Below, in pieces: positions 1-64,000 of a stretch of 64,000 nt of DNA. Location: assembly GCF_009363255.1 (NCBI RefSeq), contig NZ_CP045318.1, positions 906,001 through 970,000 of the forward strand, in the 5' to 3' direction. Every line of letters starts with the position of its first letter. The first letter of the stretch is position 1. Made by a program: the position numbers and the translations under genes. This stretch comes from Roseivivax sp. THAF197b. GTDB lineage: Bacteria > Pseudomonadota > Alphaproteobacteria > Rhodobacterales > Rhodobacteraceae. The notes beneath the pieces are model-generated. The model made no database searches. It saw only the letters and a list, made by a program, of their open reading frames with translations, and was not told where the DNA came from.

Positions 1-141
1 CCCTTCGTGACCTCGTCGATCTTCGGCGCGACGACGCTGGCGCAGCTCGATCATGCGCTGGGCGCCATCGACGTGACGCTGTCGGACGAATGCCTCGCGG
101 CGCTGGACGCGGTCCACAAGGCGCATCCGTTCCCGTTCTGA
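1..141 (+). CDS. Aldo/keto reductase, C-terminal fragment (5' end outside window)
   Basis: Frame 1 is open from the first base and ends at TGA 139-141, giving 46 residues. The stretch reading FGATTLAQLDHALGAIDVTLS followed by LDAVHKAHPFPF is the usual tail of NADPH-dependent aldo/keto reductases, where the loop after the last barrel strand (SSIFGATTLAQL) contacts the cofactor and the last helix ends in a proline/aromatic tail. The substrate cannot be told from the tail. The next gene starts 48 bases later on the same strand, so co-transcription is possible. Confidence 0.75.
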   Translation, partial: PFVTSSIFGATTLAQLDHALGAIDVTLSDECLAALDAVHKAHPFPF

Positions 142-189
142 GGCGGCGCCTCTCTTCCGCCCTGGCGGGCGTCTTCGAGGTGTGCCCGC

Positions 190-1095
190 GTGATCGAGCC
201 CTGGATCCTCTTCACCCTTCTGGCAGCCGCCTTCCAGACGGTGCGCTTCATGCTGCAGAAGGTGATGAGCGCGGGCGGGCTCAGCGCCACCGCGTCGAGC
301 TTCGCGCGCTTTGCCTATGCGATGCCCTTCGCCCTTGTCGCGGCGGCGCTTTGGGCCGCGGCGGGAAGCGGCCCGCCCGGCGCGCTCGCTCCGGTGTTCT
401 GGATCTACGCCCCGTTGGGCGCGCTGGCGCAGATCCTCGCCACGATCTGCGTGGTGGCCCTGTTCGCCCATCGCAGTTTCGCGGTGGGCATCACGCTGAA
501 GAAGACCGAGGTCCTGCAGACCGCCCTCGTGGGCTGGCTGATCCTCGGCGAGACGGTCAGCGCGGCGGGCCTTGCCGCGATGGTCCTGGGGTTGGTCGGC
601 GTTCTGCTCCTGTCGGACACGCCAGGCCTCACGGGCCGATGGTGGCAGCGGATCGGTCTCAGGGTGGTGCTTCTGGGCCTCGCCTCCGGCCTCTTCTTCG
701 GGCTGTCGGGCGTGGGTTATCGCGGTGCTGCGCTGGCGGTGGGCGCGGACGACCCGGTCAGCCGGGCGCTTTTCGCGCTGGCCCCGGTGACGGTGATGCA
801 GACAATCGCGCTGGGTCTGTGGCTGCGCGTGACAGCGCCAGGGACGCTCACCGCGGTGGCGCGCTGGTGGCCCAAGGGGATCTGGCTTGGCCTCACATCC
901 GTGGGCGGCTCCTTTGGCTGGTTCGCGGCCTTCTCGCTGCAGAACGCGGCCTATGTCTTCGCCGTGGGACAGGTGGAGCTGATCTTCTCGCTCGCAGCCT
1001 CGGTGCTGTTCTTCCGCGAACGGGCCACGCGGCGGGAGCTTGCGGGCATCGCGATCCTGTGCGTCTCGATCATCGCGCTTGTCGCGGCGGTCTGA
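190..1095 (+). CDS. EamA/DMT-superfamily transporter
   Basis: A 301-residue, strongly hydrophobic protein with about ten predicted membrane segments arranged as two repeats of five, the normal size and shape of drug/metabolite transporter (EamA, RhaT-like) carriers. Each repeat ends near a short charged loop; the second ends with FFRERATRRELAGIAILC, typical of the last EamA helices. The start is GTG at 190 in the context cgcGTGATCGAG; no ATG lies upstream in frame. It would sit in the inner membrane and move a small metabolite, probably outward, but the substrate is unknown. Confidence 0.85.
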   Translation: MIEPWILFTLLAAAFQTVRFMLQKVMSAGGLSATASSFARFAYAMPFALVAAALWAAAGSGPPGALAPVFWIYAPLGALAQILATICVVALFAHRSFAVGITLKKTEVLQTALVGWLILGETVSAAGLAAMVLGLVGVLLLSDTPGLTGRWWQRIGLRVVLLGLASGLFFGLSGVGYRGAALAVGADDPVSRALFALAPVTVMQTIALGLWLRVTAPGTLTAVARWWPKGIWLGLTSVGGSFGWFAAFSLQNAAYVFAVGQVELIFSLAASVLFFRERATRRELAGIAILCVSIIALVAAV

Positions 1096-1138
1096 GCCCC
1101 GTTGCGCCCCGCGCCCCTTGCAGCTATCCCGCGCGGCC

Positions 1139-1849
1139 ATGAGTGAACGACATCCCTCCGGTGCGCCCTGGCGCAATTTCTATGGCCGCTTCAAGGGCAA
1201 GGGCCTGCGCAAGTCGCAGGAGGCCTATCTCGACGAGGATCTGGCCGCCTACAGCCCCGGTCCCGTCGGATGGGACGTCAATCCCGACCGCCATCCCCTT
1301 GACCTGCAAGCCTTGTTCGGCGGCAAGCCCGTCTGGCTCGAGGTCGGCTTCGGCGGCGGGGAGCATCTGGTGCATCAGGCGCTGGGCAACCCTGAGGTCG
1401 GGCTCATTGGCTGCGAGCCCTATATCAACGGCGTGGCGATGCTTCTGGGCAAGCTGCGGGAGAACCCCGCGCAGAACGTTCGCATCCATCCCGGCGATGC
1501 GCGCGATCTCTTCGATGTCCTGCCCGAGAACAGCCTCGACAAGGCTTTCCTGCTTTATCCCGATCCCTGGCCCAAGAAGCGCCACCATCGCCGCCGCTTC
1601 GTCACGCCCGAACATCTCGAGCCGCTGGCGCGCGCGCTGAAACCCGGCGCGGAGTTTCGCGTGGCGACGGATATTCCCGATTACGTGCGCCAGACCCTGG
1701 TCGAGGTGCCGCGGGCAGGCTTCGAGTGGCTGGCCGAAGGTCCGCGGGACTGGCGCGAACCCTGGGCCGACTGGACCCGCACGCGATATGAGGAAAAGGC
1801 CCTCCGCGAAGGGCGCACGCCGCATTACCTGACCTTCCGCAAAGGCTGA
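1139..1849 (+). CDS. trmB: tRNA (guanine-N7-)-methyltransferase TrmB
   Basis: A 236-residue SAM-dependent methyltransferase that makes m7G46 in the tRNA variable loop. Visible motifs are the N-terminal NFYGRFKGKGLR, the SAM-binding LEVGFGGGEHL, the acidic GCEPYINGV, the characteristic LLYPDPWPKKRHHRRRF loop and the C-terminal TRYEEKALREGRTPHY, all diagnostic of TrmB. The frame remains open back to 1040, but homology begins at ATG 1139 (MSERHPSGAPWRNF), 43 bases after the transporter stop. It acts in the cytoplasm. Confidence 0.95.
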   Translation: MSERHPSGAPWRNFYGRFKGKGLRKSQEAYLDEDLAAYSPGPVGWDVNPDRHPLDLQALFGGKPVWLEVGFGGGEHLVHQALGNPEVGLIGCEPYINGVAMLLGKLRENPAQNVRIHPGDARDLFDVLPENSLDKAFLLYPDPWPKKRHHRRRFVTPEHLEPLARALKPGAEFRVATDIPDYVRQTLVEVPRAGFEWLAEGPRDWREPWADWTRTRYEEKALREGRTPHYLTFRKG

Positions 1850-1953
1850 GCGGCCAAATCCGCCGACTTTTCAGGGCCGGTCCCTGCAAGTCCGATGGAC
1901 GATGACCGGCCCGCTTGTTAAAGCCCCGTGCAACCCGTCACGAAGGAAACCCT

Positions 1954-3303
1954 ATGTCCGCCCACGGTCCTGCCATCCCGATGATTGCCCGCAAATCCGG
2001 GCCCCTCACAGGCACGGCGGAGGTGCCGGGCGACAAGTCGATCTCGCATCGCGCGCTGATCCTTGGTGCCTTGTCGGTGGGCGAGACACGGGTGACGGGG
2101 CTTCTGGAAGGGCAGGACGTGCTCGATACCGGGCGGGCCATGCGCGCCTTCGGGGCCGAGGTGTTCCGCGAGGGCGAGGCCTGGGTCGTGCACGGCGTGG
2201 GCGTCGGCGGCTTCATGGAGCCCGACCAGGTCATCGATTGCGGCAATTCGGGCACCGGCGTGCGGCTGATCATGGGCGCGATGGCGACCTCGCCCATCGC
2301 GGCGACCTTCACCGGCGATGCGAGCCTCAATTCCCGGCCCATGGCGCGGGTCACCGATCCGCTGGCCCTGTTCGGCGCGCAGGCGATGGGCCGCTCGGGT
2401 GGGCGCCTGCCGATGACGATCAAGGGCGCGGATCGCCCGCTGCCGGTGCGCTACGAGACGCCGGTGCCCTCCGCGCAGGTCAAGTCGGCGGTCCTGCTGG
2501 CCGGGCTCAATGCGCCGGGCGAAACCGTCGTGCTGGAGGCCGAAGCGACGCGCGATCACTCCGAACGGATGCTTGCGGGCTTCGGCGCCGACGTCACGGT
2601 GGAGGATACGCCGCAGGGTCGGCTGATCACGCTGCAGGGCCGTCCCGAGCTGCGCCCGCAGACGATTGCCGTGCCCCGCGATCCGTCCTCTGCAGCCTTC
2701 CCGGTCTGCGCCGCGCTGATCACCGAAGGTTCGGACGTGCTGGTGCCCAATATCGGGCTCAATCCGACGCGCGCGGGGCTGTTCACCACCCTGCGCGAGA
2801 TGGGCGCGGATCTGACCTACGAGAACGAACGCGAGGAGGGCGGCGAGCCCGTGGCCGATCTGCGCGCGCGCTTTTCGCCCAACCTCAAGGGCATCGAGGT
2901 GCCTGCGGAACGCGCGGCCTCGATGATCGACGAATACCCCGTCCTGTCGGCCGTCGCGGCCTATGCCGAGGGCGCGACCTACATGCCGGGCGTCAAGGAG
3001 TTGCGCGTGAAGGAAAGCGACCGGATCGACGCGATGGCCGAAGGTCTGCGCGCCAACGGCATCGAGGTCGAGGAGGGCCCGGATTGGTGGCGCGTCCATG
3101 GGCGCGGCTTCGGGCAGGTGACCGGCGGCGCGACGGTCGCATCGCGGCTCGACCACCGGATCGCGATGTCCTTCCTCGTTTTCGGCATGGCCGCAGAGAA
3201 GGGCTGCCGCGTCGATGATGGCGGACCGATCGCGACCTCGTTCCCGATCTTCGAGCCGCTGATGACAACCCTGGGCGCCACCATCGAGCGGGAGGCGGCA
3301 TGA
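1954..3303 (+). CDS. aroA: 3-phosphoshikimate 1-carboxyvinyltransferase (EPSP synthase, class II-like)
   Basis: A 449-residue EPSP synthase that joins PEP to shikimate-3-phosphate in aromatic amino-acid synthesis. The [10 protein letters not shown] phosphate-binding loop is at residues 25-34, and [16 protein letters not shown] and LDHRIAMSF follow in order. Overall wording ([22 protein letters not shown]) is closest to the Agrobacterium CP4 class II type. The start ATG 1954 follows GAAGGAAAC; an in-frame upstream start at 1915 lacks a comparable site. At residue 100, where CP4 has Ala, this protein has Gly within GNSGTG. The stop overlaps the next start (ATGA), so translation is probably coupled with the downstream membrane gene, and the run continues to cmk. 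Confidence 0.97.
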
Positions 3304-3788
3304 CCACACAGACACGTATCGGCTTTGCGGCGGTCCTGATCTTCATTCTCATGGTGGGGGTGAACAATGCCCTTGTCGCACCCGCCGTGACCGGAGACCT
3401 GCTGCCGCAATCGGCGCTTATGGGCTACACGCCCCTGCAGCTTGAAACCTTCGTGGCGGAGATCGGGCAGGCGGGCTGGATCGGCATGCTCTACCGGATC
3501 GAACTGGGCGTGATCGATCCGCTTTTCATCGGGTTCTTCGCGCTCTGGGTGTCGCTGGCCTTGCGCGGATCGCCGAAAGTGGCGCTGGGCTTTGCTCTGA
3601 TCTACGCGCTGGTGGACCTGACCGAGAACGGCCTTCTGCTCTGGGCGCTTGGCGGCGGAGATCCGGCGGCGGCGACAACGCTGCTTCTGCCCGTGACGCG
3701 CGTGAAACTGGGCCTCGCGGCGATCCTGTTTCTTGCCGGGCGGGCCGCCACGCGCCGCAGGCTCGCCGAGGAGAACGCGGCGCGATGA
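3300..3788 (+). CDS. Conserved membrane protein of unknown function
   Basis: A 162-residue protein with about four hydrophobic helices (near residues 9-30, 55-75, 80-100 and 125-145) and no recognisable catalytic motif. The ATG overlaps the aroA stop by four bases (ATGA), and its own TGA overlaps the next ATG in the same way, so it is the middle member of a translationally coupled chain. The segment [12 protein letters not shown] between helices 3 and 4 carries acidic residues that might line a pocket. I do not recognise the family; inner-membrane location is inferred from hydropathy. Confidence 0.8.
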
Positions 3789-4195
3789 CGCCCGAGGCTG
3801 CGGGAAGCTGCCTGTGCGGTGCGATCCGCTACGAGGTCTTCGCAAAGCTGCGCCCGGTGGTCGGCTGTCATTGCACGCAATGCCGCAAGACCTCGGGCCA
3901 CCATGTCGCTGCGACCGCTGCCGATCCTGCCCATGTGGCGATCACCGGCACACCGCGCTGGTTTCGGTCATCCGAGGCGGCGGAGCGGGGCTTCTGCCCC
4001 ACATGCGGATCGAACCTGTTCTGGCGCAGGCCCGGACATCTGTCGATTTTCGCAGGCACGCTTGATACCCATGCGGCGGACCTCACCCTTGCGGGGCATA
4101 TCTTCTGCGCCGACAAGGGGCGGTACTACGAGATCGCGGATGGCACCCGGCAATCACCCGGCCAGGATGCGACACTTGCGCCGCCCGCGCGCTAG
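3785..4195 (+). CDS. GFA/CENP-V-fold zinc-binding protein
   Basis: A 136-residue protein of the GFA (glutathione-dependent formaldehyde-activating-like) family. Zinc ligands are visible as SCLCGAIRY (Cys9, Cys11), CHCTQCRK (Cys28, Cys30, Cys33) and [11 protein letters not shown], the standard order of the fold. The family is often named for formaldehyde activation, but that activity has been questioned and the small members have no firm reaction, so only the fold is claimed. Its start overlaps the upstream stop (ATGA), and cmk begins 14 bases downstream. Confidence 0.85.
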
Positions 4196-4209
4196 AGACG
4201 GAGAAAGAC

Positions 4210-4830
4210 ATGGCCTTCACCATCGCCATCGACGGACCTGCCGCGTCGGGCAAGGGGACGATCAGCCGCGAAGTGGCGCGGGTCTTCGGCTTTGCGCATC
4301 TCGACACCGGGCTTCTCTATCGCGCGGTGGGTCGGCGGATGCTGGACGGCGAGCACCCGATCGAGGCCGCCCGCGCGCTCCGGGCCGAAGACCTCGAGGT
4401 GGACGGTCTGCGCACGCCCGGCGTGGGCGATGCGGCCTCTAAGGTTGCGGTGATCCCCGAAGTGCGGGCTGCGCTTGCGGATTTCCAGCGCGCCTTCGCC
4501 CGGCGCGATGGCGGTGCGGTGCTCGACGGGCGCGATATCGGCACGGTCATCTGCCCGGAGGCCGAGGCCAAGCTTTTTGTCATCGCCTCCCCGGAAGTGC
4601 GCGCGCAACGGCGCTATGACGAATATGTGCAAGCAGGCGAGGCAGTCGATTACGAGCGTGTGCTCGAAGATGTTCGCGCCCGCGATGCGCGGGACATGGG
4701 TCGTGCCGATGCGCCGCTTCGGCCCGCCGAAGACGCGGTTCAGATCGACACCACGGGCCTGTCCATCGATGAAGCCGTTGCCGCAGCCATCGCCGCGATC
4801 GAGGCGCGTGGCGGGACGCGGGCACCGTGA
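4210..4830 (+). CDS. cmk: Cytidylate kinase
   Basis: A 206-residue (d)CMP kinase that makes (d)CDP from (d)CMP and ATP. It begins with the P-loop [15 protein letters not shown], followed by the substrate loop [12 protein letters not shown] and the nucleotide-binding DGRDIGTVI. Length is slightly shorter than the E. coli enzyme (about 227). A GGAG sits just upstream (4200-4203). The arrangement aroA, cmk, rpsA, ihfB is common in alpha- and gammaproteobacteria, but here aroA and cmk are separated by two small genes and cmk and rpsA by three. Confidence 0.96.
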
Positions 4831-5903
4831 TGCAGTTCGCGCGGCTGGCCTTTCCGCCGCATCTGCGCCGCGCTTCCATCCTCAAGGCGAAGTATCGCCC
4901 GGAGGGATACGATGACGGCTTCGATGCCGACACGTTCTGGTACGATGCGATCTGGGCGCGGGGCCGCGTGCACCTGGTCTGCCCGCCCTTGAACAACCTC
5001 AAATCGGTGGTGCTTGGCGCGGAATACCGCCTCGACGGTTCGCCCGCGCGGATCAGGCGCAAGCGCAGCTACAAGCGCCATACGGTGCTGGAACTCGATG
5101 CGCCGCAGACGCCAGAACGCATCTCCGTCCAGATCGGCGACTGGACCGGCGAGAGCGCGGTGAGTGCCGCGGGCCTGCCGGGCATCGACGGCGCGCGGGT
5201 GCATTTCTACATCAACAAGGACAATGACCTGCGCTGGATGGCCGATCACGCGCGCTTCACCAAGGCGCGCCACGGGCTCGATGCGGTAATGGTGATCGAC
5301 AACGGCTCCACCCGGTATGGTCCGGACGAGATCGCGGAGACCTTGCGCGGGCAGGGCGTCACGCCGCTCGTCTTCAGCGCGCCCTATCCCTATGGCCCGG
5401 TTGGCTTGCCGCCGTTCCGACGGACCGAGAAATACCTGCAGACGGCGCTGTTCAACGCGCTCAGGCTGCGCGGCCTCGACCGGGCAGGGGCGGTGCTGAA
5501 TTGCGATCTCGACGAATTGGTCCTGGGTGCGGACAGCGTGTTCGAGGCCGCGCGCGCATCACGGCTCAAATTCCTGCAGATCCGGGGCCAATGGATGACG
5601 CCGCCGCCCGGTGGTCAGCCGCCTTTCAGTCATGCCGATCACGTCTTTCGGCATGATCCGCCGAAGCCTTGCCCGACGAAATGGTGCCTCGATCCATCGG
5701 GGCCGCTCGGGCGGTTCAGCTGGGATATCCACGGGTTCGAGCGCCTTGGCCTTCTGCACAACCTGCCCGCGCGGGATTTCCGTTTCCTGCATTGCCGCGG
5801 CGTCTCGACCGCGTGGAAGGGGAAACGACGCCTGAAGGTGCCCGACGATATCGTGCGCGACCCCGAAGCTGCCGCAATCCTGGGCGCTGTCTTCGGAACC
5901 TGA
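4830..5903 (+). CDS. Glycosyltransferase-like protein (GT2/GT92-type)
   Basis: A 357-residue protein whose second half resembles the glycosyltransferases that read VIDNGSTRYGPDEIAETLR (nucleotide-sugar binding, around residue 155) and NCDLDELVLGADSVF (the DxD-like metal site, around residue 230). Late residues RFLHCRGVSTAWKGKR resemble the acceptor region of the GT92/DUF23-like group. ATG 4830 overlaps the cmk stop as TGATG; GTG 4827 is an alternative. There is no signal peptide or strong membrane helix, so it is probably cytoplasmic or peripheral. Donor and acceptor are unknown; a role in surface polysaccharide is inference. Confidence 0.75.
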   Translation: MQFARLAFPPHLRRASILKAKYRPEGYDDGFDADTFWYDAIWARGRVHLVCPPLNNLKSVVLGAEYRLDGSPARIRRKRSYKRHTVLELDAPQTPERISVQIGDWTGESAVSAAGLPGIDGARVHFYINKDNDLRWMADHARFTKARHGLDAVMVIDNGSTRYGPDEIAETLRGQGVTPLVFSAPYPYGPVGLPPFRRTEKYLQTALFNALRLRGLDRAGAVLNCDLDELVLGADSVFEAARASRLKFLQIRGQWMTPPPGGQPPFSHADHVFRHDPPKPCPTKWCLDPSGPLGRFSWDIHGFERLGLLHNLPARDFRFLHCRGVSTAWKGKRRLKVPDDIVRDPEAAAILGAVFGT

Positions 5904-6009
5904 GCGGAGCGCCGCCACCCCCCTTTACCCGTTGGATCGTCTTTGCCACGATCCCTATGAGGACCCGTCTGGAACGCGGGCGCTTGGGAACTGAAAGGGG
6001 AGAGACATC

Positions 6010-6384
6010 ATGCGATTTGCATATCTGATTGCTGCCTGCGCGCTCTGGACAAGCGTCACCTCGGCCTCGGCGCAGGAGGTGCAGCCGGAACAGGCCGCCT
6101 TCCGGGCAGGCTACAGCGCGGCCCAGATCGACACCTTCGCGATCGTGGCCAAGAGGGTGGCGGCGATGCGCGAGGAGACGATGAACCGCTATTTCGAGAT
6201 GGAGAATGCAGAGGCGCGTCGCGCGCTCATCGCGGACGCCAATGCGCGGATGCGCGAGATCGTCATCGAAGCCGACGGTCTGACGCTCGCGGAATTCGAG
6301 CGGATCAATGCGGAGGCGCGCACGGATCGCGCCCTCAACCGTCATATCGCGCGTACGCTGAAAGCGCTCGACAGGGAAAGCTGA
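6010..6384 (+). CDS. DUF4168-type secreted protein, first of two
   Basis: A 124-residue protein with a clear signal peptide (MRFAYLIAACALWTS to a cleavage near SAQ-E, residues 20-23), so it is periplasmic or outer-membrane associated. The mature part is a helical, charged domain reading YSAAQIDTFAIVAKRV and LTLAEFERINAEARTD, which matches the DUF4168 pattern. A strong AAGGGGAGAG ribosome site lies 8-15 bases upstream. The next gene is a longer paralogue. No function is known for the family. Confidence 0.75.
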   Translation: MRFAYLIAACALWTSVTSASAQEVQPEQAAFRAGYSAAQIDTFAIVAKRVAAMREETMNRYFEMENAEARRALIADANARMREIVIEADGLTLAEFERINAEARTDRALNRHIARTLKALDRES

Positions 6385-6561
6385 TCCGGGCAGGCGCAGG
6401 CCGGGATCCGCGCGTTTACGGAGCGTAAACGCAAGAATTTGCCGACGGTTTTTGACCTGCGCCTCCATGGTCCCCACGTCTTGACCAACGCCGGGGCACG
6501 GCTCGCGTGCCCTGGTCGTTGCGCCCCAAAACGGGCCTGGAAGACCATGAAAGGATCGAGA

Positions 6562-7083
6562 ATGTTCGCGACCCGCAAAATCACCGCCACCGCACTGGCC
6601 GCCCTCATCGCCGCGATGCCCGCCAGCTACGTGGCTGCTCAGTCGACCGATTCCGCCGCAGACGCGCTGGCAGACAGCGCCGTGGCCGCAGAGGAGAGCA
6701 CGCAGGCGCAAGGTGCCGCCGAGACCGAGGGCAACACCCCGGCCCAGACGGATGCGACCGAGATGGCCGAAGACGGAGCCTCCGACGCAGTTGAAGGCAC
6801 CGATTACGAGATGGCCACGATCGAGGCCTTCGCCGCAGCCGTTCTGGATGTGACCGAAATCCGCGACGATTATGCCGGGCAACTCGAAGGCGTCAGCGAC
6901 GAGACGCAGCAGCGCAGCCTCATCGAAGAGGCCAATGCCGAGATGCGCAGCGCCATCGAGGAGCGTGAGGACCTCACGGTCGAGGAATATATGGAGATCA
7001 GCCGCGCGGCCGCCGAGGACGAAGCGCTGAATGCCGTGATCGCGCAGCTTCTCCAGGAGATGCAGGTCGAGAACGCGGGCTGA
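6562..7083 (+). CDS. DUF4168-type secreted protein, second of two
   Basis: A 173-residue protein with signal peptide MFATRKITATALAAL, cleaved near VAAQS, followed by a low-complexity Ala/Glu/Asp/Thr linker (residues 27-75) and a C-terminal helical domain reading TIEAFAAAVLDVTEI and LTVEEYMEISRAAAED. This repeats the domain of the preceding gene, so the two are paralogues. ATG 6562 was chosen because AAGGA at 6551-6555 lies six bases upstream; earlier in-frame starts (6547, 6439) lack this. A terminator follows at 7119. The very acidic linker suggests a periplasmic or cell-surface location; the function is unknown. Confidence 0.75.
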   Translation: MFATRKITATALAALIAAMPASYVAAQSTDSAADALADSAVAAEESTQAQGAAETEGNTPAQTDATEMAEDGASDAVEGTDYEMATIEAFAAAVLDVTEIRDDYAGQLEGVSDETQQRSLIEEANAEMRSAIEEREDLTVEEYMEISRAAAEDEALNAVIAQLLQEMQVENAG

Positions 7084-7118
7084 TCCGCGCTTTCGTGACG
7101 TAGCATTAGAGCGAAAGG

Positions 7119-7147
7119 CCCGCCGTCTGACATCGGCGGGTCTTTTC
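7119..7147 (+). terminator. Rho-independent terminator after the DUF4168 gene
   Basis: CCCGCCG (7119-7125) pairs with CGGCGGG (7134-7140) around an eight-base loop and is followed by TCTTTT. It lies 36 bases past the stop of the second DUF4168 gene, so it separates that unit from rpsA. Confidence 0.8.
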
Positions 7148-7225
7148 CGTTTGCACGGCCCAAGCCGTCCGAGACTTGCCATGGCGCCGTTATGGCGCTA
7201 AAGCGCGCGTGTCGAGACGGCATCA

Positions 7226-7291
7226 ATGCCGCGAAACATGAAGGCGAGCAGGGTCGGACCCGTCCGGCCCCTTTTGTTTTGCGAGCCCTGA
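7226..7291 (+). CDS. Candidate rpsA leader peptide (21 aa)
   Basis: ATG 7226 opens a 21-codon reading frame (MPRNMKASRVGPV, then RPLLFCEP) that stops 69 bases before rpsA. The interesting part is position: codons 9-18 run through the hairpin and T-rich tract at 7251-7280, so ribosome movement on this peptide could decide whether that hairpin forms. There is no strong ribosome-binding site, and the peptide may simply be the chance reading of a GC-rich hairpin. Real only if conserved in relatives. Confidence 0.3.
   Translation: MPRNMKASRVGPVRPLLFCEP
7251..7280 (+). promoter_or_regulatory. Terminator-like hairpin in the rpsA leader (possible attenuator)
   Basis: GGGTCGGAC (7251-7259) can pair with GTCCGGCCC (7262-7270), nine pairs with one G-U, the innermost ones opened by loop strain, followed immediately by CTTTTGTTTT. 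The shape is that of an intrinsic terminator, but it lies about 80 bases before the rpsA start and nothing longer than a leader peptide ends there. Either a small transcript ends here or rpsA is attenuated. S1 is known to control its own translation in E. coli; this would be a different level of control. Confidence 0.5.
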
Positions 7292-7360
7292 CCAAACCCA
7301 AAGACCGGCGGAGACAACCGCGCGGCCGGAATAAAGCGACGTAAAGGAACAACACGCCAC

Positions 7361-9046
7361 ATGGCTCAGAACGCTACTATGGAGGAATTCGAGGCCCTTC
7401 TGAATGAAAGCCTCGAAATGGACACGCCCGATGAGGGCTCTGTCGTCAAAGGCAAGGTGATCGCTGTCGAAGCGGGCCAGGCCATCATCGATGTCGGCTA
7501 CAAGATGGAAGGCCGCGTCGATCTCAAGGAATTCGCAAATCCCGGCGAGCCTGCGGACATCTCCGTCGGCGACGAAGTCGAAGTCTATCTTCGTTCGGCC
7601 GAGAATGCCCGCGGCGAAGCGGTCATCTCCCGCGAGATGGCGCGCCGTGAAGAGGCATGGGATCGCCTCGAGAAGGCCTACGCAGACGATGCCCGCGTCG
7701 AAGGCGCGATCTTCGGCCGCGTCAAGGGCGGCTTCACCGTTGATCTCGGCGGTGCCGTGGCCTTCCTGCCCGGCTCCCAGGTCGATGTGCGCCCCGTGCG
7801 TGACGCAGGCCCGCTCATGGGTCTCAAGCAGCCGTTCCAGATCCTCAAGATGGACCGCCGCCGCGGCAACATCGTTGTCTCGCGCCGTGCGATTCTCGAG
7901 GAAAGCCGGGCCGAGCAGCGCGCCGAAGTCATCGCCAACCTCGAAGAAGGTCAGGCGGTCGACGGTGTGGTCAAGAACATCACCGAATACGGCGCCTTCG
8001 TCGATCTCGGCGGTGTGGACGGCCTCTTGCACGTCACCGACATGGCATGGCGCCGGGTGAACCACCCCTCCGAGATCCTCGCCATCGGCGAGACCGTGAA
8101 GGTGCAGGTCATCAAGATCAACCGCGAGACGCACCGCATCAGCCTCGGCATGAAGCAGCTGCAGGAAGATCCGTGGGATCTGGTGGGCGCGAAGTACCCG
8201 CTGTCGTCGGTGCATCAGGGCCGCGTGACGAACATCACCGATTACGGTGCATTCGTTGAGCTGGAGCCGGGTGTCGAAGGCCTCGTGCACGTCTCCGAGA
8301 TGTCCTGGACCAAGAAGAACGTCCATCCGGGCAAGATCGTCTCCACCTCGCAGGAAGTGGAAGTCATGGTCCTCGAGATCGACGCCGCGAAGCGCCGTGT
8401 CTCGCTGGGTCTCAAGCAGACCATGCGCAATCCGTGGGAAGTCTTTGCCGAGACGCATCCGTCGGGCACCGAGGTCGAAGGCGAGGTCAAGAACATCACC
8501 GAATTCGGTCTGTTCATCGGTCTCGACGGCGACATCGACGGCATGGTTCACCTCTCGGACCTGAGCTGGGACGAGCGTGGCGAAGACGCCATCCAGAACT
8601 ACCGCAAGGGCGACATGGTCCAGGCGGTCGTGCAGGAAACCGATGTCGAGAAGGAGCGCATCTCGCTCTCCATCAAGGCACTTGGCGGCGACAAGTTCGC
8701 GGAAGCCGTGGGCGGCACGAAGCGCGGCTCGATCATCACGGTGGAAGTCACCGCGATCGAGGATGGCGGCATCGAGGTCGAGTATGAGGGCATGAAGTCC
8801 TTCATCCGTCGCTCGGACCTGTCCCGCGACCGTGCAGAGCAGCGCCCCGAGCGCTTCTCGGTCGGTGACAAGGTCGATGTGCGGGTGACCAACGTGGACA
8901 GCAAGACCCGTCGTCTGGGCCTGTCGATCAAGGCGCGCGAGATCGCCGAAGAGAAGGAAGCGGTCGAGCAGTACGGCTCGTCTGACTCCGGCGCATCGCT
9001 GGGCGATATCCTTGGCGCGGCCCTGGGCGGCAACAAGGACGACTGA
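7361..9046 (+). CDS. rpsA: 30S ribosomal protein S1
   Basis: A 561-residue S1 that holds mRNA on the 30S subunit. Six S1 (OB-fold) repeats can be followed: GSVVKGKVIAVEAGQAIIDVGYK, then a second at about residues 110-170, and repeats with NITEYGAFVDLGGVDGLLH (about 205), NITDYGAFVELEPGVEGLVH (about 290), NITEFGLFIGLDGDIDG (about 380) and a more divergent last one around 450-520. A good site (AAAGGAACAA) precedes ATG 7361. It is monocistronic by its flanks: a leader hairpin upstream and a terminator at 9081. Confidence 0.98.
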   Translation: MAQNATMEEFEALLNESLEMDTPDEGSVVKGKVIAVEAGQAIIDVGYKMEGRVDLKEFANPGEPADISVGDEVEVYLRSAENARGEAVISREMARREEAWDRLEKAYADDARVEGAIFGRVKGGFTVDLGGAVAFLPGSQVDVRPVRDAGPLMGLKQPFQILKMDRRRGNIVVSRRAILEESRAEQRAEVIANLEEGQAVDGVVKNITEYGAFVDLGGVDGLLHVTDMAWRRVNHPSEILAIGETVKVQVIKINRETHRISLGMKQLQEDPWDLVGAKYPLSSVHQGRVTNITDYGAFVELEPGVEGLVHVSEMSWTKKNVHPGKIVSTSQEVEVMVLEIDAAKRRVSLGLKQTMRNPWEVFAETHPSGTEVEGEVKNITEFGLFIGLDGDIDGMVHLSDLSWDERGEDAIQNYRKGDMVQAVVQETDVEKERISLSIKALGGDKFAEAVGGTKRGSIITVEVTAIEDGGIEVEYEGMKSFIRRSDLSRDRAEQRPERFSVGDKVDVRVTNVDSKTRRLGLSIKAREIAEEKEAVEQYGSSDSGASLGDILGAALGGNKDD

Positions 9047-9080
9047 TCGCGGCCACGCCGCATCATCGCTGATAACAATC

Positions 9081-9112
9081 GACCCCGGTGCGCCATCGCG
9101 CCGGGGTCTTTT
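9081..9112 (+). terminator. Rho-independent terminator of rpsA
   Basis: GACCCCGG (9081-9088) is perfectly complementary to CCGGGGTC (9101-9108), followed by TTTT. It lies 35 bases after the rpsA stop. Confidence 0.9.
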
Positions 9113-9246
9113 CATGCGCCGAATCGGACAGCTTGCCCGACCCTGTCGGATCGGTCTCGCCGCGTGAAAGCCGCACAGATTTTGAAGCCGGGCCAAAACG
9201 CGGCCTCTAAACCCGTGATTTCCCTGCCCAAAGCGCATGGAAACAG

Positions 9247-9275
9247 TTTCGATCCGCCCGCACTCCGCCTATACT
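9247..9275 (+). promoter_or_regulatory. Candidate promoter for ihfB-lapA
   Basis: TATACT (9270-9275) is a good -10 hexamer, with TTTCGA (9247-9252) 17 bases upstream as a weak -35. It is 46 bases before the ihfB start, in a region that has no other plausible -10. Confidence 0.4.
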
Positions 9276-9321
9276 GAGCCGAACCGAACGCGCCTCAAGA
9301 CGCCATCAGAGGGAGATGTGG

Positions 9322-9606
9322 ATGATCCGGTCGGAACTGATCCAGAAAATCGCGGATGACAATCCGCACCTCTATCAACGCGACGTGGAGCGTATCGTGA
9401 ACACCATCTTCGACGAGATCACCGGCGCCATGGCGCGCGGCGACCGGGTGGAGTTGCGCGGCTTCGGGGCATTCTCGGTCAAGAAACGCGACGCGCGCAC
9501 CGGGCGGAACCCGCGCACGGGCGAAGCCGTTGAGGTCGAGGAAAAGCACGTCCCCTTCTTCAAGACCGGCAAGTTGCTGCGCGACCGTCTGAACGGAAAG
9601 GCCTGA
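9322..9606 (+). CDS. ihfB: Integration host factor subunit beta
   Basis: A 94-residue HU/IHF-family DNA-bending protein. [17 protein letters not shown], the arm sequence [21 protein letters not shown] and the final [12 protein letters not shown] are characteristic of IHF-beta. It works as a heterodimer with IHF-alpha, which is not in this window. ATG 9322 is preferred to the in-frame ATG 9316 because the AGAGGGA site (9308-9314) is then seven bases away instead of one, and because it gives the family length of 94. The next gene follows after seven bases. Confidence 0.96.
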
Positions 9607-9613
9607 CCCAGAC

Positions 9614-9964
9614 ATGAGATATATCCGCTATGCCTTCCTCGCCGCCGTGGCGATCATCCTGATCTCCGTGGCGCTGGCCAATCGCGGTCTGGTGACCTTG
9701 CAGCTTCTGCCGAACGACCTCGCCGACCTCCTGGGTCTGCAGCGCGAGATTTCGCTGCCGCTCTTCCTCGTGATCTTCGGCGGTATCGTCGTGGGCCTGA
9801 TCCTGGGCTTCGTCTGGGAATGGCTGCGCGAGCACAAGCACCGCGCCGAGGCTGCCCGCAAGGACCGCGAGGTCAAGCGTCTGGAGCGCGAGTTGAAGCG
9901 CACGCAGACCGAGCGCGACAAGGACAAGGACGAAGTGCTGGCCATCCTCGATCAGGCCAGTTGA
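9614..9964 (+). CDS. LapA-domain membrane protein (DUF1049)
   Basis: A 116-residue protein with two membrane helices (about residues 5-24 and 46-68) and a long, highly charged C-terminal coiled coil (RKDREVKRLERELKRTQ). This matches lipopolysaccharide-assembly LapA/DUF1049 proteins, which in enterobacteria form a scaffold controlling LpxC turnover. In many proteobacteria it follows ihfB, as here, seven bases downstream. No LapB-type TPR partner is present nearby, so the LPS role is by analogy. Confidence 0.85.
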   Translation: MRYIRYAFLAAVAIILISVALANRGLVTLQLLPNDLADLLGLQREISLPLFLVIFGGIVVGLILGFVWEWLREHKHRAEAARKDREVKRLERELKRTQTERDKDKDEVLAILDQAS

Positions 9965-9970
9965 TCGTCC

Positions 9971-9998
9971 CGGGCCCCCTCGTGCGGGGCCCGTTTTT
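9971..9998 (+). terminator. Rho-independent terminator after lapA
   Basis: CGGGCCCC (9971-9978) pairs perfectly with GGGGCCCG (9986-9993) around a seven-base loop and is followed by TTTTT. It separates ihfB-lapA from trpF, which begins only 24 bases later. Confidence 0.9.
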
Positions 9999-10021
9999 CA
10001 TCATGTGAAGGATGACGCGAC

Positions 10022-10684
10022 ATGCCTGATGTACGCGTGAAGATCTGCGGGCTGACCCGCGCCGAAGACGTGGCCGCCGCGGCCGATGCGGGGGCGGCCT
10101 ATCTGGGCTTCGTCTTCTTCCCGAAATCCCCGCGCAATGTCTCCGTGGATCAAGCCCGTGCGCTGGCGGTCGACGCGCCCTTCGGTGTCGCCAAGGTCGG
10201 TCTTCTGGTCGATCCGGACGACGCGCTGCTTGACGAGATTGCCCCCAGGGTGCCGCTCGACATGATCCAGCTCCATGGCCGCGAGACGCCCGAACGGGTG
10301 GCGGAGGTGCGCGCCCGCATGGGTCTGCCGGTGATGAAGGCGCTGGGTGTGGCGACGGAGGCGGACCTTGAAAAGGTCGCGGCCTACGGGCGCGTGGCCG
10401 ACCAACTTCTGATCGACGCAAAAGCGCCCGAAGGCGCAGATCTGCCCGGCGGCAACGGGCTGGCCTTCGATTGGCGCCTGGTACAGGGGCGCCGCTGGCC
10501 CGTGCCGTGGATGCTCGCCGGAGGGCTCACGCCGGAGAGCGCGGGCCGTGCCGTAGCAATGACCGGCGCACAGCAGCTTGACGTGTCATCCGGTGTGGAA
10601 AGCGCGCCGGGTGTGAAGGATGCGGCCAAGATGCGCGCCTTCATCGCGGCGGCGCAAGGGGCGGGCGAGGTGCCGCGGCTTTAA
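10022..10684 (+). CDS. trpF: Phosphoribosylanthranilate isomerase
   Basis: A 220-residue single (beta-alpha)8 barrel catalysing step three of tryptophan synthesis. [14 protein letters not shown] at the start carries the catalytic Cys, [14 protein letters not shown] and [15 protein letters not shown] strand text ([15 protein letters not shown]) are family motifs, and [14 protein letters not shown] followed by [15 protein letters not shown] closes the phosphate site. It sits in the usual place after ihfB/lapA, but trpB and trpA do not follow: the next gene is convergent. The start has GAAGGATG upstream. Confidence 0.96.
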
Positions 10685-10705
10685 TTCGGCGCGCGCCAAT
10701 GCCGG

Positions 10706-11050
10706 TCAGAGCAGGTCGAGAACTCGCTCGGGCGGGCGCCCGATTACGGCCCGATCCCCGGCGATAAGCACAGGCCGCTCAATGAGCTTCGGCGTCGCGG
10801 CCATCGCGGCGAAAAGCGCGTCTTCATCGCTGTCGCGCGAAAGCCCGGCGGCTTTGAACTCAGGCTCTTGCACGCGCATCATCTCGATCACCGGGATGCC
10901 CAGTTTGGCCTGCAGGGCGCGCAAGGTCTCGGTGTCGGGTGCATCCTCCAGATAGCGGCGGATCTCGGGGGTGATGCCCCGATCCTCCAGCAGCGCCAGG
11001 GCCTGGCGGGATTTCGAACACCGCGGATTATGCCACAAGATCAGAGCCAT
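10706..11050 (-). CDS. arsC: ArsC-family arsenate reductase (glutaredoxin-coupled type)
   Basis: A 114-residue thioredoxin-fold protein. The [11 protein letters not shown] motif (Cys11) is the catalytic cysteine loop of E. coli-type ArsC, and [19 protein letters not shown] is the conserved C-terminal part of the active site with its arginines. The family reduces arsenate to arsenite with glutathione and glutaredoxin. No arsenite pump or arsR is adjacent. Its start overlaps the pyrD stop by ten bases, so expression follows pyrD; a housekeeping role is as likely as arsenic resistance. Confidence 0.9.
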
Positions 11051-12099
11051 GCGTCGCGCCCCGTGCCGACAGCTTCGGTGACAGAGGCGAACCCTTCCGC
11101 GGCGATCTTGGCATCCAGCCCCTCGACGATCTGGCGCACGAGGCCAAGCCCGCCATAGACCAGCGCGGTGTAGAGTTGCAGCGCCGACGCGCCCGCGCGG
11201 ATCTTGGCCCAGGCCGTCTCCACGTCCTCCACCCCGCCGACACCGATGAGCGGGATATCCGCGCCCGTCAGCTGCGACAGCCGGGCCAGCACGCGGGTGG
11301 AGCGATCGAATACCGGGCGGCCCGACAGCCCGCCCGCTTCCTGCGCATGGGCGGACCGCAGGCCATCGCGGGCAAGCGTCGTATTCGTGGCGATGATCCC
11401 ATCGATCCCGCTGGCGCGCGCCACATCCGCCACATCGGAAAGGCCCTGATCGTCGAGATCCGGCGCGATTTTCAGGAAGATCGGAATGGCGCGGTCCAGC
11501 GCGTCGCGTGCCGTCATGACGCCCGCCAGAAGGGCCGCCAGCGCGTCCTTGCCCTGCAAATCGCGCAGCTTCTCGGTGTTGGGGGAGGAGACGTTAACCG
11601 TGGCGAAATCCACATGCGGGCCGCAATGCGCGAGCACCCTGGCGAAATCCGCTGCCCGGTCGTCGCTGTCCTTGTTCGCCCCGAGATTGAGGCCCGTGAC
11701 CATGCTGCGGGGGCGGGTGGCAAGGCGCGCGGCGATAGCCTCCATGCCGTCGTTGTTGAAGCCGAAGCGATTGATTGCGGCGTGATCCTCGGTCAGGCGG
11801 AAGAGACGCGGGCGCGGATTGCCGGGTTGCGGACGCGGGGTGGCGGCCCCCACCTCGACGAAGCCGAAACCCGCGCGGGCCAGCCCCGACAGCGCCTCGG
11901 CATTCTTGTCGAACCCCGCGGCAAGGCCCAGCGGATTGGGCAGGGCGAGGCCCGCTATTTCGGTTTTCAACCGGTCGGAGGTGACAAGACCGGGCGCGGG
12001 CGCCAGCCCGGTCTGCAGCGCACGGATCGCAAGGCCATGCGCGCGTTCAGGATCGACGCCGCGCAGAAGCGCGAGGCCCGCACGTTCCAGCAGGCTCAC
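11041..12099 (-). CDS. pyrD: Dihydroorotate dehydrogenase (quinone), class 2
   Basis: A 352-residue FMN enzyme oxidising dihydroorotate in pyrimidine synthesis and passing electrons to the quinone pool. [21 protein letters not shown] text ([16 protein letters not shown]), the [16 protein letters not shown] loop with the catalytic Ser of class 2 enzymes, and [17 protein letters not shown] at the phosphate site are visible. The N-terminal amphipathic helices ([13 protein letters not shown]) mark the membrane-associated class. Start chosen is GTG 12099, which overlaps the DUF952 stop (GTGTGA), since homology starts there; the frame runs open further upstream only as a shadow. Confidence 0.95.
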
Positions 12100-12431
12100 A
12101 CCATGCCCTCGGGAAAGACATGGCGGCCCTCCTCGAAGGGCAGATCCGCGACCCAGAGCGCCGCGTTGCGGGGCAGCGGCCCGTAGAGATGCGGGAAAAG
12201 CTGCCCGCCGCGCGACGGCTCCCATTTCAGCGGCGACAGATCGTCCGGATCGTAGGCCAGGAGCTTGAGACCTGTTTCGCCCGCGAAATGCTTGGCCGCG
12301 GTCTCGGCTGCCTGTTCGGCGGTTGAGAAGTGAATGTAGCCATCGGCCACGTCGATGGGCGCGCCCGCACTCGTTCCCGCGCGCTCCAACTCGGCCCATT
12401 CCTCGGCCCGGAGGATCTTGTAAATCAGCAT
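12096..12431 (-). CDS. DUF952 family protein
   Basis: A 111-residue protein reading [14 protein letters not shown] near the start, [16 protein letters not shown] and the later [20 protein letters not shown]. This is the DUF952 pattern, a small cytoplasmic fold with no assigned reaction. ATG 12429-12431 gives the family length; the open frame upstream to 12515 has no support. Its stop overlaps the pyrD start, so it heads a three-gene minus-strand unit with pyrD and arsC. Confidence 0.85.
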
Positions 12432-12559
12432 GCAGGCGATGTGCCCGTTGCTCGCCCGTGGGTCAAGTCCGAGACGTATGCTGCCGGAAAACCTGACTGT
12501 ACGAGGCGTTTTCAAAGGCTAATGTCAGTCTCATTATTTATTTTTTTGGAGTATTTTCA

Positions 12560-13798
12560 GTGGCCTCCCATTCCATCCGTTTTTTGCAAGATGCCGAAGC
12601 CGATATCGAGAAGATCCGCAAAGACAACAATACATGGAGTTCCGGCGTCAGCGCGGAATCAATGGTCCGCACCGCAATCGACACCGCACAGGACTGGGCG
12701 ATTGGCGCGCGCAACAACCTCGTCGCGATCCGGTCGGGCGCGGACCGCGTCGACGACCAGCTGTCCGTGCAGAAGGCCCGGTGGGACAATTCGGTCGGAA
12801 AGGCATTCCGGCTGTTTTTCGGCTGGGATTTCGACGATGGCGCGAAACATATCGACAAGGTCGATACGCGCCTGCGCAAACTTCATGACCGGATCGATGG
12901 CGGCCTCACGGTGAAATGCCGACCGGGCTCCGGCTTCCGAAGCGGGAAATGCGATGATTCGACGGCTTTCCAGCGGTTCGGCTGGTTCGCAGGCGACAAC
13001 ATCAACCTCTGCCCGATCTGGTTTGGCAAGGATGCCGATTACCGCGCGGCGGTCATCGCGCATGAGGTCCTGCACGCCATCGGCGGGTTCGGCACGGTCG
13101 ATCTGAAGAACGATCGGGGCCAGACGGTCTACGGCACGCCACTTGCGCTTCTCTTCGCGCAGGATGAGCCGACAAATGCCCGCCGCAACGCCGAGAATTA
13201 CGAACAGTTCTTCACGTATCGGGCGCGCCACTTCACGCTGCCGCGCACCGGTGTCAGCGGTTGGACGGGCGTGCCCGAAAAACCCGATGCTGCCTGCATG
13301 CATCCCAACGGGAACGCCTATTTCTTCAAGGAAAACAAGTATTATCGCTTCGTGCCCGGCAGCGGCGTGGACAAGGTGGGCAGGATTGGCGTCGATGGTT
13401 GGGGTGGGCTGCCCACCCACCTTGATGCCGCGGTCGAACACCCCAACGGGGCGGTCTACTTCTTCAAGGGCGACAAGTATTACCGCTACAAGTTCAATCC
13501 CGACAACATGGACAAGGTCGGACGGATCGGCATCGACGGCTGGAGCGGTGTGAAGCATCCCGTGCAGGCCGCTTTCCGCCATCCCGATACGGGCGATGCG
13601 TGGTTCTTTCGCGACCTGCATTGTCAGCGATTCGATTTCGGACCGGACAAGACGACCCAGGGCGGGGTCATCCATGACAGGTTCCCGCAGCTTTACGGCT
13701 ATGTGGACACGGCGCTGTTCTATCCGCCGCAGGACAAGCTCTATGTCTTCGTGACCGACCGCTACACGCGGATCTCCCGTGGATCTTTGCCCCGCTAG
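12560..13798 (+). CDS. M35-like (aspzincin) zinc metallopeptidase fused to a hemopexin propeller
   Basis: A 412-residue protein in two clear parts. Residues about 20-220 resemble the M35 deuterolysin/lysine-specific endopeptidase fold: HEVLH (168-172) is the zinc site with Glu169, GTVD (178-181) supplies the third ligand Asp181 nine residues on, and TVYG and NAENYEQFF match the M35 end. Cys120, Cys131 and Cys151 could form disulfides. Residues 236-412 hold four hemopexin repeats with AACMHPNGNAYFF, AAVEHPNGAVYFF, AAFRHPDTGDAWFF and TALFYPPQDKLYVF. There is no signal peptide. GTG 12560 has GGAG eight bases upstream in a very AT-rich leader. Activity, export and target are inference. Confidence 0.85.
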   Translation: MASHSIRFLQDAEADIEKIRKDNNTWSSGVSAESMVRTAIDTAQDWAIGARNNLVAIRSGADRVDDQLSVQKARWDNSVGKAFRLFFGWDFDDGAKHIDKVDTRLRKLHDRIDGGLTVKCRPGSGFRSGKCDDSTAFQRFGWFAGDNINLCPIWFGKDADYRAAVIAHEVLHAIGGFGTVDLKNDRGQTVYGTPLALLFAQDEPTNARRNAENYEQFFTYRARHFTLPRTGVSGWTGVPEKPDAACMHPNGNAYFFKENKYYRFVPGSGVDKVGRIGVDGWGGLPTHLDAAVEHPNGAVYFFKGDKYYRYKFNPDNMDKVGRIGIDGWSGVKHPVQAAFRHPDTGDAWFFRDLHCQRFDFGPDKTTQGGVIHDRFPQLYGYVDTALFYPPQDKLYVFVTDRYTRISRGSLPR

Positions 13799-13957
13799 GG
13801 GGCGTTCGACGACCTTCTGGCGAAAAGCTCGGCGCCCGGGGCGGTTTTACCGGGGCGCCGGGGGCCCGACCGTCGCGTCAGCTTTGACTATGTCACGGCT
13901 CCGTTGCACCATCTGGTTACAGAACAACAAGACACTACCCGACAGAGAGGAAATTAC

Positions 13958-15520
13958 ATGTCGCTTCGTCTGCTTTCCAGCGCAGCCGTGCTGGCTTTAG
14001 TCGCGGGCACCGCCCAGGCCGAGTACACGCTGCACATCCTGCACACCAATGACATCCACAGCCGGATCGAACCGATCAGCAAGTACGATTCGACCTGCAG
14101 CGCCGAGGATGACGCGGCGGGCGAGTGCTTCGGGGGCATCGCGCGTCTCGCGAGCGCCATCGACATGAAGCGCGAGGAGCTGTCGGATGCGAACGTGGTC
14201 CTGCTGGATGCGGGCGATCCGTTCCAGGGTTCGCTCTTTTACACGACCTACAAGGGCGCGGCCGAGGCCGAGTTCATGGAGAAGATCGGCTATGACGTGA
14301 TGGCCGTGGGCAACCACGAATTCGATGACGGCCCGCCGAAGCTCGCGGAATTTGTCGATGCGGTCAGCTTCCCGGTGATCTCGGGCAATCTGGACCTCTC
14401 GGCCTCGGAAGAGTTGAAGGACCGCGTGCAGGATCACGTCGTGCTCGAAGTGGGTGGCCAGCGCATCGGCGTGATCTCGGCGCTTGCGACCGACACGGTC
14501 GAGACGTCGAGCCCCGGCCCGAACGTGACCTTCCAGGACGAGATCGACAGCCTTGCCGCCGATGCCGCGGCGCTGCGCGAGGACGGCGTCGACATCATCA
14601 TCGCGCTGACCCATGTGGGTCTGCCGCGCGATCGTCAGATCGCGGAGGCGGTCGCGGATATCGACGTGGTGATCGGCGGGCACAGCCACACGCTGATGCT
14701 CAACAACGACGCCGAGACCCCGTCCTATCCCGAGATGGTGGGCGACACGCCGGTGGCGCAGGCCTATGCCTATACCAAGTATCTGGGCCATCTCGCGGTG
14801 ACCTTCGACGATGACGGCAACGTCGTGTCTGCCGAGGGCAATCCGATGCTGCTCGATGCTTCGGTGACGCCCGACGAGGAGATCACCGCGCGCATCGCCG
14901 AAATGGGCGCGCCCATCGAGGAGATGAAGACCCGCATCGTCGCGGAAAGCACCGACGCGATCGAAGGCTCGCGCGATGCCTGCCGTGCGGGCGAGTGCCA
15001 GATGGGCAACCTCGTGGCCGACGCGATGCTTGCCCGTGTCGCCGATCAGGGCATCCAGATCGCGGTCCAGAACGGTGGCGGTCTGCGCGCCTCCATCGAT
15101 GCGGGCGAGGTGACGATGGGCGAAGTGCTGACCGTGCTGCCGTTCCAGAACACGCTGTCCACGTTCCGCGTCTCCGGTGCGACGATCATCGAGGCGCTGG
15201 AAAACGGCGTCGGCCAGATCGAGGAAGGGGCGGGCCGCTTCCCGCAGGTCGCGGGCATGTCCTTCACCGTCGATACCGGCGCAGAGCCCGGGTCGCGGAT
15301 CTCGGACGTGATGGTGGGCGATGCGCCCATCGATCCCGAGGCCATGTACGGCGTCGTGTCGAACAACTACGTCCGCAATGGCGGCGACGGCTATGCGATG
15401 TTCGTGGATGCCGAGGATGCCTACGATTTCGGTCCGGACCTCGCCGATGTGACGGCGGCGTACCTTGCCGAAACGGGGCCCTACACGCCTTATACCGATG
15501 GTCGGATCACCATGAAGTAA
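13958..15520 (+). CDS. Periplasmic 5'-nucleotidase / UshA-like metallophosphatase
   Basis: A 520-residue secreted protein. The signal peptide (MSLRLLSSAAVLALVAG, cleaved near AQA-E) is followed by the metallophosphoesterase motifs LHTNDIHSR, DAGDPFQGS, GNHEFDDG and GGHSHT, then the C-terminal nucleotidase domain reading QNGGGLRASIDAGEV and VLPFQNTLSTF. The family hydrolyses nucleotides, sugar nucleotides or 2',3'-cyclic nucleotides in the periplasm to recover phosphate and nucleosides. AGAGAGGA lies seven bases before ATG 13958. A strong terminator follows at 15558, so it is transcribed alone or with the peptidase gene. Confidence 0.93.
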   Translation: MSLRLLSSAAVLALVAGTAQAEYTLHILHTNDIHSRIEPISKYDSTCSAEDDAAGECFGGIARLASAIDMKREELSDANVVLLDAGDPFQGSLFYTTYKGAAEAEFMEKIGYDVMAVGNHEFDDGPPKLAEFVDAVSFPVISGNLDLSASEELKDRVQDHVVLEVGGQRIGVISALATDTVETSSPGPNVTFQDEIDSLAADAAALREDGVDIIIALTHVGLPRDRQIAEAVADIDVVIGGHSHTLMLNNDAETPSYPEMVGDTPVAQAYAYTKYLGHLAVTFDDDGNVVSAEGNPMLLDASVTPDEEITARIAEMGAPIEEMKTRIVAESTDAIEGSRDACRAGECQMGNLVADAMLARVADQGIQIAVQNGGGLRASIDAGEVTMGEVLTVLPFQNTLSTFRVSGATIIEALENGVGQIEEGAGRFPQVAGMSFTVDTGAEPGSRISDVMVGDAPIDPEAMYGVVSNNYVRNGGDGYAMFVDAEDAYDFGPDLADVTAAYLAETGPYTPYTDGRITMK

Positions 15521-15557
15521 GACAGGTTTCGGCCCGGGCTGCGCCCGGCCCGACCCG

Positions 15558-15591
15558 CGCGCGCGAGGCTGACGCCTCGCGCGCGTTTTTC
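15558..15591 (+). terminator. Rho-independent terminator after the 5'-nucleotidase
   Basis: CGCGCGCGAGG (15558-15568) pairs perfectly with CCTCGCGCGCG (15575-15585) around a six-base loop, then TTTTT. It is 37 bases after the stop. Confidence 0.92.
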
Positions 15592-15637
15592 GTTCCGCGT
15601 CAGATGCAGGGGAGCGCGGGGCCGGACGCGTGGAAAA

Positions 15638-15885
15638 TGCGTTTTTTGGGAAAGGTGAAGGGCAAGGTGGATCGCTCGGAGATACGAGCTGGAGCAAGGG
15701 CGGCAGAATGCGGGGACCGCTGTGAGGAAAAGGACGCCGCACCGGTCTGGGTGGAGTGCTTCAGGTCGGCGCGGCGATGCGTTTTTCTGGAAAGGTGAAG
15801 CACAAGAGCGGATCGCCCGGAGATACGAGCCGGAGCATGGGCGGCAGAGTGTGGGGTCCGCTGTGAGGGAAAGGACGCCGTGTCG
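15638..15885. repeat. Imperfect tandem duplication, two units of about 108 bases
   Basis: Unit one (15638-15745) and unit two (15776-15885) start with ATGCGTTTTT and share GGAAAGGTGAAG, GAGATACGAGC, GGAGCA, GGGCGGCAGA and GACGCCG in the same order and spacing, with scattered substitutions. The units are offset by 138 bases. The reverse strand is open in several frames across the array, but composition does not look like a conserved gene. The gap between the nucleotidase terminator and the methyltransferase holds no other feature. GGAAAGGTGAAG recurs at 40218-40229. Confidence 0.7.
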
Positions 15886-15999
15886 TGACACCCGGAGCGC
15901 GGGAGGCGAGGCAGGGCAGGGCACGCCGGGCAGGGCGGGGTGCTTTTCTTCGGCCGGGCGGCGTGGCACGGTCGCGCGCGGACATAACAGGAGCGCCAC

Positions 16000-17205
16000 T
16001 TGGTCAGCGTCACCGAGCAATACGAGGTCTATCCCTATCCCGAACGGGACCCGGCGGAGGAGGCGACGCGGCTGATCACGGGATCGCCGTCCCATCCGCT
16101 GGAGATGGATCACTTCCTTTGGGGGGGCGCGCGCGACTGGTCGCAGCCCCTGCGCATCCTCGTGGCGGGGGGCGGCACGGGGGACGGGCTGATCCAGATG
16201 GCGCAGCTTCTGACCGATGCCGGGCGGCCCTATGACATCACCTATGTCGATCTTTCCGGAAAGGCGCGCAGCATCGCCGAGGCGCGGGCGGCGGCGCGCG
16301 GGCTGACCGGGATCACCTTCCATACCGGATCGCTGCTGGACGCGCCGAATTTCGGCCTTTTCGACTACATCGACAGTTGCGGCGTGTTGCATCATCTGCC
16401 CGATCCCGATGCGGGCTTTGCCGCGCTGCGCGCCGCCCTCGCGCCGGGAGGCGGGGCGGGGATCATGGTCTATGCGCCTTATGGTCGCTCGGGCGTCTAT
16501 CCGTTGCAGTCCGCTTTCGGCACGCTTTTCGAGGGGCTGCCGCCCGAGGCGCGGCTCGCCCGGGCGCGGGAGGTGATGGAGCGGCTGCCGGAGGGGCATC
16601 CCTTCAAGGTGAATACCAACCTCGTCGATCACCGCCAGAGCGACGCGGGCTTTTACGACCTGCTTCTGCATTCGCAGGATCGGGCCTACAGCGTCCGCGA
16701 ACTGGTCGACACGCTGGACCGGACAGGCTGGCAATTGGCCTCTTTCGCGACGCCGGGGTTATACGATCCGGGCATGCTGATCGGTGAGGTGCCCGATCTC
16801 GATCCCGTTGCGGCCATGGCGGTGGCCGAAGAGCTGCGCGGCACGATCAAGGTGCACAACGCCTATCTCGTCGCCGATGACGCGCCGCGCCCAAGCCCGG
16901 CCAGCGGGCGCAATCGCGCGCTTTGTCCGCATTTGCGCGGTGTCGATCCGCGTGCGCTGGCCCAGGCCGTGGCCGCCGGAAAGGCACCGACCTTGCGGGC
17001 AGGGGGCGCGCCCATCCGGCTCAGGCTCGAGCGCGCGGCGGCCCCCCTGATCGCGGCCATAAACGGGCGGCGCAGCCTGACCGACATCGCCAGCGCCGCG
17101 AAGCTCGATCCGCTGCGGTTCTGGCAGCTTTGGCAACCGCTTGAGACCGCGCTGAGCCCCTGGGGCATTCTGCTCTACTCGAACCTTCATGCGGGGGCGC
17201 GCTGA
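16000..17205 (+). CDS. Class I SAM-dependent methyltransferase with a C-terminal extension
   Basis: A 401-residue protein. The SAM-binding motif ILVAGGGTGDGLIQMAQ is at residues about 51-67, VDLSGKARSIAEAR follows as the acidic strand, and SCGVLHHLPDPDAGFAAL is the post-motif region, all typical of small-molecule class I methyltransferases. The last 100 residues (LRGVDPRALAQAV and RRSLTDIASAAKLDP) look like a separate helical, possibly winged-helix, domain. Translation starts at TTG 16000 with AACAGGAG seven bases before; no ATG or GTG fits. The stop overlaps the SRAP gene (TGATG). Substrate unknown. Confidence 0.8.
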   Translation: MVSVTEQYEVYPYPERDPAEEATRLITGSPSHPLEMDHFLWGGARDWSQPLRILVAGGGTGDGLIQMAQLLTDAGRPYDITYVDLSGKARSIAEARAAARGLTGITFHTGSLLDAPNFGLFDYIDSCGVLHHLPDPDAGFAALRAALAPGGGAGIMVYAPYGRSGVYPLQSAFGTLFEGLPPEARLARAREVMERLPEGHPFKVNTNLVDHRQSDAGFYDLLLHSQDRAYSVRELVDTLDRTGWQLASFATPGLYDPGMLIGEVPDLDPVAAMAVAEELRGTIKVHNAYLVADDAPRPSPASGRNRALCPHLRGVDPRALAQAVAAGKAPTLRAGGAPIRLRLERAAAPLIAAINGRRSLTDIASAAKLDPLRFWQLWQPLETALSPWGILLYSNLHAGAR

Positions 17206-17879
17206 TGTGTGGACGCTTCGCAATCACGCTGCCACCCGATGCGATGGCGCAGCTTTTCGAGGCGCGGCCCGCGAACGACCTGCCGGACGTGCCCAATTTC
17301 AATGTCTGCCCCACCAACCAGATCCACGTGATCCGCGCGCCGGGGGAGGCCGAGGAGATGCGCAGCCTGGAGGCAATGCGCTGGGGGTTGATCCCGCATT
17401 GGTACAAGACACCGAATGACGGTCCGCTCCTGATCAATGCCCGCGCCGAAAGCGTGGCCGAGAAGCCCGCTTTCCGGTCGGCGGTGCGCACGCGGCGCTG
17501 CCTGATCCCGGCATCGGGCTTTTACGAGTGGACCAAGGATACGGAGGACAATCGCCTGCCCTGGTATATCCAGCGCGCGGATGGCGCGCCGATCGTCTTC
17601 GCGGGGCTCTGGCAGGATTGGGGCAAGGATGAAGAGGCGGGGCCGATGCGGACCGCCGCCATCCTGACCTGCGGGGCAGGGCCGGATATCGCAGAGATCC
17701 ATCACCGGATGCCCGTCATTCTGGAGGCCGAGAATTGGGCGCGCTGGCTGGGGGAGACGGAGGGCAAGGCGGCGCCCCTGATGGCGCCTGCGCCCGACGG
17801 CACGCTGACCGCCTACCGCGTCGATCCGAAGGTGAACTCCAATCGTGCGAAGGGGCCCGATCTGATCGAGCCCCTTTAG
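17205..17879 (+). CDS. SRAP domain protein (YedK/HMCES family)
   Basis: A 224-residue protein that begins MCGRF, so Cys2 becomes the N-terminal catalytic cysteine after Met removal. The active-site set is complete: the Asn-bearing LINARAESVAEKPAF, the glutamate of LIPASGFYEW, and the histidine of IHHRMPVIL. In this family the protein forms a covalent thiazolidine link to abasic sites in single-stranded DNA and protects them. Length is normal. ATG 17205 overlaps the methyltransferase stop, so the two are translated together. No LexA box was looked for exhaustively. Confidence 0.93.
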   Translation: MCGRFAITLPPDAMAQLFEARPANDLPDVPNFNVCPTNQIHVIRAPGEAEEMRSLEAMRWGLIPHWYKTPNDGPLLINARAESVAEKPAFRSAVRTRRCLIPASGFYEWTKDTEDNRLPWYIQRADGAPIVFAGLWQDWGKDEEAGPMRTAAILTCGAGPDIAEIHHRMPVILEAENWARWLGETEGKAAPLMAPAPDGTLTAYRVDPKVNSNRAKGPDLIEPL

Positions 17880-17914
17880 TGTCGGTCTGTTCAGGCCGCG
17901 TTTAGCAGGCGCTG

Positions 17915-18511
17915 TCAGTTGGAAGCGGTAATGGCTTCCTGCTCCGTGGTGCCACCATCGGTCGTTTCCGCGCTGGCCGTGGCCTCGCTGCCCTCGGCGG
18001 CCCAAGGACGATCCTCGGGATCAACCAGGATCTCGCTCCAGTCATAACCGTCGAGATCACCATCGCCATCGGTGTCGAAATTCGGGGGGCCATAAAGCGC
18101 GAGCAGGGTGTCGGTGTCGAGCGGTTCGACGGCGGGCGAGAGAAGGTCCTCTGTGCTGCCATCGGTGATGATCATGGCTTCGTTGAAGAATTCAGGCTCC
18201 GTGCCCAGCAGGGCATCGAGCGCATTGATCCGGTTGTTGAAGACCAGGCCACCTTCTTCGGGCAAAACAATGGTCTTGCGATTTCCGGGGAACACCCATC
18301 CGGTGGTCCAGCTGTCATCGAGCGCGGTCGCCGCCATGGGGACGTCGCTGGCATTGTGGAACACGATGCTGCCGCCGGGATCGACGTTGATCTTGTTCGG
18401 GAAGTAGCCGCGGCCCAGCATCGTGACCTCGGTCGTGGCTTGCGCCTGGGCGGCGAGGGGCATCAGGGAGGCTGCGGTCAGGGCAGCAGCGGTGAGCGTT
18501 GCGCGAAGCAT
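17915..18511 (-). CDS. Secreted cupredoxin-like protein with an EF-hand-type loop
   Basis: A 198-residue exported protein: signal peptide MLRATLTAAALTAASL to about AQAQ, then a beta-rich domain (YFPNKINVDPGGSIVFHN, WVFPGNRKTIVLPEEG) that looks like a cupredoxin. The canonical C-terminal copper loop with Cys, His and Met is not visible. Residues around 157-168 read DTDGDGDLDGYDW, a textbook calcium-binding EF-hand loop, followed by an acidic, low-complexity tail. AAGGAG lies seven bases before the ATG. It is divergent from the FAH gene. Binding of calcium is inferred from the loop only. Confidence 0.75.
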   Translation of the reverse strand: MLRATLTAAALTAASLMPLAAQAQATTEVTMLGRGYFPNKINVDPGGSIVFHNASDVPMAATALDDSWTTGWVFPGNRKTIVLPEEGGLVFNNRINALDALLGTEPEFFNEAMIITDGSTEDLLSPAVEPLDTDTLLALYGPPNFDTDGDGDLDGYDWSEILVDPEDRPWAAEGSEATASAETTDGGTTEQEAITASN

Positions 18512-18778
18512 GTTTGCGCTCCTTGTTTCTTTGCACACGGCCCCCACCGATTGCATTGCATTTTCAGTAGAGGGTGATTCTGGCGAAACTTTGGCATTCG
18601 GAGGCGTTTGATCTTTTCGGATTGGCAGTGGCTATCGCCGCTTCGAGCGCGCGGAATCTGCGCCATCGGCGGAATTCCCATGGTGCCCGCCGGTATTCGC
18701 AGTACATTCCTGCGACAGACAGACAGCAAAACAGGCGGGCCGTGATCCCGCGTGGAAAGCTTTCAGGGAGGCGGCAAC

Positions 18779-19549
18779 ATGCAATGGGCACGAGGAAAAA
18801 CGGGTAACGGCACCGAAGTGATCGGGGTGATCGCGGACGACATGCTGCATCCGCGGGCAGCGCTTGGATCGGACGAGGCCGCAGGAGAGGCCATACCGCT
18901 GGCTGATGTCACCCTGATGGCCCCGGTGAAGCCCGGCAAGTTCATCGGGCTCTGGAACAACTTCAAGGCCGCCGCCGAGAAGGGCGGGCACGCCCATCCC
19001 GAACATCCGCTCTACTTCTTCAAGGCCGACACGTCACTCTCCGGCCCCGGTGCCGTTGTCGAGATCCCGGCCTCGGCGGGGCGCGTGGTCTTCGAGGGCG
19101 AGCTCGGCATCGTGATCGGCAAGACCTGCAAGGACATCACCCCCGAGGAGGCCAAGCAGGCCATCCTGGGATATACCTGCATCAACGACTTCACATCGCT
19201 CGATATCCTGAATGCCGATCCGTCCTTCCCGCAATGGACCCGCGCCAAGAGCTTCGACGGGTTCGGCGTCGCGGGCCCGGTGATCGAGACCGAGATCGAT
19301 TGGAGCGCGCTGGAGATCAAGGTTCTGGTCAATGAGCGCGAGCGCCAATCCTATCCGGCCAGCGACATGATCCTGCCGCCCGAGCAGATCGTCAGCTGCC
19401 TGTCGCGCGACATGACGCTCCATCCCGGGGATCTGATCGCCTGCGGTACGTCCCTTGGCGCGCGTCCGGTCAAGCCCGGTATGGCGGTCGAGGTCGTGAT
19501 CGAGGGGATCGGCAGCGTCGGCGTGACCATGAGCGCGCCGCCGGAATAA
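18779..19549 (+). CDS. Fumarylacetoacetate hydrolase family protein
   Basis: A 256-residue member of the FAH fold (2-keto-4-pentenoate hydratase, acylpyruvase and related). VFEGELGIVIGKT carries the metal-binding glutamates, and the C-terminal half reads GDLIACGTSLGARPVKPGM, a conserved loop in which the family usually has GTPxG. SFDGFGVAGPVIETE and the late IEGIGSVGVTM are also typical. ATG 18779 is supported by AGGGAGG eight bases upstream. The reaction is probably hydrolysis or decarboxylation of a 2-oxo acid in aromatic breakdown, but neighbours give no pathway. Confidence 0.88.
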   Translation: MQWARGKTGNGTEVIGVIADDMLHPRAALGSDEAAGEAIPLADVTLMAPVKPGKFIGLWNNFKAAAEKGGHAHPEHPLYFFKADTSLSGPGAVVEIPASAGRVVFEGELGIVIGKTCKDITPEEAKQAILGYTCINDFTSLDILNADPSFPQWTRAKSFDGFGVAGPVIETEIDWSALEIKVLVNERERQSYPASDMILPPEQIVSCLSRDMTLHPGDLIACGTSLGARPVKPGMAVEVVIEGIGSVGVTMSAPPE

Positions 19550-19753
19550 GCGTCTTTTCGGGGCCGGTCCCGCCAGCAAACGCGGGGCGGGCCTGCATCG
19601 GTATGACGGCGCGCGGGCCGCACGTTACGCCGACAAACCGGGGGCAGCCCTCGGCCCACTCAATTGTTTCCAAAATGGCCACAATTCCTGCCTATTCTGG
19701 ACAAAGTCCCGTGCAAAACCCAAGCTGAGCAAGAGGGGCAAAGGACTGGGCCG

Positions 19754-19882
19754 ATGATCGGACTGAACACCTATCTCATGGGCAATTTCGAAATCCGCGC
19801 GGTGACGCGGCGGGCGGCAAATGACCAAAGCGATCCTTATTCGTCGCCTGCATATGCACTGCGCAGGTTGCTGAACATCTGA
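19754..19882 (+). CDS. Candidate small protein, 42 aa
   Basis: ATG 19754 opens a 42-codon frame (MIGLNTYLMGNFEIRA to RRLLNI) preceded by AAAGGA (19740-19745) at a good distance. It has a mixed, mostly soluble composition and no known family that I recognise. It lies alone between the FAH gene and the Tad cluster, in an otherwise empty 360-base gap, preceded by a TATTCT-like -10 (19693-19698). A real short gene is plausible because the ribosome site is good, but length alone is no evidence. Confidence 0.45.
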   Translation: MIGLNTYLMGNFEIRAVTRRAANDQSDPYSSPAYALRRLLNI

Positions 19883-19909
19883 AGGCCGCGCGCGCCGATA
19901 GGCGTTGGC

Positions 19910-20461
19910 TCAGCTTGAGGCGGCAGCCTTCGCGGCATAGCGCGGCCGGGTGAAGCTGAAGGTGGTGATGTCGAAGCCATCGAGACCTACCTGCAGCGCC
20001 GGGGCGTAGCGATCCACCGTTTCGACCACGAACAACTGATCGCCGTCGACCACCGGCGGCAGCCGTGTTTCAAGCCCGTCGGGGCCTGCCCCGTCCAGGG
20101 TCCCGCTGCCGGACCGCGTCCGGGACCAGATGATCGTCCAGGCGCCTTCCGCTTCGTCATATTCGACAAGGCTCACCCGCAGCGAACCCTCGGGCCCGTC
20201 GGTTTTTGTCAACGTCTGAAACAGGTTGTAGGTGCTGTCGATGAAGCCATCGTCGATATAATCGGTCTGTCGCGACAGGATATCGCTGATGGCGTAATTC
20301 GCCTTCTGGCTCACATTCTGTTGGCGGAACGCATCGAAGAAGACCCATCCGACCCCGAACAGGGCCAGCAGCACGGGCAGCACGATGATCGCCTCGGCGT
20401 TGATGTGACCGCGCGTGTCGGCAGTGAAGGCGGCCGCCCGGATTTTGAGAAAACGCATCAT
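19910..20461 (-). CDS. TadE-like pilus protein, third in cluster
   Basis: A 183-residue protein with a positively charged N-terminus, then the stretch INAEAIIVLPVLLALFG that matches TadE/TadF minor pseudopilins, in which a Glu near the start of a hydrophobic helix guides prepilin processing. The remaining domain is mostly beta (LRVSLVEYDE, TFSFTRPRY). ATG 20461 has GAGGA eight bases upstream; GTG 20476, which overlaps the upstream stop, is an alternative giving five more residues. It is the last gene of a three-gene minus-strand unit and would be membrane anchored, facing the periplasm. Confidence 0.8.
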   Translation of the reverse strand: MMRFLKIRAAAFTADTRGHINAEAIIVLPVLLALFGVGWVFFDAFRQQNVSQKANYAISDILSRQTDYIDDGFIDSTYNLFQTLTKTDGPEGSLRVSLVEYDEAEGAWTIIWSRTRSGSGTLDGAGPDGLETRLPPVVDGDQLFVVETVDRYAPALQVGLDGFDITTFSFTRPRYAAKAAASS

Positions 20462-20472
20462 CTTTTCAGTCC

Positions 20473-21003
20473 TCACAGCGGTTCGTTGACGAAGGCACTG
20501 CTGGAAACGAGCGCCGTGTAGCCGTTGGCATCCTTGGCGAGGCTCGCGTTGAAGCCACCGAGGGGCGTGATCGGCTTGTACTTGAAGCAGGCCCGGACAA
20601 GCATGACCTCATGCGCGGGGCCTTGCCGGAACGAGCGGTGGGGCATTGCGACGGTGCCGGTATCCACGCAATTGGCATTGGGGGAGGGCTGTTGCCAGTC
20701 TTCCATGTCGAGGCGGGTCATCTCGAGAAAGAGATTTTCGCGGCAGGATGGCAGGATCTCGGCATCGTCGCAGATCGCGTCCTTGAGCGTGACGATATCC
20801 CCCGGCAATTTTCCGATCTTCAGATCGCGCATCGTGGTGTCGACCGCGCGCTCCATCACCGTCTGTCGCACGGTCATCGTGCCCAACTCGATGGTCGAGA
20901 CGATCAGCAACAGGAAGACGGAAGTCCACAAGGCGAAGGGCACCACCATCGTGCCGTCTTCGTTCCGGCGGAAATGGCGCAGCATCTTGCAAAAGCGGGT
21001 CAT
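20473..21003 (-). CDS. TadE-like pilus protein, second in cluster
   Basis: A 176-residue protein with a basic start (RHFRRNEDG) and one hydrophobic helix (VVPFALWTSVFLLLIVS) followed by a mostly extracytoplasmic domain with five cysteines (CDD, SCREN, NCVD, RACFKY), as in TadE-type proteins. ATG 21003 overlaps the upstream vWA gene stop (ATGA), so the two are coupled. The cysteines suggest disulfides in the periplasm. Pilus assembly is inferred from family resemblance; no secretion ATPase or secretin gene is nearby. Confidence 0.78.
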   Translation of the reverse strand: MTRFCKMLRHFRRNEDGTMVVPFALWTSVFLLLIVSTIELGTMTVRQTVMERAVDTTMRDLKIGKLPGDIVTLKDAICDDAEILPSCRENLFLEMTRLDMEDWQQPSPNANCVDTGTVAMPHRSFRQGPAHEVMLVRACFKYKPITPLGGFNASLAKDANGYTALVSSSAFVNEPL

Positions 21004-22742
21004 TGGATCAGCCTCAACTGGGTAAGGTTACGGGCAATGCCGGAGAAGGTGTTTTCCAGCTCGTCGCCTTCGACATCGAAGAAATGCGAGGCCGAGGAGG
21101 CGCAATCGCGCATCGCGCGGCGTCCGGCCTCCGGGGCTTCCACGCCGATGGCGTAGACCACGACGCCCTTGTCCTTGGCCGCACCGCAGACCTGGGACAG
21201 CCGAGCGTCCGCCGCATCGCCCCCGGCAATCGCCCGATACGGGGAGCGCAAAGTGTTGTAGCGGTCTCGGTCGATCAGGCCGTCGACGTAAGGCCGGTAG
21301 AGCAGCAGATCTGCCGCCACGCGCGTCCCGAACCGGTTGAGCAGATCGTTATAGGTCAGCTCGTAGACGTTCTCGGGCTCGGTCGCGGCGCCGTCGATCT
21401 CCGCCTGGTAGCGCGCGGCGGCATCCCCGGCAAAGCGCGTCCAGAAGTAGCTGTGCGGATCACTGGCCGGAAGCGCGCCCCCGACAGATGCCAGGATCGG
21501 GCTCAAGACACCCGCCCCCGAAAAATCCGCGACAAGGCCCGGGATCGGGTCGACGCGCACGGAATAATCGTCATCGGAGAGGTCCGCGGTGCCTTTCGTG
21601 TTCACGAAGATGCCCGTGCCTGCATCCGAGGCTTTCAGCTCCGGCTTGAGATCGTATTGCGTGGTGTTCTGGCCATCCGTCATCAGCACGACGAATTTCT
21701 GCGTGTCATCCGTGCCGTAGGCGTCCGGGCGCATCGCGTGATCTGCCTTGATCAGGCCGTCGCCTGCCATTGCACCGACCACGTCCTTCGCGGCAGGATC
21801 GAGGAGTGCCGCCCCCCATTTCATGCCGACGTCGATCGCGGTGTTGCCGCCCGCCGTCAGCGTAGCGATCTGCGCCTTCAGGGCCGCCGGATCCGAGCTG
21901 TGCACGATGATCGCTGCGGTATCGCCGTCATGGCACCAATGCCGATCCGCGTCTCCCGCGGTCCAGTCGGTTGAATAGGGGTCGAACTGACCGAGCTGTT
22001 CCAGCGGAACCGCAGGATCGAGCGCGGTTTCGCTGAAGCTGTCGCCCGCGAAGACGGCGCAATTGGAATAGCTGTGCTGCCGGTCGAGCGCGATGTATTC
22101 GGGCAGCACGGAGCCCATGTTGACCGTTGCATTGTAGGGCACGATCGACACGGATGTGGAAAGCTGCGACGCCTCCGAGGCAAGCACATTGTCCACGAAG
22201 GTGCTGGCAGCCTGTTTCAGCTGCTCGATCTTGCGTCCGGTCATCGAGCCGGAGATGTCGAGGATCAGCGCGATCTCGATCTTGGCGACGCCGTTTTCCG
22301 CGGTCGCAAGACCCTCGGCCTGCAGGTTGTCAACGCCGAGCAACTGAATGAAATTCGTGGGCATTATCTGCTGACCGCCCGCCGTCACCTGCCGGTAGGA
22401 CAGATCGCCCGCAGGATTTACGCCGACGAGGGCCTCTTCCATGCCCTGCACGCGGAAATAATCGCGCACCACGGTTTCGGCATCGCGTTCATTGTCGACC
22501 GACGCGGCGGCGAGCACGGCGCGGTCAAGCGCGTTCTGCATCTTGGTGCGTTTGAGTTCGGCATGCATCAGGTCCACCCCGATGCCTCCGAACGCCATCA
22601 TGATAAGCGCGGTCGACAGCGCCATGTAGGACATGCTGCCGTCCTGTTCGGTCCAGAACCGCCCAAAACGGTGCCGGACATTCCGCTGCGACGCAGATTT
22701 GCGCGCGCATGCAGGTCTCTCGTTCCCAATCAGCTTGCCCAT
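21000..22742 (-). CDS. TadG-like protein with von Willebrand A domain
   Basis: A 580-residue protein with one N-terminal membrane helix (MSYMALSTALIMMAFGG) in the position and context of Tad pilus proteins (NEDG/EQDG-like TEQDGSM). A vWA domain follows: the MIDAS motif DISGSM at about residue 162 and the later metal-site residues in VVLMTDGQNTT. It lies first in the unit, followed by two TadE-like genes. The vWA part would face the periplasm and could bind other pilus or matrix proteins. A conserved role in Flp-pilus formation is likely but the cluster is incomplete. Confidence 0.85.
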   Translation of the reverse strand: MGKLIGNERPACARKSASQRNVRHRFGRFWTEQDGSMSYMALSTALIMMAFGGIGVDLMHAELKRTKMQNALDRAVLAAASVDNERDAETVVRDYFRVQGMEEALVGVNPAGDLSYRQVTAGGQQIMPTNFIQLLGVDNLQAEGLATAENGVAKIEIALILDISGSMTGRKIEQLKQAASTFVDNVLASEASQLSTSVSIVPYNATVNMGSVLPEYIALDRQHSYSNCAVFAGDSFSETALDPAVPLEQLGQFDPYSTDWTAGDADRHWCHDGDTAAIIVHSSDPAALKAQIATLTAGGNTAIDVGMKWGAALLDPAAKDVVGAMAGDGLIKADHAMRPDAYGTDDTQKFVVLMTDGQNTTQYDLKPELKASDAGTGIFVNTKGTADLSDDDYSVRVDPIPGLVADFSGAGVLSPILASVGGALPASDPHSYFWTRFAGDAAARYQAEIDGAATEPENVYELTYNDLLNRFGTRVAADLLLYRPYVDGLIDRDRYNTLRSPYRAIAGGDAADARLSQVCGAAKDKGVVVYAIGVEAPEAGRRAMRDCASSASHFFDVEGDELENTFSGIARNLTQLRLIQ

Positions 22743-23068
22743 CGCGTTACATCTTCAAATCCGCAGATCGAAGACGCCCTTCATCGATCAGGCCCCCGCC
22801 ACAATTTAGCCCAACATGGGGCTGGGTTGGAGGATTTTGTCCAAATTGCCCGCCATTGTCGGGGCGCGGGCGACAGTCTTTTGGTTCGTCGCGAATTGTG
22901 CGCGCCAAGGCGATTTGCGGGCGTATCGCGCACCTCATTACCGCCGCAATTCGGGTGATGGCGCGCGGGAATCGATTCGGTTTTCAGTGGGATAGGTGGC
23001 TGAAATTCATCGGACGGGCCCGAGATTGCCGGATTGAGACGGGCCGCACGCGGCGCCGTAGCACGCGG
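22743..23068. other. Non-coding gap upstream of the Tad unit
   Basis: These 326 bases separate the start of the vWA gene from the 3' end of the permease gene, both on the minus strand. I see no convincing gene. A short hairpin AGCCC (22808-22812) with GGGCT (22819-22823) exists, but it has no T-tract on either side that would make it a terminator. The promoter for the Tad unit should be here, but I cannot place it. Confidence 0.5.
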
Positions 23069-24457
23069 TCAGAGCAGATAGGCGAATGCCAGAACCCAAA
23101 GGGACAACACGCCGCCACAAAGCAGCGTATAGGCCCCGTTCCAGACAAGCCCGACGCGGGTTGCGCTGATCCCGGCAAAAGACCCGATCAGAAGCGTCGT
23201 GGCAGTGAAGGGCGAGCTTGCGCCGCTCAGCGCCCATCCCGCGGTGATCGCGACCACGATGGCCGTGGGCTCCACCCCGAGTTCGGCCGCGCCGGGGATG
23301 AGCGGGGCAATGAGCGTGACGGCAAGGATCGGGTTCATGCCGATCTGCCCGGCAAACGGAATGATCCAGACGAACGAGACGAGGATCAGCCAGGCGGGCA
23401 GGGCGGTCGGATCAAAGCCCGCCATCTGCACGAGTGGCGCCAATAGCTGCGATCCTGCCGTGCCGATGAAGCCTGCCATCATCAGAAGCGTCAGTTCCCC
23501 GCGATAGCCGGGCAGCTCCTGCAGGACATAAGTGCGGATCCGCGCGCCCGTGGCGGCGACCGGGCGGTCCTCCCAATGCTGAATGAGCATCCAAACGACG
23601 GCGATGCCGGGCACGAGGAGCGCGACAATGCCCACGATGCGCACATCGCTAAGGGTGTTCAGCGTCACCACACCCACGACCAGAATGGCCAGCAACAGGC
23701 CGAGCGGCAGCATCAGCGCCCAGCTGCCTTCGGGTTTGGTGCGCGCGGGCGTGACGGTCAGCCGGGGCTTGAAGAGGGTATCGAGCGCCCAGCCGATCCC
23801 GGCCAGCAGCGCGGATGTGATCAGCCCCGGCACCAGCACCCGCGACCAGCTGACATCGGGAATGACGCTGGTGGTGATCGCCACGGCGAAGGACAGGGGC
23901 GACCAGGGCAGGGTCGAGATGAAGGCCCGCTGGATCGCCAGCAGCATCCGGCGGATGCGGTGGCCGCGGATCTCGGGGTTCGGCTCGGATTTGGCATTGG
24001 CCGTCGCGAGCGCGCCCAGCAATTGGATGGAGCCGTAATTCAACAGCAAGGCAAAGCCCTGGCCGCCCACGGTCAGGGCGGCATAGCGGCGACCCGGCGG
24101 TTGCCCGGCCAGGAACGCCCCGGCGGCCTGAATCGCGGGGGAGGTCTGGGCCACGTTGCGCAGGGTCGACAGGGCCGCGAAGAACGCCCCGATGAAGGCC
24201 GCGGTTTCCAGCCCGCGCAGCACGATCCCGCGCCAGTCAGGATTGGTCGCGGCAAGGGCTGCACCGATGCCGACGGCCACGCCGATGAACGCCTTTCGGG
24301 ACCAGCGAACCTGGAAGAAGAAGATCGAGACGAGGGCCAGGACAAGCCAGGGCTTGACGTATTGCGTCCAGTCCGCCGCCCCCCATTCCTTGCAGATCAC
24401 CAGCACGGAAATCACGCATAGCAGAAGGCCTGCTAACTTGTTGGCAGAGGCACCCAT
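23069..24457 (-). CDS. Multi-span permease, ion-transporter-like superfamily
   Basis: A 462-residue protein with about 11-12 hydrophobic segments and no soluble domain. The segment near the end reading GASSPFTATTLLIGSFAG, and the earlier GNxxLLNYGSIQLLGALA-like loop (LLLNYGSIQLL), recall carriers of the ion-transporter superfamily (citrate, C4-dicarboxylate and lactate-type). ATG 24457 was chosen because the charged upstream extension in the open frame has no membrane or family character. It stands alone between the Tad cluster and yaeQ. Substrate unknown. Confidence 0.6.
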   Translation of the reverse strand: MGASANKLAGLLLCVISVLVICKEWGAADWTQYVKPWLVLALVSIFFFQVRWSRKAFIGVAVGIGAALAATNPDWRGIVLRGLETAAFIGAFFAALSTLRNVAQTSPAIQAAGAFLAGQPPGRRYAALTVGGQGFALLLNYGSIQLLGALATANAKSEPNPEIRGHRIRRMLLAIQRAFISTLPWSPLSFAVAITTSVIPDVSWSRVLVPGLITSALLAGIGWALDTLFKPRLTVTPARTKPEGSWALMLPLGLLLAILVVGVVTLNTLSDVRIVGIVALLVPGIAVVWMLIQHWEDRPVAATGARIRTYVLQELPGYRGELTLLMMAGFIGTAGSQLLAPLVQMAGFDPTALPAWLILVSFVWIIPFAGQIGMNPILAVTLIAPLIPGAAELGVEPTAIVVAITAGWALSGASSPFTATTLLIGSFAGISATRVGLVWNGAYTLLCGGVLSLWVLAFAYLL

Positions 24458-24646
24458 CGCGATGGCCTTCGGTGTTTCAAGGGCCTCTTTGTGTGCAGGC
24501 TGCCCGCGCAAGATACAAGCCTGCCCGGTGCGCGCGTTGCTGGCCTGCGGGAAAGTGGGCCGGATTCGCTCGCCATGGCTGGCACATATCGGCGGGCAGG
24601 GCGGTCCGTATCGCCACACGCAAGGACAGAGTGAAAGATCCGCGGT

Positions 24647-25192
24647 TTAACCCGCCTCGGCCCATTTCATCGGCGCGACATAGACAATGTTGTCGTCCAG
24701 GCTGACCATGACGTCGCCGTCCTGAATGTTGACCTGCATCTGCATGGAGCGGCTGGCCAGCTCTGCCAGGGCCTGCGTGTCCGCCTCGGCAAAGCAGGTC
24801 ACTTCGAGATTGTCGAACCGGCTCGCGCTGCCCTTGATCTTGTCCCACCACATCTCCGCGACGCGCCCGCCATAGGGATAGACGATCACCCGTCCGGCCT
24901 TGCTGCAGGATTGCCGCAGCACTTTCTCGCTGGGCAGTCCGAGCGCCACCCAAAGCTCGATTTCGCCGCTCAGGCTTTTCTGCCAGATGTCAGGCTCGTC
25001 GTCGGTCGACAGCCCCTTCGTCATTTCCAGGTGCTCGCCTGCATTCAGGGCGAAGGCCAGAAGACGCGCCATCATCCGCTCATCCGTTTCCGAAGGATGC
25101 TTGGCGATCGTCAGCTTGTGAGTTTCGTAATAGTGCCGATCCATGTCCGCGACGGACAGCTCGACTTTGTGGATGGTGGCATTCTGCGCCAT
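24647..25192 (-). CDS. YaeQ family protein
   Basis: A 181-residue protein recognisable as YaeQ by the start ATIHKVELSVADMDRHYYE and the following LTIAKHPSETDERMMARLLAF, then EIELWVALGLPSEK. The YaeQ fold is related to restriction-endonuclease-like (PD-D/ExK) proteins, and the conserved Asp/Glu/Lys text is present, but no activity is proven for the family. It is preceded by a good AT-rich leader and is divergent from the tRNA-Gly gene. No operon partner. Confidence 0.9.
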   Translation of the reverse strand: MAQNATIHKVELSVADMDRHYYETHKLTIAKHPSETDERMMARLLAFALNAGEHLEMTKGLSTDDEPDIWQKSLSGEIELWVALGLPSEKVLRQSCSKAGRVIVYPYGGRVAEMWWDKIKGSASRFDNLEVTCFAEADTQALAELASRSMQMQVNIQDGDVMVSLDDNIVYVAPMKWAEAG

Positions 25193-25376
25193 GATTGGAC
25201 CGGTCCGCTGGTTTTTGCGTTGCCTACCCCGTGGGCGCGGCTTTGGAAAGCGGCGCGCACAGCCCGCGCGCCGGGCGCGGATGTCTGTCGAGTGGACGTC
25301 TGTCGAGGCGGGCGGCCAGTCGCGATCAGGGTCTTCTTGACCCTGTTCATTCGGTGAATTAAGCAACCCTCAGCGG

Positions 25377-25450
25377 GCGGGTATGGTGTAATGGTAGCGC
25401 CCTAGCCTTCCAAGCTAGTCGTGCGGGTTCGATTCCCGCTACCCGCTCCA
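25377..25450 (+). tRNA. tRNA-Gly (anticodon TCC)
   Basis: A complete cloverleaf: acceptor GCGGGTA (25377-25383) pairs with TACCCGC (25440-25446), the anticodon stem CTAGC/GCTAG (25402-25406/25414-25418) encloses loop CTTCCAA with anticodon TCC at 25409-25411, and the T arm GCGGGTTCGATTCCCGC is standard. The CCA end is encoded at 25448-25450. It reads GGA glycine codons (and GGG by wobble). The MsbA-like gene begins 127 bases downstream. Confidence 0.97.
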
Positions 25451-25576
25451 GATCTTCCCGATATCGCGACCGGCCCGACGCACCCTGCGACCTTAGCGGC
25501 AGGTTTTGCGGCTTTCGAAGGCTTGAGGCCCCGCGACCAACCTGCGAAAACCCCATGGGACGACAAGGGGGACCGC

Positions 25577-27376
25577 ATGGCGCGAGGAATGGCGGCAGGC
25601 CAGCAAACGGAAGAGCGAGAAGCCTCCAAACGGATTGGTGAACTGGCGCGGCTTTGGCCGTTCCTGGCGCCCTACAAGCTGCTGCTCTCCGCGGCTGCGG
25701 TGGCGCTGACCATAACGGCTGCGATATCGCTCGTGCTGCCGCTTGCCGTGCGCCGGGTCGTCGACAATTTCGAGGGCGGCGATGCGGCGATCCTCGATCT
25801 CTATTTCTCGGCGGCCCTCGGGATCGCTGGGCTGCTCGCCTTGGGAACGGCCTTGCGCTACGCGCTCGTGACACGTCTGGGCGAACGGGTCGTGGCCGAT
25901 ATCCGCAAGGCGGTCTTCGACAAGGTCATCACGCTGTCGCCCGCCTTCTATGAGAAGATCATGACCGGGGAGGTGCTGAGCCGGATCACGACCGACACCA
26001 CGCTGATCCTGTCGGTGGTGGGCTCGTCGATCTCCATCGCGCTGCGCAACATCCTGATCTTCATCGGCGGTCTGGTGCTGATGCTTTTCACCTCGTGGAA
26101 GCTGACGCTGATGGTGCTGTTGATCGTGCCCGCGGTGATCGTCCCGATCCTCGTCCTGGGCCGCCGGTTGCGCAAGCTCAGCCGCGAGAACCAGGACTGG
26201 ATCGCGGCCTCTTCGGGCAATGCGTCCGAAGCGCTGTTATCCGTGCAGGCGGTGCAGGCCTTCACCCACGAGACGATCTCTCAGGGGGCCTTCGCGCGCG
26301 TCACCGAACAGAGCTTCGATGCCGCCCGACGGCGCATCTGGACGCGGGCCGCGATGACCGCCATTGTGATCTTCCTCGTTTTCTCGGGGATTGTGGGCGT
26401 CCTCTGGATGGGGGCCAAGGACGTGCGCATGGGCGAGATGAGCGTCGGCGCGCTGGTGCAATTCGTGATCTATTCGGTGATGGTCGCGGGCTCCGTGGCC
26501 GCGCTGTCGGAAGTCATCGGCGAGGTGCAGCGCGCGGCGGGCGCGACCGAGCGGCTGGTGGAGCTTCTGGACAGCGAGGATGCGGTCAGCGACCCGGCCA
26601 CGCCGGTTGCGCCCCCCGCGCAGGTGCAAGGCGCCATCGGTTTCGAGGATGTCTCCTTCTCCTATCCGTCGCGGCCCGACATCCCGGCACTGGATCACGT
26701 CACGCTCGACGTGGCGCCGGGCGAGACGGTCGCGCTCGTGGGGCCCTCGGGCGCGGGCAAGACGACGATCATCCAGTTGCTGCTGCGCTTCTATGATCCG
26801 GCCTCGGGGCGCATCACGCTTGATGGTGTGGCGCTCGATGCGATGACGCGCGCGGCGTTCCGGCAGCATATCGCGCTCGTGCCGCAGGACCCCGTGATCT
26901 TCGCGGCCTCCGCGCGGGACAATATCCGCTTCGGGCGTCCCGATGCCACCGATGCCGAGATCGAGGCGGCGGCGCGGGCTGCCGCCGCGCATGACTTCAT
27001 CGCAGCCCTTCCCGAGGGATATGACAGCTGGCTCGGGGAACGCGGCGTGATGCTGTCGGGCGGACAGAAGCAGCGTATCGCAATCGCCCGCGCCATCCTT
27101 CGCGACGCGCCGGTGCTTTTGCTTGATGAGGCGACCTCGGCGCTGGATGCGGAAAGCGAACGTGCGGTGCAGGACGCGGTGGACCGTCTGTCCCAGGACC
27201 GCACCACGATCATCGTGGCACACCGGCTTGCCACGGTGAAGAAAGCGGACCGGATCGTGGTGATGGAGGGCGGCCGGATCGTGGCGACCGGTCGGCATGA
27301 TGCACTGGTGGCCGAAGGCGGGCTTTATGCGCGGCTCGCGCGGCTGCAGTTCACTGACGGGATCGCGGCGGAGTAG
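25577..27376 (+). CDS. ABC transporter, MsbA-like exporter with fused permease and ATPase
   Basis: A 599-residue half-transporter: six membrane helices in residues about 30-320, then an ATPase with Walker A GPSGAGKTT, Q-loop VPQDPVIF, signature MLSGGQKQR, Walker B LLLDEATSALD and H-loop AHRLATV. This is the layout of MsbA/lipid A or drug exporters, which act as homodimers. ATG 25577 is preceded by AAGGGGGAC; the open frame further up overlaps the tRNA and is not used. No accessory genes are adjacent, so the substrate (lipid A-like or other) is inference. Confidence 0.92.
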   Translation: MARGMAAGQQTEEREASKRIGELARLWPFLAPYKLLLSAAAVALTITAAISLVLPLAVRRVVDNFEGGDAAILDLYFSAALGIAGLLALGTALRYALVTRLGERVVADIRKAVFDKVITLSPAFYEKIMTGEVLSRITTDTTLILSVVGSSISIALRNILIFIGGLVLMLFTSWKLTLMVLLIVPAVIVPILVLGRRLRKLSRENQDWIAASSGNASEALLSVQAVQAFTHETISQGAFARVTEQSFDAARRRIWTRAAMTAIVIFLVFSGIVGVLWMGAKDVRMGEMSVGALVQFVIYSVMVAGSVAALSEVIGEVQRAAGATERLVELLDSEDAVSDPATPVAPPAQVQGAIGFEDVSFSYPSRPDIPALDHVTLDVAPGETVALVGPSGAGKTTIIQLLLRFYDPASGRITLDGVALDAMTRAAFRQHIALVPQDPVIFAASARDNIRFGRPDATDAEIEAAARAAAAHDFIAALPEGYDSWLGERGVMLSGGQKQRIAIARAILRDAPVLLLDEATSALDAESERAVQDAVDRLSQDRTTIIVAHRLATVKKADRIVVMEGGRIVATGRHDALVAEGGLYARLARLQFTDGIAAE

Positions 27377-27426
27377 GGCAGTCTAGCGGGGCGGGCGATG
27401 CGGGCCATCGAGGCCCGCCACCCCCG

Positions 27427-27484
27427 GCGAGAGACGCTGCCTCTCGCGCTCTCCGGAGGTATTTCCGGTCCGGTCGTGACAGGG
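27427..27484. repeat. Intergenic hairpin repeat, copy A
   Basis: GCGAGAG (27427-27433) pairs with CTCTCGC (27441-27447), followed by the tail CTCCGGAGGTATTT and CCGGTCCGGTCGTGACAGGG. Bases 27443-27484 match 55939-55980 (copy B) at 39 of 42 positions. It lies between two convergent genes. Confidence 0.75.
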
Positions 27485-27502
27485 ACGCAGTTTGGGGGCG
27501 TG

Positions 27503-27718
27503 TCAGCTCAGGAAGATGCCGATCACGACAAGCATCAGGCCCAGAACCGACAGCAGCAAGGCGCCGAGGTTCAGCGGTACGACCTTTTGCAATTCGGCCC
27601 GCAATTCCGCATCGGGCAGAGATTTCCGGCGCGCCCGCGCGACCTTGACGATGCAGAAAACCAGACCGGCAAGACCTGCCAGCGACATAGCGGCCCCGGC
27701 CCAGATCAACGTCTCCAT
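27503..27718 (-). CDS. Small two-helix membrane protein
   Basis: A 71-residue protein: helix about 5-25 (MSLAGLAGLVFCIV), a basic middle (KVARARRKSLP), a helix about 48-70 (LGALLLSVLGLMLVVIGIFLS). The basic middle between hydrophobic ends predicts both termini on the outside or both in the periplasm. A similar protein occurs in relatives as far as I can judge, but the function is unknown. It is convergent with the MsbA-like gene and divergent from gapR. Confidence 0.7.
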   Translation of the reverse strand: METLIWAGAAMSLAGLAGLVFCIVKVARARRKSLPDAELRAELQKVVPLNLGALLLSVLGLMLVVIGIFLS

Positions 27719-27839
27719 TCCGTCTCTCCCATGCGCAGAGTGTTCCGCCGGGCGCTAAAGGATCGCCATGCTGCGCGCAACCCCTTGCCGCCCGCCCGAG
27801 GCCGCGCTACCGGACATGCCTGTTCGACAGGAGGCATTC

Positions 27840-28100
27840 ATGGACGACAATCAGGCATCCGATGGTTACGGCGTCGCCGCAGGCGAGCTGCGGCAATTTA
27901 TCGAGCGGATGGAGCGGCTCGAGGAAGAGAAGAAGGACATCGCCGAGCAGCAGAAAGAGGTGATGGCCGAGGCCAAGGGCCGTGGCTACGACACCAAGGT
28001 CATGCGCAAGGTGATCGCGCTGCGCAAGCGCGATGCGGATGATATCGCCGAGGAGGAAGCGATCCTCGACATGTACAAATCCGCGCTCGGCATGAGCTGA
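27840..28100 (+). CDS. gapR: GapR family nucleoid protein (DUF2312)
   Basis: An 86-residue protein, the normal length of DUF2312/GapR. It begins [21 protein letters not shown] and goes on with [20 protein letters not shown] and [14 protein letters not shown], the family core. In Caulobacter GapR wraps overtwisted DNA and is needed for replication and growth. The long charged helices in the middle are the DNA-clamping coiled coil. ATG 27840 has CAGGAGG five bases away. It is alone, with the YkgJ-type gene convergent. Confidence 0.93.
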
Positions 28101-28131
28101 GCCTGTTGGTCCGCCCCCGGGGCGGGCCAGC

Positions 28132-28893
28132 TCAGAGCGCGCCGCCGAGACGCGCGCGCTCCTCGTCGAGGATACGGGGCGCGTGGCGCGCCGCTTTCAG
28201 CGCCGTCGCCGCATCCTGCCCATCGAGCGCCGCGGCCGCCACTTGCGCGAGGCTGTAGGTCGGCACCTGCGTCAGCCCCTTGAGGGCTGCGCGCGCCAGC
28301 GACTGCACCGCCAGATAGAGCCCCTGCGCGCCCAGCACGCCCGGACCCGTCGCGGGCGTGCCGTACGCGATCTGGCGGCAGGCCTCCGCATCGGTCGAGA
28401 GATACGTGCGGCAGATCATCGGCCGTGCCTCGTAGATGCGGCACATCCGCGTCGCGGGATCGAGCGCGGGGCAGGCCGATTTGTGCCAGTCGCGGCCATC
28501 CGGTTGGCCTGCAAGCGGCCTGAGGGCTGCATGCACGTTGCGGGCTTCCGCCTCCAGGATCACGCCGCCATCTTCGCCGGTCAGGATGCAGCAGAAGGCA
28601 CAGCCCGGCGCGCAGGCGGCATGTTCCACGGGCGAGCCGGGGCGGGTCGCCTGCGCCTGCAATTCCGCGCCGCCGATCCGCAAGGCAGGCACGCCCGCGC
28701 GCAGGGATTTCGCGGTGTCCTCGAAGCTTTGCCCATGCGCCTCGGCGGTTTCGAGATAGAGGTCGAGAAGGGCCCGCGCCCGATCGAGTGTCGCGCCATC
28801 CGCGTCGGGCTTTCCCGGCAGCTTGAGGCGGGCCAGCGACGTGCGCAGACCTGCAAGATCGCGCGGCGGACGGCGGGTCGCAGCGCGGCTCAT
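28132..28893 (-). CDS. YkgJ-family cysteine-cluster protein
   Basis: A 253-residue protein whose conserved part has HAACAPGCAFCCIL, CPALDPATRMCRIYEARPMICRTY and EACRQ, the eight or so cysteines of the YkgJ family (putative zinc- or iron-sulfur-binding proteins). Its start overlaps the upstream stop (ATGA), so it is coupled to the 293-residue gene. No reaction is known. The N-terminus has an Arg-rich stretch and a mostly helical middle (LYLETAEAHGQSFEDTAKS). Confidence 0.85.
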   Translation of the reverse strand: MSRAATRRPPRDLAGLRTSLARLKLPGKPDADGATLDRARALLDLYLETAEAHGQSFEDTAKSLRAGVPALRIGGAELQAQATRPGSPVEHAACAPGCAFCCILTGEDGGVILEAEARNVHAALRPLAGQPDGRDWHKSACPALDPATRMCRIYEARPMICRTYLSTDAEACRQIAYGTPATGPGVLGAQGLYLAVQSLARAALKGLTQVPTYSLAQVAAAALDGQDAATALKAARHAPRILDEERARLGGAL

Positions 28894-29771
28894 GGCGCGA
28901 TGAAATTCACGCCGGGGATCCGCTCGATCGCCCAGACATCTTCCTCATAGGCGGCACTCAGCGCCTCCGCCCCCGCCTCGTCGAGGCCGGGCAGGTCCAG
29001 CTCTTCCTCGATTTCCTCGTCGAGGGCGTATTTATCGAGAAAGGCCACCATGACGCGGCGCTTCTGCCGCTCGTTGATGGTCGGATGCTGGTGCAGATAG
29101 GCCCGGAACCGCTTCATGCCTTCGGGATCCATGATCTCGTGCAACAGATCGAACGCGCCCTTGATCTTGCGGTTGGGGTCGATGCCCGCGGCCTCGCGCA
29201 GGATCTGCCCCCAGATGATCGGCGTATCCTCGTTGCACCAGCAGGTCACCGGCACGTCCGGATGCGCCGCGCGCAGCCGCTCGATCAGGTGCGACCAGCG
29301 GAAATCCTGGGGCGTCGCGCCGTCGAGGAAGGTCTCGAAACTGGGATAATCGCCTTCGCGGAACGCCGCTTGCAGGAAGGGCGCAGGATCGCGCAGGCCA
29401 AGAAAGACCTCGAGCCGGTCGCCTTCGAACAGCGTCTTCAGGATGCCCACCCGCTCCTCGGCCTTGCGGTAGGGCAGACCGCCCTGCATCGCGAGGCGGG
29501 GCACGGAGAAGAAGTTGGGATGGCTGAGCACGATCCGCGACACGCCATCCGCATCCTCGTCGAGAAGCCCATCGAGCAGGACATCCCGCGCCTCGGGCGC
29601 GGCCGTGCCACCGGCGAGCTGATGCGCGGCCTCCGACAGAAGCTGTCGGTAGCGGCTGGGGCCGGGCACAACGGTGCCCGCCTCGCGCAGAAGATCGGCG
29701 TTGCGGCTCATGCCCTTGAGGAAGCGGCCCTCATCGGTGAAGTGCACGCCAGCGTGAAGTATTACCTGCAT
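28890..29771 (-). CDS. Conserved hypothetical protein, possibly P-loop sulfotransferase-like
   Basis: A 293-residue protein starting MQVILHAGVHFTDEGRFL, which resembles the short strand-loop-helix of sulfotransferase-like or nucleotide-binding proteins but lacks a clear PAPS-binding motif, so this is weak. LEVFLGLRDPAPFLQAAF may be the second PAPS-site strand. The rest is helical (TINERQKRRVMVAFLDKY). ATG 29771 was chosen by the first in-frame methionine after the opposite-strand shadow; 79 bases separate it from the divergent permease gene start. The stop overlaps the YkgJ-type start. I do not assign a function. Confidence 0.65.
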   Translation of the reverse strand: MQVILHAGVHFTDEGRFLKGMSRNADLLREAGTVVPGPSRYRQLLSEAAHQLAGGTAAPEARDVLLDGLLDEDADGVSRIVLSHPNFFSVPRLAMQGGLPYRKAEERVGILKTLFEGDRLEVFLGLRDPAPFLQAAFREGDYPSFETFLDGATPQDFRWSHLIERLRAAHPDVPVTCWCNEDTPIIWGQILREAAGIDPNRKIKGAFDLLHEIMDPEGMKRFRAYLHQHPTINERQKRRVMVAFLDKYALDEEIEEELDLPGLDEAGAEALSAAYEEDVWAIERIPGVNFIAP

Positions 29772-29850
29772 ATCTGGGTCTTTTTGTTGCCCGGCGGTGA
29801 GACTATAAGCGCTCCCGCGAGCAGTTAAACCGCAAAAGCCCGAGGGGCCG

Positions 29851-31509
29851 ATGACCGCCAGCGATATCACTCCGACCTCCCGCGCCGAGCGCCGCCGCAT
29901 CTTCAACCCGTGGTCTGCGGGCGCGGTGCTGATCGCGGTTCTGGTGCTGGCGCCGATCCTGGCGGTGATCGGCATCGCCGCCTTCCCGAAAGAGAACATC
30001 TGGCCGCATCTCGTCTCGACGACCTTGCCGCGATACCTTTCGACGACGGGTATCCTGATGCTGTCCACGGGCTTCCTGACGGCGCTCGTGGGCACCGGGG
30101 CCGCCTGGATGGTGACGCGCTACGAGTTTCCGGGACGACGCTGGCTCGAATGGCTGCTGCTCCTGCCGCTGGCGATCCCGGCCTATGTGGGGGCCTATGC
30201 GCTTGTCGATTTCCTGGAATATGCAGGGCCCGTGCAGACCGGATTGCGCGCCCTCTTTGGCTGGCAGGATGCGCGCGATTACTGGTTCCCCGAGATCCGC
30301 TCCTTGGGGGCGGCCATCGTGGTGCTGTCGGCGGCGCTCTATCCTTATGTCTACCTTCTGACCCGCGCGGCCTTCCGTGAGCAATCGGGCAGTGCCGAGG
30401 AGGTCGCGCAATCGCTGGGCGCGGGCGCCTTCGCGCGCTTCTGGCGCGTGGGGTTGCCGCTGGCGCGCCCGGCCATCGCCGCAGGCTGCGCCATCGTGAT
30501 GATGGAGGCCGTGAACGACTTCGGAACAGTCGATTATTTCGCCGTCCAGACGCTGACCACGGGCATCTTCTCGGTCTGGCTGCAGGCGGGCAATGCCGGG
30601 GGGGCTGCGCAGATTGCCTGCGTGATCCTGGTGCTGATCGTGATGCTCGTGATGCTGGAGCGGTCCTCGCGGCGGCGGATGCGGTTCTTCAACCTATCCT
30701 CGCGCCACCGCCCGGCGGAGCGGCGCGCGCTGTCGGGGCGCGCGGCCTGGATTGCCACATTGGCCTGCGCCTTCCCCTTCGCCCTGGGCTTCGTGCTGCC
30801 CGCGGCGGTGATCCTCGATCACGCGCTGGCCAATGCCGATGAATGGGTCGATCCGGCACTCGGGCGCGCCATGATGCACACCGTCACCGTGGGGGGCATC
30901 GCCGCATTGGTCACGGTCGCGGGCGGTATTTTCATGGTCTACGGCGTACGTCTTTCAGGGCGCAAATTGCCGCGCCTTCTGATGCCGATCACCTCGATCG
31001 GCTATGCCGCGCCGGGCGCTGTGCTGGGCGTCGGCATACTTATCCCGCTGGCTTTCATCGACAATGCCGTGGCGGATTTCATTCTCGGTCTGACGGGCGT
31101 CGATATCGGGCTTGTCATGACCGGCTCCGCCTTCGCGCTGGTTCTGGCCTATTCGGTGCGCTTCTTTGCCATTGCGCAAGGGGCGGCGGATGCGGCAATG
31201 GGCCGGGTGTCGCCCAATCTCGCGCTGGCCGCGCGTTCGCTTGGTCGGGATCGGGGCCAGACGCTGGGGGCGGTGTATTTCCCGCTCATGCGCGGCTCCA
31301 TCGCCTCCGCGCTGCTTCTGGTCTTCGTGGATTGCGTGAAGGAATTGCCCGCGACGCTGCTTTTGCGGCCCTTCAACTACGAGACGCTCGCCACCCGCGT
31401 GCATCAGCAGGCGAGCCTGGAAAACCTAGGCGGGGCGGCCCCCGCCGCGATGCTGGTGATCCTCGTCGGTCTGTTGGCCGTGGGGCTTCTGGCGCGGGCG
31501 AACAGGTGA
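29851..31509 (+). CDS. Ferric-iron-type ABC transporter permease (FbpB-like, two-domain)
   Basis: A 552-residue protein with about 12 membrane helices in two similar halves, each ending in an EAA-loop: SAEEVAQSLGAGAFARFWRVG in the first half and AARSLGRDRGQTLGAV plus LPATLLLRPFNYETLATRV in the second. This double-permease form is typical of ferric iron or thiamin transporters (FbpB, ThiP). No periplasmic binding protein or ATPase gene is close, so partners must be elsewhere. It is followed by convergent ftsB. Confidence 0.88.
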   Translation: MTASDITPTSRAERRRIFNPWSAGAVLIAVLVLAPILAVIGIAAFPKENIWPHLVSTTLPRYLSTTGILMLSTGFLTALVGTGAAWMVTRYEFPGRRWLEWLLLLPLAIPAYVGAYALVDFLEYAGPVQTGLRALFGWQDARDYWFPEIRSLGAAIVVLSAALYPYVYLLTRAAFREQSGSAEEVAQSLGAGAFARFWRVGLPLARPAIAAGCAIVMMEAVNDFGTVDYFAVQTLTTGIFSVWLQAGNAGGAAQIACVILVLIVMLVMLERSSRRRMRFFNLSSRHRPAERRALSGRAAWIATLACAFPFALGFVLPAAVILDHALANADEWVDPALGRAMMHTVTVGGIAALVTVAGGIFMVYGVRLSGRKLPRLLMPITSIGYAAPGAVLGVGILIPLAFIDNAVADFILGLTGVDIGLVMTGSAFALVLAYSVRFFAIAQGAADAAMGRVSPNLALAARSLGRDRGQTLGAVYFPLMRGSIASALLLVFVDCVKELPATLLLRPFNYETLATRVHQQASLENLGGAAPAAMLVILVGLLAVGLLARANR

Positions 31510-31513
31510 GCCT

Positions 31514-31813
31514 CTAGCGAACCACCACTTCATCTGGGCGCAAAAGCCCAAGAACGTCGCGCGCGCGTTCATCGAGAAGATCGAGATCGAGGTAATCGTC
31601 CGACAAGCGATGCGTGAGGTTTTCCATCCGCACAACCTCCGCCTCGAGCTTTGCCAGCTCGACACGCAGGGCATCGGCCTCGACCTCGATCTCTGCCCGC
31701 CGGAACAGGCCGTAATCGCCCTGCACAGCCGCAAAGGTGAAATACGCCCCGACCGAGAGAAGGAGTGCGAAAAACAAGAGCCCGCCAAGGGCCGGACGCG
31801 TGCGGTTGGTCAT
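31514..31813 (-). CDS. ftsB: FtsB/DivIC-type septum formation protein
   Basis: A 99-residue bitopic protein: short cytoplasmic start, membrane helix (LGGLLFFALLLSVGAYFTF, about 9-27) and a periplasmic coiled coil (EADALRVELAKLEAEVVRM) ending in a short conserved tail (DYLDLDLLDERARDVLGL). This is the FtsB/DivIC pattern; it binds FtsL and FtsQ to help activate septal wall synthesis. It lies downstream of pgk on the same strand; in many alphaproteobacteria an enolase or pyruvate dehydrogenase gene is the neighbour instead. Confidence 0.88.
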   Translation of the reverse strand: MTNRTRPALGGLLFFALLLSVGAYFTFAAVQGDYGLFRRAEIEVEADALRVELAKLEAEVVRMENLTHRLSDDYLDLDLLDERARDVLGLLRPDEVVVR

Positions 31814-31875
31814 CGATCTGCCTCGAATGGCGCCTCTTCAGGGCGGTGCGGGATGACTATGCCACGGCCGAAGAG

Positions 31876-31892
31876 GCGGGGGAATCCCCCGC
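31876..31892 (-). terminator. Hairpin in the pgk-ftsB interval, possible terminator
   Basis: GCGGGGG (31876-31882) pairs with CCCCCGC (31886-31892) around three bases, just past the pgk stop. On the minus strand it is followed by CTCTTCGG, which is only a weak T-tract, so it may be a partial terminator or RNA-end stabiliser. Confidence 0.45.
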
Positions 31893-31902
31893 GTGCGGGG
31901 TG

Positions 31903-33090
31903 TTACCCCAATGCCGCAACCCCGGGCAGGGTCTTGCCCTCCATCCATTCGAGGAACGCGCCGCCCGCGGTGGAGATATAGCTGAACCGCTCCGCCGCTC
32001 CTGCCTTGTTGAGGGCTGCGACCGTATCCCCGCCGCCTGCCACGGAGACGAGTGCGCCCTGCGCGGTCAGGTCCGCCGCATAATCAGCCGCGGCATTGGT
32101 CGCCGCATCGAACGGGGCGATTTCGAACGCGCCGAGCGGGCCGTTCCAGATCAGGGTTTCCGCGCGATCGAAGACCGATTTGATATGGGCGACGCTGTCC
32201 GGGCCGGCATCGAGGATCATCGCATCCTCCGGGCAGTCCTCGGCTTTGACGGTCTCGCTCGCGGCGCCTGCCTTGAACTCACGCGCCACCACGACATCGC
32301 GGGGCAGCAGAATTTCGCAGCCTCCAGAGGCCGCCTTTTCGGCGATCTCGCGCGCGGTCGGCGCCATGTCATGCTCACACAGCGAAGCGCCCACGCCCAC
32401 CCCCTGCGCGGCGAGGAACGTGTTGGCCATACCGCCGCCGATGATCAGGATGTCGACTTTTTCAACGAGGTTCGACAGCAGATCGAGCTTGGTGGATACT
32501 TTCGCGCCACCCACGACCGCGGCGACGGGACGTTTCGGATCGCCGAGCGCGGCTTCGAGCGCCGAGAGCTCCGCGGCCATCAGCCGACCTGCGCAGGATG
32601 GAAGATGATGCGCGATGCCTTCGGTGGAGGCGTGCGCGCGGTGCGCTGCCGAAAAGGCATCGTTCACGTAAACATCCCCCAAGGCGGCCATTTCCGCGGC
32701 GAGCGCGGCATCGTTTTTCTCTTCGCCCGGATGAAAGCGGGTATTCTCCAACAAGAGCACCTCTCCCGGTTGCAGTGCGGCAATCGCAGCTTCCGCGGCG
32801 GGACCACGGCAATCGGCCGCGAAAACAACCTCCGCGCCGATATGCTCCGCCAGGGTCGGAACCAGCGGTTGCAGGCTCATCTCGTCGACCCGCTGGCCCT
32901 TCGGGCGCCCGAAATGGGCCATCAGGATCGGCTTGCCGCCCTTGTCGAGGATATCCCGGATCGTGGGAACGATCCGTTCGATCCGCGTGGCGTCGGTCAC
33001 TCTCCCGTTTTCCACGGGCACGTTGATATCGACGCGGGTCAGGACGTTCTTGCCGTCGAGGTCCATGTCGTCGAGGGATTTCCAGGCCAT
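31903..33090 (-). CDS. pgk: Phosphoglycerate kinase
   Basis: A 395-residue enzyme, the usual length, converting 1,3-bisphosphoglycerate and ADP to 3-phosphoglycerate and [20 protein letters not shown] is the substrate-binding start, [15 protein letters not shown] the basic patch, and [16 protein letters not shown] with the preceding NGPLGAFEI the nucleotide site. ATG 33090 is preferred to the in-frame ATG 33096 because AAAGGA is then eight bases away. It is divergent from the cyclophilin genes and followed by ftsB. Confidence 0.97.
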
Positions 33091-33221
33091 CGTCATCGTC
33101 CTTTGTGGCGAATGTTGCCGAACATCTCGCAAGCCCGCGCGCCCGCGTCAACGGCCCTGCCTTGCGGCCCGGTGGGCGGCCCGCTACCTAGGAGGCAACC
33201 AGCGAAACAGGGAGACGCCAC

Positions 33222-33728
33222 ATGGCCGAGATCAAAGACCCCGAAAACACCATCCTGATCGAGTTGAAAGACGGCACCGTAACAGTCGAACTTATGCCGG
33301 ATATCGCGCCGCAGCATGTCGCGCGCATGAAGGAATTGGCCCGCTCGGGTGCCTATGACAACGTTGTTTTCCACCGTGTGATTGATGGCTTCATGGCTCA
33401 GACGGGTGATGTGGCAAACGGCAACGCCGAAAAGGATTTCAACCTCCGGATGGCAGGGACGGGCAGTTCGGACCTGCCGAACGTACCGGCCGAGTTCAGC
33501 CGTATCCCCCATGATCGCGGAACGATCGGTGCGGCGCGCAGCCAGAACCCGAATTCTGCAAACTCGCAATTCTTCATCAACTTCAAGGACAACCACTTCT
33601 TGAACGGTCAATACACGGTGTATGGACGCGTCTTGTCCGGCATGGAGCATGTCGACGCCATCACGCGTGGCGAGCCGCCTGCAGATCCGGATCGCATGAT
33701 TTCCGTCAAGGTGGCCGCAGATGCGTAA
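33222..33728 (+). CDS. Peptidyl-prolyl cis-trans isomerase, cyclophilin type, cytoplasmic
   Basis: A 168-residue cyclophilin with the conserved catalytic core: VVFHRVIDGFMAQTGD, then GTIGAARSQNPNSANSQFFI and LNGQYTVYGRVLSGMEHV. The active-site Arg (FHRV) and the Gln of SQFF are present. There is no signal peptide, so it acts in the cytoplasm as a folding helper. It starts 131 bases from divergent pgk, and the next gene, a secreted cyclophilin, overlaps its stop by eight bases, so the two are translated together. Confidence 0.95.
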   Translation: MAEIKDPENTILIELKDGTVTVELMPDIAPQHVARMKELARSGAYDNVVFHRVIDGFMAQTGDVANGNAEKDFNLRMAGTGSSDLPNVPAEFSRIPHDRGTIGAARSQNPNSANSQFFINFKDNHFLNGQYTVYGRVLSGMEHVDAITRGEPPADPDRMISVKVAADA

Positions 33729-34272
33729 CCTCGTTCTTGCCGTAGCGCTCTGCGCAGGAGGGCCCGCCCTGTCCACGGGCCTCGAGATCGATATCGCGGG
33801 CGAGGGCGCAACCGGGACGATCACGGTCGATCTGTTCGAGGATGTCGCGCCGCAACATGTTGAGCGGATCACCACGCTGGCGGCTGACGGTTCCTACGAC
33901 GGGGTTGTTTTCCACCGCGTGATCGACGGGTTCATGGCGCAGACGGGCGACGTGGAGTTCGGCCGCATCGGAGGCGATATGCGCATGGCAGGGCGGGGCG
34001 GCTCCGACCTTCCGGACCTTCCTGCCGAATTCTCCGATCTCAGCTTCGAGCGTGGCGTGATCGGCATGGCACGGGCGCAATCGCCAGACAGCGCGAATTC
34101 CCAGTTCTTCATCATGTTTGCCCCGGGTGAATTCCTGAATGGTCAGTACACGATCGTTGGTGAAGTGACCGAAGGCATGGATGTCGTGGATGCGATCAAG
34201 CGGGGACAAGGCCAGAACGGTGCGGTCATCGGAGAGCCGGATCGCATGACCGAGGTCCGCGTCACCGAATAA
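33721..34272 (+). CDS. Peptidyl-prolyl cis-trans isomerase, cyclophilin type, periplasmic
   Basis: A 183-residue cyclophilin with a signal peptide (MRNLVLAVALCAGGP, cleaved near LSTG) and the same core as its neighbour: VVFHRVIDGFMAQTGD, GVIGMARAQSPDSANSQFFI and LNGQYTIVGEVTEGMDV. It therefore folds proteins in the periplasm. Its ATG lies inside the upstream gene's last codons (eight-base overlap), which is an efficient coupling arrangement. A bidirectional-looking terminator follows at 34356. Confidence 0.94.
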   Translation: MRNLVLAVALCAGGPALSTGLEIDIAGEGATGTITVDLFEDVAPQHVERITTLAADGSYDGVVFHRVIDGFMAQTGDVEFGRIGGDMRMAGRGGSDLPDLPAEFSDLSFERGVIGMARAQSPDSANSQFFIMFAPGEFLNGQYTIVGEVTEGMDVVDAIKRGQGQNGAVIGEPDRMTEVRVTE

Positions 34273-34355
34273 GACGCGGGCGTTGCGGACTATTTCAGTG
34301 GGTTGACCGCGCCGCGTTTTTCGCGCGGGCGGATCCTCATAGAGAAAGCGATACC

Positions 34356-34388
34356 AAGAGGCGCCACCCCGATGTGGCGCCTCTTTTC
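34356..34388 (+). terminator. Rho-independent terminator after the cyclophilin pair
   Basis: AAGAGGCGCCAC (34356-34367) pairs perfectly with GTGGCGCCTCTT (34374-34385) around a six-base loop, then TTCTC. The A-rich left arm could also end transcription from the right. Confidence 0.9.
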
Positions 34389-34863
34389 TCGGTGGATACC
34401 GAGTTTCTCGCTCTTGAAAGTTAAACTCTGGCGATTGGCGGTGACATGGTGTGATGCCCCTTGGCAGCTCACGGTCCTCGCGATCACCAGTGTTTGAGTG
34501 CACAGCAAAATCTACACTGCGCGAATCGGACATTGCCGAAAACTCGGACCGAGGCCGGTGACTCGAAAGCGAGGTCACGGACTGCAACGGGGTTTTCTCC
34601 AGTACAATGATTTCAGAGCGTTGCGCGCTCCGAAAAGCTGGGTGCCGGGCTCGTAGCTAGCACACCAATTGACCCAAGATTCGAAACATCACGCCGTTCA
34701 TCGTTTGTTCTTTACGGAAATTCAATAAACAGGCCGTTAATGTCAGGGCATGGAAACGCTCATTCGACAATTGCTGCGGATATTCACGCTTGTTGCAAGC
34801 TTCGGCGCAGGCGTGGCTGCAAGCAACCCGCGCCGAAACGGCGTGCATTCATACTGGGACGAT
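34389..34863. other. Long non-coding gap with an AT-richer stretch
   Basis: No gene is supported in these 475 bases between the cyclophilin terminator and the tyrS 3' end. Bases about 34640-34800 are visibly richer in A and T than the surroundings. A plus-strand reading from 34750 begins like a membrane-anchored peptide, but it runs on as an antisense shadow through tyrS with no stop, so it was not called. No tRNA or repeat was found. Confidence 0.5.
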
Positions 34864-36117
34864 TCAATCGGTCAGTTTTACCAGCGCATGGCGCTTTTTG
34901 CCCGCCGACAACTTGATCGGCGACGACAGGGCATCGCGGTCAAGCATCAGCCCAACATCGGTGACGGGCGCATCGTCCATCCGCGCACCATTGTCCGAGA
35001 TCAGGCGCTTCGCCTCCTTCCCGGACTTTGCGAGGCCAGACCGGACGATCAGTTGAATAATCGAGATGCCGCCTTCCACGTCCTGCGCCGCAAGTTCCAA
35101 TGTGGGCAGGTCGTCGCCAGCACCACCTTTCTCGAACACCTCGCGTGCCGTGGCTTTCGCCGCCGCGGCCGCCTCCGCGCCATGACAAAGCGTCGTGATC
35201 TCGTCGGCCAAGACGATCTTGGACTCGTTGATCTCCGCACCGCCCAACGCTCCAAGGCGCGCACATTCGTCGACAGGAAGCTCGGTGTAGAGCTTCAGAA
35301 ACCGTGCCACGTCGGCATCCATCGTGTTCCGCCAGAACTGCCAGAATTCGTAGGGCGAGCGCATGTCTGCGTTAAGCCAGATGGCGCCGTTGGCCGTTTT
35401 GCCCATCTTCTTGCCGTCTGCGGTCGTCAGGAGCGGCGTGGTCAATCCATAGATCTCGTGATCCAGAACGCGCCGCGTCAGGTCGATCCCGTTGACGATA
35501 TTGCCCCATTGGTCGGAGCCGCCGAATTGCGCGAGGCAGCCGTAGCGTCGATTGAGCTCAAGGAAATCATATGCCTGCAGGATCATGTAGTTGAACTCGA
35601 GAAACGACAGCGACTGCTCCCGATCGAGACGCGACTTCACGCTCTCGAAGGAGAGCATCCGGTTGACGGAAAAATGGCGCCCGATGTCGCGCAGGAAATC
35701 GAGATAATTCAAATCGTCCAGCCACTCGGCGTTGTTCAGCATCAGCGCGTCCGTGGCGCCCTCACCGTAGGTCAGGTACTTGGCGAAGACCTGCTTGATC
35801 CCGGCGATGTTGTCGTCGATCTGAGCATTCGTCAGCAGCGGACGTTCGTCTGCGCGGAAGGAGGGATCGCCCACCTTTGTGGTCCCGCCGCCCATCAGCG
35901 TGATCGGCTTTCCGCCGGTTTTCTGGAGCCAGCGCAACGTCATGATCTGGATCAGCGATCCCACATGCAGCGACTGCGCGGTCGCGTCAAAGCCGATATA
36001 TCCCGGAACCACGCCTTTTGTCAGCGCCGCGTCGAAGCCCTGATAATCGGTGCAGTCGGCAAGAAAGCCGCGTTCCATCATGACGTGCATGAAGTCCGAT
36101 TTGGGGTGGTAGGTCAT
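34864..36117 (-). CDS. tyrS: Tyrosyl-tRNA synthetase
   Basis: A 417-residue class I aminoacyl-tRNA synthetase. The HIGH-equivalent is [10 protein letters not shown] following [10 protein letters not shown], and the KMSKS-equivalent is [14 protein letters not shown]. The C-terminal S4-like RNA-binding domain is seen in [18 protein letters not shown]. Length is normal. It is divergent from anmK, with 88 bases between, so the two share a promoter region. Confidence 0.97.
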
Positions 36118-36205
36118 GGTCTTTCCTTCCGCATTCCGCCGCTGCGATATACTGCTTGCATCAATGGTTTGAAAACCGGTTTTCGCAGGTGGCGACGGAG
36201 CAGGA

Positions 36206-37312
36206 ATGAATTCGAAAACAGGCGGGCCACTTTGGGCTCTGGGCACGATGTCCGGAACGTCGCTGGACGGCGTGGATGCGGCGATGATCCAGACCGACGG
36301 CGTGACGATCACCGCTTTCGGAGAGACGGGATATCGCGCCTATACCGAGGCGGAGGCCCGGATCTTGCGCGCAGCACTTGGCGCCTGGCCGGATGACGCG
36401 CCGACCGGACCTGCAAAGGAAATCGTGGAAAACGCGCATATCGAACTGATCGGCACCATCCCCGGCGCGGATATCGTGGGGTTTCACGGACAGACATTGG
36501 CGCATGAACCAAAAGGCCGGGGCACGCACCAGACGGGTGACGGCAGTATTCTCGCCGAAGCGCTCGGCCTTCCGGTCGTTTGGGATTTCAGAAGTTCGGA
36601 CGTCCAACTCGGAGGCGAGGGCGCTCCTCTGGCGCCTTTCTACCATTTCGCCTGTGCCAAGTGGATCGGCGCGACGCGACCACTGGCGTTTCTCAATCTC
36701 GGCGGCATCGGCAATCTGACCTGGATCGACCCGTCCAAACCCGCGCCCGACGAGCCTGGTGCGTGCCTTGCCTTCGATACCGGGCCCGCAAACGCCCCCA
36801 TCAATGACCTCATGCAGGAACGCCGTGGCCTGGCCTTCGATCGCGATGGAGAACTTGCCGCTGGCGGTGCGGTCGTCGATGGCGCGCTGGAGCTGTTCCT
36901 GGAGGAAGCCTACTTCCGAAAGATGCCGCCCAAGTCACTAGATCGAAATGACTTTTCCTTGATGCTCGACCTCGTGCGCGAGTTGGACGATGCGGATGCG
37001 GCCGCCACGATGACGGCGATGGCGGCCGCGGCGGTCATGCAGGGCATTGAGCATTGTCCAGCGCCGCCCGAACGACTTCTGGTAACAGGGGGCGGCCGAA
37101 AGAACCCGGTCATGATGCGGATGCTGGCCGCCGGGCTCGACTGCGCGGTCGAACCGGTCGAAGCGGTCGGCCTCGACGGCGATATGCTGGAAGCCCAGGC
37201 ATTCGGATTCCTGGCCGTGCGTGTCTTGCGAGGCCTGCCCACTTCGGGGCCGTCAACGACCGGTGTGCGTGCGCTCGTCGGCGGGGGTGAGGTCTCGCGG
37301 CCACAGGGATAG
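36206..37312 (+). CDS. anmK: Anhydro-N-acetylmuramic acid kinase
   Basis: A 368-residue sugar kinase that phosphorylates and opens 1,6-anhydro-MurNAc taken up during peptidoglycan turnover. [14 protein letters not shown] at the start is the ATP site signature, [15 protein letters not shown] is the substrate strand, and [15 protein letters not shown] lies in the second ATP half. GGAG-like CAGGA is immediately upstream of ATG 36206. The same divergent tyrS/anmK pair is common in proteobacteria. Confidence 0.95.
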
Positions 37313-37527
37313 ATCGGCAATGCGCGCGGCATCTTTGCGGCCTTTCGCTTGCACGTCGTGCATGCACTATTTCCGGATGCAAGGAGCTGCCGCTTATGCC
37401 AATTCAAACCGTGCATCGCGCCCGTGACCGCGGTGTCGAACCGATCTCGTTGCGCTTCGCAGAGGGGGGAAGGTCTGATGCCTGTATCACGCGCGGATGT
37501 CCTGCATAGAATGGGACGCCAAGAAAT

Positions 37528-38871
37528 ATGAGCTTCCCGTTCACACTGCAGAATCCGGTTGAGCATGGCGGCGCGCCGCCCTCACGGACCGGCATCGTCG
37601 TGATTGGCGGTGGCGTGATCGGCGTGGCGACGGCGCTTTATCTGGCGCGGGTAGGCCACGACGTGGCGCTTCTGGAAAAAGGCCGCATCGCGGCTGAACA
37701 ATCCTCCAGGAACTGGGGCTGGATCCGCGTTCAGGGCCGCGACATGGCTGAAATCCCGGTCGCCCAGGACGCACAGCGCCTGTGGCAGGACCTCGATCGC
37801 GACTGCAAGGGCCGCCTTGGCCTGCGCGAAATCGGGGTGCATTACCTGACCCGCAGCGAAAAGAGCCTAGCGAATTACGCGAACTGGCTGGAAGCGGCGC
37901 GCGCCCATGGCGTCAGCTCGAAACTCATGTCAGCCAAGGACATTGCCGAGACTTTGCCGGGCGCTGCATCGGACTGGATCGGCGGGCTTTACACGCCCAC
38001 CGACATGAAGGCCGAGCCCTGGGTCGCGGTGCCGGAGCTTGCGCGTCTCGCGGCACAGGAAGGTGCGCGGATCGTGGAGCGTTGCGCGACCCGTGCGCTC
38101 GATATCGAGGCGGGTCGCGTCGTCGGGGTGGTGACCGAACGGGGCCGCGTCAAAGCCGATGCGGTCGTGTTGGCAGGCGGGGCCTGGTCGGCGCTCTTGC
38201 TGCGGCGGCACGGTGTGACGATCCCGCAATTGTCCGTCCGCTCAACAGCGCTCGAGACCGGGCCCATGCCGCAAGTCACCGGGACCGCGGGCGTCGATGA
38301 CCGCATGGCCTTCCGTCCGCGCGAGGATGGTGGCTACACCCTGGCCCCCTCGACCCTGTCGGAGCTTTACCTCGGCCCGGACGCGTTGCGGGCCACGCGG
38401 AAATACCTGCCGGTGCTCCGCCAGGGCGGCTTCGAGGTGAAGTTGCGCGCCCGTGCGCCAGAGGGCTATCCCGACGCCTGGTCCACGCCCCGCCAATGGT
38501 CCGAGGATCAGGCCTCACCATTCGAGGCGATGCGCATCCTCAGCCCCGAACCCAATCGCGACAAGGCCGCGAGTGCCGCGGCAGCCTTTGCGGCGGCTTT
38601 TCCTGAAGCCGGAGAGGTCGGCATTCGGACCGCCTGGGCGGGCATGATCGATGTCCTGCCGGATGTCGTTCCGGTCGTGGATCAAGTGGCGCCCTTGCCG
38701 GGACTGGTCGTGGCGACGGGCATGTGCGGGCATGGCTTCGGGGCGGGCCCGGCCTTCGGGCGGATTGCCGCGGCGCTGGCGACCGGCGAGACGCCGGGCC
38801 ACGACCTCGACCGCTTCCGTTTCGGGCGTTTTTCCGACGGCTCCCGCATGGTGCCGGGGCCAAACCTGTAA
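37528..38871 (+). CDS. FAD-dependent amine/amino-acid oxidoreductase (DAO family)
   Basis: A 447-residue flavoprotein of the DAO fold (D-amino-acid dehydrogenase, glycine oxidase and gamma-glutamylputrescine oxidase group). The FAD-binding VVIGGGVIGVATALYLARVG starts at about residue 23 and is followed by the acidic end of strand two in VALLEKG. SSRNWGWIRVQGRDMAEIP and the late GMCGHGFGAGPAFGR are family text. The next gene is an M20 amidohydrolase and then a polyamine pair, which hints at an amine or N-acyl amine substrate, but this is only context. Confidence 0.85.
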   Translation: MSFPFTLQNPVEHGGAPPSRTGIVVIGGGVIGVATALYLARVGHDVALLEKGRIAAEQSSRNWGWIRVQGRDMAEIPVAQDAQRLWQDLDRDCKGRLGLREIGVHYLTRSEKSLANYANWLEAARAHGVSSKLMSAKDIAETLPGAASDWIGGLYTPTDMKAEPWVAVPELARLAAQEGARIVERCATRALDIEAGRVVGVVTERGRVKADAVVLAGGAWSALLLRRHGVTIPQLSVRSTALETGPMPQVTGTAGVDDRMAFRPREDGGYTLAPSTLSELYLGPDALRATRKYLPVLRQGGFEVKLRARAPEGYPDAWSTPRQWSEDQASPFEAMRILSPEPNRDKAASAAAAFAAAFPEAGEVGIRTAWAGMIDVLPDVVPVVDQVAPLPGLVVATGMCGHGFGAGPAFGRIAAALATGETPGHDLDRFRFGRFSDGSRMVPGPNL

Positions 38872-38935
38872 GCTCTCTTGCAGGGCGCCGGGCCTTGGGG
38901 CAGGGTCGCGCCACACCCCAGCAAGGAGTTGCTCG

Positions 38936-40099
38936 ATGCCGGTCAAGAACCGAATTGCCGAGATGCATGACGAGATCGCCGCCTGGCGGCGCGACCTTCA
39001 CCAGCACCCCGAAATCCTTTTCGAGACACACCGCACCGCGGCCTTCGTTGCCGAAAAGCTGCGCGCATTCGGATGTGACGAGGTGGTCGAGGGCATCGGC
39101 CGCACCGGTGTCGTGGGCGTGATCCGGGGCAAATCGAACGCGTCCGCCCGAACGGTCGGCTTGCGCGCGGATATGGACGCGCTTCCGATCGAGGAGGCGA
39201 CGGGGCTCGACTATGCCTCGAAAACGCCGGGCGCGATGCATGCCTGCGGGCATGATGGGCATACCGCGATGCTTCTGGGTGCTGCGCAATACCTCGCGGA
39301 GACGCGGAATTTCGACGGCACTTGCGTGGTCATCTTCCAGCCCGCCGAAGAGGGCGGCGGCGGCGGGCGCGAGATGTGCCGGGACGGGCTGATGGCGCGC
39401 TGGAATATCGGAGAAGTCTACGGCATGCACAATTGGCCGGGTATGCCGCTGGGCCAGTTCGCGATCCGTCCGGGACCGTTCTTCGCCGCCACGGACCTCT
39501 TCGAGATCGTGATCGAAGGGCAGGGCGGACATGCGGCCAAGCCGCACCAGACGATCGATCCGGTCGTGGCAGCCGCGCAGGTGGTGACCGCGGCGCAATC
39601 CATCGCTGCGCGCAATGCCGATCCGGTGGAGCAGCTGGTGGTCTCTGTGACCTCGTTTGAAACCTCGTCCAAGGCGTTCAACGTGATCCCGCAGCGGGTC
39701 ATGCTGAAAGGCACGGTGCGCACCCTGAGCCAGGAGATGCGCGATCTGGCCGAAACCCGCCTGACCGCCATCGCGGAGCACACGGCGCTGGCCATGGGCT
39801 GCACCGCCAAGGTCGATTACCAGCGCAATTACCCCGTGATGGTGAACACCGATGCGGAGACGGAATTCGCGGCCGAAGCCGGGCGCGCCGTGTCGGGCCA
39901 ATGTGACGACGCGCCGCTGATCATGGGGGGCGAGGATTTCGCCTTCATGCTGGAAGAGCGGCCGGGGGCCTATATCCTCGTGGGCAATGGCGACAGCGCG
40001 GACGTGCATCACCCGGAATACAACTTCAACGATGATGCGATCCCGGCGGGCGCGTCTTTCTGGGCGGAACTGGTGGAGCGGCGATTGCCTGCCGCCTGA
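38936..40099 (+). CDS. M20-family amidohydrolase (hippurate hydrolase-like)
   Basis: A 387-residue metal-dependent amidohydrolase of the M20D group. RRDLHQHPEILFETH is the opening, LRADMDALPIEEATG and MHACGHDGHTAMLLGA carry the metal ligands, VVIFQPAEEGGGGG adds the catalytic Glu pair, and IMGGEDFAFMLEERPG the last His/Asp region. Family members cut N-acyl amino acids or amide bonds. AAGGAG lies six bases or so before ATG 38936. It may act with the upstream oxidoreductase. Confidence 0.92.
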   Translation: MPVKNRIAEMHDEIAAWRRDLHQHPEILFETHRTAAFVAEKLRAFGCDEVVEGIGRTGVVGVIRGKSNASARTVGLRADMDALPIEEATGLDYASKTPGAMHACGHDGHTAMLLGAAQYLAETRNFDGTCVVIFQPAEEGGGGGREMCRDGLMARWNIGEVYGMHNWPGMPLGQFAIRPGPFFAATDLFEIVIEGQGGHAAKPHQTIDPVVAAAQVVTAAQSIAARNADPVEQLVVSVTSFETSSKAFNVIPQRVMLKGTVRTLSQEMRDLAETRLTAIAEHTALAMGCTAKVDYQRNYPVMVNTDAETEFAAEAGRAVSGQCDDAPLIMGGEDFAFMLEERPGAYILVGNGDSADVHHPEYNFNDDAIPAGASFWAELVERRLPAA

Positions 40100-40183
40100 C
40101 GCGCCGCCCGTGATCCAGAGGTCCGCGCGCGCAAGGCGCGCGGGCATGTCTGGCCGTCTGATCGTGCCGATCATCCGGGCGGA

Positions 40184-40229
40184 TTGGGGCGCTGCCCCAA
40201 ACCCCGGCGGTTTTCGGGAAAGGTGAAGC
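40184..40229. repeat. Intergenic hairpin repeat, copy D
   Basis: TTGGGGC (40184-40190) pairs with GCCCCAA (40194-40200) around GCT, then ACCCCGGCGGTTTTCGGG and GAAAGGTGAAG. The architecture (perfect short hairpin, then a CCGG-GG-TTTT tail) equals copies A-C, and the GGAAAGGTGAAG end recurs in the 15.6 kb tandem repeat. Confidence 0.65.
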
Positions 40230-40372
40230 GGGGGCGAGCGCGCCTGTTCGCGGGGTTCGCGCGGATCCGGCATGCGGGACCCGCCCGGTGCCGGAACGAG
40301 GGTGCCTTGCCCCTCGGGATGCGCCGCCTTATGTCTTGGCCCAACCGGAACGCGACAGGGAGCCCGCGCCAC

Positions 40373-41464
40373 ATGCAGACGCCCTATTACCTGATCGACA
40401 AATCCCGTCTTCAGCCCAACATGGAAAAGATCGCCTGGCTGCGCGAGGCCTCGGGCGCCAAGTCGCTCCTGGCGCTCAAGTGTTTCGCCACATGGGGCGT
40501 GTTCGATTTCATGTCGGAATACATGGACGGCTCGACCTCGTCCTCCTTGTTCGAGGTGAAGCTCGGCGCGGAGAAATTCGGCGGCGAGACCCATGCCTAT
40601 TCCGTGGCCTGGGCCGATCACGAGATCGACGAGGTGATGCAGGTCTCCGACAAGGTGATCTTCAACACCGCCGCGCAATTGCGCCGGTTCGAGACGCAAT
40701 CCGCGGGTCACAAGCGCGGATTGCGGGTCAATCCCGGCATCTCGACCTCGGAATTCGACCTCGCCGATCCTGCGCGGCCCTTTTCGCGGCTCGGAGAGCA
40801 CGACCCCAAGGATATCGAACCGGTGGCCGACATGGTCTCGGGCTTCATGTTTCACAACAATTGCGAGAATGCGGATTTCGACCGTTTCGACGCGATGCTG
40901 GGGCAGATCGAAGACTGCTTCGGGCACCTGATCCGCCGCATGGACTGGATCAGCCTCGGCGGCGGCATTCATTTCACCGGAGAGGGTTACCCGCTGGAGC
41001 GGTTCGCCGAACGGCTCAAGCGCTTTGCCGGAGAGAACGGCGTTCAGGTCTATCTCGAACCCGGAGAAGCGGCGATCACCGGCTCCACCACGCTCGAAGT
41101 GACGGTGCTCGACACGCTCAACAACGGCAAGAACCTGGCCATCGTCGACAGCTCGGTCGAGGCGCATATGCTCGATCTCCTGATCTATCGCGAAAGCGGG
41201 AAGATGGCGGAGACCGGCGATCAGCCCTGGCAGATCTGCGGCAAATCCTGCCTTGCGGGCGATATCTTCGGTGAGTTCCGCTTCCCGAAAACCCTGCAGC
41301 CCGGCGACCGGCTGTCGATCGAGGATGCGGGCGGCTATACCATGGTGAAGAAGAACTGGTTCAACGGCGTGCAGATGCCCGCCATCGCCATCCGAGAACT
41401 CGACGGGACGGAGCGCCTGGTGCGCGGTTTCGGCTACGAGGATTTCCGCGCCGCGCTGTCCTGA
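40373..41464 (+). CDS. nspC: Carboxynorspermidine/carboxyspermidine decarboxylase
   Basis: A 363-residue PLP enzyme of the alanine-racemase/ornithine-decarboxylase-like fold that removes CO2 from carboxyspermidine. The PLP lysine is Lys36 in LALKCFATWG; VSGFMFHNNCEN and SLGGGIHF are active-site loops, and YLEPGEAAITGST and CGKSCLAGDIFGEF match NspC. Start ATG 40373 has AGGGAG ten bases before; ATG 40331 is in frame but extends beyond the family. The next gene makes its substrate, so the pair forms a complete route. Confidence 0.95.
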   Translation: MQTPYYLIDKSRLQPNMEKIAWLREASGAKSLLALKCFATWGVFDFMSEYMDGSTSSSLFEVKLGAEKFGGETHAYSVAWADHEIDEVMQVSDKVIFNTAAQLRRFETQSAGHKRGLRVNPGISTSEFDLADPARPFSRLGEHDPKDIEPVADMVSGFMFHNNCENADFDRFDAMLGQIEDCFGHLIRRMDWISLGGGIHFTGEGYPLERFAERLKRFAGENGVQVYLEPGEAAITGSTTLEVTVLDTLNNGKNLAIVDSSVEAHMLDLLIYRESGKMAETGDQPWQICGKSCLAGDIFGEFRFPKTLQPGDRLSIEDAGGYTMVKKNWFNGVQMPAIAIRELDGTERLVRGFGYEDFRAALS

Positions 41465-41504
41465 GCCGGCCAAACCCACCCGAACATTCAAGGGGGTTTC
41501 AAAC

Positions 41505-42752
41505 GTGACCCAATCGACACTCATCATCGGCGCGGGCGGTGTAGCCCAGGTCGTGGCCCATAAATGCGCGCAGAACAATGACGTGCTGGGCGATCTTCAC
41601 ATCGCCTCGCGCACCAGGTCGAAATGCGACGCGATCATTGCCTCGGTGCATGAAAAGGGCGCCATGAAAGAGGATGGCGTCTTCGAGGCGCACCAGGTCG
41701 ATGCGAAGGACACCGCCGCCGTGGCCGACCTGATCCGCAAGACCAAGGCGGAGATCGTGATCAATGTGGGCTCGGCCTTCGTGAACATGTACGTGCTCGA
41801 TGCCTGCATCGAGACGGGGGCGGCCTATATCGACACGGCGATCCACGAAGAGCCCGACAAGATCTGCGAGACCCCGCCCTGGTACGCCAATTACGAGTGG
41901 AAGAAGCGCGATCTCTGCGCCGAGAAGGGCGTGACCGCGATCCTTGGTGCGGGTTTCGATCCGGGCGTGGTGAACGCCTTCGCGCGCTATGCCATCGACG
42001 AATACATGGATGAGGTGAAGTCCATCGATATTGTCGACATCAATGCAGGCTCGCACGGCAAGTATTTTGCGACGAATTTTGATCCCGAGATCAATTTCCG
42101 CGAATTCACCGGCGTCGTCTATTACTGGGAAGACGGCCAGTGGAAAGAGACCACGATGTTCGCCTCGGGTCACGATTGGGACCTGCCTGTCGTGGGCACC
42201 CAGCGGGCCTACCAGTCGGGCCATGACGAGGTGCATTCGCTGGCCACCAACTACCCGCAGGCGGATGTGCGTTTCTGGATGGGCTTCGGCGATCACTACA
42301 TCAACGTGTTTACCGTGCTGAAAAACCTCGGACTTCTGTCCGAGCAGCCGGTCACGCTGGCCGAAGGGACGGAGGTTGTGCCGCTGAAGGTCGTGAAGGC
42401 CTGTCTGCCCGACCCGTCGAGCCTTGCGCCCAACTATACCGGCAAGACCTGCATCGGCGATCTGGTGAAGGGCACCAAGGACGGTCAGCCCTCCGAGGTG
42501 TTCGTCTACAACGTGGCAGATCACAAGGAAGCCTATGAGGAGGTTGGATCGCAGGGCATCTCCTACACGGCCGGGGTGCCGCCGGTGGCAGCTGCGATCC
42601 TGATCGCCAAGGGGGATTGGGACGCCAAGGCGATGAAAAACGTCGAGGAAATGGACCCCAAGCCGTTCTTCACGGAGCTTGACCGCATGGGCCTGCCGAC
42701 CCGCGTTCTGGAAGGTGGCCTTGGCGGCACCGACAAGGCCTGGAACGCCTGA
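41505..42752 (+). CDS. Carboxynorspermidine dehydrogenase (saccharopine dehydrogenase family)
   Basis: A 415-residue NAD(P)H-dependent reductive-condensation enzyme: GAGGVAQVVAHKCAQN at residues about 9-24 is the Rossmann dinucleotide motif, and LGAGFDPGVVNAFARYA the second-domain strand typical of carboxynorspermidine synthase rather than lysine-pathway saccharopine enzymes. It joins aspartate semialdehyde with putrescine to carboxyspermidine. It starts at GTG 41505 with AGGGGG ten bases upstream, 40 bases after nspC, and ends at a terminator. Confidence 0.93.
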   Translation: MTQSTLIIGAGGVAQVVAHKCAQNNDVLGDLHIASRTRSKCDAIIASVHEKGAMKEDGVFEAHQVDAKDTAAVADLIRKTKAEIVINVGSAFVNMYVLDACIETGAAYIDTAIHEEPDKICETPPWYANYEWKKRDLCAEKGVTAILGAGFDPGVVNAFARYAIDEYMDEVKSIDIVDINAGSHGKYFATNFDPEINFREFTGVVYYWEDGQWKETTMFASGHDWDLPVVGTQRAYQSGHDEVHSLATNYPQADVRFWMGFGDHYINVFTVLKNLGLLSEQPVTLAEGTEVVPLKVVKACLPDPSSLAPNYTGKTCIGDLVKGTKDGQPSEVFVYNVADHKEAYEEVGSQGISYTAGVPPVAAAILIAKGDWDAKAMKNVEEMDPKPFFTELDRMGLPTRVLEGGLGGTDKAWNA

Positions 42753-42772
42753 GATCTCATGACGCAGACATG

Positions 42773-42804
42773 AAAAAGGCCGGTCTGGTGACCGGCCTTT
42801 TTTC
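42773..42804 (+). terminator. Rho-independent terminator between convergent genes
   Basis: AAAAAGGCCGGT (42773-42784) pairs with ACCGGCCTTTTT (42791-42802), loop CTGGTG. The A-run on the left and T-run on the right make it able to end transcription of both the polyamine gene and moaA. Confidence 0.93.
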
Positions 42805-42820
42805 TTTTCGGGTGTATCGC

Positions 42821-43828
42821 TTACCCGCCCGTATGGCTCATGTGGCGCGACACGCGGCCATCCACGCTTTGCCGGGAATAGTCGAAATCGTGCCCCTTCG
42901 GCTTCAGCGCAATCGCCCCGCGGATCGCCTCTTCGAGAGGCGCGTCGGAATGCGGATGGTTGCGCAGGGCGGAGCGCAGATCGGCGTTGTCTTCCTGACC
43001 GAGACACATGAACAGCTCGCCCGTGCAGGTCAGGCGCACGCGGTTGCAGCTTTCGCAGAAATTATGCGTGAGCGGCGTGATGAAGCCGATCTTCTGGCCC
43101 GTCTCCTCAAGGCGCACATAGCGTGCGGGGCCGCCTGTGCGTTCGGGTAGATCGGTCAGCGTGTATTGCTCGCCGAGCCGCGCGCGCAAGTCGTCGAGCT
43201 TCCAGTATTGTCCAAGACGATCCTCGTTGCCGATATCGCCCATGGGCATGACCTCGATCCAGGTCAGATCCATATCACGGCTCGCGCACCATTCGGTCAT
43301 GGTGAAGAGCTCGTCCTCGTTGAAATCCTTGAGCGCCACGGCATTGATCTTGACGCGCAGACCGGCCGCCTGGGCCGCGTCGATGCCGCGCAGAACCTGG
43401 GGCAGGCGGCCCCAGCGGGTGATGTCCGCGAACTTCTTCTCGTCGAGCGTATCCATCGAAATGTTCACGCGACGCACGCCCGCCGCATAGAGATCCTTGG
43501 AGAACCGTTCGAGCTGCGAGCCGTTGGTCGTCAGCGTCAGCTCCTTCAGGTCGCCCGCATCGAGATGCCGAGTCATGGCGTTGAAAAACGACATGATATT
43601 CCGGCGCACCAGCGGCTCGCCGCCCGTGATCCGCAGCTTCTCGACCCCGAGGCGGATGAAGGTGGAACACATGCGATCCAACTCCTCCAGCGTCAGAAGC
43701 TCCTTCTTGGGCAGGAACTGCATGTTCTCGGACATGCAATAGACGCAGCGGAAATCGCAGCGATCGGTGACCGACACGCGAAGGTAGCTGATCGGGCGCT
43801 GGAACGGATCTATCAGAGGCGTTTTCAT
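42821..43828 (-). CDS. moaA: GTP 3',8-cyclase MoaA
   Basis: A 335-residue radical-SAM enzyme that makes the first molybdopterin intermediate from GTP. The cluster motif CDFRCVYC (near residue 23) binds the first [4Fe-4S], [14 protein letters not shown] follows, and [21 protein letters not shown] near the C-terminus binds the second cluster. The last residues read SHTGG, the conserved Gly-Gly end of MoaA. ATG 43828 (MKTPLIDPF) is used; the frame goes further upstream without support. No other moa gene is adjacent. Confidence 0.96.
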
Positions 43829-44027
43829 GGTGCGACAATACGGATTGCGCGGCACGCTCGCAAGTCATGCAGGACGCGGGGACGCGGCACCAAGGTCGCA
43901 GGGCGCGCGGGGCAGAACGGCAAGGCTCTGCCTGCATTCGCCCTGGAGGCGCTTGGTGGTGTTCCATCGCGGCAATTGGACCGTTAAGCTGTGGCAAATT
44001 TTTTTGATTACATGAAAGAGCTTCGCC

Positions 44028-44549
44028 ATGTCCTTGATCTCTCGCACATATCCGGCGCTGACCCTCGCGGGCGTCTTGGCGCTTGGAGGCTGCGCACAAG
44101 TATCCAACCTAGTCGGAAGCCAAGCCGCGCCTGTCGCCGAGCCCGCCCCGGCAGCAGAGGCCGCCGCAGCGGCGACCCGGCCGCCCGAAACACGGATTCC
44201 CTCCGCATCGGCGACAACGGCGGAGGATTTCGACACCACCACCGCGGAAGAACGTCAGGCTGCAGCCGCTCCCCCGGCGGCGTCGGGTGGAGATACGCGG
44301 TTGGGGACGGTTGTCGTCTCGCTGGGCTCGCCCGCCGATCCGGGCTTCTGGGTGGAGACGCCGCTGGTCGATGCCGTGACGCCCGGGCGCGTGCAGATCG
44401 CGGGCGGCGGCGCTTCGGCGCAGATCGAACTCCGTCCGGCAACGGCGGGCACGGGCAGCCGGATTTCCCTGCCGGCCATGCGGCTATTGAACGTGCCCGT
44501 CACGGACCTGCCCGAGGTCGATATCTTCCGGGTCAGTGGCGGCGCCTGA
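44028..44549 (+). CDS. Putative lipoprotein with a low-complexity linker
   Basis: A 173-residue exported protein with a lipobox (VLALGGC, Cys22), so it should be anchored in the membrane. Residues 33-85 are rich in Ala, Pro and Thr and probably disordered. The C-terminal half (LGTVVVSLGSPADPGFWV, LRPATAGTGSRISLP) is a compact beta domain. The end DLPEVDIFRVSGG is likely conserved. It is convergent with glmS. No function can be assigned. Confidence 0.8.
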   Translation: MSLISRTYPALTLAGVLALGGCAQVSNLVGSQAAPVAEPAPAAEAAAAATRPPETRIPSASATTAEDFDTTTAEERQAAAAPPAASGGDTRLGTVVVSLGSPADPGFWVETPLVDAVTPGRVQIAGGGASAQIELRPATAGTGSRISLPAMRLLNVPVTDLPEVDIFRVSGGA

Positions 44550-44575
44550 CGCGCCGCCGCTCGAAAGGGCGGGCC

Positions 44576-46393
44576 TTATTCGACCGTTACCGATTTCGCG
44601 AGGTTGCGCGGTTGGTCCACATCCGTGCCCTTCGCGATGGCGGTGTGATAGGCCAGCAGCTGCGCTGGAAGCGCATAGAGGATCGGTGCCAGCGTTTCCG
44701 AAATCTCGGGCAGGATGATCGTGTGCCAGGCATCGGTTCCCGCCTCGGCGGCCCCCGCCGCGTCGGTGATCAGGATCACCTTTCCGCCGCGCGCCATCAC
44801 TTCCTGCATGTTCGAGACGGTCTTGTCGAAGAGGCTGTCGCGCGGCGCCATGACGACCACGGGCACCGTGTTGTCGATCAGGGCAATCGGGCCGTGCTTC
44901 AGTTCGCCCGATGCATAAGCTTCGGCGTGTATATAACTGATTTCCTTCAACTTAAGCGCACCTTCAAGTGCCAGGGGATACATCAGCCCCCGGCCCAGGA
45001 ACAACACGTCGCGCGCCTCCGAGATGGCGTGCGCGGCTTCCCGGACGATCGCGTCGCGGTCGAGCGCGATGTTGAAGATCCCGGGCAGGCCCCGCAGATC
45101 GTCCAGCATCCGGGCTTTCTCGGTATCGTTGAGGCGCCCACGCTGATGCGCCGCCTCGATGGCCAACAAAAGCAGGACGTTAAGCTGACACGTGAAGGCT
45201 TTGGTCGAGGCCACGCCGATCTCGGCCCCGGCATGGATCGGCAGCGCCACGTCGCTTTCCCGCGCGATGGAGCTTTCGGTGACGTTGACCACGGACAGGA
45301 TGCGGTCCGCGCGCCCCTTGCAGAAGCGTAGGGCGGCCAGCGTATCGGCGGTTTCGCCCGACTGGCTGACGAAGAGGGCCGTCGTGCCTTTGGAAATCGG
45401 CGGTTCGCGGTACCGGAATTCCGAGGCGATATCGACTTCCACGGGCAGGCCCGCGATCCGCTCGAACCAGTATTTCGCGGTCATGCAGGCGTAAAACGCG
45501 GTGCCGCAGGCCACCATGATCAGCCGGTCAGTCTTGGTGAAATCGAGCGGCTCATCGGTCAGGCGGATGTCTCCGCTCGACAGGTAGGTCGACAGGGCAT
45601 CGGCCAGAACGGTCGGCTGCTCGGCAATTTCCTTCGACATGAAGTGCTTGTGCCCGCCCTTGTCGACACGCGCGGCGTCGATCTGGACCTTCTTGACCGG
45701 GCGCTCGACGGGTGTGCCGCTTTCGTCGCGGATCTCGATGGTGCTGCGCGTCAGGATCGCGCGGTCGCCTTCGTCCAGATAGGTGATCCGGTCGGTCAGC
45801 GGCGCGAGCGCGATGGCGTCGGACCCCACATAGACCTCGTTATCGCCGTGCCCGATGGCCAGCGGGCTGCCCTTGCGCGCGGCGAACATCAGATCGTCCT
45901 GCCCGTCGAACAGGAAGACCAGCGCGAAAGCGCCCTCAAGGCGCGACAGGGTCTTCTCCGCCGCCTCCACGTGGTTCATGCCCTCGGCGATGTAGTGCTG
46001 ACACAGCCACGCGATGGTTTCGGTATCGGTGTCCGAAGCGAAGCTGTGCCCTGCCGCGGTCAGCTCCGCCCGCAATTCGCGGAAATTCTCGATGATCCCG
46101 TTATGCACGACGGCCACGGGGCCCGCCTTGTGCGGGTGTGCGTTGGACTCGGTCGGGGCGCCATGGGTGGCCCAGCGGGTATGGCCGATCCCGGACTTGC
46201 CGCGCAGCGGGTTATGCACCAGCAGATCAGAAAGGTTCACCAGCTTGCCCACAGCGCGGCGGCGGTCGAGATGTCCGCCATCGACCGTGGCGATGCCCGC
46301 GCTGTCATAGCCGCGATATTCCAGCCGTCTCAGCGCCTCAACCAGCGTTGGTGCCACTTCGTGGTTTCCGAGTATCCCGATAATACCGCACAT
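44576..46393 (-). CDS. glmS: Glutamine-fructose-6-phosphate aminotransferase (isomerizing)
   Basis: A 605-residue enzyme, first step of UDP-GlcNAc synthesis. It starts MCGIIGILGNHEVAP, so Cys2 is the glutaminase nucleophile after Met removal; LRRLEYRGYDSAGI continues the domain. Two SIS sugar-isomerase domains follow from about residue 280, with SGETADTLAALRF and LGRGLMYPLALEGALKLKE. The last residues LAKSVTVE are the conserved end. Its ATG (46393) is one base downstream of the glmU stop, so they form a two-gene unit. Confidence 0.97.
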   Translation of the reverse strand: MCGIIGILGNHEVAPTLVEALRRLEYRGYDSAGIATVDGGHLDRRRAVGKLVNLSDLLVHNPLRGKSGIGHTRWATHGAPTESNAHPHKAGPVAVVHNGIIENFRELRAELTAAGHSFASDTDTETIAWLCQHYIAEGMNHVEAAEKTLSRLEGAFALVFLFDGQDDLMFAARKGSPLAIGHGDNEVYVGSDAIALAPLTDRITYLDEGDRAILTRSTIEIRDESGTPVERPVKKVQIDAARVDKGGHKHFMSKEIAEQPTVLADALSTYLSSGDIRLTDEPLDFTKTDRLIMVACGTAFYACMTAKYWFERIAGLPVEVDIASEFRYREPPISKGTTALFVSQSGETADTLAALRFCKGRADRILSVVNVTESSIARESDVALPIHAGAEIGVASTKAFTCQLNVLLLLAIEAAHQRGRLNDTEKARMLDDLRGLPGIFNIALDRDAIVREAAHAISEARDVLFLGRGLMYPLALEGALKLKEISYIHAEAYASGELKHGPIALIDNTVPVVVMAPRDSLFDKTVSNMQEVMARGGKVILITDAAGAAEAGTDAWHTIILPEISETLAPILYALPAQLLAYHTAIAKGTDVDQPRNLAKSVTVE

Positions 46394-46394
46394 T

Positions 46395-47747
46395 TTAGCC
46401 GCCTTTGGTCAAATTCTTCTTTTTGGATTTTAACATTTCAAACAATTTGCGCGCATGACCGGCTTTCGTCTCCTGCCGGGCCCGTCCAAGCGCCAGCGCC
46501 CCGTCGGGCACGTCCTTCGTAATCACCGATCCGGAGCCTGTCAGCGTCTCGTCGCCCAGCGTGACGGGGGCCACCAGCATCGTGTTCGAGCCGATGAACG
46601 CGCGCGCGCCAATGGTCGTGCGATGCTTGAAGACACCGTCGTAATTGCAGGTGATCGTGCCCGCCCCGATATTCGTGGCCTCACCGATATCGGCATCGCC
46701 GAGATAGGTCAGGTGATTGGCCTTGGCGCCTTCGGCGAGATAGCTGTTCTTGATCTCGACGAAGTTGCCCACATGGACATCCTCGGCAAGCTCAGCACCC
46801 GGGCGCAGCCGCGCATAGGGGCCGACGATGGCACCGCGTGACACGTGCGCGCCCTCAAGATGCGAAAACGCCCGGATGCGCGCGCCTGATTCCACGGTCA
46901 CGCCGGGTCCGAAGACCACGTTCGGTTCAATCTCCGTGTCCCGCCCGATCGCGGTGTCGAGGCTGAGAAAGACCGTTTCGGGCGCTTGCATCGTCACGCC
47001 GTCTTCAATGAGCGCGGCCCGTGCGCGCGCCTGGAAAGCGGCTTCTGCGGCGGCAAGTTCGGCGCGGGAGTTCACACCCAGCGTTTCGGCCTCGTCGCAG
47101 GCCACGGCCGTGGCGCTGAGCCCGTCCTCGCGACCCAGGGCCACGATATCCGGCAGGTAATATTCGCCCGAGGCATTGTCGTTGCCGACGCGGGCAATGA
47201 GGTCGAACAGCGCCTTGCGATCGGCGATCAAAACGCCGGAATTGCAAAGCGTTATGGCGCGTTCCTCATCCGTCGCATCCTTGAACTCGACGATCCGGTC
47301 CAGCGTGTCACCCGCCATCACGAGCCGCCCGTAGCGCCCGGGATCTGCCGCCTCGAAGCCCAGCACGACAATGTCGTGATGGCTGCGCGCGACGGCCATC
47401 GCCTCGAGCGTTTCGCGCGAGATGAAGGGCGTGTCGCCATAGAGCACCAGCACGTCGCCTTCGAAATCCGCCAGCGCATCGGCGGCCTGTGCGACGGCGT
47501 GCGCAGTGCCGTTCTGCTCGGTCTGCAGGACGATCTCGCACTCTGCGTCAAATTGATGCGCCGCGGTGCTCACCTTGTCAGCGCCGTGCCCCGCAACCAC
47601 CACGATACGCTCGGGCTCGAGCCCCGCGCCTGCCTGCATGGCATGGTGCAGCATCGGCGCACCGCCGATCTTGTGAAGGACCTTCGGCAGATCGGATTGC
47701 ATCCGGGTGCCTTTCCCGGCGGCCAGGATGACGAGGGCAACACTCAT
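46395..47747 (-). CDS. glmU: Bifunctional GlcNAc-1-P uridyltransferase / GlcN-1-P acetyltransferase
   Basis: A 450-residue two-domain enzyme. The N-terminal pyrophosphorylase has LAAGKGTRMQSDLPKVLH, LVLYGDTPFIS and GEYYLPDI; the C-terminal left-handed beta-helix acetyltransferase has the repeating hexapeptides around GPYARLRPGAEL, NHLTYLGDADIGEATNIGAG and FIGSNTMLVAPVTLG. It makes UDP-GlcNAc for cell wall and LPS. ATG 47747 is preferred to the earlier in-frame ATG (MQRDFV), which is not conserved. It is divergent from gph and followed by glmS. Confidence 0.97.
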   Translation of the reverse strand: MSVALVILAAGKGTRMQSDLPKVLHKIGGAPMLHHAMQAGAGLEPERIVVVAGHGADKVSTAAHQFDAECEIVLQTEQNGTAHAVAQAADALADFEGDVLVLYGDTPFISRETLEAMAVARSHHDIVVLGFEAADPGRYGRLVMAGDTLDRIVEFKDATDEERAITLCNSGVLIADRKALFDLIARVGNDNASGEYYLPDIVALGREDGLSATAVACDEAETLGVNSRAELAAAEAAFQARARAALIEDGVTMQAPETVFLSLDTAIGRDTEIEPNVVFGPGVTVESGARIRAFSHLEGAHVSRGAIVGPYARLRPGAELAEDVHVGNFVEIKNSYLAEGAKANHLTYLGDADIGEATNIGAGTITCNYDGVFKHRTTIGARAFIGSNTMLVAPVTLGDETLTGSGSVITKDVPDGALALGRARQETKAGHARKLFEMLKSKKKNLTKGG

Positions 47748-47854
47748 AACGAAATCTCTTTGCATTCGGTTTGGCCCGTTTTAACCGGAACATACTCAGC
47801 AACAAGCGGTTCGCGTTCACGGCATGTGACGGGCTGTGTCAACGAGGAAACATG

Positions 47855-48520
47855 ATGCGCACGGTAATCTTCGATCTTGATGGTACGCTTGCCGATACCA
47901 GCGGCGACCTGATCGGCGCGGCAAATGTGTGTTTCGTCGAGATGGGATACGGGCCCTTGCTGGAACGCGGCGCCGATGACGCGGTGGCCTTTCGCGGCGC
48001 GCGCGCCATGCTGCGCCGGGGGCTGGAGCGTCAGGGCGGCGTCGATGAAGCGGTGATCGAGGCCTGGTATCCGCGCCTTCTGGAGGCCTATGGCGCGGCA
48101 ATATCGGAGCATTCCACCCTCTATCCCGGCGCCATGGTGGCGGTCGAGGCGCTCAAATCGGAAGGGATCAAGGTCGGGATCTGTACCAACAAGCCCAGCG
48201 GCCTTGCTGAGACGCTTTTGCGCGATCTCGGGATTCGCGACGCCTTCGGCTCCATGATCGGGGCGGACACCTTGCCCGTGCGCAAACCCGATCCGGCGCC
48301 TTTCTTTGCAGCGGTCGAAGGGGCGGGTGGCGCTGCGGACCGCGCCTGCCTCGTGGGAGATACGGAAACGGATCGCGAAACAGCGCGGGCGGCGGGCGTG
48401 CCGTCGATCCTTGTTGGCTTCGGCCCCGAAGGCCCCGGCATTGCAAGGCTCGCGCCCGAGGCGATGATTGCCCATTACGACGAATTGCCGGGCGTGGTGG
48501 CAGATCTTCTGGGCCATTGA
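47855..48520 (+). CDS. gph: Phosphoglycolate phosphatase-like HAD hydrolase
   Basis: A 221-residue HAD-superfamily phosphatase. VIFDLDGTLADTSGDLI holds the nucleophile Asp, VGICTNKPSGLAETLL the second motif, and LVGDTETDRETARAAGVPS the acidic pair that binds magnesium. The length and cap fit phosphoglycolate phosphatase, which removes 2-phosphoglycolate from DNA repair or from the oxygenase side reaction; a different HAD substrate cannot be excluded. ATG 47855 has GAGGA six bases before it; ATG 47852 gives one more residue. It is divergent from glmU. Confidence 0.88.
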   Translation: MRTVIFDLDGTLADTSGDLIGAANVCFVEMGYGPLLERGADDAVAFRGARAMLRRGLERQGGVDEAVIEAWYPRLLEAYGAAISEHSTLYPGAMVAVEALKSEGIKVGICTNKPSGLAETLLRDLGIRDAFGSMIGADTLPVRKPDPAPFFAAVEGAGGAADRACLVGDTETDRETARAAGVPSILVGFGPEGPGIARLAPEAMIAHYDELPGVVADLLGH

Positions 48521-48551
48521 CGCGGCCATGTGCGCCCGGTCCAATGCGGCC

Positions 48552-49748
48552 ATGACAGAGGTATTTACAGGTTCGTTCACCCAGCAGGAGACCATCCCCG
48601 AAGAGGGGATCGAGGCCGCGCTCGCGGTGCTGCGTCACGGCCGGTTGCATCGCTACAATCTGGCAGAGGGCGAGTTCGGGGAGGCGGCACTGCTCGAGCA
48701 GGATTTCGCCGCCCTGACCGGCGCGCGCTATTGTCTCGCCGTGGCCTCGGGCGGCTATGCCATGGCCGCGGCCTTGCGGGCCGTGGGGGTGGGGCCGGGC
48801 GATGCGGTTCTGTCCAATGCCTTCACGCTGGCGCCTGTGCCGGGGGCGATTGCCTCCGTGGGGGCACGGCCGGTCTTCATCGAGACGACCGAGGCGCTGA
48901 CCATTGATCTTGACGATCTGGCGGCCAAGGCCGGTGAGGCGCGGGTCCTCATGCTGTCGCATATGCGCGGGCATATCGCGGATATGGACCGGGTGGTCGC
49001 GCTCTGCCGGGAGGCCGGGATCACGCTGATCGAGGATTGCGCCCATACGATGGGGGCGGAGTGGCGCGGCACGCCCTCGGGACGGCACGGGGCCATCGGC
49101 TGCTATTCCACGCAGACCTACAAGCACGCAAATTCCGGCGAGGGTGGCCTTCTGGTGACCGATGATGCCGAGCTTGCGGCGCGGATGATCCTCCTGTCAG
49201 GCTCCTACATGCTCTATGAGCGGCATCTCGCCGCCCCGCCGCCTGAGGCCTTCGAGGGGCTTCGGGACACGATGCCCAACATCTCGGGCCGCATGGACAA
49301 TCTGCGCGCGGCGATCCTGCGGCCGCAATTGTCAAAACTGGCCGATCGCCGAGAGGCCTGGAATGCGCGCTACCGGGTGCTTGAAGCGGGGCTTTGGGAT
49401 GCGCCGGGCATCACCCTTCCGCCGCGTCCCGAGGCCGAGACGTTCGTGGGCTCCTCGTTTCAATTCCTGGCGCTCGATTGGCCGCCTGCGCGCATTGAGG
49501 CGCTGGTGGCGCGCGCCAAGGCGCGCGGCGTTGAGATCAAGTGGTTCGGCGCGCCGGAGCCCATGGCATTTACCTCGCGCTACGATCATTGGAGCTACGC
49601 CCCGAGCGCGCGCCTGCCGCGCACCGACCGCGTGCTGGCCGGGCTTCTGGACATGCGCCTGCCGCTGACCTTCACGATCGCCGATTGCGAGATGATCGCG
49701 CGCATTTTGCGGGAAGAGATTGCGGATTTGCACAGCGACGCTGCGTGA
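48552..49748 (+). CDS. DegT/DnrJ/EryC1/StrS-family PLP aminotransferase
   Basis: A 398-residue PLP enzyme. Lys191 in STQTYKHANSGEGG is the Schiff-base lysine, preceded by LIEDCAHTMGAEWRG, which supports the pyridoxal. SGGYAMAAALRA at about 65-77 is the phosphate-binding region. This family makes amino sugars for surface polysaccharides and antibiotics. Start ATG 48552 has moderate support; ATG 48528 is another option. There is no sugar dehydratase or glycosyltransferase nearby, so the substrate is unknown. A terminator-like hairpin follows. Confidence 0.88.
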   Translation: MTEVFTGSFTQQETIPEEGIEAALAVLRHGRLHRYNLAEGEFGEAALLEQDFAALTGARYCLAVASGGYAMAAALRAVGVGPGDAVLSNAFTLAPVPGAIASVGARPVFIETTEALTIDLDDLAAKAGEARVLMLSHMRGHIADMDRVVALCREAGITLIEDCAHTMGAEWRGTPSGRHGAIGCYSTQTYKHANSGEGGLLVTDDAELAARMILLSGSYMLYERHLAAPPPEAFEGLRDTMPNISGRMDNLRAAILRPQLSKLADRREAWNARYRVLEAGLWDAPGITLPPRPEAETFVGSSFQFLALDWPPARIEALVARAKARGVEIKWFGAPEPMAFTSRYDHWSYAPSARLPRTDRVLAGLLDMRLPLTFTIADCEMIARILREEIADLHSDAA

Positions 49749-49767
49749 TCCTAGGTGATCTGGCGGA

Positions 49768-49809
49768 ATGCGGGGCCAAGTCCCCGCATGCTGGTTTTTG
49801 GGAGATATC
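49768..49809 (+). repeat. Intergenic hairpin repeat, copy C, terminator-like
   Basis: ATGCGGGG (49768-49775) pairs perfectly with CCCCGCAT (49782-49789), loop CCAAGT, then GCTGGTTTTTGGGAGATAT. It is 19 bases after the aminotransferase stop and probably ends its transcript. The tail resembles the CCGGAGGTATTT of copies A and B. Confidence 0.7.
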
Positions 49810-50058
49810 GGCGCCGTGAGCCCGTCATGGGAGCGGAGGGGCAAATGCTGCGTGGTCGGGGCTTCAGGCCCTCACCAAAGCAGCAACTTCTGAGGCCGCC
49901 CTTGCCTGAGCTTGTCGCTGACAGACGTCCCGCTGCGCGCCAAGGAAAATAGCCGTCTCCCCGCATTGGGGCGGGGCCCCTCGGCGATTTGCCTTGTCCC
50001 GCATCGGGCCATCCGTCCTCTCGATCTCAGGCGAGGGCCGGCTCCGAAGCAGCAGCGA
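49810..50058. other. Non-coding gap after the DegT aminotransferase
   Basis: After the hairpin repeat, 249 bases before the creA 3' end hold no gene that I can support. I see CG-rich repeats of the words CCGCCC and GCGGGG but no longer repeat. The reverse frames are open in pieces with nothing recognisable. Confidence 0.45.
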
Positions 50059-50505
50059 TCAGGGTGTGTAGAGTGGCACCGTCGAGATCGCGACCTTGGC
50101 CGACCCGTCCGTGAGTTCGGCTGCGTGCGCCACGTAGATGAGCGTCTGGTTGGCTTCGTCGAAGATGCGTTTCACGCGCAGGGATTTCAGGATGATGGAG
50201 CGCGACGTGCGAAAGACGTCTTCGCCGGCTTCGCTGCGGTCGATCTCGCCGATTTCAATCGGGCCGGTCTGGCGGCAGGCAATGGAGGCGTTCGAGGGAT
50301 CCTCGAACCAATTGCCCTTGGAGAGCCGGTCGATCAGGCCGCGTTCGAAATAGGCGATGTGGCAGGTCACGCCCGCCACATCGGGATCGCGGATCGCCTC
50401 GACCACGATATCATTGCCGACCCAGTCGACACCGATTTCGCCCACCTGTTCGGCGGAGGCGAGAAGCGGCGCGCAGGTCAGCGCGAGGACGAGGCGACGG
50501 ATCAT
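50059..50505 (-). CDS. creA: CreA family protein
   Basis: A 148-residue exported protein: short signal peptide (MIRRLVLALTCAPLLAS) then the CreA family text EIGVDWVGNDIVVEAIRDP, GVTCHIAYFERGLIDRL, GNWFEDPSNASIACRQTGPI and KSLRVKRIFDEANQTLIYV. Family members are periplasmic and their function is unknown; the two cysteines (Cys48 and Cys77, approximately) may pair. It is followed on the same strand, upstream, by the pyridoxamine-oxidase-fold gene with 15 bases between. Confidence 0.9.
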   Translation of the reverse strand: MIRRLVLALTCAPLLASAEQVGEIGVDWVGNDIVVEAIRDPDVAGVTCHIAYFERGLIDRLSKGNWFEDPSNASIACRQTGPIEIGEIDRSEAGEDVFRTSRSIILKSLRVKRIFDEANQTLIYVAHAAELTDGSAKVAISTVPLYTP

Positions 50506-50520
50506 GTCAGATCTCCCTGA

Positions 50521-50991
50521 TCAGAAGACGAGGCGGCCGTGCTCGCCCGCATCCGGTGTGTCTTCGCCGAGATTGGCCTTTACGATTTCATAAAGAAAGC
50601 CCGCGGTTTTCGCGGTTGCCCAGACCTCGCCCTCTTTCGGGGTGAATTTCACGAGGCGCACGGCGTCGTCGTCGCGCCCGTCCTCGAACCAGGCGGCGGT
50701 GACCGCGCTCCAGATCTCGTCGAGTTTGGCGCTGTCGTTCACCTCAGTGAGTGTGCCGTCGAGCGTGGCGTAAAGATTGGCCTTGGAATCCGCCACGAGG
50801 AAGGAGGCCGTGTCGCCCCCCTTGGCCGCACGCTCTGCCGCGGAGCCTGCCGCGGCGATGAACCAGATCGCGCCTTCATCGGCGTCGGCATGGGGTGCCA
50901 TCGGGATCGGGCGTTCGCCCGCCGCCGACAAGAGGCCTGCCTGCACATCGTCCATGCGGTTCCAGAAGGTGTCTTTCAATGCGGTGCTCAT
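50521..50991 (-). CDS. Pyridoxamine 5'-phosphate oxidase-fold protein (general stress protein 26-like)
   Basis: A 156-residue flavin-binding split-barrel protein. FWNRMDDVQAGLLSAAG, IWFIAAAGSAAERAA and SFLVADSKANLYATLDGTL fit the general-stress GSP26/PNPOx-like family, and DEIWSAVTAAWFEDGRDD with LVKFTPKEGEVWAT is its usual end. Such proteins bind FMN or FAD, often without proven catalysis. ATG 50991 was used; the open frame extends to 51021 without support. It is upstream of creA and divergent from the leucine operon. Confidence 0.88.
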   Translation of the reverse strand: MSTALKDTFWNRMDDVQAGLLSAAGERPIPMAPHADADEGAIWFIAAAGSAAERAAKGGDTASFLVADSKANLYATLDGTLTEVNDSAKLDEIWSAVTAAWFEDGRDDDAVRLVKFTPKEGEVWATAKTAGFLYEIVKANLGEDTPDAGEHGRLVF

Positions 50992-51098
50992 AATGATGCC
51001 TTTCCGTTCAACCTTTGGCATGCAACCCTCGGGGAGCGGTGCGAGTTCCTCGGCGTGTCGAATCCATTGACGCAGGCCTGCCCGCGCCCGTATAAATA

Positions 51099-51112
51099 TG
51101 AACGAGTGTTCA
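51099..51112 (+). promoter_or_regulatory. Palindrome in the isovaleryl-CoA operon promoter
   Basis: TGAAC (51099-51103) and GTTCA (51108-51112) form an exact inverted repeat with a four-base spacer, 25 bases before the ivd start and just after the AT-rich TATAAAT (51091-51097) that could be the -10. A dyad here is what a TetR- or MerR-family repressor of branched-chain acyl-CoA breakdown would bind. No such regulator gene is in the window, so the factor is unknown. Confidence 0.5.
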
Positions 51113-51137
51113 ATAACGGTTTGGGAGGGCCGGGGCG

Positions 51138-52301
51138 ATGTTCAACGCCGTGATGAATTTCGACCTGGGTGAGGATGTCGGCGCCCTGCGCGAGACCGTG
51201 CATGCCTGGGCGCAGGACCGGGTCCGCCCCATGGCGGCCGAAATCGACAAGAAGAACGATTTCCCATCAGAGCTTTGGCGCGAAATGGGCGATCTGGGGC
51301 TTCTGGGCGTCACCGTCGAGGAGGAATATGGCGGCGCGGGGATGGGATACCTCGCCCATACCGTCGCGATCGAGGAGGTGGCCCGCGCGTCGGCGTCGGT
51401 GTCGCTGTCTTATGGCGCGCATTCGAATCTCTGCGTGAACCAGATCCGGCTGAACGGTACGCCCGAACAGCGCGCGCAATATCTGCCGAAGCTCGTCTCG
51501 GGTGAACATGTGGGTGCGCTGGCGATGTCGGAGGCGGGCGCAGGATCGGACGTGGTGTCGATGAGCCTGCGCGCCGAGAAGCGCAACGACCATTACCGTC
51601 TGAACGGCAACAAGTACTGGATCACCAACGGTCCGGACGCGCAGACCCTCGTCGTCTATGCCAAGTCGGACCCGGAGGCGGGATCGAAGGGCATCACCGC
51701 CTACCTGATCGAGAAGGACATGAAGGGGTTCTCCACCTCGGCGCATTTCGACAAGCTGGGCATGCGGGGCTCGAACACGGCGGAGCTGGTCTTCGAGGAT
51801 GTGGAAGTGCCCTTCGAGAACGTGCTGGGCGAAGAGGGCGGCGGCGTTAAGGTGCTGATGTCTGGGCTTGATTACGAACGCGTCGTGCTGGCGGGGATCG
51901 GGCTGGGCATCATGGCCGCCTGCCTTGATGAGATCATGCCCTATCTCGCCGAGCGCAAGCAGTTCGGCAAGCCGATCGGCTCCTTCCAGCTGATGCAGGG
52001 CAAGATCGCCGACATGTACACCGCGATGAACTCGGCGCGCGCCTATGTCTACGAGGTCGCCAAGGCCTGCGACCGGGGCGAGGTCACGCGTCAGGATGCG
52101 GCAGCCTGCTGTCTCTATGCCTCCGAGCAGGCGATGGTGCAGGCGCATCAAGCGGTGCAGGCCATGGGGGGCGCGGGCTTCATGAACGAAACGCCCGTGA
52201 GCCGGATCTTCCGTGACGCGAAACTGATGGAGATCGGGGCGGGCACGTCCGAGATCCGGCGCATGTTGGTGGGTCGCGAGCTCATGGCAGCGATGGGCTG
52301 A
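51138..52301 (+). CDS. ivd: Isovaleryl-CoA dehydrogenase
   Basis: A 387-residue acyl-CoA dehydrogenase. [27 protein letters not shown] and [10 protein letters not shown] are FAD/substrate motifs; Glu247 in [11 protein letters not shown] occupies the isovaleryl-CoA dehydrogenase catalytic position rather than that of short-chain enzymes. [17 protein letters not shown] and [11 protein letters not shown] end it. It makes 3-methylcrotonyl-CoA in leucine and isovalerate breakdown. GGGAGG is ten bases before ATG 51138. It heads an operon of eight genes. Confidence 0.95.
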
Positions 52302-52651
52302 TGCCGCGATGGGCGATGTTCCTGCCCTTCGCGCTGATCGTCGCGCTGACGGCCCTTATCGGCTGGCGGCAGGGCTGGCTCGTGGCGAACGTGACCGAGA
52401 CCGAGGTGATCGAGGCGACCGCCGCGCGTTACGTGGAATTGCGCCGCGCGGCCGGGACCGGGGAGGGCGCCCAATGGTCGGATTGCCGCGCGCGGCCAGA
52501 TCCGACGGGGACATCGTGGCTCGTGGTGATCTGCGGGCCGGATCCTTACGATCCTGCGTTGCATTATACGTTTTATGTCAGCCGGTTCGGCGGTGTGGAT
52601 CGCGTGGTCGGGCCGCAGGCGCGCGACTTGGATGGGCCGGAGGCGCGCTGA
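52301..52651 (+). CDS. Small membrane-anchored protein in the leucine operon
   Basis: A 116-residue protein with one N-terminal membrane helix (MFLPFALIVALTALIGW, residues about 6-22), then a short domain with two Cys (SDCRARP, VVICGPDPYD). The ATG overlaps the ivd stop (TGATG), so it is translated with it. The rest looks exported to the periplasm with the Cys pair as a possible disulfide. I know of no family and cannot say why it is here; it is not required for the pathway chemistry. Confidence 0.72.
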   Translation: MPRWAMFLPFALIVALTALIGWRQGWLVANVTETEVIEATAARYVELRRAAGTGEGAQWSDCRARPDPTGTSWLVVICGPDPYDPALHYTFYVSRFGGVDRVVGPQARDLDGPEAR

Positions 52652-52652
52652 C

Positions 52653-54221
52653 ATGATGCTCCGCCGCCGCCCTTACGCAGAGCTTTATGCGCGGTTCCGC
52701 TGGGATCTGCCGGACGAGCTGAACCTCGCGCACCAGGTCTGCGACGGCTGGGCGGCGACCGAGCCCGACCGCATCGCGCTCATCGATCTGCGTGGGGCCC
52801 AGCGGCGCGATGTCACCTATGGCCAGCTTTGGGAATTGTCCCGCCGTGTCGAGGCGGCGCTGATCGAGAAGGGCGTGATGCGCGGCGACCGCGTGGGCGT
52901 GCTTTTGTCGCAATCGCCGCTCTGCGCTGCCGCCCATATCGCGACCTGGCGGTTGGGGGCGATCTCGGTGCCGCTTTTCACGCTGTTCAAACGCGACGCG
53001 CTGGAGACGCGGATCGACGATTCGGGGTTGGGCGTCGTGATCACCGATGATGCCGGCCGCGCGGCGCTGCGCGGCTTCGGTCTGGGGCTGATCACCCGCG
53101 ACAAGCTGCCGCCGGCCTCCATGGGCAGCCATGCGGGTGTCGAGACGGGACCGGACGATGCCGCCGTGCTGATCTATACGAGCGGGACGACGGGCGCGCC
53201 CAAGGGGGCGCTGCATGGCCACCGGATCCTGACAGGGCATCTGCCGGGCGTGGAGATGAGCCATGATTTTCTGGGCGAGCGCGGCGATGTCCTCTGGACG
53301 CCCGCGGATTGGGCCTGGATCGGCGGGCTCTTCGACGTGCTGATGCCGGGCCTTGCGCTGGGCGTGCCGGTGGTGGCGAGCCGCGCGGACAAGTTCACGC
53401 CCGAGGAATGCCAGCGCATCTGCAGCGAGGGGCATGTGCGCAACGTCTTCTTTCCGCCGACGGTGTTACGCATGCTGAAAGCTGCGGAGACACGGATCGA
53501 TGGTCTGCGCAGCGTGGCGTCGGGCGGTGAGCCTCTCGGGGCGGAGATGCTGGCCTGGGGGCAGGAGGCGCTGGGTGTCACCATCAACGAATTTTACGGC
53601 CAGACCGAGTGCAACATGATCGTGTCTTCGGCGGGCAGCCTCTTTGCCCCTCGACCGGGGCGCATCGGCTGCCCGGTGCCCGGTCATCGTCTGGCCGTGC
53701 TGGACGAAGACGGGGAGCCGACCGATGGCGAGGGCGATATCGCGGTCAAGCGCGGCTCGGCCTCCATGATGCTGGAATACTGGCGCAATCCCCGCGCCAC
53801 GGCCGCGAAGTTCAAGGGCCGCTGGATGCTCACCGGCGATCGCGGACAATGGGAGGATGGCTTCCTGCGGTTCGTCGGCCGCGAGGACGACGTGATCAAT
53901 TCTGCCGGTTACCGGATCGGGCCATCGGAGATTGAGGATTGCCTGATGGCGCATGATGCGGTCGCAACCGTCGGTGTCGTGGGCAAGCCCGACCCCGTGC
54001 GCGGCGAGATCGTGAAGGCCTACGTAGTCGCCAAACCGGGCGCCGATCCAGAAACGCTGGGCCCGGAATTGCAGGCCTGGGTGAAAGAGCGGCTCGCGGG
54101 CCATCTTTATCCGCGGGAGATCGCCTTTCTGGAGGCCCTGCCGATGACGGTCACCGGCAAGGTGATCCGGCGCGACCTGAAGGCGATTGCCCGCGATGAG
54201 GCGGAAGGACACAGCCCATGA
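52653..54221 (+). CDS. AMP-forming acyl-CoA synthetase
   Basis: A 522-residue adenylate-forming ligase: [16 protein letters not shown] (about 190) is the ATP loop, [11 protein letters not shown] the adenine site, [20 protein letters not shown] the hinge and [10 protein letters not shown] the catalytic Lys near the end. It activates a carboxylic acid, probably a short or branched fatty acid such as isovalerate, given that it sits between ivd and mccB; this is context only. ATG 52653 follows the previous stop by one base; 52656 is the alternative. The next start overlaps its stop. Confidence 0.9.
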
Positions 54222-55822
54222 AACTCACCTCGCACATCCTGACCGGATCGGAGGAATTCCGCGCCAATCGCGCCGCGCATCTGGAGGCCTTGGCTGAAAT
54301 CGAAGAGGCCGCGTCCTGGGCCGCGGCGGGGGGCGGAGAGCGCGCCCGCAAACGGCATCTGGACCGCGGCAAGATGCTGCCGCGGGAGCGTGTGGCCGGG
54401 CTGCTCGATCCCGGCTCGCCCTTTCTCGAGGTGGGCGCGACCGCGGCGCACGGGCTTTATGACGGTGCGGCTCCGTGTGCGGGTGCCATTGCCGGGATCG
54501 GACGCGTGGCCGGGCAGGAGGTCATGGTGCTGGCCAACGACGCCACGGTGAAGGGCGGCACCTATTATCCGATGACGGTGAAGAAGCACCTTCGCGCGCA
54601 GGAGATCGCCGAGGAAAATCATCTGCCCTGCATCTACCTCGTGGATTCGGGGGGCGCGAACCTGCCCAACCAGGACGAGGTCTTCCCGGACCGCGACCAT
54701 TTCGGGCGGATCTTCTATAACCAGGCGCGGATGAGTGCGAAGAACATCCCGCAAGTGGCTGTTGTCATGGGCTCCTGCACCGCGGGTGGGGCCTATGTTC
54801 CCGCCATGTCGGACGTGACGATCATCGTGAAGGATCAGGGCACGATCTTCCTTGCCGGCCCGCCCTTGGTGAAGGCCGCCACGGGCGAAGTGGTCACGGC
54901 GGAGGATCTGGGCGGGGGCGACGTGCATACGCGTCTGTCGGGCGTGGCGGATTATCTGGCCGAGGACGACGCCCATGCGCTGGCGCTCGCACGCCGCGCG
55001 GTGGAAAGCTTCAACCGCGCCAAGCCCGCGACCGTCCAGTGGCAAAGCTCGGAAGAGCCCGCCTATGACCCCGAAGAGATCCTGGGCGTGGTGCCAGCCG
55101 ATCTGCGCACACCCTACGACATCCGCGAGGTGATCGCGCGGCTGGTGGACGGCTCGCGCTTTGACGAGTTCAAGCCGCGCTTCGGCGACACGCTCGTCAC
55201 GGGCTTTGCCCATGTGAAGGGCTGCCCCGTGGGCATCGTCGCGAATAACGGCGTGCTGTTCTCGGAAGCCGCGCAGAAGGGCGCGCATTTCGTCGAGCTT
55301 TGCTCGCAGCGCCGTATCCCGCTGGTCTTCCTGCAGAATATCACCGGCTTCATGGTGGGCCGGAAATACGAGAACGAAGGCATCGCCCGGCACGGCGCCA
55401 AGATGGTGACGGCGGTGGCGACGACCTCGGTGCCGAAGATCACCATGCTCGTGGGCGGATCCTTCGGCGCGGGCAATTACGGCATGGCCGGGCGGGCCTA
55501 TTCGCCTCGGTTCCTCTGGACCTGGCCAAATTCGCGCATCTCCGTGATGGGCGGTGCGCAGGCCGCGGGCGTCCTGGCTACCGTCAAACGTGCGGCGATG
55601 GAGAAGGCGGGCGAGGTCTGGTCCGAAGAGGACGAGGCCGCGTTCAAGCGCCCCACGGTCGAGATGTTCGAGCAGCAGAGCCATCCGCTTTATGCCTCCG
55701 CGCGGCTTTGGGATGACGGGGTGATCGACCCACGCAAATCGCGCGATGTGTTGGCGTTGTCGCTGTCGGCGGCGCTCTGCGCACCCATCGAGGAGACGCG
55801 CTTCGGCGTGTTCCGGATGTGA
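54218..55822 (+). CDS. mccB: Methylcrotonoyl-CoA carboxylase, carboxyltransferase (beta) subunit
   Basis: A 534-residue carboxyltransferase. [57 protein letters not shown] and [23 protein letters not shown] are all typical of MccB rather than propionyl-CoA carboxylase. It moves CO2 from biotin to 3-methylcrotonyl-CoA. ATG 54218 overlaps the ligase stop (ATGA). The alpha subunit follows, but separated by 237 bases holding a repeat, which is unusual inside this operon. Confidence 0.96.
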
Positions 55823-55923
55823 TGGGGGCTGTGAGAGATCTCGGGCGGTTCGCCTGTGGCGGGGGCGGGCGCGAGGGGCCAGCCCGCCGTTATTGTCCTT
55901 GGACCAATGGCGCACTCAAGAAA

Positions 55924-55980
55924 GCGAGGGGCCAGCCCCTCGCGCTCCCCGGAGGTATTTATGGTCCGGTCGTGACAGGG
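55924..55980 (+). repeat. Intergenic hairpin repeat, copy B, inside the mccB-mccA gap
   Basis: GCGAGGGG (55924-55931) pairs with CCCCTCGC (55936-55943), then GCTCCCCGGAGGTATTT and ATGGTCCGGTCGTGACAGGG. Bases 55939-55980 equal copy A at 39 of 42 positions. A small open frame (55819-56070) passes through it but looks spurious. It probably leaves the operon connected while changing mRNA stability. Confidence 0.75.
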
Positions 55981-56059
55981 GCGCGCACCCTTGTCCGAGA
56001 CGTGGGACGCAGGGGCGGAGAGCGGGCGGGGCCGCGCGTATCGGCCTGGGAGGGCATTC

Positions 56060-58009
56060 ATGTTCCGTAAGATCCTGATCGCCAATCGCGGCGAAATCGC
56101 CTGCCGGATCATCGAGACCGCCCGGCGCATGGGCGTGGCGACCGTGGCGGTGTTCTCGGATGCTGACCGCGACGCGCGGCATGTGAGCCTCGCGGATGCG
56201 GCGGTGCATATCGGGGGCGCGGCGCCCTCCGAGAGTTACCTGCGGGGCGACGCCATCATCGCGGCGGCGCGTGCAACCGGCGTCGAGGCCATCCATCCGG
56301 GCTACGGGTTTCTGTCGGAGAACCCCGATTTCGTGGATGCGGTGGAGGCGGCAGGGCTCGTCTTCATCGGGCCGTCCGCGGCGGCAATCCGCAAGATGGG
56401 TCTCAAGGATGCCGCCAAGGCCTTGATGGAGGAGGCGGGCGTGCCCGTCGTGCCGGGCTATCACGGTGCCGAACAGGAGGCGGGCCTTCTGAAACAGGAG
56501 GCGGCGAAGATCGGCTACCCGGTCCTGATCAAGGCCGTGGCGGGGGGCGGCGGCAAGGGCATGCGCGCCGTCGAGGAGGAAAGCGGCTTCGACGAGGCGC
56601 TGGCCTCGGCCCGGGCAGAGGCCAGGGGCGCATTCAGCAATGACGCGGTGTTGATCGAGAAATTCGTCACGCAGCCGCGCCATATCGAGGTGCAGGTTTT
56701 CGGCGACGGGGCGTCTGCCGTTCACCTTTACGAAAGAGATTGTTCGCTACAACGGCGCCATCAGAAAGTTATAGAGGAGGCTCCGGCCCCCGGCATGACG
56801 CCGGAGATGCGCGCGGCGATGGGTGCGGCTGCGGTGCGTGCGGCCGAAGCGATCGGGTACAAGGGCGCGGGCACGGTCGAATTCATCGTCGATGGGGGAG
56901 GCGGGCTCAGTCCCGACGGCTTCTTCTTCATGGAGATGAACACGCGGTTGCAGGTCGAGCATCCCGTGACCGAGGCCGTGACCGGCGTGGACCTCGTGGA
57001 ATGGCAGCTGCGGGTCGCGGCCGGAGAGGGCTTGCCGCTGGCACAGGCGGACATCCCGCTCCGTGGCCATGCCTTCGAGGCGCGGCTTTATGCCGAGGAC
57101 GTGCCAAAGGGGTTCCTGCCCGCGACAGGGCGGCTCGATCATCTGGTCTTCGCGCCGGGCGCGCGGGCGGATACCGGCGTGCGCGCGGGAGACACGATCA
57201 GCCCGCATTACGACCCGATGATCGCAAAGCTGATCACCTATGGGCCGACCCGCGCCGTGGCCCTGGCCCAGCTGGCGCGTGCGCTGGACGAGACGCAGGT
57301 GGCGGGCACCGTGACCAACCTCGCCTTCCTTGGAGCGCTTGCACGGCATGAGGGGTTCGCGGCTGGCGAGGTCGATACCGGCCTCATCGGGCGCGATCTG
57401 GAGGCGCTGACCGCTGTGGCGTCGCCCGGTCCGGAGATTTGGGCCGAGGCCGCGCTGTGTGCCGCAGGCCTTGATGGAGAGGCCGCTTCGGATCAGGGCT
57501 TCACGCTGTGGCAGCCGCTGACCCAGACGGTCATGCTGGCGCGGGAAGGGGCCGATCCGGTCACACTCCGCCTGTCGCCCGACGGGCCCGATCGCGTGCG
57601 GGTGGCCATGCCCGAGGGGACCGTCCTCGCTGAACGGCGTGCGGGGCGCTGGCATTTCGGGGACGCGCCTGCCCGCGGGGCCGTTCGCCATGGCGGCCGT
57701 GTGACGGTGTTTGCCGATTACGGCCAGGGGTTCGCGGTCATCGATCCGCTGGACCGCGCTGCCGCCGCGCAATCGGCGGATGTGATCGAGGCACCGATGC
57801 CGGGCCGGGTCGCGCGCGTGCTCGTGGGCGCGGGCGATACGGTCGCTGCAGGCGACCGGCTCGCGGTGCTTGAGGCGATGAAGATGGAACATGCGCTGAA
57901 GGCGGGCCGTGACGGCACCATCGCGGAGGTGCTTGTGGCCGAAGGCGATCAGGTCGAGGCGGGGGCGGCGCTCCTGCGGCTGGCCTCGGATGACGAGGCG
58001 GCCGCATGA
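56060..58009 (+). CDS. mccA: Methylcrotonoyl-CoA carboxylase, biotin carboxylase (alpha) subunit
   Basis: A 649-residue subunit: the biotin-carboxylase part opens KILIANRGEIACRIIETA, has the Gly-rich ATP loop KAVAGGGGKGMRAV and EMNTRLQVEHPVTEAVTG, and the C-terminal carrier domain has biotin Lys608 in EAMKMEHAL. It carboxylates biotin with ATP and bicarbonate and works with MccB. GGGAGGG is seven bases upstream of ATG 56060. The stop overlaps the GST start by four bases (ATGA). Confidence 0.97.
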   Translation: MFRKILIANRGEIACRIIETARRMGVATVAVFSDADRDARHVSLADAAVHIGGAAPSESYLRGDAIIAAARATGVEAIHPGYGFLSENPDFVDAVEAAGLVFIGPSAAAIRKMGLKDAAKALMEEAGVPVVPGYHGAEQEAGLLKQEAAKIGYPVLIKAVAGGGGKGMRAVEEESGFDEALASARAEARGAFSNDAVLIEKFVTQPRHIEVQVFGDGASAVHLYERDCSLQRRHQKVIEEAPAPGMTPEMRAAMGAAAVRAAEAIGYKGAGTVEFIVDGGGGLSPDGFFFMEMNTRLQVEHPVTEAVTGVDLVEWQLRVAAGEGLPLAQADIPLRGHAFEARLYAEDVPKGFLPATGRLDHLVFAPGARADTGVRAGDTISPHYDPMIAKLITYGPTRAVALAQLARALDETQVAGTVTNLAFLGALARHEGFAAGEVDTGLIGRDLEALTAVASPGPEIWAEAALCAAGLDGEAASDQGFTLWQPLTQTVMLAREGADPVTLRLSPDGPDRVRVAMPEGTVLAERRAGRWHFGDAPARGAVRHGGRVTVFADYGQGFAVIDPLDRAAAAQSADVIEAPMPGRVARVLVGAGDTVAAGDRLAVLEAMKMEHALKAGRDGTIAEVLVAEGDQVEAGAALLRLASDDEAAA

Positions 58010-58668
58010 TCCGGCTGCATCACGTACCACTTGGGCGGTCTTTCCGGGTGATGTGGCTTCTGGAGGAGTTGGGCCTCGAATACGAGGTCGTCTATTACTC
58101 GATCCGCGACGGCTCCCTGCGCACGCCCGAGTTCCTGGCGCTGTCGCCTGCGGGTCGCGTGCCCGCGCTGGAGCTTGATGGTGCGGTCCTGGTCGAAAGC
58201 GGCGCGATCCTGCAGGTTTTGTGCGAACGCCACCCGGATAAGGGCCTTGCCCCGGAGCCCGGCACGCCGGAACGGGCCCAGTATCTGGAAATGCTGCATT
58301 ATTCCGAAACCGTCGGATCGCTTGTCGAGAACCTGAACCTAAACCGCGTCTTCCTGCGCGATCCCGCCGATGCCTCGCCCGTGGTCATCAAGCTCCTGAC
58401 CGCACGGCTGCGCGCCGCACTTGCTGCGATCGACCGGCGGATGGAGCACGATCACCTTCTGCCATCGGGGTTTTCCGCCGCCGACATCATGTTCGCCTAC
58501 GGGTTTGAGCTGGCGCGGTACTATGTCCATATGGAGGACTTCCCGACATTGATGGCCTATTGGGACCGGCTGCGCGCGCGGCCCGGCTACAGCGCGGCCA
58601 AGGCGCGAGACGGCGCGCAGGATCTCTACGACCGCGAGTTTTATCCGCTGCCCGAGGCAGTCAAGTGA
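58006..58668 (+). CDS. Glutathione S-transferase family protein
   Basis: A 220-residue GST-fold protein: thioredoxin-like part with LHHVPLGRSFRVMWLLEEL, RVPALELDGAVLVESGAIL (the Glu-Ser glutathione pocket) and a helical C-domain with FSAADIMFAYGFELARYY (the N-capping box). ATG 58006 overlaps the mccA stop, and its own stop overlaps the HMG-CoA lyase GTG, so it is inside the operon. A GST is not needed for leucine breakdown; detoxification of reactive methylglutaconyl-type acyl-CoA is a guess. Confidence 0.9.
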   Translation: MIRLHHVPLGRSFRVMWLLEELGLEYEVVYYSIRDGSLRTPEFLALSPAGRVPALELDGAVLVESGAILQVLCERHPDKGLAPEPGTPERAQYLEMLHYSETVGSLVENLNLNRVFLRDPADASPVVIKLLTARLRAALAAIDRRMEHDHLLPSGFSAADIMFAYGFELARYYVHMEDFPTLMAYWDRLRARPGYSAAKARDGAQDLYDREFYPLPEAVK

Positions 58669-59534
58669 CCGGCTTCGTCGAAATCTTCGAGGTCGGGCCG
58701 CGCGACGGGCTGCAGAACGAGAAGGCCGCCATCTCGGTGGCCGACAAGGTGCGCCTGATCGATACGCTGAGCGATGCGGGCTTTCGGCGGATCGAAGTAG
58801 CCTCTTTCGTCAGTCCCAAATGGGTGCCGCAGATGGCCGCATCGGGAGAGGTTCTGGCAGCGATCACGCGCAAGCCGGGCGTGTCCTACGCGGCCTTGAC
58901 GCCCAACATGCGCGGGCTGGACGCGGCAATTGCCGCGCGCGCCGACGAGGTGGCGATCTTCGGCTCGGCCTCAGAGGGCTTTTCGAAGGCCAATATCAAC
59001 GCCAGCATCGCCGAAAGTCTGGAGCGGTTCGCGCCCGTGGCGGAGGCCGCGCGGAATGCAGGCATTCCGGTGCGCGGCTACGTGTCGTGCGTCGTCGAGT
59101 GCCCTTATGACGGGCCGGTCGCGCCTGAAGCCACGGCCCGGGTCGTCGCGGCCCTGCGCGACATGGGCGTCTACGAGGTCAGCCTTGGCGACACGATAGG
59201 GCAGGGGCGGCCGGAGGCGGTCGATGCAATGCTGACGGCCGTGTTGGACGAGATCCCGGCTGCGCAACTGGCCGGGCATTTTCACGACACGTCTGGCCGC
59301 GCGCTCGAGAATATCGAGGTGGCGCTCAGCCATGGCCTGCGCGTGTTCGATGCCGCCGTGGGCGGGCTTGGCGGCTGCCCCTATGCGCCGGGGGCTGCGG
59401 GCAATGTCGCAACCGAAGCGGTGCATGACCGGCTGACGGCCCTCGGTTACGAGACCGGGCTCGACCGGGATGTGCTCAACGAGGCGGCGAATATCGCGCG
59501 CGACCTGCGCGCGGGGGGGAATGGACATGGCTGA
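58665..59534 (+). CDS. mvaB: Hydroxymethylglutaryl-CoA lyase
   Basis: A 289-residue TIM-barrel lyase that cuts HMG-CoA to acetyl-CoA and acetoacetate, the last step of the leucine route. EVGPRDGLQNEKAAIS is the metal/acid end, HFHDTSGRALENIEVAL the metal His pair, and GLGGCPYAPGAAGNV the signature with the active Cys. GTG 58665 overlaps the GST stop (GTGA). Its C-terminus overlaps the next gene by eight bases. Confidence 0.95.
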   Translation: MTGFVEIFEVGPRDGLQNEKAAISVADKVRLIDTLSDAGFRRIEVASFVSPKWVPQMAASGEVLAAITRKPGVSYAALTPNMRGLDAAIAARADEVAIFGSASEGFSKANINASIAESLERFAPVAEAARNAGIPVRGYVSCVVECPYDGPVAPEATARVVAALRDMGVYEVSLGDTIGQGRPEAVDAMLTAVLDEIPAAQLAGHFHDTSGRALENIEVALSHGLRVFDAAVGGLGGCPYAPGAAGNVATEAVHDRLTALGYETGLDRDVLNEAANIARDLRAGGNGHG

Positions 59535-60309
59535 ATTCATCCGAACCGATCGGGACGACCGGGGCGTGGCAACGCTATGGCTCGCGCGGCCCGAGAAGCA
59601 TAACGCGCTGTCCGCCCAGATGATGACGGAGCTTGAGGCCGAAGCGCAGGCGCTTGCCGCCGATCCGGAATGCCGCGTCGTGATCCTCGCGGGCGAAGGG
59701 CCAACGTTTTGCGCAGGCGGCGATCTCGCCTGGATGCGGGCGCAACGCGGCATGGATGCCGAGACCCGCAAGCGCGAAAGCCGCCGCATCGCCACGGCAC
59801 TCGGAGCGTTGGCAAACCTGCCGCAGCCGCTGATCGGCCGCATTCACGCCAATGCCTTCGGGGGCGGTGTGGGGCTGGCATCGGTTTGCGATGTGGCGAT
59901 CGGCGTGAGCGGCGCGAAGATGGGACTGACCGAGACGCGGCTTGGCCTGCTGCCTGCCAATATCGGGCCTTATGTCGTGGCGCGGATGGGGGCGGCGCGG
60001 GCGCGCGAGGTCTTCATGAATGCGCGCATCTTCGACGCGGAGGAGGCGGTGCGCCTCAACCTTCTGACCCGCGCGGTGCCGCCCGAGGCGCTCGATGACG
60101 CGGTGGAAGCGGAGGTGGCGCCCTATCTTGACTGCGCGCCGGGGGCGGTCGCGGCGGCCAAGGCCTTGCTTGGCGATCTTGCGGGCCGGGTCGGTTCGGC
60201 GGAGGTCGATGCCGCCATTGATGCGCTGGCGCTCCGCTGGGAAACCGACGAGGCGCAGGAAGGGCTGGATGCGTTCTTCGAGAAGCGCAAACCCCGCTGG
60301 CGCAGTTGA
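59527..60309 (+). CDS. Enoyl-CoA hydratase, probably methylglutaconyl-CoA hydratase
   Basis: A 260-residue crotonase-fold enzyme: ARPEKHNALSAQMMTELEAEA, VVILAGEGPTFCAGGDLAWM (oxyanion loop) and HANAFGGGVGLASVCDVAI followed by KMGLTETRLGLLP. In the operon it should hydrate 3-methylglutaconyl-CoA to HMG-CoA, the step between MccAB and HMG-CoA lyase. ATG 59527 has a G-rich site seven bases before; ATG 59521 is the alternative. It is the last gene of the operon. Confidence 0.88.
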   Translation: MAEFIRTDRDDRGVATLWLARPEKHNALSAQMMTELEAEAQALAADPECRVVILAGEGPTFCAGGDLAWMRAQRGMDAETRKRESRRIATALGALANLPQPLIGRIHANAFGGGVGLASVCDVAIGVSGAKMGLTETRLGLLPANIGPYVVARMGAARAREVFMNARIFDAEEAVRLNLLTRAVPPEALDDAVEAEVAPYLDCAPGAVAAAKALLGDLAGRVGSAEVDAAIDALALRWETDEAQEGLDAFFEKRKPRWRS

Positions 60310-60335
60310 CGCGCAGCCCTTACCGCAACGTCGAC

Positions 60336-60548
60336 CTATCCTTTCGGGTATGCGCGCAATCCTTCCGCGTTCAACATACATTCCGAAAACGCAATATGGT
60401 GCGGGTAGTCCTGCGCGACGGTTGAAGAGCAGTCGAACTGCCGCACCGTCGCCGCGACGCCGGAAAGGATGGGGATCGAGCCCGGCGACGCAGTGACCGG
60501 CCCGTGTGCGACGGGCAACCGAACGCAAGATCCAACCGGGTGCGACAT
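60336..60548 (-). CDS. Uncertain small ORF, 70 aa, opposite the operon
   Basis: A minus-strand frame from ATG 60548 to TAG 60336-60338 codes for 70 residues (MSHPVGSCVRLPVAHGPV onward to LRAYPKG). Third codon positions are mostly G or C, as in real genes here, but there is no ribosome site and no recognisable family. It competes with the idea that the same DNA carries an RNA ending at 60613. I keep it as a low-confidence option. Confidence 0.25.
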   Translation of the reverse strand: MSHPVGSCVRLPVAHGPVTASPGSIPILSGVAATVRQFDCSSTVAQDYPHHIAFSECMLNAEGLRAYPKG

Positions 60549-60583
60549 GACATACGTCCGGGGTCTGCGGTGTGCGGTGAGTG
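60398..60583 (+). ncRNA. Candidate structured RNA or untranslated tail
   Basis: GGTGCGG (60398-60404) pairs with CCGCACC (60441-60447), enclosing the short stem GCAGT/ACTGC (60429-60433/60437-60441), which share one base, so they are alternative folds. An intrinsic terminator follows at 60585. A weak promoter (TTCAAC 60370-60375, CAATAT 60392-60397, spacer 16) lies just before. It could equally be the 3' tail of the leucine operon transcript. No known RNA family is recognised. Confidence 0.35.
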
Positions 60584-60584
60584 A

Positions 60585-60613
60585 AAGGCGTTCGCTTCGG
60601 CGGACGCCTTTTT
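60585..60613 (+). terminator. Strong intrinsic terminator with UUCG tetraloop
   Basis: AAGGCGTTCGC (60585-60595) pairs with GCGGACGCCTT (60600-60610), one G-U pair, and closes on the stable C(TTCG)G loop, followed by TTT at 60611-60613, which runs on from the TT of the stem. It lies 275 bases past the hydratase stop and about 325 bases before the nuo genes. Confidence 0.95.
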
Positions 60614-60822
60614 CCTTCGCACTCCTTCCCTCTGTGCGCCGCGACGCCGTTCTCCGCCGCGCCTCGGCGGGCCCAATGACCTGCCAAAACGGATCTTCGG
60701 GCCGCACCGGCCCCAGACCCCTCCGGCGCCATTTCCCGGGGGAGGACCGCGCAAGCCTGCGGCCTTCTTTCGCAGAAGCCCTGAAACACGCCAGGTTCGG
60801 GCCTTGAACGGGGCCACGCCCG

Positions 60823-60851
60823 TTGACCCTAATCGGGTGCAGGGATAGATG
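60823..60851 (+). promoter_or_regulatory. Candidate promoter of the nuo operon
   Basis: TTGACC (60823-60828) and TAGATG (60846-60851), spacer 17, give a good sigma-70-like promoter 87 bases before nuoA, downstream of the terminator. The stretch between has GC-rich short hairpins only. Confidence 0.55.
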
Positions 60852-60937
60852 AAGGTCAATCGGACAGCCCAAGGGCGTGAGTCCGCAAGTCGCCCGCCGC
60901 AGCCAGGTGGGCATGCCAAGGGAAAGGTTTGATCCCC

Positions 60938-61827
<890 letters not shown>

Positions 61828-61836
61828 GGAGGGGCC

Positions 61837-62457
61837 ATGAGCACCGCAATGCAAGAACTCGGCGGCTATATCGAGGCCAAGCGCCCCGATTGCGTCGTCT
61901 CCTGGGAGGTCACCCGCGGCGAGCTCGTGGTCCACGTGGCGCCTGCGAATATTCGCGGCCTCGTGGAGTGGCTCAAGACGGAGCCGACCTGCCGGTTCTC
62001 CACGCTGATCGACATCACGGCGGTGGATTACCCCGAGCGTGCCAAGCGTTTCGACGTGGTCTACCACTTCCTGTCGATGCATCAGAACCACCGGATTCGC
62101 CTGAAGGTCGCGGTGCGCGAAGAGGATATCGTGCAGTCGATCACCTCCGTGCATCCCTCGGCCGATTGGTTCGAGCGCGAGATTTTCGACATGTTCGGCA
62201 TCCTGTTCTCGGGCCATCCGGACCTGCGGCGCCTGCTGACGGATTACGGCTTCCGCGGGCATCCGCTGCGCAAGGACTTCCCGACGACGGGCTATGTCGA
62301 AGTGCGCTACGACGAAGTGCAGAAGCGCGTCGTCTATGAGCCCGTGAGCCTCGTGCAGGAATACCGCCAGTTCGACTTCATGAGCCCCTGGGAAGGTGCG
62401 GATTACGTGCTTCCCGGTGACGAGAAATCGGACGTTCCGGCCGGAGACAAGGCCTGA
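61837..62457 (+). CDS. nuoC: NADH-quinone oxidoreductase subunit C
   Basis: A 206-residue hydrophilic complex I subunit: [41 protein letters not shown] and [23 protein letters not shown] form the standard 30-kDa subunit block, the last being its signature. It joins the NuoD module. AAGGAGG is seven bases upstream of ATG 61837. Its stop overlaps the next small ORF (TGATG). Confidence 0.96.
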
Positions 62458-62645
62458 TGGGCGGCGGCGGTGGCATCCTTTGGCTTCTGATCGTGGGCGC
62501 GCTGGTCGTGGTCCCGTTCTGGAAGCTGTTGCCCCGCTTCGGCATCCCGAACTGGGTGTCAATTTTCGCGATCTTCCCGGTGGTGGCGCTGATCCTGCTT
62601 TGGATCATGGCGTTCAAAGACGGCAGTAATGGAGGGCATTCCTGA
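62457..62645 (+). CDS. Small membrane protein inside the nuo operon
   Basis: A 62-residue protein with two helices ([17 protein letters not shown] and [19 protein letters not shown]) and a Gly-rich start. It overlaps the nuoC stop and the nuoD start (TGATG at both ends), so it is translated in step with complex I subunits. Similar extra small ORFs occur in the nuo operons of Rhodobacter, as I recall. It is not a standard complex I subunit; a role in assembly is only inference. Confidence 0.8.
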
Positions 62646-63862
62646 TGGACGGCTCCAAGTTTGACGACGCGCAGACGCAGGAACAGCGGATTCGCAACTT
62701 CAACATCAATTTCGGCCCGCAGCATCCGGCGGCGCACGGCGTTTTGCGCCTCGTGCTGGAGCTGGACGGCGAGATCGTGGAGCGCTGCGATCCCCATATC
62801 GGCCTGCTGCATCGCGGCACCGAGAAATTGATGGAAAGCCGCACCTACCTGCAGAATCTGCCCTATTTCGACCGGCTCGACTATGTCGGCACGATGAACC
62901 AGGAACACGGCTGGTGTCTCGCCATCGAGAAGCTGACCGGTGTCGAGGTGCCGCGCCGCGCGCAGCTCATTCGCGTGCTGTTCTGCGAAGTGGGCCGCAT
63001 CCTGAACCACCTTCTGAACGTGACCACGCAGGCGATGGACGTGGGCGCGCTGACGCCGCCGCTCTGGGGGTTCGAGGAGCGCGAGAAGCTGATGCAGTTC
63101 TACGAACGCGCGTCGGGCGCGCGTCTGCACGCGGCCTATTTCCGCCCCGGCGGTGTGCACCAGGACCTGCCGCCCGAATTGCTCGATGATATGGAGGCAT
63201 GGTGCGACCCGTTCCTGTCCGTGCTCGACGATATCGACGGGCTTCTGACGGAAAACCGCATCTTCAAGCAGCGCAACGTCGATATCGGCGTGATCAGCGA
63301 GGAAGAGGCGCAGGATTGGGCCTTCTCGGGCGTTATGGTGCGCGGTTCCGGCATGGCATGGGACCTGCGCCGCGCGCAGCCCTATGAATGCTACGACGAG
63401 TTCGAGTTCCAGATTCCCGTGGGCAAGAACGGTGATTGCTACGACCGCTACCTCGTCCGCATGGAAGAGATGCGTCAGTCGATCCACATCATGCGTCAGG
63501 CCATCGACAAGCTGCGGATGCCCGAGAACCAGGGCGACATCCAGGCCCGCGGCAAGATCACCCCGCCGAAGCGGAGCGAGATGAAGACCTCGATGGAGGC
63601 GCTCATCCACCACTTCAAACTCTATACCGAGGGTTTCCACGTCCCCGAGGGCGAGGTTTACGCCTGTGTCGAGGCGCCCAAAGGTGAGTTCGGCGTCTAT
63701 CTCGTGGCGGATGGCACCAACAGACCGTACCGCGCCAAGATCCGCGCGCCGGGCTATGCCCACCTGCAGGCGATGGATTATATGGCCAAGGGGCACCAGC
63801 TAGCGGATGTGGCGGCGATCCTCGGCTCGATGGATATCGTTTTCGGAGAGGTGGACCGATAG
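62645..63862 (+). CDS. nuoD: NADH-quinone oxidoreductase subunit D
   Basis: A 405-residue 49-kDa complex I subunit lining the quinone pocket. [22 protein letters not shown] at the start is the signature with the two His that line the site; [20 protein letters not shown] and [19 protein letters not shown] follow, and the end [37 protein letters not shown] is the conserved C-terminus. Start ATG 62645 overlaps the small ORF. A lipoprotein gene begins 52 bases later and runs off the window. Confidence 0.97.
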
Positions 63863-63914
63863 GGCCACGCGGGGTACCAAACGCGGATAACGAATAAAAC
63901 GAGGGACCCGCGCC

Positions 63915-64000
63915 ATGAACCTGACACGCTGGACGCCGCTGGCCGCATTGGCCGTACTCGCCGCTTGTGAAATGCCCCCCGAGGGCACCGACGAGACGGA
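63915..64000 (+). CDS. Lipoprotein, N-terminal fragment (runs off the window)
   Basis: ATG 63915 opens a frame with signal peptide MNLTRWTPLAALAVLAAC, lipobox Cys at residue 18, then EMPPEGTDET. It is the start of a lipoprotein that continues outside the window, inserted between nuoD and the next nuo gene if the operon goes on. A weak ribosome site (GAGGGACCCG) lies before it. Function unknown. Confidence 0.65.
   Translation, partial: MNLTRWTPLAALAVLAACEMPPEGTDET

Follow-up and report, generated by a model that had tools for sequence, protein, structure and literature searches.

A putative M35 metallopeptidase joined to a hemopexin propeller in Roseivivax sp. THAF197b, apparently acquired as a single gene

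The window analyzed here, a stretch of 64,000 nucleotides from Roseivivax sp. THAF197b (contig NZ_CP045318.1, positions 906,001 to 970,000), encodes a protein, P0001, in which an M35-type metallopeptidase domain is followed by the repeats of a hemopexin propeller (Table 1). The leader of the gene is indeed as AT-rich as the original prediction stated, and the only promoter-like match found between positions 12380 and 14000 lies on the opposite strand (0.6 expected). The database entry for the same gene, P0002 (378 aa), begins at Met35 and lacks the conserved head. As the N-terminus of P0001 matches the starts of its three closest homologs, which share the motif MxxHxIxF at this end of the alignment, we consider that P0002 starts too late and that the GTG start is correct. 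As had been foreseen, hydropathy revealed nothing resembling a signal peptide at the start of P0001, and an NCBIfam search with the protein gave no match.

Table 1. Features of the M35-hemopexin locus, in positions of the window
Feature	Positions	Strand	Remarks
Stretch that congeners lack between the two flanking genes	12433..13869		about 1.44 kb; from alignment blocks
AT-rich leader	12500..12559	+	31.7% GC, against 60.8% in the gene and 65.0% in the window
Ribosome-binding-site-like GGAG	12548..12551	+	8 nt 5' of GTG; read from sequence
M35 metallopeptidase-hemopexin gene (P0001)	12560..13798	+	ORF, GTG start, 412 codons/aa
N-terminal head, residues 1-77	12560..12790	+	start motif common to 4/4 family members
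Aspzincin_M35 (PF14521) domain, residues 78-218	12791..13213	+	Pfam 31.2 bits, cut-off 30 (marginal)
Zinc-site motif HEVLH-x8-D (H168, E169, H172, D181)	13061..13102	+	invariant in 4/4 family members (MAFFT)
Residues 229-239 (SGWTGVP stretch), which may be the strand of blade 4 that closes the ring	13244..13276	+	4.2 bits, under the best shuffle (5.8)
Hemopexin blade 1, residues 243-285	13286..13414	+	blade profile 71.3 bits
Hemopexin blade 2, residues 288-331	13421..13552	+	blade profile 76.0 bits
Hemopexin blade 3 (worn), residues 336-371	13565..13672	+	blade profile 20.4 bits
Hemopexin blade 4 (first half only), residues 382-404	13703..13771	+	blade profile 10.4 bits

The aspzincin zinc-site motif that had been read from HEVLH and a downstream GTVD is present, with HEVLH at residues 168-172 and D181 nine residues after H172, and the Pfam search proposed for the two halves placed both over their cut-offs. 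The margin for M35 is only 1.2 bits, and the related proteins P0005 (20.4 bits) and P0056 (28.0 bits) fall below the cut-off. A profile of the N-terminal halves of four family members, compared with PDB sequences, matched AsaP1 (2x3a, E=0.0018; 2x3b, E=0.0031) and the peptidyl-Lys metalloendopeptidase (1g12, E=0.019), with unrelated chains appearing from E=0.079. HExxH, YG and the NAxNxExF block all lie within the matched parts, and hhalign against six M35 sequences gave E=2.6e-15. These profile matches, together with four residues invariant in four members, rule out a chance motif. Membership in M10 is likewise ruled out, as the motif reads HEVLHAIGGFG without a third His and no M10 or PGBD match was obtained, and so is a metzincin site (HExxHxxG), in which the third-ligand position would not be the Gly found here; the downstream NAENYEQF block is of the M35 type. 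HMMER and hhalign alike gap the segment that separates HExxH from the Asp and therefore do not pair D181 with the third ligand. The assignment of D181 depends instead on its spacing, which by eye equals that of 1g12 (eight residues beyond HExxH), and on a MAFFT alignment of 19 M35 domains, which sets D181 against the Asp of the other domains.

Lysine-specific M35 members carry acidic residues in the specificity pocket, namely D154 and E157 in the Grifola enzyme. E212 and E215 of P0001 occupy the same positions, from which cleavage before lysine is predicted. According to the alignment, acids are also found at these positions in P0005 and P0056; P0003 carries T and Q, so that a lysine preference need not hold across the family. 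In addition, the YG tyrosine is missing in P0056. Cys120, Cys131 and Cys151 are conserved in all four members, and similar cysteines occur in other aligned M35 proteins, though some lack them. Cys131 and Cys151 are placed, by eye, like the cysteines of M35 proteins with signal-peptide-like starts, a pattern that fits an oxidizing site of action.

The four hemopexin repeats of the original prediction were recovered as four detectable blades, two strong and two worn. Hemopexin (PF00045) scored 75.5 bits in P0001 (cut-off 21.3), with three stretches passing. For the blade profile, 55 pattern-picked blades from 36 other hemopexin proteins were used, with identical blades counted once and the rows of the window family, Streptomyces and animals excluded; it is still partly dependent on P0001, because similarity to P0001 is how the proteins that supplied the blades were collected. 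When residues 334-412 were shuffled 500 times, the highest score was 5.8 bits. The SGWTGVP stretch matches positions 35-45 of the profile and resembles the end of a blade, as a ring-closing strand would, but its score taken by itself lacks significance; the corresponding position scores -1.2, -0.2 and -1.7 bits in P0003, P0005 and P0056, respectively. The same four-blade pattern was found in P0003 and P0005, and the profile detected no fourth blade in P0056. The full-length family profile matched the hemopexin part of MMP-14 at E=8e-26, and other matrix metalloproteases (MMPs), vitronectin and hemopexin also matched. In MMP propellers a disulfide joins the first and last blades. Such a blade 1-blade 4 bond is absent here, as the only propeller cysteines are C246 in blade 1 and C355 in blade 3, neither of which is invariant.

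Relatives with the same layout are few. A first word-based search with P0001 in 5.8 billion sequences returned 54 proteins, including, besides its own entry P0002, the full-length matches P0003 (52% identity) and P0005 (42%), and a further search added P0056 (38%). In the family alignment, identity with P0001 ranges from 39% to 52% among these three; their longest contigs measure 1.9 kb (P0003), 2.4 kb (P0005) and 3.5 kb (P0056). These three represent a lower bound, because the search depends on words in common with the query and overlooked relatives that are known to exist: residues 1-228 as query recovered P0001 alone, without P0003 and P0005, and the 54-protein search missed P0056 as well as the Streptomyces fusion P0057 described below. 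Pattern scans of genome contigs (60 and 224 matches) and viral sequences (71 matches) contained no confirmed relative, and neither a search of plasmid DNA for the gene nor a search of phage proteins gave a match. The full protein was matched in one of 41 genomes, its own, with eight congeners among the misses, and an alignment of the N-terminal half matched in five of 398 genomes of the phylum, its own included; in the other four matches, which are distant M35 domains, no hemopexin part was seen by eye. A literature search found no M35-hemopexin fusion in the titles and abstract openings listed, in a body of records with subscription journals mostly outside its coverage, and "aspzincin" and "hemopexin" together returned nothing. 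The M35-hemopexin pairing is thus real and rarely found, and both domain families were already known.

The two domains differ in their distribution. M35 exceeded the cut-off in 30 of 292 genomes of the order, and the hemopexin domain occurred in three of 284 genomes of the order and four of 398 of the phylum, the genome of the window included in each count; M35 is therefore not confined to the few bacteria of the original prediction. Single-domain M35 proteins are frequent in one genus of this family, g36 (e.g., L002-L005), several of them with signal-peptide-like starts by eye. The other two genomes of the order with hemopexin proteins belong to the same bacterial family. In G088, a protein of 665 aa (L061, 5508-7505, minus strand) has seven hemopexin repeats that flank a zincin-like region (HETGHIFHAPDE), for which M12 scored weakly (18.8 bits, cut-off 27); in G115 (L062, 3375-4820, plus strand), the repeats are followed by a stretch that looks like a cysteine protease by eye and has no Pfam call. 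Neither start passes the hydropathy threshold for a signal peptide. Of the other three genomes in the count for the phylum, G505 encodes two hemopexin proteins with signal-peptide-like starts, in which no protease part was seen, and G375 and G490 gave borderline hemopexin matches in short frames with a stop.

Comparison with congeners bears on the history of the locus. Seven of eight congeneric genomes align to the window in one block ending at 12426-12471 and another starting at 13870-14012, with only 78-210 bp between the two, which defines an empty site; the stretch examined from the eighth genome, G004, contains the 5'-nucleotidase side alone. The search for the fusion in relatives and their neighborhoods that had been suggested gave no protein match in the flanking stretches or whole genomes of the eight congeners, and identified the three proteins of the same layout in the sequence collection. 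No mobile-element footprint was seen, and in a comparison with the nearest congener, G007, the two junction areas had no word longer than 7 bases in common. The original prediction had read a hint of acquisition from the AT-rich leader. The codon usage of the gene is the fourth lowest of 26 window genes, which is ordinary and rules out a compositional proof of transfer; the proposal of acquisition itself is sustained by the empty site and by the lack of a match in 40 other genomes. As a single gain in this genome requires fewer events than losses in all eight congeners, acquisition is favored, on distribution and the empty site and not on composition, and the gene was apparently acquired horizontally.

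A second M35-hemopexin fusion was encountered among plasmid records, four of which matched; two of them, from Streptomyces, encode the M35-hemopexin proteins P0057 and P0058, with M35 scores of 129.1 and 107.7 bits. A tree built from 19 M35 domains separates P0057 and P0058 from the window type, which groups with M35 proteins of G211 (same family) and G341. The G211 protein scores 25.9 bits with Pfam M35, under the cut-off, and has no hemopexin part, and hhalign of the window-type profile against it gave E=4.5e-15. One origin for all six fusions was weakly rejected (AU test, p=0.035, with long branches). Because strong support is limited to one inner branch out of 16 and the tree contains several long rows, two origins are likely but short of proven, and the window-type and Streptomyces fusions probably arose separately.

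Many other hydrolases are joined to hemopexin repeats among the 54 matches, a list gathered by likeness to P0001 and thus no census. Pfam identified C39-like peptidases in P0004 and P0008, C1A in P0011, P0015 and P0019, PGBD-M10 in P0013, S1 in P0016, C14 in P0017 and M12A in P0022; a PLD-like domain in P0039 and PhoD-like domains in P0040, P0041, P0046, P0048 and P0051 were also found, and P0014, P0018 and P0023 carry HExxH although Pfam assigned them no peptidase domain. P0013, on a contig of 2166 bases, displays the complete MMP layout, with PGBD, PRCGVPD, an M10 domain with HEAGHALGLEH and hemopexin repeats; its repeats resemble those of the bacterial matches, and it has no signal-peptide-like start. 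The lack of such a start is common among the hemopexin matches. Whether protease fusions lack it more often could not be supported, with signal-peptide-like starts in three of 12 protease-like proteins (P0004, P0008, P0011, P0013-P0019, P0022 and P0023) and in 16 of the 37 remaining non-animal, non-M35 matches, as the proteins are few and partly fragmentary. The calls were made by hydropathy, several starts may be cut, and P0004 and P0008 share their first 60 residues. It is possible, and we propose it only tentatively, that bacteria reuse a mobile hemopexin propeller with peptidases of unrelated families (M35 on at least two occasions, M10 with a switch motif, M12A, C1A, C14, S1 and C39), making MMP-like enzymes that often lack a signal peptide and are released by lysis or a non-Sec route, and that the gene studied here is one single-gene cassette of this kit.

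For the protein itself, our best explanation, held with moderate confidence, is a horizontally acquired, single-gene accessory M35 endopeptidase whose hemopexin propeller, like that of MMPs, docks the catalytic site on its target. In such an enzyme, the propeller would bind a target protein or surface, and a zinc ion coordinated by H168, H172 and D181, together with E169 as the putative base, would allow the M35 domain to cut the docked target, perhaps before lysine, a preference that E212 and E215 may confer at P1'. A disulfide between C131 and C151 is predicted, and the protein would be released by lysis or a non-Sec route and act outside the producing cell. The place of action is the least certain part of this explanation. 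Given that the protein has no signal peptide and that none of three injection markers was found in the genome, we slightly favor release by lysis or a non-Sec route, with action outside the producing cell, over a role in the cytoplasm, and consider injection less likely than either.

That the protein is never exported, and serves as an intracellular protease of a housekeeping or conflict type with a sensing or target-binding propeller, appears rather unlikely. A signal-peptide-like start is absent from all four family members and from both Streptomyces fusions, and also from the caspase-like P0017 and the trypsin-like P0016, which match defense-system protease models weakly; a gene with the annotation abortive infection family protein is found about 3 kb away from one of the Streptomyces fusions. 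However, no PADLOC model was matched by P0001, P0003 or P0056, the neighbors of the gene are by eye a pair of DUF952-like and dihydroorotate dehydrogenase genes and a 5'-nucleotidase, and the conserved Cys131/Cys151 pattern also speaks against this role.

Injection into other cells, as cargo of a contractile injection system or a T6SS, is distinctly improbable. Hemopexin (PF00045) does appear among the effector domains predicted for extracellular contractile injection systems (eCIS) in one paper (PMC8213781). In addition, eCIS-type matches were obtained in G115, the same-family genome with a hemopexin protein, and a distant M35 domain in G413 (L033/L036) shares its protein with DUF4157-like and PGBD-like parts (by eye). 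Yet the genome of the window gave no match to the three markers searched, namely VipB (for which the control matched in E. coli), Pvc16_N and a phage-type sheath; in G115, Pvc16_N reached 101.9 bits and the sheath 30.1 bits (cut-off 31.4), but the hemopexin gene is about 0.7 Mb away; and G413 had no Pvc16_N match. The M35 protein of G413 adjoins another such protein, as is seen in contractile-injection loci (L033/L036). Least probable of all is a catalytically dead or differently working zincin-fold protein with the propeller as its functional part, for although the Pfam M35 score is marginal, P0056 has no YG tyrosine and P0003 no pocket acids, the H, E, H and D of the zinc site are invariant in four members, with 39-52% identity of the other three to P0001.

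An extracellular, propeller-docked M35 endopeptidase, the reading we prefer, can be set beside several known systems. AsaP1 (2x3a) and the peptidyl-Lys metalloendopeptidase (1g12), both of MEROPS M35, share with P0001 the HExxH-x8-D, YG and NAxNxExF elements and a cysteine pair about 20 residues apart. P0001 differs in having no signal-peptide-like start, a hemopexin propeller, about seven extra residues between GTxD and YG, and, before the M35 domain, a distinct 77-residue head in place of the about 200 residues of the 2x3a chain. The Streptomyces proteins P0057 and P0058 likewise combine M35 with hemopexin repeats and have no signal-peptide-like start, but their M35 scores are strong and about 200 residues of other sequence stand in front.

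Animal MMPs hold their substrates by a four-bladed hemopexin propeller, and their M10 catalytic domains are marked by HExxHxxGxxH and PRCGxPD. Like MMPs (e.g., MMP-14), P0001 has a predicted zinc endopeptidase followed by a hemopexin propeller, and the propellers are homologous; unlike them, it has an M35 catalytic domain, lacks the third His, PRCGxPD and a signal-peptide-like start, and gave no match to M10 or PGBD. The original prediction of a convergent MMP layout thus stands where the catalytic half is concerned, as this belongs to M35 rather than M10, and fails for the propeller halves, whose homology makes this a parallel pairing of domains and not a convergent fold. P0001 is one of many hydrolase-hemopexin pairings among its matches, and independent assembly of an MMP-like layout in bacteria is supported at the domain level by the sequences compared. 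A hemopexin-like protein in a bacterium is also represented by the Photopexins of Photorhabdus, putative heme-binding proteins for which the portion of the report available mentions no protease domain (PMC2266911). The M35-hemopexin finding bears, too, on the statement of a 2006 survey that the hemopexin domain is of metazoan origin (PMC1654190). If the enzyme is active, bacteria would have built the protease-hemopexin layout with another catalytic family, probably at least twice for M35, and these proteins would be small systems in which to study the contribution of a propeller to a protease.
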